This document shows, in pieces, positions 1 to 27,708 of a stretch of 27,708 nucleotides of DNA (its first letter is position 1; every line of letters starts with the position of its first letter). Location: IMG/VR virus record IMGVR_UViG_3300020171_000109, positions 1 through 27,708 of that record; one strand, given 5' to 3'. The DNA comes from a virus. Under the pieces are notes generated by a model. The model was not told the DNA's origin. It was given only the letters and a program-made list of their open reading frames with translations, and did no database searches. The translations under genes and the position numbers were made by a program.

Positions 1-25
1 CAATATAATAAATATATAAAAAAAT

Positions 26-484
26 ATGACAAGACTACTTAAAAAAGAAGACGAGGAATTTGTAAATAGGAAAACTGAAAAACAACTCTGCTCCCAGTGT
101 AAAAAGCACAACCTTGATAAGTGTCCGTGTCCTGAAGTTAGGGAGACTGAGAAGGTGGAGTGGGCTAAGAAGTTAAAAGAAAGATTTGAGGCTAACCAAC
201 TTGATGGAGATAATATAGATGATTGCGGTGGATGTATGATTAGTGCGAAAGAAGTATTTGGTTGGTTTGTTGATGAATTTAATAATTTACTCCTCCAAGA
301 AAAGGCAAAGTGGATAAAGCAGACAAGGGATGAGGTTGTTAAAATAATTACCGACAGTAAAGCAACATTCTTCGTAAATAAAGGGCAAAAGTTGAGAGTG
401 CCAACAGACGAAGCATTGTATGAGTTAAAAGCCGAGATTGTGACAAACTGCGAGTTGTACTTTTATAAGATTTTAGAAAGCTAA
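26..484 (+). CDS. Hypothetical Cys-rich phage protein (152 aa)
   Basis: I do not recognise this family. The N-terminal third has a CxxC (C22, C25) followed by CPC near residue 33 and later a CGGC near residue 67, a pattern that could bind zinc. The rest is charged and mostly helical with no membrane segment. The start follows an A/T-rich stretch without a Shine-Dalgarno sequence, the common style in this window. It opens a run of small + strand genes of the kind phages place in accessory or early regions. The coding call is solid from length and from similarity in style to its neighbours; function is unknown. Confidence 0.75.
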   Translation: MTRLLKKEDEEFVNRKTEKQLCSQCKKHNLDKCPCPEVRETEKVEWAKKLKERFEANQLDGDNIDDCGGCMISAKEVFGWFVDEFNNLLLQEKAKWIKQTRDEVVKIITDSKATFFVNKGQKLRVPTDEALYELKAEIVTNCELYFYKILES

Positions 485-508
485 CCAACTTAACTAATAA
501 TAAATAAT

Positions 509-637
509 ATGAACATTGGGTATGCAATTTTAGGATTTATAGTAATGTATTACTTTGTGAAGATGAATTTTGATTCAAGCATCTTTACGAGAAGTTTATG
601 GGGATTATTTTTAGCAATAGCAATATATTTAATTTAA
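509..637 (+). CDS. Small membrane protein (42 aa)
   Basis: A 42-residue reading frame with two hydrophobic stretches (about residues 3-17 and 29-42) separated by a short polar loop, so a small membrane hairpin is possible. It begins 25 bases after the preceding stop, after an A/T-rich leader like those of neighbouring genes. The next leader (638 onward) starts directly after its stop codon. No family is recognised. Its fit in the gap between two genes supports it, but it is short enough to be chance. Confidence 0.5.
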   Translation: MNIGYAILGFIVMYYFVKMNFDSSIFTRSLWGLFLAIAIYLI

Positions 638-638
638 C

Positions 639-668
639 CCTCCTCGTATAAGGCGGAGGAAGAAGAAA
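639..668 (+). promoter_or_regulatory. Repeated RBS leader, copy 1 (CCTCC...GGAGG)
   Basis: CCTCC at 639-643 can pair with the Shine-Dalgarno core GGAGG at 655-659, just upstream of the ATG at 669. The 17-bp core at 650-666 (AAGGCGGAGGAAGAAGA) recurs exactly at 855-871 and 1530-1546, each time directly before a small gene. In this copy the anti-Shine-Dalgarno arm is complete, so the ribosome site could be hidden in a hairpin. Confidence 0.6.
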
Positions 669-830
669 ATGAAAACAGAAACATTTGAAATAGCGTATAA
701 ACGAGTTTTATTAGGTAAAGCCAGTAAAGCCGAATTGAAGGTTTTGATTAAATGGGCGGAGACCGAAATAAGCGAATGGGTAGCATTTTTAGAGGTATTG
801 CACCAGAAAAATAAAACTTATAGCGACTAA
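669..830 (+). CDS. Hypothetical small helical protein (53 aa)
   Basis: A 53-residue frame preceded at ideal distance by GGCGGAGGAAGAAG, the strongest ribosome-binding site type in this part of the window. The protein is charged and predicted helical, with Trp in the middle (KWAETEISEWVAF). No family is recognised. The shared leader ties it to the genes at 873 and 1551, suggesting the three are expressed in the same manner. Confidence 0.65.
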   Translation: MKTETFEIAYKRVLLGKASKAELKVLIKWAETEISEWVAFLEVLHQKNKTYSD

Positions 831-843
831 TTATAACTAACCC

Positions 844-871
844 CCTCCTCGTGTAAGGCGGAGGAAGAAGA
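844..871 (+). promoter_or_regulatory. Repeated RBS leader, copy 2 (CCTCC...GGAGG)
   Basis: CCTCC at 844-848 faces GGAGG at 860-864 in a possible 5-bp stem with a loop of about 11 bases, directly before the ATG at 873. Between CCTCC and the repeat end it differs from copy 1 at one loop base only (GTGTAA against GTATAA). Confidence 0.6.
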
Positions 872-872
872 T

Positions 873-1049
873 ATGGAAAAAATAGTCTTACCAAAACTTA
901 CTTCAAAAGATTTACCTAAAAGATTATATTATCTGTATTTATATTTAAGACAATGCAATAGAGATTGCAATAGAGATAAGGTTTATAAAAATCCAGTTTG
1001 GCAGGTTTGCAAGGATTTACCAAAGTTAGATAAGTATAAAATTAATTAA
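873..1049 (+). CDS. Hypothetical small basic protein (58 aa)
   Basis: A 58-residue frame with a strong GGAGG ribosome site in the repeated leader. The protein is Lys/Tyr/Leu-rich and has three Cys (CNRDC and a later VCKD) that might coordinate a metal or form disulfides. No family is recognised. It sits seven bases upstream of the next gene, consistent with cotranscription. Confidence 0.6.
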   Translation: MEKIVLPKLTSKDLPKRLYYLYLYLRQCNRDCNRDKVYKNPVWQVCKDLPKLDKYKIN

Positions 1050-1056
1050 CAAAATT

Positions 1057-1497
1057 ATGCCACCACTTCAAAGACCGAGAACGTTATCATATAAAGTTTG
1101 CGAAAAGTGCGGAAAAGAATTTAGTATTCATATTGGAGAAGAACCGCCAAATTATGTTAAGCCAAAACCAGAAAAAGGAATTTGCCAAGATTGTGATAAT
1201 TTTATTCTTGATGAAAGAAGACATAAAACAGATGGAACACCTTGTTGGTGCAATCCAAGAGTAATAAAAGTAAAAGCAAATAAATCTATGAACAGAGATG
1301 AACAACAATTTTTATCAGTAGGTTATCACAAGGGCGAAATGGATTTTGGAGTGAATAGTTCTGTTGCCGATTTAACTTATGAGCAGATGAAAGAATTAAG
1401 AGAAATGACTATTGTGGCGATAGGGCAAATGGAAGCAATGTGGGCAAGGGGAATGGAAGAAAGAAGGGAAAAGCCAAATCAAAGCAAAACCTCTTAG
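1057..1497 (+). CDS. Zinc-ribbon-like hypothetical protein (146 aa)
   Basis: The first half carries repeated metal-ligand pairs: CEKC near residue 15, CQDC near 43, and CWC near 63. This suggests one or two zinc-binding knuckles. The second half is helical, ending in a charged tail. The pattern is often seen in small phage proteins that touch nucleic acid or other proteins, but no family can be named. Its ATG follows an A/T-rich leader with no ribosome site. Confidence 0.75.
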   Translation: MPPLQRPRTLSYKVCEKCGKEFSIHIGEEPPNYVKPKPEKGICQDCDNFILDERRHKTDGTPCWCNPRVIKVKANKSMNRDEQQFLSVGYHKGEMDFGVNSSVADLTYEQMKELREMTIVAIGQMEAMWARGMEERREKPNQSKTS

Positions 1498-1510
1498 GGT
1501 ATAGATAACA

Positions 1511-1549
1511 CCTCTCGCACGAATAAAATAAGGCGGAGGAAGAAGAAGA
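1511..1549 (+). promoter_or_regulatory. Repeated RBS leader, copy 3
   Basis: The 17-bp purine core recurs exactly at 1530-1546 before the ATG at 1551. Here the upstream arm is degraded to CCTC (1511-1514) and lies further away, so masking of the ribosome site would be weaker than in copies 1 and 2. Confidence 0.5.
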
Positions 1550-1550
1550 A

Positions 1551-1712
1551 ATGGAAAAAGAAAAACAATACGCAATAACTTGGATTAAAGAATTAGAGGC
1601 GAAAATAAAACTATTAAGCACTGTGGCTGTTGATGACCACGATGTTCTTATTAGAAAACTTGATGTGTTTGATAATATAAAACTAACTATTGAGCAGATT
1701 AAAGAGTCTTAG
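1551..1712 (+). CDS. Hypothetical small helical protein (53 aa)
   Basis: A 53-residue frame with the GGCGGAGGAAGAAG ribosome site. The protein looks like two helices (about residues 5-24 and 30-52) with a short turn, a possible helical hairpin or coiled coil. It is the same length as the protein at 669 and shares its leader, though sequence similarity is not obvious by eye. Its stop directly abuts the first 17-bp direct repeat at 1713. Confidence 0.65.
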   Translation: MEKEKQYAITWIKELEAKIKLLSTVAVDDHDVLIRKLDVFDNIKLTIEQIKES

Positions 1713-1729
1713 CTTATAGATATTAGATT
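1713..1729 (+). repeat. 17-bp direct repeat, left copy
   Basis: CTTATAGATATTAGATT occurs here and again, without mismatch, at 1835-1851. The two copies bracket the structured element at 1731-1835. They could be a target duplication, a recombination core, or the product of duplication by slippage. Confidence 0.8.
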
Positions 1730-1730
1730 A

Positions 1731-1835
1731 GGGGGTTGATGTGGGGGTGAGTGGGTGCAAGTCCCATAATATTGTAAGTAGATGCTTAAGTAAATCTATT
1801 TATGAGGCGTGAGTTCGCATCCCCCCACCAACCCC
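1731..1835 (+). ncRNA. tRNA-like structured RNA element with 3' CCA
   Basis: The ends pair over about 14 bp: GGGGTTG (1732-1738) with CAACCCC (1829-1835), an A-C mismatch, TG with CA, then GGGGG (1743-1747) with the C-run at 1821-1825. Inside are three hairpins: TGGG/CCCA (1752-1755 with 1763-1766, 7-base loop), a 9-bp stem TAAGTAGAT/ATCTATTTA with one G-T pair and a 10-base loop (about 1785-1812 region, loop GCTTAAGTAA), and GCG/CGC (1807-1809 with 1816-1818) in a T-arm-like GAGTTCGCATCC. CCA at 1828-1830 follows an A in discriminator position. The layout resembles a cloverleaf, but arm lengths and T-loop are not canonical, so I call it tRNA-like rather than a tRNA gene. Confidence 0.5.
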
Positions 1836-1851
1836 TTATAGATATTAGATT
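1835..1851 (+). repeat. 17-bp direct repeat, right copy
   Basis: A perfect second copy of the repeat at 1713-1729. Its last two bases overlap the first 14-bp leader repeat at 1850-1863. Confidence 0.8.
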
Positions 1852-1863
1852 TAATACTTTTAA
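1850..1863 (+). repeat. 14-bp leader repeat TTTAATACTTTTAA, copy 1
   Basis: Identical 14-mers occur at 1850-1863, 2084-2097 and 2320-2333, each 12-16 bases before the start codon of a small gene (1876, 2109, 2350). They could be promoter -10 regions, translation enhancers of the leaderless or A/T-rich type, or remnants of duplication. Confidence 0.6.
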
Positions 1864-1875
1864 CTAAATAAAACT

Positions 1876-2088
1876 ATGAACAGAGAAAGATATGTTTATT
1901 TAAGCGGAAAAACTGTGCGTTGGTTGTTAAAAAGATTTGAGAACAGTAATGCTATTGGTTTAGAGGGAATACGAGTTAAAGCATTTGTGCCAGAAAGAAA
2001 GGTAATTTCCAAGCCGATTAAGGTGGAATTTTATGCAAAAAACGGGGAGAAAATTGCTTTTAAGGGGTATAAAACTAAACTAATTTAA
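1876..2088 (+). CDS. Hypothetical small basic protein (70 aa)
   Basis: A 70-residue protein with an N-terminal helix-like part and a C-terminal strand-rich part (VKAFVP, KVEFYA, KIAFKGY). It is Lys/Arg-rich and so may bind nucleic acid. No family is recognised. The start has no Shine-Dalgarno sequence; the 14-bp leader repeat lies just upstream. Its end (KLI then stop) is the same as that of the next gene and overlaps the second leader repeat. Confidence 0.65.
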   Translation: MNRERYVYLSGKTVRWLLKRFENSNAIGLEGIRVKAFVPERKVISKPIKVEFYAKNGEKIAFKGYKTKLI

Positions 2089-2097
2089 TACTTTTAA
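2084..2097 (+). repeat. 14-bp leader repeat, copy 2
   Basis: Exact copy of 1850-1863. It includes the stop codon of the gene ending at 2088, so the repeat couples gene end and next leader. Confidence 0.6.
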
Positions 2098-2108
2098 TAA
2101 ATAAGACT

Positions 2109-2324
2109 ATGAGAATACTAAAATACAACGGAAAATTAGTAGAAGAAGTCGGACATACAATTAACGGAGATACAGTAGTATTTATAAGATATTGCCGACC
2201 AGAAGATATGCCGAAATGTGAATGTGGCAGACCAATAGACAGGGAAATATCTATTGTAGAGGGTTGCCGAAATTGGAATGAGAGCATTGAAGGTGTCGAC
2301 ACATTGCCTCCGAAGTTAATTTAA
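2109..2324 (+). CDS. Hypothetical protein with CxC motif (71 aa)
   Basis: A 71-residue protein with strands in the first half (KYNGKLVEEV, GDTVVFIRY) and a CECG motif near residue 37 followed by another Cys near 52, a possible minimal metal site. Ends in PKLI like its upstream neighbour. No family is recognised. Start style and leader repeat match the genes on both sides. Confidence 0.65.
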   Translation: MRILKYNGKLVEEVGHTINGDTVVFIRYCRPEDMPKCECGRPIDREISIVEGCRNWNESIEGVDTLPPKLI

Positions 2325-2333
2325 TACTTTTAA
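2320..2333 (+). repeat. 14-bp leader repeat, copy 3
   Basis: Exact copy of 1850-1863; copies 2 and 3 agree over 17 bases. It overlaps the stop codon of the gene ending at 2324. Confidence 0.6.
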
Positions 2334-2349
2334 TAAGAAACAAAGAACC

Positions 2350-2769
2350 ATGAGGCCTCAAAGTGCAATTCAAAAAGGAAAAGAATTAGAAAATTGGATT
2401 GTTGATCGGCTTAGAATATCTGGGCTTGATACAAGGGCTTATAGACAGCGCGGATCTGGAAATGGTTTAAATAAGGGCGATGTATGGAATGATTTAAATT
2501 TGTGTATTGAGGCCAAGAACTGCAAGAATTTCAGCCGGGAATGGTTTAAGCAGGTTAAGAGAGAAAGTTTAGGGATGCAAATTCCAGTGGTGGTGTGGCA
2601 CACAAATCAGGTTCCATTGGATGATTCTGTTGTGCTTATAAGTTGGAATTACTTTGAAGAATTACTGTTAAAGAGCAGGGAGTCAGAGTTAAAGCAACCA
2701 GACAGGGAAATGAAATATAACTTAGTTAGGTTGGTTGATGCAGCTAAAAGAGTTATTAAAGATTTATAA
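2350..2769 (+). CDS. PD-(D/E)XK nuclease, Holliday-junction-resolvase-like
   Basis: The first half has the order expected for a small PD-(D/E)XK nuclease: GKELE with an acidic residue in helix 1 (E12/E14), R32 in a basic strand, G43-D44, then IEAK with E54 and K56, followed by a helix rich in Lys/Arg. This resembles archaeal Hjc and phage resolvase-like nucleases, which cut branched DNA before packaging, but restriction-type or VRR-like nucleases share the fold. The nuclease call comes from the motif spacing; the exact substrate is inference. The C-terminal 60 residues are helical. Confidence 0.65.
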   Translation: MRPQSAIQKGKELENWIVDRLRISGLDTRAYRQRGSGNGLNKGDVWNDLNLCIEAKNCKNFSREWFKQVKRESLGMQIPVVVWHTNQVPLDDSVVLISWNYFEELLLKSRESELKQPDREMKYNLVRLVDAAKRVIKDL

Positions 2770-2774
2770 AAAAT

Positions 2775-3255
2775 ATGCCAATAGGAAAACAAGGATTTCA
2801 AAAAGGACAAAAAAAATAAAAATTGGAACGGGTTTCAAAAAGGGCGCAAATTGACAGACGAGCAAAGAAAAAATATAAGTTTATGTAAAAAAGGAAAACC
2901 TAATGGTCTTTTAGGCAAGAAACATTCCGAAGAAACTAAGAAAAAAATAGGATTAGCAAATTCTATTGCATTAAAGGGGAAAAAATACAAAAAAGAAGGA
3001 GAATATAAAACTGTGCAAAGTTATAGGATTAGGCATTCAGAAAATTATAAAAATTGGAGAATTAAAATATTTTTAAGGGACAATTTTATCTGCCAAGGAT
3101 GCGAAAAGGTTGGTGGAAAATTAAATGCTCATCATATAAAAAGCTTTTCTAAATATCCAGAACTAAGATTTAATATTGATAATGGCATTACTCTTTGCGA
3201 AGATTGCCACGAGAAAACGGACAATTATCGAAATAAGAAATACAAACTTTTTTAA
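2775..3255 (+). pseudogene. HNH endonuclease with NUMOD-like repeats, split by a frameshift
   Basis: An ATG at 2775 begins [14 protein letters not shown] and stops at 2817-2819. The downstream frame continues [10 protein letters not shown] and the long HNH ORF. Removing one A from the eight-A run at 2809-2816 would fuse them into one protein whose start matches the MPIG start of the HNH gene at 7649. The remaining frame can also begin at TTG 2851. The body has [13 protein letters not shown]-type DNA-binding repeats, then CQGC, AHH, N and LCEDCH of an HNH nuclease. It is either an inactivated homing gene, a slippage-expressed gene, or a base-call error in a homopolymer. Confidence 0.7.
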
Positions 3256-3260
3256 AAACC

Positions 3261-3509
3261 ATGACAGAGCGTGCCAAATCAATTTTATATCTTTTTCTGT
3301 TTTCGTATTTTCTTTGGGGAATGTTTACTATAATGCTGGTTATGGGAGCACTCAGAGATTATGAAAATAGAATAGAATCGGAAAAAACATGTTTTGTTAA
3401 AGACCAAAATAATATCTGTTACACCGCAGAGCATTATCAAAATTATTTAAAATATAAGGAATACGCTGAGCAGATGGCAAAATCCGGATTTAGAGAAAAA
3501 TACAAATGA
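3261..3509 (+). CDS. Small single-span membrane protein (82 aa)
   Basis: Residues about 8-29 form one long hydrophobic segment, followed by a charged tail of about 50 residues with two Cys. This looks like an N-in or N-out anchored protein facing one side of the membrane. Its TGA stop overlaps the next ATG (ATGA at 3506-3509), so the two are likely translated together. No family is recognised; phage inner-membrane proteins of this size can be involved in lysis control or superinfection exclusion, but nothing specific shows that here. Confidence 0.65.
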   Translation: MTERAKSILYLFLFSYFLWGMFTIMLVMGALRDYENRIESEKTCFVKDQNNICYTAEHYQNYLKYKEYAEQMAKSGFREKYK

Positions 3510-3679
3510 AATCAGAATTTTGGATTTTCATACAAGCATTTCTGATAGTTATGGCATTTAAAGTTTGGATTGATTGGGAATATTTAGGACTTTATTCGGG
3601 ATTTATCTGTTGGATATTATTGACTATTATTTGGGGCATTGGAACATTGAATATAATTAATATATTTCCCGAAGAATGA
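3506..3679 (+). CDS. Small membrane protein with two spans (57 aa)
   Basis: A 57-residue Trp-rich hydrophobic protein: one span at about 5-23 and another at about 31-52, joined by a short acidic loop (DWEYLG). Both ends overlap neighbours by ATGA (3506-3509 and 3676-3679), which strongly supports it as a real, translationally coupled gene. No family can be named; a small holin-like or accessory membrane role is possible but unproven. Confidence 0.65.
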   Translation: MKSEFWIFIQAFLIVMAFKVWIDWEYLGLYSGFICWILLTIIWGIGTLNIINIFPEE

Positions 3680-4023
3680 GTCACGACCACTTCAAGAAAT
3701 CAACAAAGGAAAATGTGATAAAAATAATTGAATTGTTGCGTGAAGGAAAAAGCACCGCTGAAGTGGGAAGGATTATGAAAATTGACCACACAAGCGTAAT
3801 TTATTGGAGGGATAAAATTGGGCCGAATAATATCTTTGTGGATAACTTTTTTCCAGAAAATGTTATAATAAAGGTGTATAAAAAAGAAAAACCTGCGGAA
3901 GAAAAAATTATCTGCCAATTCTGCAAGGGCAAAAAAGATAAGAAGTGGAAGACAACCGGCCATTGCTGTATGCTTGCATGGCACAAAGCAAACGAAAAGA
4001 ATAGAAGTAATTTTTATTGGTAA
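3676..4023 (+). CDS. HTH DNA-binding protein with C-terminal zinc-knuckle-like motif
   Basis: Residues 14-48 form a homeodomain-like helix-turn-helix (helix, GKSTAEVGRIM turn region, recognition helix DHTSVIYWRDKIG) of the type in transposase-like and phage regulators. Near the C-terminus C80-x2-C83 and H96-C97-C98 could form a zinc site. The combination suggests a DNA-binding regulator. ATGA coupling with the upstream membrane gene places it in one operon. It might alternatively be an accessory packaging protein, but the terminase small subunit candidate lies elsewhere. Confidence 0.6.
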   Translation: MSHDHFKKSTKENVIKIIELLREGKSTAEVGRIMKIDHTSVIYWRDKIGPNNIFVDNFFPENVIIKVYKKEKPAEEKIICQFCKGKKDKKWKTTGHCCMLAWHKANEKNRSNFYW

Positions 4024-4024
4024 A

Positions 4025-4390
4025 ATGTTAGATTTAAAAAAAGGAACAGAAGAACTAAACGCTTATTTGTATATTACTCGGCCAGTTGATCCACAAGGAC
4101 TTCATTTTGAATCCGTGCAGGTTATTCTGCAATACGATGAAAAAATAGCTTATGCAATAGCTCAAAGAAAAACGCCTGAGAATTATTTGCTAATTCCTGT
4201 CAGTTTTATCCCAGTCAAAAAGATTTTAGGAGATATAAATTTTATTCCACCAACGCCACCGGCTCCATTGCCAGCCAAAAAGCCCCGGGCTACAAAAAAG
4301 CAATTCAAGTATAATTTACAATTAGCCGCAGAAAAGTTTTGTAGCAAAGCAGACAAAGCAAAATTATTAAAAATAATTGAAAAAATATGA
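4025..4390 (+). CDS. Hypothetical protein with Pro/Ala/Lys linker (121 aa)
   Basis: An upstream in-frame ATG at 3974 exists, but the start at 4025 just follows the previous stop and avoids a long overlap. The N-terminal 75 residues are strand-rich (YLYITRP, SVQVILQYDEK). A Pro-rich linker (PPTPPAPLPAKKPRATKK) leads to a helical basic C-terminus. The family is not recognised. The stop overlaps the methyltransferase start (ATGA, 4387-4390), so the pair is probably cotranslated. Confidence 0.6.
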   Translation: MLDLKKGTEELNAYLYITRPVDPQGLHFESVQVILQYDEKIAYAIAQRKTPENYLLIPVSFIPVKKILGDINFIPPTPPAPLPAKKPRATKKQFKYNLQLAAEKFCSKADKAKLLKIIEKI

Positions 4391-4911
4391 AACCTCCTCT
4401 AATGCAGGGACACGCCAACGATTTTCAAACTCCACCAGAGGCATTATATCCACTTTATCCTTATTTGAAAAAAGATTGGACTATATGGGAATGTTCTTGC
4501 GGAAAAGGAAATTTGCAAGACGAACTATTGGCAAGAGATTTTAATGTGGTAGGGACGGATATTTTAACAGGACAGGATTTTTTAACTTATCAACCAGAAA
4601 AATTTGATTGCATAATCACAAACCCACCATTTTCATTGAAGCAAAAGTTTTTAGAAAGATGTTATAAATTAGGAAAACCGTTTGCATTGCTTTTACCGCT
4701 TACAACATTTGAAACGGCAAAGAGGCAGGAATTATTTAAGAAGTATGGTTTAGAGGTTATATTTTTTGACAAGAGAATAAACTTTGAAACGCCAAGTGGA
4801 AAAGGAAGCGGAAGTTGGTTTGCGACAGCGTGGTTCACTTATGGTTTAAATATCGGCAAAGAAATGACATTTGTAAAATTAAAAAATACACAAAATGTTC
4901 AAATTTTATAG
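4387..4911 (+). CDS. DNA N6-adenine methyltransferase (phage orphan type)
   Basis: The SAM-binding motif lies at about residues 34-43 (WECSCGKGNL), GTD follows at 56-58, and the catalytic NPPF is at 79-82. This is the usual order for N6-adenine methyltransferases where the cofactor site precedes the catalytic motif. At 174 aa it is compact and lacks a clear target-recognition domain. No restriction enzyme is seen nearby, so it is probably a solitary enzyme that protects phage DNA from host cleavage or marks it. A methyltransferase acting on another planar amine is possible, but DNA adenine is the most common for this arrangement. Confidence 0.75.
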   Translation: MKPPLMQGHANDFQTPPEALYPLYPYLKKDWTIWECSCGKGNLQDELLARDFNVVGTDILTGQDFLTYQPEKFDCIITNPPFSLKQKFLERCYKLGKPFALLLPLTTFETAKRQELFKKYGLEVIFFDKRINFETPSGKGSGSWFATAWFTYGLNIGKEMTFVKLKNTQNVQIL

Positions 4912-5101
4912 CAAAACTTTTACAGACCCCGACAAGATAGATAAGTGGCTTAATGGATTTTACAAAGACGAGCCGATGGCTAATTATAATTACGAAGTTA
5001 TAGGTTATGTTTCAGTTGGAAGTGCAGTGATGATTACACTAAAAGTTTGGGAATCCCAAAAGGTTGATTTAACAAAGTTGCCTAAGAGAGGCGATAAATA
5101 A
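4895..5101 (+). CDS. Hypothetical small alpha/beta protein (68 aa)
   Basis: A 68-residue protein reading like strand, helix (DPDKIDKWLNGFY), strand, strand (YEVIGYVSV, SAVMITLKVWE). This resembles the short Cse60-like proteins found in phages and sporeformers, though the match is only by eye. It overlaps the methyltransferase end by 17 bases in another frame. Function unknown. Confidence 0.6.
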   Translation: MFKFYSKTFTDPDKIDKWLNGFYKDEPMANYNYEVIGYVSVGSAVMITLKVWESQKVDLTKLPKRGDK

Positions 5102-5102
5102 A

Positions 5103-5495
5103 ATGGCAACTCCACAACAAAGAAAGCTGATTAAAAAGTGCTTAATATGTGGATATGAAAGAGGGATAGATAATGCCCATATTTTTCCAGTTTTGATTAT
5201 AAAGCAGTTAGTGGGGATATTTTTTGAGAAATCAAAGAAATTAAAATATAAACCAGCCAAGCACACACTTATTTTGTGTAAAAACTGTCATTGGGCTTAC
5301 GATCATTTCCTATTAAACAAAGATGAATTTGAAAAAATAAAAATGTTAGTAGTATCTGAAATGACGGAAATGCAAGAGATTTTTAAAAAACAATTTTTGG
5401 AAGGGAAAATAGGAGATGATAAATTGGTCGCTGATTTTTCTAATTGGAGTAATAAATTTGATAAGTTTGTAGGTAAATTATATGGAGGATATTAG
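5103..5495 (+). CDS. HNH endonuclease (130 aa), between accessory genes and terS
   Basis: C13-x2-C16, D23-x2-H26, and C59-x2-C62-H63 followed by YDH (66-68) make a zinc-bound HNH (beta-beta-alpha metal) site. It lacks the NUMOD-type repeats of the HNH genes at 2775 and 7649. An HNH gene next to terminase is a known feature of cos-type phages, where it helps cleave packaged DNA, so this copy could be either packaging-related or a free homing enzyme. Its 3' end overlaps the terS start by 14 bases. Confidence 0.7.
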   Translation: MATPQQRKLIKKCLICGYERGIDNAHIFPVLIIKQLVGIFFEKSKKLKYKPAKHTLILCKNCHWAYDHFLLNKDEFEKIKMLVVSEMTEMQEIFKKQFLEGKIGDDKLVADFSNWSNKFDKFVGKLYGGY

Positions 5496-5808
5496 AACAA
5501 AAAAAGTTATTAATGAGGTTGCAAAGGGTAGCACTCTCGCTTCTGCTCAAAGAAAAGCCGGATATGCGCAAGCTACTATCCGTTCTGCTAAAATACAAAA
5601 AACAAAAAAGTTTAAAAAAGCTGTTTTGCCAATAGTCCAAAAGTTAGAGGACGAAAGAAATGCGATTATTGAAAGACTTAAAAAGACAAGAAACAAAGCA
5701 AAATATAGGGATCTTATGGATGGGTTAGACAAAACTACTAAGAATATCCAACTTCTTACAGGAGGAAAAACAGAAGACAGCCACATGACAGTTAGTTGGG
5801 AAAAATAA
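5482..5808 (+). CDS. terS: Terminase small subunit (TerS)
   Basis: The N-terminal half reads as a helix-turn-helix domain with the typical small terminase signature around residues 13-40 (a variable helix, then AGYAQATIRSAKI and a basic helix), followed by a long charged helix for oligomerisation. Small terminase rings recognise the viral DNA packaging site and load the large subunit. The gene abuts terL with no gap (stop at 5808, next ATG at 5809), which decides the call more than sequence alone. 108 aa is short but within the family range. Confidence 0.7.
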   Translation: MEDIRTKKVINEVAKGSTLASAQRKAGYAQATIRSAKIQKTKKFKKAVLPIVQKLEDERNAIIERLKKTRNKAKYRDLMDGLDKTTKNIQLLTGGKTEDSHMTVSWEK

Positions 5809-7116
5809 ATGGAAATTAAAATACCATATAAACCTCGCAAGTGGGCCAAAGAATTACACGAAGCCACAGAGCGCTGGATTATGTTGGTATTGCATCGCAG
5901 AGCAGGCAAAACAACAGCGGGGCTTAATCATTTGCAAAGAGACGCACTGAAAATACCAAAAAGCCAGTGGGCGTATATCGGCCCGACATACAAGCAATCT
6001 AAAAGAATTGCGTGGGATATTGCCATTACTATTTCGCAACCCATACCTGAAGTGATACAAAATGTTTCTGAATTGACTATAATTTATCCAAACGGTTCAA
6101 AACTTATTTTAGTTGGTTCTGATAACCCGGACGCCTTAAGAGGAATGGGATTATGGGGAGCTTTCTTTGACGAGTATCCTTTACAGCCGAGCAATGTATT
6201 TTCAGAGATAGTTTCAAAATGTTTAGCCGATCACTTAGGCTATGCTATATTTGGAGGAACTCCGAAAGGGAAAGGAGAATTTTGGAGGATGTATAACAAC
6301 TCTAAAAATAATCCTGAATGGAGATTGATTTATAAAACAATAGAACACAGCTTAAAAGAAGAAACTGGAGAAACTATTGATAATTTGAGAAATGCTTTAG
6401 AAGGCGACAGAAGCCTTGTTCGGCAGGGCTTAATGACGGAAGACGAACTAAATCAGGAATGGTATTGTTCTTTTGAGGCGGCCATTAGAGGGGCTTATTA
6501 TGCCAAACAAATTTCAGAGGCCAGAGAACAAAAGAGATTACGGATTGTGCCTTACGATTCTGTTTTAAGGGTGCATACTGTTTGGGATTTAGGAATTGGA
6601 CAGGCGATGGGAATAGGTTTTTACCAACGCTCTGGGTTGGAAACCAGAATGATTGATTACTGGGAAGGATTAAATCAAGAAGGAATACCGCAAGCTATCC
6701 GGGCTATACAAAACAAGCCATATATTTACGGAAAACATTTTGCTCCACATGATATAAACGCAAAAGATATTGGCACAGGAAAGACCAGAAAAGAAACTGC
6801 AACAAGTTTGGGAATAAATTTTGAAGTGATACCAAGCCTGACAGTTGATGATGGAATCAATCGGGGAAAATTGATGTGGAATCATTTATGGATTGATGAA
6901 CAGAAATGCGAGGTTTGGCTTGATTATATTTCTCAATATAAGCAGGAATGGGACGATGATAAAAAGATGTTCAGGAATAAACCGGCGCACGATTTTACAA
7001 GCCACGCCGCAGATGTCCACAGATACGCGGCCATAGTTGAGGATCAAATGAAATCAGAAATAGATAAACCATATAAACAAAAACCTCACCAAAGTCTTTG
7101 GGAGGTGGAAGGGTAA
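5809..7116 (+). CDS. terL: Terminase large subunit (TerL)
   Basis: A 435-aa packaging motor. Walker A is at about residues 29-36 (HRRAGKTT), Walker B with catalytic acid at 117-122 (GAFFDE). The C-terminal nuclease shows VWDLG with D260, HD at 314-315, and HAADVHRY with D402 as the third acidic position. ATPase drives DNA into the prohead and the RNase H-like nuclease cuts concatemers. Length matches common phage terminases. It sits between terS and a 69-aa gene, followed after a non-coding gap by portal. Confidence 0.95.
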   Translation: MEIKIPYKPRKWAKELHEATERWIMLVLHRRAGKTTAGLNHLQRDALKIPKSQWAYIGPTYKQSKRIAWDIAITISQPIPEVIQNVSELTIIYPNGSKLILVGSDNPDALRGMGLWGAFFDEYPLQPSNVFSEIVSKCLADHLGYAIFGGTPKGKGEFWRMYNNSKNNPEWRLIYKTIEHSLKEETGETIDNLRNALEGDRSLVRQGLMTEDELNQEWYCSFEAAIRGAYYAKQISEAREQKRLRIVPYDSVLRVHTVWDLGIGQAMGIGFYQRSGLETRMIDYWEGLNQEGIPQAIRAIQNKPYIYGKHFAPHDINAKDIGTGKTRKETATSLGINFEVIPSLTVDDGINRGKLMWNHLWIDEQKCEVWLDYISQYKQEWDDDKKMFRNKPAHDFTSHAADVHRYAAIVEDQMKSEIDKPYKQKPHQSLWEVEG

Positions 7117-7117
7117 A

Positions 7118-7327
7118 ATGCCGGAAGAAAAAATAATAATTGAAATGACAGAACGAGAAGCGGAAGATTATGTTGCATTGCGTGCCGCCGGGTTTTTTGA
7201 ATCAGAGGGAGAGATTAGAATTTTTAAAGAGATTGGAAGCGGAGTAATTAGATATGTCAAAAAAGTTTTAGCTCCAAAACAGAAAGAGGTTTTTCTTTAC
7301 GAAAGGAAAAAAGTTGCTTGTGGATAA
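7118..7327 (+). CDS. Hypothetical acidic-basic small protein (69 aa)
   Basis: One base after terL. The protein begins with a strand-like segment (KIIIEMTEREAEDY), then helices and a basic tail. No family is recognised. It might be a small accessory packaging protein given its position between terL and portal. The start has no strong ribosome site and is probably coupled to terL. Confidence 0.65.
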   Translation: MPEEKIIIEMTEREAEDYVALRAAGFFESEGEIRIFKEIGSGVIRYVKKVLAPKQKEVFLYERKKVACG

Positions 7328-7343
7328 CTATTTGACAGTAGTA

Positions 7344-7352
7344 TGTTATAAT
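7344..7352 (+). promoter_or_regulatory. Extended -10 promoter candidate (TGTTATAAT)
   Basis: TG-T-TATAAT matches an extended -10 element. A TTGACA lies at 7332-7337, but only nine bases upstream of TATAAT, so it is not a normal -35. The site is just downstream of a gene and upstream of the strong hairpin with a T-run, a fitting position to start a short transcript. Confidence 0.4.
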
Positions 7353-7359
7353 AAAATAA

Positions 7360-7469
7360 ACTAATTGCCCTGGCCTGAAAGGTTTACTCAAATCTTATTC
7401 AGAGGGGCTTTCATCAAACAGCAATTTTTTTGTTGCCTGATGAAAGCCCCTGTTTTGTTTGAGTTTTTT
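7360..7469 (+). ncRNA. Candidate small RNA ending in an intrinsic-terminator-like hairpin
   Basis: From the promoter candidate to a T-run. A 13-bp perfect stem pairs 7404-7416 (GGGGCTTTCATCA) with 7438-7450. It is enclosed by a further 7-bp pairing of ACTCAAA (7386-7392) with TTTGAGT (7458-7464), and followed by six Ts (7464-7469). The hairpin could be a terminator for the terL unit, the body of an independent RNA, or both. No convincing protein is encoded here. Confidence 0.4.
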
Positions 7470-7648
7470 AGCGGCTATCTCTGTATAGCTAAGATCTACT
7501 TGCCACAAATTTGCAAGGAAGCCGGGATACCGGCTAAAGAAATCAAACTATGCCAGCACCAGAAACATAAAAAATTATTAGTCGTTGATTGTTTTGAGGA
7601 GTAGCGACTTGAATACTCCTACCCCTCAAAATAGTCAAGAGTATTCAA
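7470..7648 (+). promoter_or_regulatory. Structured leader of the 7649 HNH gene
   Basis: Non-coding. It has a 6-bp GC hairpin AGCCGG-GATA-CCGGCT (7520-7535), a portal-start-like ATGCCAGCACCAGAAACA at 7550-7567 followed at once by a stop, and two exclusive hairpins: AGGAGTA/TACTCCT (7597-7603 with 7614-7620, reinforced by TTTTGAGG 7592-7599 that alternatively pairs with 7624-7631) and TTGAATACTC/GAGTATTCAA (7609-7618 with 7639-7648), the latter ending right at the ATG. Confidence 0.45.
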
Positions 7649-8104
7649 ATGCCAATAGGAGTTTATCAACATAAAAGAGGAGTTTATCATCACTCTGCCA
7701 AAACCAAAAGAAAAATAGGCGGAGCAAATAAAAGAAATTATCTTTTAGGAAAACACAACCCTTCAAGATACTGGCTCGGAAAGGAAAGACCAGATATGGT
7801 GGACAATAAATTTGCGCAAGGAATACCATCTTGGAATAAAGGTATTTTTGGAAAAAGAAAAAACTGGAAACAAGCAAAAGAATGGTACCACAACTTACAC
7901 AACTGGATTAGAAATACGAAAGGCAAGGCAAGTAAATGTGAATTTTGCGGGAAAGAAGGAACTGGAAGAGGAATGCACTGGGCGAATGTTGACCATAAGT
8001 ATAGTAGAGTTTTAGAGGATTATATTTCATTATGTCAAAGTTGTCATCGTAAATATGATATTAAAAATAATTTTGTAAAATGCCAAGCCCAGAAACACTA
8101 TTAA
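7649..8104 (+). CDS. HNH homing-type endonuclease (151 aa), terL-portal gap
   Basis: N-terminal half has short DNA-binding repeats of the NUMOD type (KTKRKIGGANKRNYLLGKHNP). The nuclease shows C97-x2-C100, VDHKY with H116, and C129-x2-C132-H133 (SCHRKYD). The C-terminal HNH domain closely resembles that of the minus-strand gene at 22594. Its last 25 bases are the first 25 bases of portal in another frame, so the C-terminus (KCQAQKHY) is built from portal codons. Likely a free-standing mobile enzyme that cuts phage lacking it. Confidence 0.8.
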   Translation: MPIGVYQHKRGVYHHSAKTKRKIGGANKRNYLLGKHNPSRYWLGKERPDMVDNKFAQGIPSWNKGIFGKRKNWKQAKEWYHNLHNWIRNTKGKASKCEFCGKEGTGRGMHWANVDHKYSRVLEDYISLCQSCHRKYDIKNNFVKCQAQKHY

Positions 8105-10071
8105 AGATTGCCGTAAAACAATACCAGTGTAGTTTTGAGTTCAAACGTCAACGTGTTGATGATATTCGCAAGAACGAAGCATATTATATCGGCCGAAAAG
8201 TAAAAGCGCCGATAGGAAGATTCGCAGTTTCTCTGCCGACAATGTCCGGGTTTGTTGACCACATGATGTCAAAGATAGACGATGCTCCGTCTTTGAATTT
8301 TGGTTATAGAGATATTGCAGATAAAAGATTGGCTGAAAAAGTAACCTCGGCTTGGGCTGTTGACAGCCACCCGAACAAAGCTAACTGGGCGCTAAAAGAC
8401 AGATGGGCCAAAAAGACAGGATTATTTTCAGGCCGGGCTATTTATAAAATCTATTCAGAATCAGACCCGGAGTATAAACATAATTTAGACGTGGTTGAAT
8501 TTGAGGACTTTATGTTTGAACCGATGGGAGGAGGTAATTTGGAAAACCATTTATTCTGCGGACACGACAATTTATTTAGAACCAAGGCAACTTTAATGCG
8601 CGGAGCCGAAGCTGGCATTTATGATAAGAATCAAGTATTGAAGCTTTTTAATAATCTTTCAAGCGATACAGAAAAAAAGGCAGAGGATATTTATAAATCA
8701 AAAGCCGAACGCTTATCAAAACTTGGATTGAGTTTGACCAACAACGAATATGTCGGACAGTCGGTGATCAAATTGGTTGAGTGGTATATGGAATATGAGG
8801 GCGAGAGATATAAACTGTTATTTGAATGGTTTACCCAGACTTGGGTTAGTTGCCACAAGCTAAAAGATGTCTTTGAAAGCAATTTATGGCCTTTTACAAC
8901 TTGGGCGACCAATGAGGACCCGTTTAACTTCGCCTCCAAAGCACCCTGCGACGATATGAGGCCAGTTGCTGAGGCGATTGATATAATCTTCAACCAGGCC
9001 TTAGATAACCGCTACAAGCGCAATTTTGGACAAAGGGCATACGATTCAAGTATCTTTCCTAACCCCGAAGAGTTGGAGTGGCGACCGGACGGACTGGTGC
9101 ATGCTACCGCAATTAAAAAGGGAGTAAATATCCAACAAGGAATTTATACTTTTGAAACGCCAGAAATCACCGGAAGCATTGACCTGATAAACTTTATGGA
9201 TATTTATACCGGTAAGAAGCTGGGTTCACTTCAACAAGAAGGTGGCGCGCAAGACGCGGCAGACCAAAAAGTAGGCATTTACTTTGGCCAGCTTCAACAA
9301 ATGGCTGACTTGATTGGATTAAAGAATAAATCTTACAGAGAATCACACTTAGGTTTGGGGTTGAGATATGCTTGGGGTCTGAAAGAACACTTGAAAGAGC
9401 CGATGCTGGTAAAAATGATTGGAGAGAACGGAGTTGAATGGGAAGAACTGACAAGGGGCGAAGCACAGAAGTCGCCGGATTTAGACCTTGATATTACAGG
9501 AGGTTCAGCGGAAGTTATGGCAAACGAAGCTAAAGCAAGAAGGAAGGCCGAAGGAGTAGCCTTGATTATGAAAAGCCAAACATTGATGAGCCAAGTAAAT
9601 CCTCAATGGCTTTTAGCGGAAGTATTAAGCCCTGCTTGGGATCCTGCCGAAGCAAGGTTGGCTATGTCAAAAGACCCTGGAAATTTAGACCAGATTTCAA
9701 GAGCTTCTGAAGCAATACAGCAAATTTTAAAAGGTAAGAAGCCAAAACTAATGAGAACGGCTAACACGGCATTTATGCAATACATTTTGGACTTTGCTAT
9801 GGATCACGAAGATTTAGAGGACAACGAATTTAACGCTTTAATGGCCTATATTGACGCTCACAAGAGGTATGCAGTTGAGAATACTATGCGACAAGCACAG
9901 AATATAAAGATACAGCAAAAGGAAAATATGGCAAGGAGTATGCTCAATGTTTCTGAAAACGTGAAGATACCGGAGAGGAATGCAGGATCGCCTCTTAATC
10001 CTGGCATATCGGGAAATAAGGCAACGGCTTTGATGACCGGTCGGGCTAATCCGGCTGAAATGGCAGTTTAA
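8080..10071 (+). CDS. Portal protein (663 aa)
   Basis: A 663-residue protein in the portal slot, after terL and before scaffold and capsid. Length fits the larger portals of short-tailed phages. Features include a long central region with LVEWYMEYEGERYKLLFEW, the RPVAEAIDIIFNQALDN helical part, and a C-terminal helical barrel-like tail (about 560-650). Portals form the dodecameric ring for DNA entry and join the tail. No single motif proves it; position, size and overall pattern do. The start at 8080 is shared with the end of the HNH gene. Confidence 0.85.
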   Translation: MPSPETLLKIAVKQYQCSFEFKRQRVDDIRKNEAYYIGRKVKAPIGRFAVSLPTMSGFVDHMMSKIDDAPSLNFGYRDIADKRLAEKVTSAWAVDSHPNKANWALKDRWAKKTGLFSGRAIYKIYSESDPEYKHNLDVVEFEDFMFEPMGGGNLENHLFCGHDNLFRTKATLMRGAEAGIYDKNQVLKLFNNLSSDTEKKAEDIYKSKAERLSKLGLSLTNNEYVGQSVIKLVEWYMEYEGERYKLLFEWFTQTWVSCHKLKDVFESNLWPFTTWATNEDPFNFASKAPCDDMRPVAEAIDIIFNQALDNRYKRNFGQRAYDSSIFPNPEELEWRPDGLVHATAIKKGVNIQQGIYTFETPEITGSIDLINFMDIYTGKKLGSLQQEGGAQDAADQKVGIYFGQLQQMADLIGLKNKSYRESHLGLGLRYAWGLKEHLKEPMLVKMIGENGVEWEELTRGEAQKSPDLDLDITGGSAEVMANEAKARRKAEGVALIMKSQTLMSQVNPQWLLAEVLSPAWDPAEARLAMSKDPGNLDQISRASEAIQQILKGKKPKLMRTANTAFMQYILDFAMDHEDLEDNEFNALMAYIDAHKRYAVENTMRQAQNIKIQQKENMARSMLNVSENVKIPERNAGSPLNPGISGNKATALMTGRANPAEMAV

Positions 10072-10075
10072 TTTT

Positions 10076-10417
10076 ATGGAAGAAATTTTTAACAACACAG
10101 CAAAATTAAGGGAGGCGTGGACTTTCGCGGAAGACAAGAAAAGAACTTTTGCTTGGGAGAAGCGAGCGCGTGAATTGATTGCCGTGCAAGGAGTAGCCAA
10201 AACAGACGCGATTAAATTATTACTTTCGGAAATTGAATCAGAATTGAAAACAACGATTGATAAATTGGTTTGGGGCAAAGGATTGCCTGAATTGGAGCGA
10301 GCGCGACTGGAAGTGAGGAGAGATGACTATATTTGGTTTTATTCCTTCTTTGCAGACCCGGACGAGAAATTAAAATCATTGGAAAATATAATATTAAAAG
10401 AAATAAAAAACTTATGA
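10076..10417 (+). CDS. Hypothetical helical protein downstream of portal (113 aa)
   Basis: Charged, mostly helical, Trp-containing (TFAWEKRARELIAV). No family recognised. Four bases after portal and overlapping the next start by ATGA-type contact (TGA 10415-10417 inside ATGATG), so it belongs to the portal operon. A structural accessory or scaffold-assisting role is possible from position only. Confidence 0.65.
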   Translation: MEEIFNNTAKLREAWTFAEDKKRTFAWEKRARELIAVQGVAKTDAIKLLLSEIESELKTTIDKLVWGKGLPELERARLEVRRDDYIWFYSFFADPDEKLKSLENIILKEIKNL

Positions 10418-10716
10418 TGAGAAAAATTAAGCCAGAAAAGTTTGGAGATATGGCTGAAATGCCAATGGCAGAGGCCAAGCGATACCCAAATTTTTATATC
10501 TCCACAAAACATTTACCAGAAGCTAAAAAATGGGAAGTAGGGCAGACATATCATATTGCTTTGGAAATAAAACAGACGGGAATAAGTATGCATAAAGACA
10601 AAGAAAATAAAGAGGAGGGCAACGCCGATTTTGAAATTACTGCCATAGAAGTTTTACCAAATGAAGGCCCAAAGAAAAAATACGAAAAAGTAATGCGCTA
10701 TAAAGAAGAAATGTAA
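10414..10716 (+). CDS. Hypothetical OB-like small protein (100 aa)
   Basis: Begins at tandem ATGs (10414 or 10417); an upstream ATG at 10333 in frame would overlap the previous gene heavily and is not preferred. Residues from about 38 on are strand-rich (YHIALEIKQTGIS, ADFEITAIEVLPN). Phage genomes often have such a small capsid-near protein between portal and scaffold. The family is not recognised. Confidence 0.65.
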   Translation: MMRKIKPEKFGDMAEMPMAEAKRYPNFYISTKHLPEAKKWEVGQTYHIALEIKQTGISMHKDKENKEEGNADFEITAIEVLPNEGPKKKYEKVMRYKEEM

Positions 10717-10720
10717 TTAT

Positions 10721-11152
10721 ATGCCACCAAAAGTTGAAGGAGCAAGACAATTAAATACTTTTCGGCAGGCCAAGGCTTATTTTACTGAAACGATTTACAG
10801 GGGTTTGAAAGATAAAATCGCAGGATTGCGCCGAAGAAATGTTGTAGCCAATGCTTTATCTTTTTCAAGAACGAATAAAGATTGCTTGGTGATTATAGGC
10901 GATACTAAAAAAGATGACATTGTGCTTGCCTATAACGGAAGTTATGCCGTCACAAAAGTAGTTAGTAAATATTTCAGAGCCGGCCAGAAGATTATAAAAT
11001 CAATAGTTTTTAGAACAGAAAAAGATGAGCAAGTGGCAGAGCACAAAGTATCAGAATTTTTACAGGTAATTGACGCTTTTTTATATCAATTTTCCGAAAA
11101 TCTTAACGAAAAAAAAGATGAGCCAGGCAACAATACAACAGAGCAAAATTAA
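10721..11152 (+). CDS. Hypothetical protein in the portal-scaffold interval (143 aa)
   Basis: A basic N-terminal half (RQAKAYFTETIYRGLKDK, GLRRRN) and a strand-rich middle (CLVIIGDT, DIVLAYNG), then a helix and an acidic Asn-rich tail. No family recognised. Its 3' end is overlapped by the following HNH gene (11118), implying that the HNH gene invaded around this junction. Confidence 0.65.
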   Translation: MPPKVEGARQLNTFRQAKAYFTETIYRGLKDKIAGLRRRNVVANALSFSRTNKDCLVIIGDTKKDDIVLAYNGSYAVTKVVSKYFRAGQKIIKSIVFRTEKDEQVAEHKVSEFLQVIDAFLYQFSENLNEKKDEPGNNTTEQN

Positions 11153-11522
11153 ATGGTATTCAATTTATGAGAACGAAGCGAAGACAAGAGAACAAGATAA
11201 AAAATACCAAGCAAAAAAACGACTTTTAGGATTGGTTGATAAAACTCAAGAATATCGGGAGTGGAGAGAAAAAAATCCCAAAGCATATAAAGCTCAAAAT
11301 TTATTAAATTGGTTAGTAAAATGCGGAAAGATAAAACGCGGTAATTGTCAATTAAAAGATAGATTTTGCTCAAAGGGAACGATACAAGCACATCATCCAA
11401 ATTACGATGAACCCTATAATGTTGTGTGGCTTTGTGCCTCACACCACAAAAAGGTTGACTTAGGGTTATTAGAATTAAAATTAAAAAATAAAAATTATGT
11501 CAACAAAGAAACTTCAATATAA
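11118..11522 (+). CDS. HNH endonuclease (134 aa), portal-scaffold interval
   Basis: Start at 11118, inside the previous gene, is preferred over 11070 because it reduces overlap. The C-terminal half has C77, C84, AHHPNYDEPYNVVWLC with H92-H93 and N101, then C106 and H109-H110, an HNH nuclease of the type common in phage DNA. The N-terminal half is charged and helical. The 3' end covers the first 26 bases of the next gene (11497). Overlaps at both ends suggest recent insertion. Confidence 0.75.
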   Translation: MSQATIQQSKIKWYSIYENEAKTREQDKKYQAKKRLLGLVDKTQEYREWREKNPKAYKAQNLLNWLVKCGKIKRGNCQLKDRFCSKGTIQAHHPNYDEPYNVVWLCASHHKKVDLGLLELKLKNKNYVNKETSI

Positions 11523-11772
11523 AGTCTTAGAAGCAGTTGAAGAATTGGAAGTCGGGCAAGTTGTTGAGCTTACTGAAAAGCAAGCTGAAAAACTTGGCGC
11601 CGCCGTTGAATTGGTTCCCGAAGAACCAAAAGTAAAAAAAGGATTGAGAGTGGTTGGCCTTTACGATGGCCAGACAATTGACAGAACATACGAAAACGCA
11701 GAATTGGCGCAACAATTTTGCGATAAAATCAACAACTCCGGCAGAAACCAGAACAACGCGAAAGTTATTTAA
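11497..11772 (+). CDS. Hypothetical small protein, possible head-associated (91 aa)
   Basis: The first half (YKVLEAVEELEVGQVVELTEKQAEKLG) resembles short phage proteins with a strand-loop-EAQAEKLG pattern seen next to head genes. The second half (LRVVGLYDGQTIDRTY) is strand-rich. A decoration or accessory head role is a guess from position. The start codon is inside the HNH gene's last codons. Confidence 0.6.
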   Translation: MSTKKLQYKVLEAVEELEVGQVVELTEKQAEKLGAAVELVPEEPKVKKGLRVVGLYDGQTIDRTYENAELAQQFCDKINNSGRNQNNAKVI

Positions 11773-11783
11773 CAATTATATTT

Positions 11784-11949
11784 GGCAGTTCCGATAGTGT
11801 TTCAGAGGTTTTGGCCACTTGGCCGAGGGTGGGATTCATCCTTTTCACTTTTCCTCTGAATCACTCTCGGGGCTGTCAAAAGGGCATTATAGCCCAGAGG
11901 GATGGCGACCTTATTAAAGCCCGGCTTCAACTTCCAGCCGTTAAATAAG
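11784..11949 (+). promoter_or_regulatory. Structured leader before scaffold-capsid operon
   Basis: About 185 bases without a gene. Pairings: GGCAG/CTGTC (11784-11788 with 11873-11877), CCGAG/CTCGG (11823-11827 with 11866-11870, extended by GTG/CAC and ATTC/GAAT) against the exclusive TTCAGAGG/CCTCTGAA (11801-11808 with 11853-11860), GGGC-ATTATA-GCCC (11882-11895), and CGGCT/AGCCG (11922-11926 with 11936-11940) enclosed by CTTATT/AATAAG (11910-11915 with 11944-11949). It looks like a multi-helix RNA rather than spacer. Confidence 0.5.
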
Positions 11950-11959
11950 AATTATTATT

Positions 11960-12865
11960 ATGGCAAATGAGCCAGAAAAGAAGGAGGTAGATCTTGGCGA
12001 CTACCCTGACGCAGAGTCAAAAAAAATAGCCGAGGAAATGGCCGCTGAAAAAGCCGCCAAAGAAAAAGGCGAACCTGAAACACCGGAGAAGCCTGAAAAA
12101 CCAGAACCGGAGAAGCCGTCCGAAGATGACGAGCCGGACAAAAAGCCGGACGAGGATGAGGACGACGAGGATGAGGGCGAGCCAGAACCCAAAAAAAATG
12201 AAGGAAGAATCCCGAAAACGATGCTTCTTCACGAGCATATGCACGAGAAGAAGGGTTGGCAAAAGAAAGAAAAGGCATTATTAGCTGAAATTGAACAGCT
12301 TAAAATAGCTAAGCCGGAACAGTCTAAAACTGAAACGGCCTCTGATATAAAAGCAATCGCTGAAGAGTTTGGCTTTGAGCCTGCAATGATTGAGAAATTA
12401 GTCAATGTAATAGGCGCAAAGACAGTACTCCCGGCTGATATTAAAGAGAAGTTGGAAGCTTTTGAGACAGAGAAAAAAGAGCAAGTTCAAGAGCAGCTAT
12501 TTACAAAGCACTTTTCAAAAGAAGTTTCTCCAATGCTCACAAAGGACGGAATTGACGAGAAAGGCGCGGATAAGATTAAAAAACTTATTCACGAACTCGC
12601 CTTTACCGAAAAATACGCCAATGCTGATTTAGACGAAATCTATATCATCGCAAAACAGAAAGGCATGCTTGAAAATTTAGGTGTTTTCAAGGGTCGTAAA
12701 ACTGCCGAAGGAGGCAGAGGCGGAACCGGAGCAGGCGGAGGCGGCGGATCTGACAAAGAAAATTGGAAGGATAAAAGTCCTGAAGATTTTGAAAAATGGT
12801 CAGACGAAATGGGCAAAAAAACTTCTGATTTAACTATTGTCAACCCGGACGGCACTGTCGGGTAA
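11960..12865 (+). CDS. Scaffolding protein (301 aa)
   Basis: Acidic, low-complexity N-terminus (Glu/Pro/Lys to about residue 85, including an Asp/Glu run), then helical segments suited to coiled coils, a Gly-rich linker (about 248-265), and a short C-terminal domain ending in a DGTVG tail. This is the usual makeup of an internal scaffold of tailed phages, and it sits directly before the major capsid gene. It would line the prohead and leave or be cut during maturation. No protease domain is seen. Confidence 0.75.
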   Translation: MANEPEKKEVDLGDYPDAESKKIAEEMAAEKAAKEKGEPETPEKPEKPEPEKPSEDDEPDKKPDEDEDDEDEGEPEPKKNEGRIPKTMLLHEHMHEKKGWQKKEKALLAEIEQLKIAKPEQSKTETASDIKAIAEEFGFEPAMIEKLVNVIGAKTVLPADIKEKLEAFETEKKEQVQEQLFTKHFSKEVSPMLTKDGIDEKGADKIKKLIHELAFTEKYANADLDEIYIIAKQKGMLENLGVFKGRKTAEGGRGGTGAGGGGGSDKENWKDKSPEDFEKWSDEMGKKTSDLTIVNPDGTVG

Positions 12866-12901
12866 AGTCCAGCATCGTCTTATTAACTAAATTATAATAA
12901 G

Positions 12902-14146
12902 ATGAGTGATACAAACACACTAACAGACTCTTTTCCAACCTATCATTCCAAGAGAATGCAGGTCAAAAGAGGAAAGCTCACCATCTACAAGGATATTTGC
13001 TCCTTTGAAGAAAGGGCAACCCTTGTAAAAGGTGCAGCAGTAAAAAGACCATATCGTTCTGCTTTGGTAGTCAAAGCTTTGGGCGATGATGGCGCTTACA
13101 TAAGACAAGCATTGACAGACACTGCGGAGACTTTAACAGTCAACCAGGAACCTTCAATTGCCGCTTATGTAACAGATTCAGACGCAATCCAGTCCAACTA
13201 CAAGACAATGAATCATTACTCGGACGACGCAATGAAGAGAATTGACGAATTTGTGGACGGAGATGTATTAGGCGAATACGCAAGCGCTTCTTCAATCGTA
13301 GCCAACTACGAAATGGGAGGCGGAGGTTCTGCTTCTGACGGAATCGGCTTTACTTTGACAACCTCAAATGTAATGCAGGTTTTCGGAAAGGCAAACAAAA
13401 AGATAGACAGAAAGCACGTTGCAAGAAAAGACCGCTGGGCAGTTATTTCCCCGGAGTTTTTTGATATTCTTTGGCAATTTATTGGAGGCAAAGAATCGGC
13501 TCTTGGAGATAAAGTCGGCACAAACCCGAACGAAATCGGAGTTTACGGCGGATTCCGTTTGTTTGTTTCAGAACAAACAGGTTGGTCTGCAAGGTTGGAA
13601 TTTGCCACAAATCCAACAGCCAACGATACAATAACTATCAATGGCGCAGTATTTACTTGGAAAGCTGACACTATTACCACAGCAGGTTATATCCATATTT
13701 GTTCAACTGCGGCACTTTCGTTAGACCAACTTGTGTCTGCAATTAACACACCTGGAACAAGTGTAACCGAAGCAACAGATGCTGGGTTTTATGCTCTTAG
13801 CACGGCTAATCAAAACGCATTATCTGGCATTGTAGCCACAGATGGCACAACCTATATGACTTTGAAAGGAGAGGGTTATGGATTTATCGCAGTTTCTGAA
13901 GGATTATCAGCAGCAGCCGACATTTGGACTACCACAAAACAGTTGCAACACAACTTGTTTGGTCAAGGTAAGCCAATTGATTTGGTCATGCAAAAAGTTC
14001 CAAAAATTCAACTTAAAGACAGGTCTGACGCATCTTACGGATACACAGGTCAGGACTTTGTTGTTTGGGGCTTATACGGCTTGAAGACGTTTGCCGAAGG
14101 CGCGGATGCCTTGGTTGACGTTCAAATTCGTTCAGACGCATTTTAA
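12902..14146 (+). CDS. Major capsid protein with inserted domain (414 aa)
   Basis: Position after scaffold and overall pattern (N-arm, helix-rich P-domain-like region, C-terminal strands with GYTGQDFVVWGLYG) support an HK97-fold capsid protein. Residues about 228-352 look like an insertion: strand-rich with ANDTITINGAVFTW and a Thr/Ser/Ala-rich continuation, a pattern used in phage surface add-on domains, while both flanks read as capsid. It likely projects from the shell. Exact domain edges cannot be fixed by eye. A 5-base-spaced ATG with A/T-rich leader begins it. Confidence 0.8.
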   Translation: MSDTNTLTDSFPTYHSKRMQVKRGKLTIYKDICSFEERATLVKGAAVKRPYRSALVVKALGDDGAYIRQALTDTAETLTVNQEPSIAAYVTDSDAIQSNYKTMNHYSDDAMKRIDEFVDGDVLGEYASASSIVANYEMGGGGSASDGIGFTLTTSNVMQVFGKANKKIDRKHVARKDRWAVISPEFFDILWQFIGGKESALGDKVGTNPNEIGVYGGFRLFVSEQTGWSARLEFATNPTANDTITINGAVFTWKADTITTAGYIHICSTAALSLDQLVSAINTPGTSVTEATDAGFYALSTANQNALSGIVATDGTTYMTLKGEGYGFIAVSEGLSAAADIWTTTKQLQHNLFGQGKPIDLVMQKVPKIQLKDRSDASYGYTGQDFVVWGLYGLKTFAEGADALVDVQIRSDAF

Positions 14147-14159
14147 TAGTAATTGAGTA

Positions 14160-14196
14160 ATCGGGGTGTGAATTTTTAAACACTCCACGCCCCGAT
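14160..14196 (+). terminator. Hairpin after capsid gene, terminator-like without T-run
   Basis: ATCGGGGTGTG (14160-14170) pairs with CACGCCCCGAT (14186-14196), 11 bp with one G-T, loop of 15 bases. No T-run follows, so it may be a processing or stability element for the abundant capsid mRNA rather than a terminator. Confidence 0.4.
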
Positions 14197-14209
14197 AGCT
14201 TCTAAAACA

Positions 14210-14485
14210 ATGAATAAAAATACATACATTGTCATCGGAGTTGTCGCGGTTGCTCTTTTGCTATTATTAGGCGCAACAATACGAGCTCCAATTCTTGGAG
14301 GACTGATTCATAACGCGGCTGAACAATTTGTTCAGGGAATAATAATCGGTGATACTCAACATCCTGCTTGCATTAAAATGCAAGACAGAACAGGAGGAGA
14401 GTATTCATTTATTTATATTCTTGATGGGACTGTTTCATCGCAAGATGCTGAAACTTATGTTCCAAGCCAGTGTTCGGGACTTTAG
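14210..14485 (+). CDS. Small protein with N-terminal membrane segment (91 aa)
   Basis: Residues 6-24 form a strongly hydrophobic segment after MNKNT, followed by about 65 polar residues with two Cys (ACIKM, QCSGL) that could form a disulfide outside the cytoplasm. The stretch could be a signal peptide or anchor. It sits between capsid and fibre genes. The family is not recognised. Its stop codon is inside the following strong hairpin. Confidence 0.65.
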   Translation: MNKNTYIVIGVVAVALLLLLGATIRAPILGGLIHNAAEQFVQGIIIGDTQHPACIKMQDRTGGEYSFIYILDGTVSSQDAETYVPSQCSGL

Positions 14486-14529
14486 TTTTCCACTCTGTCT
14501 CTCTTTTGAGAGACAGCGATGGGAAACTA
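14483..14529 (+). terminator. Strong two-part intergenic hairpin
   Basis: TAGTTTTCCA (14483-14492) pairs with TGGGAAACTA (14520-14529), one G-T, and inside it CTGTCTCTC (14495-14503) pairs perfectly with GAGAGACAG (14508-14516) around a TTTT loop. It includes the stop codon of the preceding gene. There is no T-run afterwards, so a terminator, RNA-stability or ribosome-stalling element are all possible. Confidence 0.5.
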
Positions 14530-14551
14530 AAAATATAATTAAATAAAAATT

Positions 14552-14920
14552 ATGAAACAAAATACAATAATTGGGTTAGTGTCATTATTACTTATTATTA
14601 TAGTCGGATTATTTGTGCTTAATGCCGCAAAAGTTTCGACTTCATTAGGAGGAATAGCAGATGGAGATTATACTTTAAAGACAAGCACTGGAGCGCAAGC
14701 AGTTATTTGTTCCGGCCCTTGCGTGTTGCATAAAATAATAACAAGCAAAGCTGCAGATACTTTTGAGATAAGAGATGCGGCCGCTTCTTCGTCTGCAACC
14801 CCATTGGCCGTAACAGTGGTCAACCCTGGAAATATAGATTTTGATATGAACATGGTTTCAGGCCTTACTGCTTATGTAACTTCAACCACGGGAATTGTTT
14901 TTGTCACCTCCCCTCGTTAA
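14552..14920 (+). CDS. Secreted or anchored small structural-type protein (122 aa)
   Basis: An N-terminal hydrophobic segment (about residues 5-24, GLVSLLLIIIVGLFVL) is followed by a Ser/Thr/Ala-rich strand-like domain with C53 and C57 (CSGPC). The domain resembles small phage surface proteins (decoration or fibre accessory), but a signal-like start is unusual for a virion protein. The paired gene upstream has the same layout. No family recognised. Confidence 0.65.
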   Translation: MKQNTIIGLVSLLLIIIVGLFVLNAAKVSTSLGGIADGDYTLKTSTGAQAVICSGPCVLHKIITSKAADTFEIRDAAASSSATPLAVTVVNPGNIDFDMNMVSGLTAYVTSTTGIVFVTSPR

Positions 14921-14931
14921 ATAAATAATCA

Positions 14932-15738
14932 ATGAATCTTGAACCAGGAACAAAATTCGTTATCCCTTATCAGTTGAACGATCCGGCTGACACCAATACT
15001 TATTATTGCCGAGCCTATATTAGAAAGGCGGTTGGCGATGATTTGATTGCTACTGTTAATTTGGAAGACAAGGGAGATGGCAGATTTCTTGGAGAATGGT
15101 ATGTTCCTCAATACAACGTGCCAACGCAGATTATTATAACCACAAAAGTTTTTACCGATGCCGGATATACAACAGAAAGTCTGCTTTTTTGGAGGGCAAA
15201 CGAAAGCCATATAATACAGCAGAGCTGGTCGCCAGTTTTCGGCGGAGGCGGAGGAAGCGATATAAGCTACAAGAAAATTGAGGAAATTTTAAGGAAAATT
15301 ATCAAAGACGAGGTAAAGTACCCTTCAGCCGAAAAGATTGACTGGCAGCCTGTTTTTAGCGAAATCCAAAGGGTTATAAGGGCGGTTGAGGATAAAAAGA
15401 TGCCCGAGTTTCCTAAGATTGAGTTTCCGAAGCAAGAGAAAACAGATTTCGCGCCGATTATAAAAGAGTTGGAAAAATTAGGAAATTTAGTTGGGAAAAT
15501 TGAAAACTTTGATTCCAGTCCGATAGTTTCTTATTTGCACGATATTGAAAAAGAAATCTTGAAAAAAACAGAATTTGAAGAATTAAAAAAAGTTGTTGCA
15601 CTAATTCCTGAAACGATTGACGGCTATAACACAAAAAAATCCGAAGACAATAGACCATTGCCGGTTAAACCAAAAAGGAAATTTAACTTAACATTTGAAA
15701 GAAAAGAAAAAAACAATAAAAGGGCATTTGTATTTTAA
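14932..15738 (+). CDS. Beta domain plus helical tail protein, fibre-associated (268 aa)
   Basis: Residues 1-100 form a strand-rich domain of immunoglobulin-like size (FVIPYQLND, FLGEWYVP, IIITTKVFTD). A GGGGG linker at about 104-108 leads to a long charged helical region with repeats of PKIEFPKQE type, ending in a basic tail. Its stop overlaps the start of the fibre gene (15738), so they are probably made together. It may be an adaptor or chaperone for the fibre; this is inference. Confidence 0.6.
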   Translation: MNLEPGTKFVIPYQLNDPADTNTYYCRAYIRKAVGDDLIATVNLEDKGDGRFLGEWYVPQYNVPTQIIITTKVFTDAGYTTESLLFWRANESHIIQQSWSPVFGGGGGSDISYKKIEEILRKIIKDEVKYPSAEKIDWQPVFSEIQRVIRAVEDKKMPEFPKIEFPKQEKTDFAPIIKELEKLGNLVGKIENFDSSPIVSYLHDIEKEILKKTEFEELKKVVALIPETIDGYNTKKSEDNRPLPVKPKRKFNLTFERKEKNNKRAFVF

Positions 15739-18479
15739 TGCAAAATATTTACAAAAAAATAATTATACTTTCAGCCATACTGCTTTCTCTCGCAGGGTTT
15801 TATTTTATAGGAAATCAGCCACAAAGTTTTGGTATAACTATTCCGAAATTAGATTTATTTTATTTAGATGGTTCTGATATGAAACCGCGTGGGAGTTGGG
15901 ACTTGAATATGGGTTTGGGTGATGTAACGGCCACAGAGTTTTATGGTTCCGGGACCAGTTTAACCGGAGTATTACATTCTTATTCTGAAACCGACCCACT
16001 CTCTTTGCACCTTAATCAGGCTACTCCACAGACAATAATAAATGGAATACCTATATTTGATTCTGGACTTACAAGTAATGGGGTAATACGATTAACTCCA
16101 AATGGAACTGGAAATATAATTTTTAACGATACAAGTACAAACATTACTGCGGTTTTCAAAACTGACGACCAGGCAACTACTGATATAACTGGAAATGGTA
16201 TGATTTTTTCTGCTGGAAAAGGAAATGGAATTGGGGCAGGAGGTTCAATGATATTTTATGCTGGTCACGGAGGAAATGATGGAATGGGAGGAGATTTTAA
16301 TTTTTATGGAGGGAATGCTGGAACAGATAGCGATAACGATAGCAGGGGAGGTGCTTTAAGTATATATGGAGGTTCTGGAAATCAAGATGGTGATGGAGGA
16401 GAAATAAATATTTTTGCTGGTGATGGGGGAGAAGGTGGTTCAGATACTGGAGGAAATGTTTATATACAGGGCGGTTATGGGACTACTTTGGGAAAAGTTT
16501 ATATATCAGACCCAAGTTCGGGGAAAAGTGCTATTTTAGATACTTCCTTACTTGCTACATCAGACAAAACCTTCACCTTCCCCAACCTATCAGGAACGCT
16601 TGCTCTTACGAATGACACAACTACTTGGTGGTCTGCAGCCACCGCCCAAACAGGTCTCACAGGCGATAAGACAGGGACGTTTAATCTTACCACCACAGGT
16701 ACTCTCGGAGCAGGGGCGATAACAGGGACTATCGGCAGATTTACCACAGGAATATACGACAATGCAGCAACGCCACTCCTTGCCATAGGATTAGCAAGTA
16801 GATATTTATATGATGATAGTGGTTCAAATGTATCTATAAATTGGAATGACAGGATATTATACGCTACAGGTGGTGATAAGATACTTGACTGGGGGGCTAT
16901 TTCTGGTCGTGCTGATTTTGATGATACCAATATTCTTACTTCTGGTACTCTTGGAGCAGGGGTGGGGACTTTAAGTGGCGGCAATGGGAACGCAACTTTT
17001 GCTTTGCTTAATCTAAATAACACCGCTAATCCTGCTACTGGCAATACTGCACAAACTTCTGACTCAGTTTTTAATTTAATGGGAACTATCAACAGTGGTT
17101 CCACTTTCTCATCACACGAAGCAGCAAAGATTAGTGCTTACAAAGTTTCTGACTGGTGGCACGCCTCTGCAGAAGCAGACCACGATTCAGGATTAAAGTT
17201 TTACACTACCAGCAATGGAACACCAACCTTGCAATTGACTATTGACGATGTTGGCCTTGCGACTTTCGTTGGGAACATTACCAGCGACAGCCCAGCGACA
17301 TTTGCGAACATAACTATTGGTTCTGGTTCTATAACCGAAGGTTTTGGAGATACCATATCGTTTGGAGACGAAAATATCACCACCGGAGGCAGAGGGACAT
17401 TTAGAAAATTAAGTTGCACAGATTGCTCTACGGCCGGAGACCGCGGCGTAGCATTGGGATTTGGGTCATCAGCAAGTGCCGACTACGGCACAGCAATGGG
17501 AGCCAGTACAGTAGCCAGCGGAGTCTATAGTACAGCAATGGGAGCAAACACAATAGCAAGTGCCGACTACAGCACAGCGATGGGTTATGGTTCCCAGGCA
17601 AATGCAATGTATAGCACGGCAATGGGATTTTACACAACTGGTAGCGGGGATTATGCTATCGCCATGGGACAGAGTACAATAGCAAGCGGGGACGCCAGCA
17701 CAGCAATGGGCAGTGGCACAACAGCAAGCGGGGGTGCCAGCACGGCAATGGGAAGTAGCACAACAGCAAGTGGAAGCTACAGCACAGCGATGGGTGCTTT
17801 CACAGTAGCGAGTGGAAATTTCAGCATAGCAATGGGAGGTGCGGTCCCTATGGCAACAACAGCAAGTGGACATTGGAGTACAGCAATAGGTTATCAACTA
17901 ACAGCAAGTGGAAATTGGAGTTTTGCCCTTGGTAAGAGTTTTACAAACGATATTGCAAGCAGTTTTGCAGTTGGTTTTGGTCAAAAAGACTTTGCCGTAT
18001 CAGCAGGGTTAATTGATATTTATGGGTTAATAAATACCTATAACAGCATTGCTACTGTAAGCAATGGTGTTCCTTCTGAATTAGCGAAAGTTGATCTTAC
18101 GGGACAGACAGCGGCAAAGTCAGCGACAACTATTTACACACCTACCACAAGTGGAATGTTCCGTATATCAATTTCCTTACAGGTTACAACTGCGGCAACG
18201 ACTTCTTCAGTTTTAGGCGGGGCGACAGGAATTACTATAACTTATACCGAGCCAGACGGGTCGGTGGCACAAAGTATTAAACCTTTACTTACAAGCGAAG
18301 CAGGTGCGGTTATAATTCCAGCGACAGGAAATATAGGGAATGCTACTACTACTCAATCGCAAGGTTCAGCAATTATTTATGCAAAAACGGGCGTGGCGAT
18401 ACAATATGCAATTGGATATACGAGTGTGGGGGCAACTGCAATGCAGTATTCTGCCCACCTAAAAGTAGAAGCATTATAA
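15738..18479 (+). CDS. Large tail fibre or spike with YadA-head-type repeats (913 aa)
   Basis: N-terminal hydrophobic segment (about residues 6-26), then a typical fibre start (GDVTATEFYGSGTSLTG). Residues about 155-255 are Gly-rich with repeating GG-x-hydrophobic units, likely a beta solenoid. Residues about 566-735 contain tandem 15-aa units with S-x-A-x-G and TAMG(A/S/Y) pattern, as in YadA head and other trimeric surface adhesins. The C-terminal 150 residues form a strand-rich knob (TTSGMFRISISLQVTT). It would bind the host surface. The hydrophobic N-terminus is atypical for a phage fibre. Confidence 0.8.
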   Translation: MQNIYKKIIILSAILLSLAGFYFIGNQPQSFGITIPKLDLFYLDGSDMKPRGSWDLNMGLGDVTATEFYGSGTSLTGVLHSYSETDPLSLHLNQATPQTIINGIPIFDSGLTSNGVIRLTPNGTGNIIFNDTSTNITAVFKTDDQATTDITGNGMIFSAGKGNGIGAGGSMIFYAGHGGNDGMGGDFNFYGGNAGTDSDNDSRGGALSIYGGSGNQDGDGGEINIFAGDGGEGGSDTGGNVYIQGGYGTTLGKVYISDPSSGKSAILDTSLLATSDKTFTFPNLSGTLALTNDTTTWWSAATAQTGLTGDKTGTFNLTTTGTLGAGAITGTIGRFTTGIYDNAATPLLAIGLASRYLYDDSGSNVSINWNDRILYATGGDKILDWGAISGRADFDDTNILTSGTLGAGVGTLSGGNGNATFALLNLNNTANPATGNTAQTSDSVFNLMGTINSGSTFSSHEAAKISAYKVSDWWHASAEADHDSGLKFYTTSNGTPTLQLTIDDVGLATFVGNITSDSPATFANITIGSGSITEGFGDTISFGDENITTGGRGTFRKLSCTDCSTAGDRGVALGFGSSASADYGTAMGASTVASGVYSTAMGANTIASADYSTAMGYGSQANAMYSTAMGFYTTGSGDYAIAMGQSTIASGDASTAMGSGTTASGGASTAMGSSTTASGSYSTAMGAFTVASGNFSIAMGGAVPMATTASGHWSTAIGYQLTASGNWSFALGKSFTNDIASSFAVGFGQKDFAVSAGLIDIYGLINTYNSIATVSNGVPSELAKVDLTGQTAAKSATTIYTPTTSGMFRISISLQVTTAATTSSVLGGATGITITYTEPDGSVAQSIKPLLTSEAGAVIIPATGNIGNATTTQSQGSAIIYAKTGVAIQYAIGYTSVGATAMQYSAHLKVEAL
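17460..17935 (+). repeat. Tandem repeats of about 45 bp inside the fibre gene
   Basis: Degenerate tandem units with core TACAGCAATGGGA and AGCAAGTGGA, encoding 14-16-aa units (ASG-x-STAMG). About ten units are visible. Repeat number probably varies by recombination. Confidence 0.7.
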
Positions 18480-18502
18480 AAATATTTATTAATTAAAAAA
18501 TT

Positions 18503-18688
18503 ATGGACACCTTCAAAGTAGTTATAAATGCACAAAATACAAAAGTAATTGAAACAGAATCAACTTTTAAAAAGATAGAAACCAAACAAGACTTGGAGAT
18601 GAGATTAAAAATAATAAATACGCAACTGGATAAATTAAATGTAGATAAAAAACTGATAGAAGATAAATTAACAGCATTAAAAGTTTAA
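18503..18688 (+). CDS. Small coiled-coil protein (61 aa)
   Basis: Strand-like first 15 residues and then a heptad-patterned helix (about 22-60, Leu/Ile at a and d positions, many Lys/Glu). Likely oligomerises. It sits between the fibre gene and the holin-like gene. Family unknown; a spanin or fibre accessory is possible but not supported by a signal peptide. Confidence 0.6.
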   Translation: MDTFKVVINAQNTKVIETESTFKKIETKQDLEMRLKIINTQLDKLNVDKKLIEDKLTALKV

Positions 18689-18723
18689 AATTTATGGATA
18701 CAGAAATGCTCAAATAAAATAAA

Positions 18724-18981
18724 ATGACACCAGAAACAACTACAATCGGTCTTATAGTCGGGATAACAATAGCCCTTATTGAACTGGTAAAATATCTTGG
18801 TAATTTGGCTTATAAGTTTTTTACTAAAGAAACCGATAAAGAAAAAATTAATGTTAAACAAGAAGTAGATATTGCTATTATCAAGGAAAAAGTGATGATG
18901 CTTTATACAAATCATATTCCGCATATTGAAAACCGATTAGATAAAATTGATGAAAAATTGGAGAAAATATTATTAAAGTAG
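18724..18981 (+). CDS. Holin-like or membrane-anchored coiled-coil protein (85 aa)
   Basis: One membrane span at about residues 7-27, a basic stretch, and a C-terminal helical region with heptad pattern (HIENRLDKIDEKLEKILLK). This resembles XhlA-type haemolysin/holin accessory proteins and small phage holins. Position after the fibre gene fits a lysis gene, but no endolysin is recognised near it, so the call rests on topology. Confidence 0.5.
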   Translation: MTPETTTIGLIVGITIALIELVKYLGNLAYKFFTKETDKEKINVKQEVDIAIIKEKVMMLYTNHIPHIENRLDKIDEKLEKILLK

Positions 18982-18991
18982 TTCTTTATAG

Positions 18992-19098
18992 GTTGGTGGT
19001 TGAATTCTGGGAAGGGTTAGCTCAATCGGTAGAGCATCCGAACACTAATCGGAAGATATGGGTTCAAATCCCATCACGCCCAGAATCCAGCCACTAAC
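18992..19098 (+). tRNA. tRNA-like element: tRNA body with non-standard acceptor
   Basis: D-arm GCTC/GAGC with GG in the loop, anticodon stem TCCGA/TCGGA with 7-base loop ACACTAA, T-arm ATGGG-TTCAAAT-CCCAT are all intact (about 19020-19074). The acceptor cannot be formed normally: GAAGGGT against CACGCCC mispairs. Instead ATTCTGGG (19004-19011) pairs with CCCAGAAT (19079-19086), extended by GTTGGTGGTTG with CAGCCACTAAC, about 20 bp with two G-T and one A-C. CCA is encoded at 19087-19089. The loop has C instead of U at position 33 and would read ACT, so normal decoding is doubtful. Either a decayed tRNA, an att-type tRNA fragment or a functional tRNA-like structure. Confidence 0.55.
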
Positions 19099-19102
19099 AA
19101 AG

Positions 19103-19128
19103 TGAAAGTATAAAAAACCATACTTTCA
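19103..19128 (+). promoter_or_regulatory. Hairpin in the leader of the small zinc ORFs
   Basis: TGAAAGTAT (19103-19111) pairs perfectly with ATACTTTCA (19120-19128) around an 8-base loop, seven bases ahead of the ribosome site TAGGAGG (from 19131). Confidence 0.5.
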
Positions 19129-19142
19129 GATAGGAGGTATTT

Positions 19143-19322
19143 GTGTCAAAGCTCTTTTGCCAAAAGCATAACTGTTTTATAACCAAAAGGCGGGCAGTCA
19201 GATGCCTAATACGGCACTGCTACCATTTAAGAAGAAAGGGGGTGAAACATGGAAGGTTCAATTATCGCTTGCCCCTATTGCCACAAAGTCCGCAGGGGAA
19301 ACTTGTGGGTTACCGAAAATGA
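19143..19322 (+). CDS. Small Cys/His-rich ORF, GTG start (59 aa)
   Basis: GTG at 19143 follows TAGGAGGTATTT, one of the best ribosome sites in the window. The first 30 residues have Cys/His pairs (LFCQKHNC, RCLIRHC) suited to a zinc site; after that the reading overlaps the next ORF in another frame and looks less protein-like. The real product may be a short zinc protein or the site may be a leader that couples to 19249. Uncertain. Confidence 0.4.
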   Translation: MSKLFCQKHNCFITKRRAVRCLIRHCYHLRRKGVKHGRFNYRLPLLPQSPQGKLVGYRK

Positions 19323-19428
19323 CCTTGTGGTCAACATTTGGAAAACGATTATGGAACAGGGCATTACCCGAATAGATATTTTAAGGGAATACTGCCCTAA
19401 GTGCAAACCGCAAAAAGTCAAAACATAG
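19249..19428 (+). CDS. Small zinc-ribbon protein (59 aa)
   Basis: ATG at 19249 is preceded by AAAGGGGGTGAAAC, a strong Shine-Dalgarno. Two CxxC pairs, C8-x2-C11 near the start and C49-x2-C52 near the end, form a classical zinc ribbon layout with a helix between. Such proteins usually bind nucleic acid or other proteins. No family named. It is followed closely by the terminator at 19439, so it ends its own transcript. Confidence 0.65.
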   Translation: MEGSIIACPYCHKVRRGNLWVTENDLVVNIWKTIMEQGITRIDILREYCPKCKPQKVKT

Positions 19429-19438
19429 TCCTTCCCAT

Positions 19439-19508
19439 AGGGTGTACCCCAGTCCAAACCCACCAAAATCCCCAAAAAAGGGACTTCGTGGGTACACCCT
19501 CCTTTTTA
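19439..19508 (+). terminator. Intrinsic terminator
   Basis: AGGGTGTACCC (19439-19449) pairs perfectly with GGGTACACCCT (19490-19500), and five Ts follow at 19503-19507. A second possible pairing of CCCAC with GTGGG inside competes or adds. It is the clearest factor-independent terminator in the window and separates the small zinc gene from the protease gene. Confidence 0.75.
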
Positions 19509-19542
19509 TAATTACACCTCGCCCCAGTCCATTTTATAAAAT

Positions 19543-20355
19543 ATGCAAAACAAAATAAACAAATATGGCCTAAGGCCATTAAAAAAGGATATAAGGGATT
19601 TTAAATTAAGCGGTGTTTTCGCGCGGTTTGATTTAAGTAAGTTGCCGGATGAATTTGTAGTTGGCCAATCTGAAATACTGGATCAACAAGAAACTGATTA
19701 TTGCACCGCTTTTTCAACCTGCGCCGCTTCTGCTATTCAGGAAAACAAAACCCTTAATCCTTATTGGAGTTTCGCAGTTTCAAAAAAGATTTCAGGGGAT
19801 GTTGATGCATGGGGACAGGATTTAAGAACGGCCATAAGGGTTCATACGGAATACGGAGCTATTGAAAATATGATTAACCTCGGCAGAGATATTGTAAATT
19901 ATCCTATTTTATACAAGGAAGCAGAAGGACATAAAAAGCAAAGTTATTTTTCTGTTGATGGGCCATACGACCATTTTGATAATTGCCGAGTAGCTTTGTA
20001 TCAAAACCAAGACAAAAAGAGGTTTATTATTACTGGTTGTTTATGGAGAACAAGCTGGACTGGAGCCGATAAAGGAATAATACCGGAGCAATATGAAAAG
20101 AATGGATTTGGACACGCTTTTGTTTTTGCGGGTTGGGTAAAATTTGGCGATAAAACATATTTAAAAGCCCAACTTTCAAACGGGCAAGATATAGGGTTAA
20201 ATGGAAATTTCTTTTTTAGCCGCGAGATAGTGAATAAAGAATTTAAATTTGGGTCTTTCCTTTTTGTTGATTTAGACCCGGAAAACATAAAAAAACAACA
20301 ATGGAATTTTTGGATAAAATTATTAAACTTTATTAAAAATTTATGGCGGAAATAA
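19543..20355 (+). CDS. Papain-like cysteine protease (270 aa)
   Basis: Family C1-like catalytic set: Q48/Q49 in ILDQQ for the oxyanion hole, C54 in TDYCTAFS, H191 in GHAFVFAG, and N213 in LSNGQDIGLNGNFFF, which parallels the papain NSWG...G-Y-F ending. The order and spacing are correct. There is no signal peptide; a short propeptide-like start is possible. It lies with tail genes and overlaps the next gene by 13 bases. It could process virion proteins, act as an injected host-directed protease or cut peptide links. Fold call is good; role is inference. Confidence 0.8.
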   Translation: MQNKINKYGLRPLKKDIRDFKLSGVFARFDLSKLPDEFVVGQSEILDQQETDYCTAFSTCAASAIQENKTLNPYWSFAVSKKISGDVDAWGQDLRTAIRVHTEYGAIENMINLGRDIVNYPILYKEAEGHKKQSYFSVDGPYDHFDNCRVALYQNQDKKRFIITGCLWRTSWTGADKGIIPEQYEKNGFGHAFVFAGWVKFGDKTYLKAQLSNGQDIGLNGNFFFSREIVNKEFKFGSFLFVDLDPENIKKQQWNFWIKLLNFIKNLWRK

Positions 20356-21032
20356 ATACAACTACGCAAATCTGCGCGTTCTTTGAGGAGCTTGTTGGAG
20401 AATCTGTGGATGAGACCACAAAATTAAATTTAGCTGAACATGCAAAAGATTTAATTGAGGGCGACAGACCCTGGGCTTTTCTGATAAAAGAAGATGCCAC
20501 AAAAACATTCGGAACAAGCGATAATTATTTAACCGCCAAAGCCCTGCCGAGCGATTTTGAAAGCGATTATAAAGTTTATTTGGGAGATGCCACACTGAAA
20601 GATTTTTACGAATATCATGCTGTGCCATTTCATTTGAGGAGAAGATTTAACGACAGCTCTTACACTTATTACATAGATTACGCAAACAGCAATTTATACA
20701 TTTGCGGTTCAACTGCCAAGCAATACACAATTTACCTTTACTATATTTATAAAACCCCGGCGCTTGCCTTAACACTATCTGACCCTGTATGGCCTGCTAA
20801 ATTTAGAAAACTGATAGCTTTTATTATGGCGAAAGTGTGGAGAAGCGGAATTGACTTTGATGAGATAACTTCAAAACAAGCGGTTTCGGATAATTCTGAA
20901 GCCAAAGCACTTTTAGAAGCCATGGAATCGTGGGATGACAAAATAAAACTTCGCCAGCTAAATAATAGAACCGGCTTTGCGAGTGATAAAAATTCATTTA
21001 GCGAATCTGGCAGAGTAAATTTTAACGACTAA
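20343..21032 (+). CDS. Head-tail adaptor, tail-tubular-A-like (229 aa)
   Basis: Helical N-terminus (QICAFFEELVG, NLAEHAKDLIEGDRPWAFL), a strand-rich middle (YYIDYANSNLYICG, TIYLYYIYK) and helical end (KFRKLIAFIMAKVW). This matches the pattern of connector/adaptor proteins below the portal in podoviruses. It is followed with a one-base gap by the nozzle-like gene, the expected order for tail-tubular A then B. Similarity is by pattern, not by a motif. Confidence 0.65.
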   Translation: MAEINTTTQICAFFEELVGESVDETTKLNLAEHAKDLIEGDRPWAFLIKEDATKTFGTSDNYLTAKALPSDFESDYKVYLGDATLKDFYEYHAVPFHLRRRFNDSSYTYYIDYANSNLYICGSTAKQYTIYLYYIYKTPALALTLSDPVWPAKFRKLIAFIMAKVWRSGIDFDEITSKQAVSDNSEAKALLEAMESWDDKIKLRQLNNRTGFASDKNSFSESGRVNFND

Positions 21033-21033
21033 T

Positions 21034-22614
21034 ATGCCAAGAACAAAAACAATTAACAACTTCGCCTTCGGACAGATAGATACCCTGGAGCCTCAATCGC
21101 TTCCCAGAGGTGCTGTTTCGCGCGGACTTAACTTTCTAACACAAGCAGACAGAATAGAACTTCGCCTTGGCTATAAAGTTTATGGCAACAAAGATTCCTC
21201 TACTGGTAAGATTACAGGCTATATTGTGGCAAAAACCGCCGCTGGGGTTGAATGGCAATATAGAACTCACGGACAGAAACTTGAATATTATGTTTCGGCT
21301 ACAGATACTTGGACTGAAATTGGAACTAACATTTTAGGAGCCTCGGCAGACGGCAAGGATATTTCTTTTGCAGAATGGCACCCGATCGCAGGAGACTTTG
21401 TTTATCTTAATTCTCCTTACGGGCCATTCCTAAAAATTGATTTGGCAACGCCTGATACCGCGAATGATGTTTATAACGCGGCTACAAACTATAAGGGCTA
21501 CATAAAAATAGCTGAAAACAGAATGTGGCTTTGGCAAAGAACTGGTGATCCGACTGGTGTGTATATTTCAAAAATAAACGACCCGGTAGATTTTACTTAT
21601 TCTGCTACGCGAGTTGCAGGGGAGGGTAATATTTTCAGGCAGGACGATGGTGGCCCAACACAGAAAATTGATACCTACGGAACGAAACATTTCTGCTTTC
21701 ATAAAACTAAGACTTGGGTTTTGGAATTGACCGCAGATGATACAAACGCCACTAACCAGATTTATAGGGACAGGGTTGGAATTTCAAGCCCCAGAGGTTC
21801 TGTTTCTACCGGAGACGGAATTTATTATATTGATGATGTTGACCAAAAAGACCCTCAAATACGACTTCTGGCTATAAGTGAAAGCAACGCGGAAATCATC
21901 CCATATTCTATTTCAAAAAATATATTATTTGAGAAAAAACGAGTTGGAATTGATTTATCTGATTACCTTTTTGATAAGGCCTGCGGAGAAGAATGGAACG
22001 ATTATATTTTATTCGCCTGCCGGACTTCTGATTCTACGCAAAATAACCGAGTGCTTGCCTACCACAAGAAACTAAAATCCATTGATATTTTAAATTATTG
22101 GGTAACAGTATTTCAGATTTTGTCCGGGACTTTGACCGGCGGAGATCCAGTGCAAAATAACATTATACAAATGTTTACGGAAACTTCTGACGATTCTTCT
22201 GTGATAGAAAATTATGTTGAGCTTAATAAAGATAATTTAGATTTTGCAGGGGAAAAGAAACTGAAAAAATTGAGAGTTTGGGGCAGAATTGGAAACGAAC
22301 AGCAGATTAAGGTTTATGCCAAACTGGATAACAACGCTGATTTTGTGGAATTGGGAACTATAAGCGGAAGTGCTTTGGCGGCGGCTGATGAGGTTATGAT
22401 TGGTAGCCGGACAGTAGGACTAACGACTGTGGGAGGTGAGTCATCAGGAGAGGACTGGAGCGAGTTCGTTTCGGAAATAAATATTACACTTGGGCGGTTT
22501 AATTATATCGTTTTACGCTTTGAAGCATTAGCTCTTGGCACTGCAAATATAAGTCGCATTGATTACTTCGACATAAGATTAAAGAGTAGCCGTTTAAGCT
22601 CTAACCTTGTATAA
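21034..22614 (+). CDS. Tail nozzle, tail-tubular-B-like (526 aa)
   Basis: Starts with the typical NNFAFGQ-x-DT...LPRGAVSRGLNF pattern of podovirus tail-tubular B / phage stabilisation proteins. The rest is a long strand-rich body with Trp/Gly turns (GVEWQYRTHGQKLEYYVS, NRMWLWQRTGD, TGDGIYYIDDVDQ) that reads like a beta-propeller. It would form the tip of the short tail. The last 21 bases overlap the minus-strand HNH gene. Confidence 0.75.
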   Translation: MPRTKTINNFAFGQIDTLEPQSLPRGAVSRGLNFLTQADRIELRLGYKVYGNKDSSTGKITGYIVAKTAAGVEWQYRTHGQKLEYYVSATDTWTEIGTNILGASADGKDISFAEWHPIAGDFVYLNSPYGPFLKIDLATPDTANDVYNAATNYKGYIKIAENRMWLWQRTGDPTGVYISKINDPVDFTYSATRVAGEGNIFRQDDGGPTQKIDTYGTKHFCFHKTKTWVLELTADDTNATNQIYRDRVGISSPRGSVSTGDGIYYIDDVDQKDPQIRLLAISESNAEIIPYSISKNILFEKKRVGIDLSDYLFDKACGEEWNDYILFACRTSDSTQNNRVLAYHKKLKSIDILNYWVTVFQILSGTLTGGDPVQNNIIQMFTETSDDSSVIENYVELNKDNLDFAGEKKLKKLRVWGRIGNEQQIKVYAKLDNNADFVELGTISGSALAAADEVMIGSRTVGLTTVGGESSGEDWSEFVSEINITLGRFNYIVLRFEALALGTANISRIDYFDIRLKSSRLSSNLV

Positions 22615-23049
22615 ATTATTTTTAAAATCATAATTTCTATGACACCTAACACATCTTTCAACATAATCATCAAGATTTCTACGATATTTATGGTCTATAT
22701 TAGACCAGTGTTTTGCAGGTTTTCCACAATCTATGCAAATTTGCGGTTTTCCTTTATGAGCTTTTACCCACGAATGAATCGGAGCATATCCAGCATCTTC
22801 GCCTTTCCATTTCGGATGTTTTTTACCCATATTTTGCCCTTTTTTAAAAGATGTTTTGTTCGGCTTTATTACTCCAATAGTATTTCTATTCCACGCAGGA
22901 GTGCCAACCCGACCTATCCAATAACATTTATAAGAACAATATTTTCTTATTTTCCAAGATGGAGCGATAAAAACTTTATTGCAAATTTTACACTTAAAAG
23001 AAGCCCTTGGCTTTCCAATGAATTGTCCCTTTGAATTTCTTATAATCAT
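22594..23049 (-). CDS. HNH endonuclease on the minus strand (151 aa)
   Basis: The only convincing minus-strand gene. ATG at 23049 is chosen over an upstream TTG. N-terminal zinc finger-like C20-x2-C23 and C38-x3-C42 (YCSYKCYW), then a basic linker, then HNH: C105-x2-C108, D119-H120 in NIDHKY, C133-x2-C136-H137 (CHRNYD). The C-terminal half clearly parallels the HNH gene at 7649 (DHKY, DY, C-x2-CHR-YD-KNN). It fills the gap between nozzle and fibre genes and overlaps the nozzle end. Probable mobile homing gene. Confidence 0.8.
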   Translation of the reverse strand: MIIRNSKGQFIGKPRASFKCKICNKVFIAPSWKIRKYCSYKCYWIGRVGTPAWNRNTIGVIKPNKTSFKKGQNMGKKHPKWKGEDAGYAPIHSWVKAHKGKPQICIDCGKPAKHWSNIDHKYRRNLDDYVERCVRCHRNYDFKNNLYKVRA

Positions 23050-23074
23050 AAAATTAAATAAAAGCCCCCTCAAA

Positions 23075-23120
23075 CCTGCAAGGTAGAGGGGACATGAAAA
23101 TAATAATTATACCTTGCAGG
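23075..23120 (+). promoter_or_regulatory. 11-bp inverted repeat before the second fibre gene
   Basis: CCTGCAAGGTA (23075-23085) pairs perfectly with TACCTTGCAGG (23110-23120). A competing CCCCTC/GAGGGG (23066-23071 region with 23086-23091) is also possible. It lies between the divergent HNH gene and the fibre gene. It could be a bidirectional terminator, an operator or a nuclease site. Confidence 0.5.
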
Positions 23121-23148
23121 GTAATTTAATATTAACATAAAAAATACA

Positions 23149-24507
23149 ATGATACAAGAATTTTTATCAAGTATAGCATCAAAGATAATCACCGGCATTG
23201 TCGGAGTCGGTTTGATTATAGGTGGGTTTTTCGGAATGAATCAGGTAGAACAAAAATTTTCTGCCGTCGTCCCGACCGTAATCGCCAGCTTTTCTACCAC
23301 CTTGGCTGCGGAAATTACCTCTACGGCAACTACGATGACCCTAACCTCCGGCACGACAGATGACAGCACAACCCTTAATGGAACTTATGGCTTTGTTATA
23401 GATTCCGGTGTTAGTGGAAAAGAGGAATTTGTCTTGGCTTCTTGTACTGACACCGCTTGTACTTCAATGACGCGCGGAGTTTCTTCAATAACAGGCAACA
23501 CCGCAGTAACTGCTCTAAAACACGCCCACTCGCGCGGAGCCTCTGTTAAGATTTCAGACCACCCACAACTTGCGATTATTTCAAGGATTATAAACGCAGA
23601 CGAAACATTCCCTAACGGCGCTACTTTTGGAGGTAATGTAAGTATTACAGGGACAGTTTCAACAACCTCACTGGCGACTTTTGGTGGCAAGGCAACTTAC
23701 AAAAACACTGAAACGATAAATGACGATAAAGATTTGGCAAGCAAGGCGTATGTGGATTCTGCCGCCGCATCTGGCGCGCCAAATATGTCTTTGACAGCCA
23801 AAGGTATAGGTGAGGAGGCCACCGCCGCAGAAATTAACGCAGGAACGCAAACAGGTTCAACTTCTGCTGAATTGATAGTAAATCCAAAATACTTAAAAGA
23901 TGCTATTTATTACACCCAACTTCCGACTTCTGACGAGAAAGCGGCTTTAGCCGGAACTGGAACACCATCATCGGGAAATAAATACTGCACAGCAGACTAT
24001 CCAATTCCTATCTCTTACTTAGACACAACTACAACCCTCGGAACATCTGATACAAAAGTGCCTTCTCAAAAAGCAGTTAAGACTTATGTAGATGCTACTC
24101 CGCCCTCTTCAACAAACGGAGTTATCACAAGAGCAGGAAATGCGGGTGCAGGCGCAGTTACTACGGCTCACGGATTAGGAAGAACTCCAAAAATGGTAAG
24201 AGTGTCTGCAATATATTTACCGTCTACTCATTTTGCGCCTGCTTGGTCAACAGGTTCATATAATGGAACTACAAATGCTTGTAATTTTTATACAGCATCA
24301 GTTCAAACAGCTTTAGTAACTTATGATGCGGTAGGAGGTTCAACCACTTATGCAATTTATGTTTCTGTTGCTAATGCGGCTGGAACTTACGCACAGCGAG
24401 GAGTAATAACGGTTGACGCAACTAATATAACAATAACTTGGTCTCTTCCCGCAGGAGGAGCATTGCCAGATACAAATGATATACAAATATCTTGGGAAGC
24501 AAATTGA
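23149..24507 (+). CDS. Tail fibre with N-terminal membrane segment (452 aa)
   Basis: Hydrophobic segment at about residues 10-29 (IASKIITGIVGVGLIIGGFFG), then Ser/Thr-rich strands. ATFGGNVSITGTVSTTSLATFGG and the SDTKVPSQKAVKTYVD pattern are common in phage and bacterial fibre stems. The C-terminal part (GRTPKMVRVSAIY, TNITITWSLPAGG) resembles fibre tip domains. Similar stretches of ATF(G)GN(I/V) occur in the 913-aa fibre. Binding to the host surface is likely; the anchor-like N-terminus is unusual. Confidence 0.7.
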   Translation: MIQEFLSSIASKIITGIVGVGLIIGGFFGMNQVEQKFSAVVPTVIASFSTTLAAEITSTATTMTLTSGTTDDSTTLNGTYGFVIDSGVSGKEEFVLASCTDTACTSMTRGVSSITGNTAVTALKHAHSRGASVKISDHPQLAIISRIINADETFPNGATFGGNVSITGTVSTTSLATFGGKATYKNTETINDDKDLASKAYVDSAAASGAPNMSLTAKGIGEEATAAEINAGTQTGSTSAELIVNPKYLKDAIYYTQLPTSDEKAALAGTGTPSSGNKYCTADYPIPISYLDTTTTLGTSDTKVPSQKAVKTYVDATPPSSTNGVITRAGNAGAGAVTTAHGLGRTPKMVRVSAIYLPSTHFAPAWSTGSYNGTTNACNFYTASVQTALVTYDAVGGSTTYAIYVSVANAAGTYAQRGVITVDATNITITWSLPAGGALPDTNDIQISWEAN

Positions 24508-24549
24508 CCGATATGAAAATTAAAAACAAAAAATTAAAAACTAAAAACT

Positions 24550-25881
24550 ATGCCAACCTACAACACAGAGACAAGGTATGATTCTAATGGTCAACCATAT
24601 CAAGTCAGAATAGCAAGTAAAACTCCAAATGAACTGGCGCAGGAGAGAGCTGATGCTGCCGGGCAGAAACCTGTTGAGGCAGGAAAAGCAAATCCTAATT
24701 ATAAGGATTGGTCTTTGCCTGAAAATGGGGGAAGCGGAGCGCCGCCCGGAACAACTGCCATAGCAGAACGCCCGGGCTATGCACAAGAAGCCGCTAACGC
24801 AGCGAACGCGCTTGATATTGATTTTACGCAGGATGAGGAAGCGGCGGCGAGGGAAGAAGTGAGAAGGCAAAAACAAGCCCAAGTGGATGCTATAAATAAG
24901 ATTTATGATGAAATGCTAACGGAAGAGCAACAGACCGGAGTAGAAAGAAGCGGCAGAAGCAAGGCCATAGCAAGCAGAGCAGGGATTTTAGAAACCCCGA
25001 TGGGTTCGGCCCAACTAACAAAAACAGAGCAATTTAACGCCCAGCAACAGAAATTATTGCAGGCGGAAAGAGAAGCCAAAATTGTTGCCATAGAGGACAA
25101 AATGAACACCCGATTGGATGAAAAGATTAAAGCCGAAAGGGAGTTGGCCGGTAAAAATTACGACAAATATCAGGATTTTTTGAAGGAACAGGCGACAGAA
25201 GGCGAAAATGACCTTGTTGGTATAGCCAAGTCTGGCACACAAACCCTTGATATGTTTAAGACAAGCGATTTTTATAAGCAAATAAAGCAGGAAACTGGTT
25301 TTTCAGATATGAAGCTGGACTATCTTTTTAACGCAAATTTACCGAAAGAATGGCAGTTTAATGAATTATTTAAAACGCAATACAAGGGCGAGAACGGAAA
25401 TCAATGGCTTAAAAAGATAGTGATAGATCCTGCAACAGGACAGCAGAAAGAGTTGAATTACGACTTGGGAGTTCCTTTTAAAGAGACGGAAGAAATAAAA
25501 GAAGTTGAAGGAATGCCATATAAAGTCATAAAAGACGCGGAAGGAAAGGTTGTAAGGTATGAGGCGATACCGGGGATTGTGAAGAAACCGAAAGCAGAGG
25601 ATATAGTTACCTCCGGTGGATTAAAAATATCCAAATCAGAAGTCGGAGAATTGGGTAAAACATTGAAACAAAATGCTGGGTCTGATGGATATGTTAATAC
25701 CGCTGAATATTTACAGGGACTAAAAAACTGGATTGATCTTAATGGGCTTGCAAAAGATTATTACGCTAACTTTTTACCAAAAGATTATCTAAACCCGGCT
25801 GATCCGACTATTCCACAGAATATAAAAAACCTGTTAAAATATGACGAGGTTCAGGCTCTTATTAACGCATTAGGAGGATAA
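24550..25881 (+). CDS. Internal virion or ejection protein candidate (443 aa)
   Basis: Soluble, highly helical and charged (AAREEVRRQKQAQVDAINKIYDEML, LTKTEQFNAQQQKLLQAEREAKI), with a Pro/Gly-rich start. This is like short-tailed phage internal proteins that assemble inside the head and are ejected with the DNA. It lies right before the very large internal protein. The last codons (LGG stop) contain the GGAGG used by the next gene. No enzymatic motif seen. Confidence 0.6.
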   Translation: MPTYNTETRYDSNGQPYQVRIASKTPNELAQERADAAGQKPVEAGKANPNYKDWSLPENGGSGAPPGTTAIAERPGYAQEAANAANALDIDFTQDEEAAAREEVRRQKQAQVDAINKIYDEMLTEEQQTGVERSGRSKAIASRAGILETPMGSAQLTKTEQFNAQQQKLLQAEREAKIVAIEDKMNTRLDEKIKAERELAGKNYDKYQDFLKEQATEGENDLVGIAKSGTQTLDMFKTSDFYKQIKQETGFSDMKLDYLFNANLPKEWQFNELFKTQYKGENGNQWLKKIVIDPATGQQKELNYDLGVPFKETEEIKEVEGMPYKVIKDAEGKVVRYEAIPGIVKKPKAEDIVTSGGLKISKSEVGELGKTLKQNAGSDGYVNTAEYLQGLKNWIDLNGLAKDYYANFLPKDYLNPADPTIPQNIKNLLKYDEVQALINALGG

Positions 25882-25885
25882 CAAT
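25874..25885 (+). promoter_or_regulatory. Shine-Dalgarno inside the upstream gene's end
   Basis: GGAGG at 25874-25878 lies in the last two Gly codons and reaches the TAA stop of the preceding gene, 7 bases before ATG 25886. It is one of few canonical sites in the window and fixes the start of the large internal protein. Confidence 0.7.
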
Positions 25886-27708
25886 ATGACTGAAAACCCA
25901 TTATTAAAAGGAATAGGTGGCAGACCATCTACTCCAACCGATTCCTATAAATCTGATAATCCTCTATTAAAAGGACTTTCTTCGGTTGCAAAACCAGCAG
26001 GAGTTGTGGAAGAAAAACCGAAACAACTTTCAGATTATTTTAAAGAGCAAGGAATGAGACAGCAGGGATGGTTTGAATTGGAAAAGGCAGGAAAACTTAC
26101 GCCCGAATTAAAGAAATTAGAGGAATCTGGTTTCGCTCCACCAGGATCAGCGAAACCAGATATAGGTTCTGAAGGAATAGTCAAAAACTTAACAAACAGC
26201 ATAACCCTTGGGGTGAACAGTTTATTTAATCAAGGGAAAAATTATTTTACATCAACTCTTCCACAACAAATAGCTGGCTTCGTTAAAGAAAACACAAAGT
26301 CATTAAGACAAGTTTCGGGATATACCCCAGAACAAGAAACTAAAATCCAAGAAGCAGAAAACAAATTAACCGCAGAAGCGCAGGATAAATACAAAAAAAA
26401 TAACGAAAGATTTGATAAATGGCTTGTAGAGCATCCTGAACTACAACCAAAAAAAGAATGGAAGGAGGGAGTAAGTAAAAACCCATCTATCTTAAAAGAT
26501 CCTGATTATTGGGCATATACAATAGGATCTGCTATCCCCTATCTTGTCGGCGTAATGGGGACTACGGCATCTGTAACGGCAGTAACTAAAAACCCTATAT
26601 TGGGAATTTCTGCCGGTATGGCAGTTGCGACACCAGTTGTAACTCAAGATTTATACGATGATTTAGTTGAGAACGGGGCAACAAATGAACAGGCACTTAA
26701 TCTATCTGGTAAAATAGGACCTGTTATTTCTGCTGTTGAGGTGCTTTCTGATATTCCTATATTAAAAAGTTTAGGACTTTCTACTTTATTAACTAAAGAG
26801 ATACAAAAGGAAGCAGTCAAAGAGGTTGTAAAATTATCTACTAAAAAAGCCGTAATCGGTGGGGCAAAGAAGTTTATTACTGTTGAACTCGCAGAAACAG
26901 TAGAAGAGGTTGTCCAACAGACCATACAAAACGCCACAGTAAAGGTAGTAAATAACAATAGGAGTTTATTTGAAAATTTATCTGAAACTGCGATACAATC
27001 TGCAATCTCTGTTTTGCCATTAGGGATATTTGGAGGCGCAATGGATATAAGAAATATAGGTCGTCCGACAGTTCAAGGACAAACAGAACCGATGATTGGA
27101 GGAATAAAGACTGAAGAAAAACCACCGGAGGAGATAGTTAATCCACTCTTAAAAGGAATCAAGATTGCAGAGAAAACGAAGCCGGAGCAGACTGATATAG
27201 CAAGTAAAATCACCGAGAACATAAGAGGTTATCAGTCTTTTGGTGGAGTCGGAGTTGGAACTGAAAGCCCTAACGCCTATTTACGAGATTTAAACACCCA
27301 ATTAAACACACCAGAAGGGGCTACAATAGGCAAAAAGAGCGTAGATGACGCAATAGCCAGAGGGGAGATAAAAGTTGACTCAGATGGGCAAATTACTCTT
27401 TACAGGGTGGGTGAGGTTTCAGATAAGAACCCTCTTGTTTCCGCTACATACGACAAATCATTTGCCGAGAGTTTTGACCGCACCGGAAAAGCCAAAATTA
27501 CCGAAATAAAAGTAAAGCCCGAAGATATAAAATACAATATCGGAGGAGTTGAAAAGGAGGTTTTAATACCGAAAGAAATTGCAAAGCCAGAAATTGAAAG
27601 CCCCCTCGCCCAAGAAACCATAAAAAAAGGAGATAATGTAACTTTCAAATATACTAATTTAGGGGGCGAATCAGAAATTGTTAATGGGATAGTTGAAGAA
27701 CCTCCGAT
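25886..27708 (+). CDS. Very large internal protein with ADP-ribosyltransferase-like domain (partial)
   Basis: Open to the window end, at least 607 aa, no stop. N-terminal part has NPLLKG motifs at about residues 4-9, 25-30 and again 419-424. A hydrophobic region at about 208-260 (YTIGSAIPYLVGVMG..., PILGISAGMAVATP) could span or insert into a membrane, as in ejected internal or polyvalent proteins. Residues about 500-565 show an ADP-ribosyltransferase layout: LYR (R507), SAT (S519, T521), and VEKEVL with E556-K-E558, after a strand-rich AKITEIKVKPEDIKY. The arrangement suggests a host-directed enzyme injected at infection. Downstream domains are unseen. Confidence 0.7.
   Translation, partial: MTENPLLKGIGGRPSTPTDSYKSDNPLLKGLSSVAKPAGVVEEKPKQLSDYFKEQGMRQQGWFELEKAGKLTPELKKLEESGFAPPGSAKPDIGSEGIVKNLTNSITLGVNSLFNQGKNYFTSTLPQQIAGFVKENTKSLRQVSGYTPEQETKIQEAENKLTAEAQDKYKKNNERFDKWLVEHPELQPKKEWKEGVSKNPSILKDPDYWAYTIGSAIPYLVGVMGTTASVTAVTKNPILGISAGMAVATPVVTQDLYDDLVENGATNEQALNLSGKIGPVISAVEVLSDIPILKSLGLSTLLTKEIQKEAVKEVVKLSTKKAVIGGAKKFITVELAETVEEVVQQTIQNATVKVVNNNRSLFENLSETAIQSAISVLPLGIFGGAMDIRNIGRPTVQGQTEPMIGGIKTEEKPPEEIVNPLLKGIKIAEKTKPEQTDIASKITENIRGYQSFGGVGVGTESPNAYLRDLNTQLNTPEGATIGKKSVDDAIARGEIKVDSDGQITLYRVGEVSDKNPLVSATYDKSFAESFDRTGKAKITEIKVKPEDIKYNIGGVEKEVLIPKEIAKPEIESPLAQETIKKGDNVTFKYTNLGGESEIVNGIVEEPP

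What the first reader, a model, noticed from the sequence alone, without database searches (positions are those of the whole stretch)
27380..27580. ADP-ribosyltransferase-like domain in a giant internal virion protein
R507 in LYR, S519-A-T521, and E556-K-E558 with typical strand context (KITEIKVKPEDIKY before the EKE) match the R-S-E type ART catalytic order. The protein is also a likely ejection protein. Phage T4 Alt is an ART that is injected and modifies host RNA polymerase; this could be an unrelated virus using the same strategy with a polyvalent internal protein. Seen: motif order. Known: R-S-E ART fold. Inferred: injection and target.
Basis: partly seen in the sequence, partly recalled or inferred. 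Interest (0 to 1): 0.75.

Follow-up and report, generated by a model that had tools for sequence, protein, structure and literature searches.

The report
T4-Mod-like ADP-ribosyltransferase in phage ejection protein
The end of this contig of a virus of bacteria encodes part of a giant protein, probably packed in the virus particle, that carries a small enzyme domain resembling phage T4's ModA/ModB, which suggests that an unrelated short-tailed phage also delivers a protein that chemically tags host molecules.

Summary
In detail: ORF 25886-27706 (+) has R507, S519-A-T521 and E556-K-E558. Motif order alone is weak evidence; it occurs in 5% of shuffled copies. Independent tests support the interpretation. 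Residues 441-569 form a real domain, 64% identical in one giant phage protein and 37% in another whose remaining sequence is unrelated; R, S-A-T and E-x-E are invariant. A three-sequence AlphaFold model (pLDDT 71) recovers mostly ADP-ribosyltransferases (ARTs) among PDB folds, chiefly the R-S-E clade, but at low Z (4.5 or less); a failed single-sequence model used as control recovers none. The spacing S-x-[ST]-x5-A-x2-F and E-x-E-x-[ML]-x-P matches T4 ModA/ModB exactly; profile comparison gives E 2e-4. The gene sits in the tail/ejection module of an SU10-portal-type podovirus. Relatives encode giant proteins (742-2338 aa) there; one carries ART-PolyVal plus RelA/SpoT, beside a transglycosylase gene. 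The contig end truncates the protein, so its full architecture is unknown. Activity, injection and target are inferred. Published polyvalent proteins carry H-Y-D ARTs, and Alt-type R-S-E ARTs were stated to be absent from them, so this looks like a new variant of a known kind.

The parts
25886..27706 (+). Giant (truncated) putative ejection/polyvalent protein, first 607 aa
   Evidence: Open frame to the contig end; syntenic with 742-2338 aa proteins in relatives
25872..25877 (+). Ribosome-binding site AGGAGG
   Evidence: Sequence
27206..27592 (+). R-S-E-type ART-like domain, residues 441-569
   Evidence: Conserved in L102 and L098/L104; AF2 model and fold comparison; profile match to the T4 Mod family
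27404..27406 (+). R507, predicted NAD-binding Arg (strand 1)
   Evidence: Invariant in three homologues; same motif as ModA R72 / ModB R73 (PMC10468400)
27440..27448 (+). S519-A520-T521, S-x-S/T motif (strand 2)
   Evidence: Invariant; aligned with the Mod family S-x-[ST] motif by hhalign
27551..27559 (+). E556-K557-E558, E-x-E motif with predicted catalytic E558
   Evidence: Both Glu invariant, middle residue varies; end-points of fold alignments
26513..27055 (+). Hydrophobic stretches (residues ~210-390) before the ART domain
   Evidence: Hydropathy peaks at residues 213-238, 275-284 and 368-370; no match to a known domain
25895..25912 (+). NPLLKG motif copy 1
   Evidence: shuffle test of copies 1-2
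25958..25975 (+). NPLLKG motif copy 2
   Evidence: shuffle test of copies 1-2
27140..27157 (+). NPLLKG motif copy 3
24550..25881 (+). Upstream tail/ejection-module gene (443 aa)
   Evidence: Synteny; homologue in L090 has an SLT transglycosylase domain
23149..24507 (+). Conserved tail/ejection-module gene (452 aa)
   Evidence: Synteny, 37-50% identity over about 240-290 aa in relatives
21034..22614 (+). Putative tail (nozzle-like) protein (526 aa)
   Evidence: Weak PHROG tail match E 0.0046; 38-49% identity in relatives
20343..21032 (+). Possible SU10-type adaptor protein
   Evidence: Pfam SU10_adaptor E 0.0012, below the curated cut-off
12902..14146 (+). Major capsid protein
   Evidence: phrog_267 E 2e-17
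8080..10071 (+). SU10-type portal protein
   Evidence: Pfam SU10_portal E 1e-8
5809..7116 (+). Terminase large subunit
   Evidence: Pfam Terminase_6N E 1.5e-8, phrog_2 E 6e-31

Best explanation
The 3' end of the window encodes a minimal R-S-E-type ADP-ribosyltransferase (residues ~441-569), most like the T4 ModA/ModB enzymes, carried as a movable module in a giant protein of a podovirus tail/ejection operon. Most likely mechanism: the giant protein is packed in the virion with the other ejection proteins, enters the host ahead of or with the DNA, and the ART domain uses NAD+ (R507 and S519 binding NAD, E558 catalytic, E556 aiding transfer to the acceptor) to modify host macromolecules early in infection. 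Shown here by sequence: domain conservation and sharing of the module, the conserved residue set, and the gene's place in the structural module. Supported by prediction: the ART fold. Inferred: activity, virion location, injection, substrate.
For: Homologous domain with invariant R, S-A-T and E-x-E in L102 (64% over 153 aa) and L098/L104 (37%), in giant proteins that do not otherwise align with it. AF2 on three sequences gives pLDDT 70.8, pTM 0.67; 46 of the 50 PDB entries listed by VIA-align are ART-superfamily by their titles and my knowledge, led by ExoS, Vis and C3bot, while the failed single-sequence model matches none. Alignment end-points put E558 within about one residue of C3bot E214 and ART2.2 E189, residues named in entry titles. 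hhalign against 10 Mod-family ARTs: E 1.9e-4, score 31.7 against at most 18.1 in 100 column shuffles; it rose from 28.6 when the Mod profile was deepened. Exact shared spacing with ModA/ModB. Synteny of the tail module and giant protein in relatives, one with ART-PolyVal plus RelA_SpoT and an SLT domain next door. The L104 giant protein's C-terminal part matches a DarB-like antirestriction protein.
Against: No match to any ART family in Pfam, NCBIfam or PDB by sequence. Fold Z-scores are low (4.5 or less) and Foldseek alone is not significant in PDB (best E 0.53). The profile match to Mod covers only 26 columns around the S-x-S motif. R-to-S spacing is short (12 residues against 24-26 in ModA/ModB). 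No direct evidence of virion location, and the 3' part of the gene is missing.
Confidence: 0.68

Rival explanations
1. A real R-S-E ART, but one that destroys or remodels NAD+/ADPr signals (NADase or small-molecule modification) as counter-defence, instead of tagging host proteins or RNA.
For: Some ARTs act as NADases or on small molecules (PMC9503650); the conserved residues do not fix the substrate.
Against: The E-x-E motif and the Mod-type segment fit transfer to macromolecules; PMC9503650 finds ARTs with NADase activity under-represented in viruses.
Confidence: 0.14
2. A degenerate or purely structural ART-like fold in an ejection protein: the domain serves folding or assembly and has no NAD-dependent activity.
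For: Short R-to-S spacing, low Z to known ARTs, no curated ART family recognises it.
Against: Catalytic-type residues are invariant while the residue inside E-x-E and the flanks vary; the module is absent from relatives' proteins at the same place, so it is not needed for assembly in general.
Confidence: 0.1
3. A real ART in a large late protein that is not injected, acting in the producing cell.
For: No proteomics; T4 ModA/ModB act inside the cell after being made there (my knowledge; PMC10468400).
Against: Gene is last in a tail/ejection module with conserved order, and relatives' counterparts look like ejection or polyvalent proteins.
Confidence: 0.05
4. Chance motif in an unrelated domain; no ART at all.
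For: The loose motif order occurs in 5% of shuffles; no sequence-based family hit.
Against: Conservation, fold matches that are almost all ARTs, and the profile match to Mod ARTs.
Confidence: 0.03

Closest known systems
Phage T4 ModA/ModB (Mod family, R-S-E ART clade)
   Same: R; S-x-[ST]-x5-A-x2-F; E-x-E-x-[ML]-x-P; profile match E 1.9e-4; a phage enzyme
   Different: Mod proteins are free ~200-aa enzymes with longer R-S (24-26) and S-E (69-74) spacing; here a minimal domain (12 and 39) inside a giant protein of the tail module
Phage T4 Alt (injected R-S-E ART)
   Same: Proposed strategy: an ART carried in the virion and delivered with DNA
   Different: Alt was not compared here; delivery is shown for Alt and only inferred here; a myovirus, not a short-tailed phage
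ART-PolyVal / Tox-ART-HYD2 of phage polyvalent proteins (PF18760; PMC5512222)
   Same: ART module in a giant phage protein with other domains; a sister phage (L090) has one at the same gene position
   Different: Those have an H-Y-D active site; this domain has R-S-E and gives no PF18760 match
MuF-fused Alt/VIP2 ARTs (PMC9503650)
   Same: R-S-E ART fused to a head protein and thought to be packaged
   Different: No MuF domain here; giant protein of a podovirus ejection module
DarB-like antirestriction / polyvalent proteins
   Same: The L104 homologue's C-terminal part matches a DarB-like protein of Serratia phage Parlo
   Different: That part is not present in the 607 aa of the window

Membership tests
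R-S-E clade ART | Arg on strand 1 | tested here: met
   R507 invariant in three homologues and on the predicted strand ITLYRV
R-S-E clade ART | S-x-S/T motif on strand 2 | tested here: met
   S-A-T invariant, on a predicted strand; aligned with the Mod motif by hhalign
R-S-E clade ART | E-x-E on a late strand | tested here: met
   E-K-E / E-S-E in all three, at the start of the last predicted strand
R-S-E clade ART | ART core fold with the three motifs lining one NAD cleft | tested here: inconclusive
   Moderate model (pLDDT 71); nearly all listed PDB matches are ARTs but Z 4.5 or less; coordinates could not be inspected
R-S-E clade ART | NAD-dependent activity | not testable with these tools
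   Needs biochemistry
T4 Mod family | Full-length sequence homology to ModA/ModB | tested here: inconclusive
   Profile match only over 26 columns, probability 47%, E 1.9e-4; spacing between motifs differs
ART-PolyVal (Tox-ART-HYD2) | H-Y-D active site and PF18760 profile | tested here: not met
   No PF18760 match at E 10; R-S-E residues instead
Phage polyvalent protein | Very large protein with several effector domains | tested here: inconclusive
   Only 607 aa available, one effector domain seen; relatives 742-2338 aa, one with ART-PolyVal and RelA_SpoT
Phage polyvalent protein | Encoded with virion structural genes | tested here: met
   Directly follows the portal, capsid, adaptor and tail genes; synteny in relatives
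Phage polyvalent protein | Packaged and delivered with the DNA | not testable with these tools
   Needs virion proteomics or a translocation assay
T4 Alt | Homology to Alt | not tested
   Only ModA/ModB and their homologues were compared

The most novel reading that the evidence does not exclude
R-S-E (Mod-type) ARTs are exchangeable cargo modules of podovirus ejection proteins, swapped between otherwise unrelated giant proteins, in a gene slot that in sister phages holds an H-Y-D-type ART and RelA/SpoT domains, so that short-tailed phages deliver host-tagging enzymes before their genome is expressed.
Probability: 0.4. Interest if true: 0.6.

Novelty: new variant of a known kind. Interest (0 to 1): 0.5.

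Why it matters
Virion-delivered ARTs are known from T4-like myoviruses, and ARTs were reported in only 3% of siphoviruses and podoviruses (PMC9503650). [quoted passage not shown] A Mod-like ART in a podovirus ejection protein would link the two themes and give a compact (~130 aa) domain for testing NAD-dependent protein or RNA tagging outside T4. The curated HMM libraries tried here miss it, so ARTs in short-tailed phages may be undercounted.

Tried and rejected
Pfam, NCBIfam, PHROGs and PDB sequence searches of the whole protein and of the domain found no ART family. tblastn of the protein and the domain in phages and plasmids gave only chance hits; the Enterococcus phage hit lies in what looks like a metallo-beta-lactamase-fold ORF. 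The search for related loci with the single protein found nothing; the degenerate DNA pattern for DGxITLYRxG found L098. Single-sequence AF2 gave pLDDT 40 and served only as a negative control. A profile search of 398 genomes of the phylum of the MAG that holds L104 found no further copy, and 50 related viral records had none, many of them fragments. The SHP-2 and triosephosphate isomerase hits in PDB are short chance matches. Giant proteins of relatives at the same place (L082, L083, L084, L100, L101) lack the signature, so the ART is not a fixed part of this gene. An alternative reading as a H-Y-D ART was rejected because strand 1 has R and strand 2 has S.

Full report
What is there. The window is a complete virus record of 27,708 bp. 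Its last ORF, 25886-27706 on the + strand, starts 8 nt after an AGGAGG and runs off the contig, leaving 607 aa of a longer protein. The order R, S-x-T, E-x-E alone is weak: 5.1% of shuffles of the same protein and 43 of 1020 ORFs show it.

The virus. The contig encodes a terminase (best database relatives are HTVC010P-type Pelagibacter podoviruses at about 40%), an SU10-type portal, a phrog_267 capsid and a weak SU10 adaptor match. It is therefore most likely a podovirus. Relatives were collected with terminase, portal and tail-protein queries. In G002, G005 and G006 the gene order 526-aa tail protein, 452-aa protein, 443-aa protein, giant protein is kept, and L090 has the same arrangement. 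At the place of the window's ORF the relatives have proteins of 1556, 742, 1066, 1462 and 2338 aa. In L090/L101 this protein has ART-PolyVal (E 2.5e-4) and RelA_SpoT (1.8e-5) matches, both below the curated cut-offs, and the neighbouring protein has an SLT transglycosylase domain above cut-off. These are features expected of ejection and polyvalent proteins (PMC5512222).

The domain. A degenerate DNA pattern for DGxITLYRxG found L098; an alignment then found L102 and the MAG contig L104, titled Clostridiaceae. The window's residues 418-570 are 64% identical to residues 240-388 of the 1427-aa L102 protein, and residues 441-589 are 37% identical to the 2129-aa L104 protein; nothing else in those proteins aligns significantly with the window protein. 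The conserved region is therefore a module shared between otherwise different giant proteins. R, S-A-T and both Glu of E-x-E are invariant. L104 also has a HEVGH metallopeptidase-like motif after the domain and a C-terminal part similar to a DarB-like antirestriction protein.

Is it an ART? Folding one sequence failed (pLDDT 40). Folding with the three homologues gave pLDDT 70.8 and pTM 0.67, with helices followed by strands carrying R507, S519-T521 and the E-x-E. Foldseek alone gave no significant PDB match, but VIA-align over 844 Foldseek candidates listed 50 entries of which, by title and my knowledge, 46 are ARTs or Tpt1/KptA, mostly R-S-E clade, at Z 2.3-4.5. The same procedure on the failed model listed three unrelated entries. 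The alignment end-points place E558 within about one residue of the catalytic Glu of C3bot (E214) and ART2.2 (E189); this assumes no gap in the last dozen residues, and I could not inspect coordinates. Among predicted viral structures the best match has E 7.7e-4, and others include podovirus giant proteins and an LPD38 protein.

Which ART? T4 ModA reads VVSASYDKNIALHF and EQEVMIP where the window reads LVSATYDKSFAESF and EKEVLIP. hhalign against ModA/ModB gave E 6.7e-4 and against ten Mod-family proteins E 1.9e-4, score 31.7, against a best of 18.1 in 100 column shuffles. The Mod-type signature is in 0 of 20,000 shuffles and only in these two groups among 1020 ORFs; it was defined after the fact. 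Mutation of R73 in ModB, the Arg of the same motif, abolishes activity (PMC10468400). Compared with Mod, the window's domain lacks about 30 residues between the S and E motifs and 12-14 between R and S.

Mechanism. The best reading is an NAD-dependent macromolecule-modifying domain carried into the host in an ejection protein, as Alt is in T4. The R-S-E residue set, module sharing and gene position rest on sequence. The fold is predicted. Activity, packaging, injection and substrate are inferred. The chief rivals are an NADase or small-molecule role, a non-catalytic ART fold, and an enzyme that is not injected.

Known or new. Polyvalent proteins with ARTs are published (PMC5512222), with H-Y-D active sites; [quoted passage not shown] The present case is best called a new variant of a known kind. 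Because the protein is truncated, I do not file it firmly as a polyvalent protein, and because the profile match to Mod is local, I say that it works like a Mod/Alt ART and not that it is a member of the Mod family.

Noticed in passing
window 25895-25912, 25958-25975, 27140-27157; giant proteins of L083, L094, L100: The window protein has three copies of NPLLKG[IL]. Some relatives have their own, different, repeated N-terminal motif (AFDFSTFG/SFDFASFG, PKTLKLSD/PGTLKLSD, MSYKPLFS/TKYQPLFS): 0, 0, 0 and 16 of 500 shuffles reach the score for window, L083, L094 and L100. Could be a packaging or ejection signal; L102, L084, L101 and L082 show none by this test and L104 is marginal.
   Followed up: partly
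L090 15543-21803; L101 851-7867: 2338-aa giant protein of a relative with ART-PolyVal and RelA_SpoT matches, at the same gene position.
   Followed up: partly
fold search of the ART model in BFVD: Many phage RIIB (lysis-inhibition) proteins appear with Foldseek probability up to about 0.85; RIIB may hold an ART-like fold. Weak and untested.
   Followed up: no
L104 5289-11678, residue 1123: HEVGH zincin-like motif between the ART module and the DarB-like C-terminal part, as in polyvalent proteins with self-processing peptidases.
   Followed up: no
window 17429-17933: 42-nt (14-aa) tandem repeats in the 913-aa ORF 15738-18479, matching YadA head repeats: likely a tail fibre.
   Followed up: no
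window 638-675, 843-880, 1518-1555: Three near-copies of a stretch with TAAGGCGGAGGAAGAAGA before small genes, possibly a shared translation or regulatory element.
   Followed up: no
window 22639-23034: 131-aa ORF whose homologues in L060 and L069 lie on the opposite strand to the structural genes and at another place.
   Followed up: no
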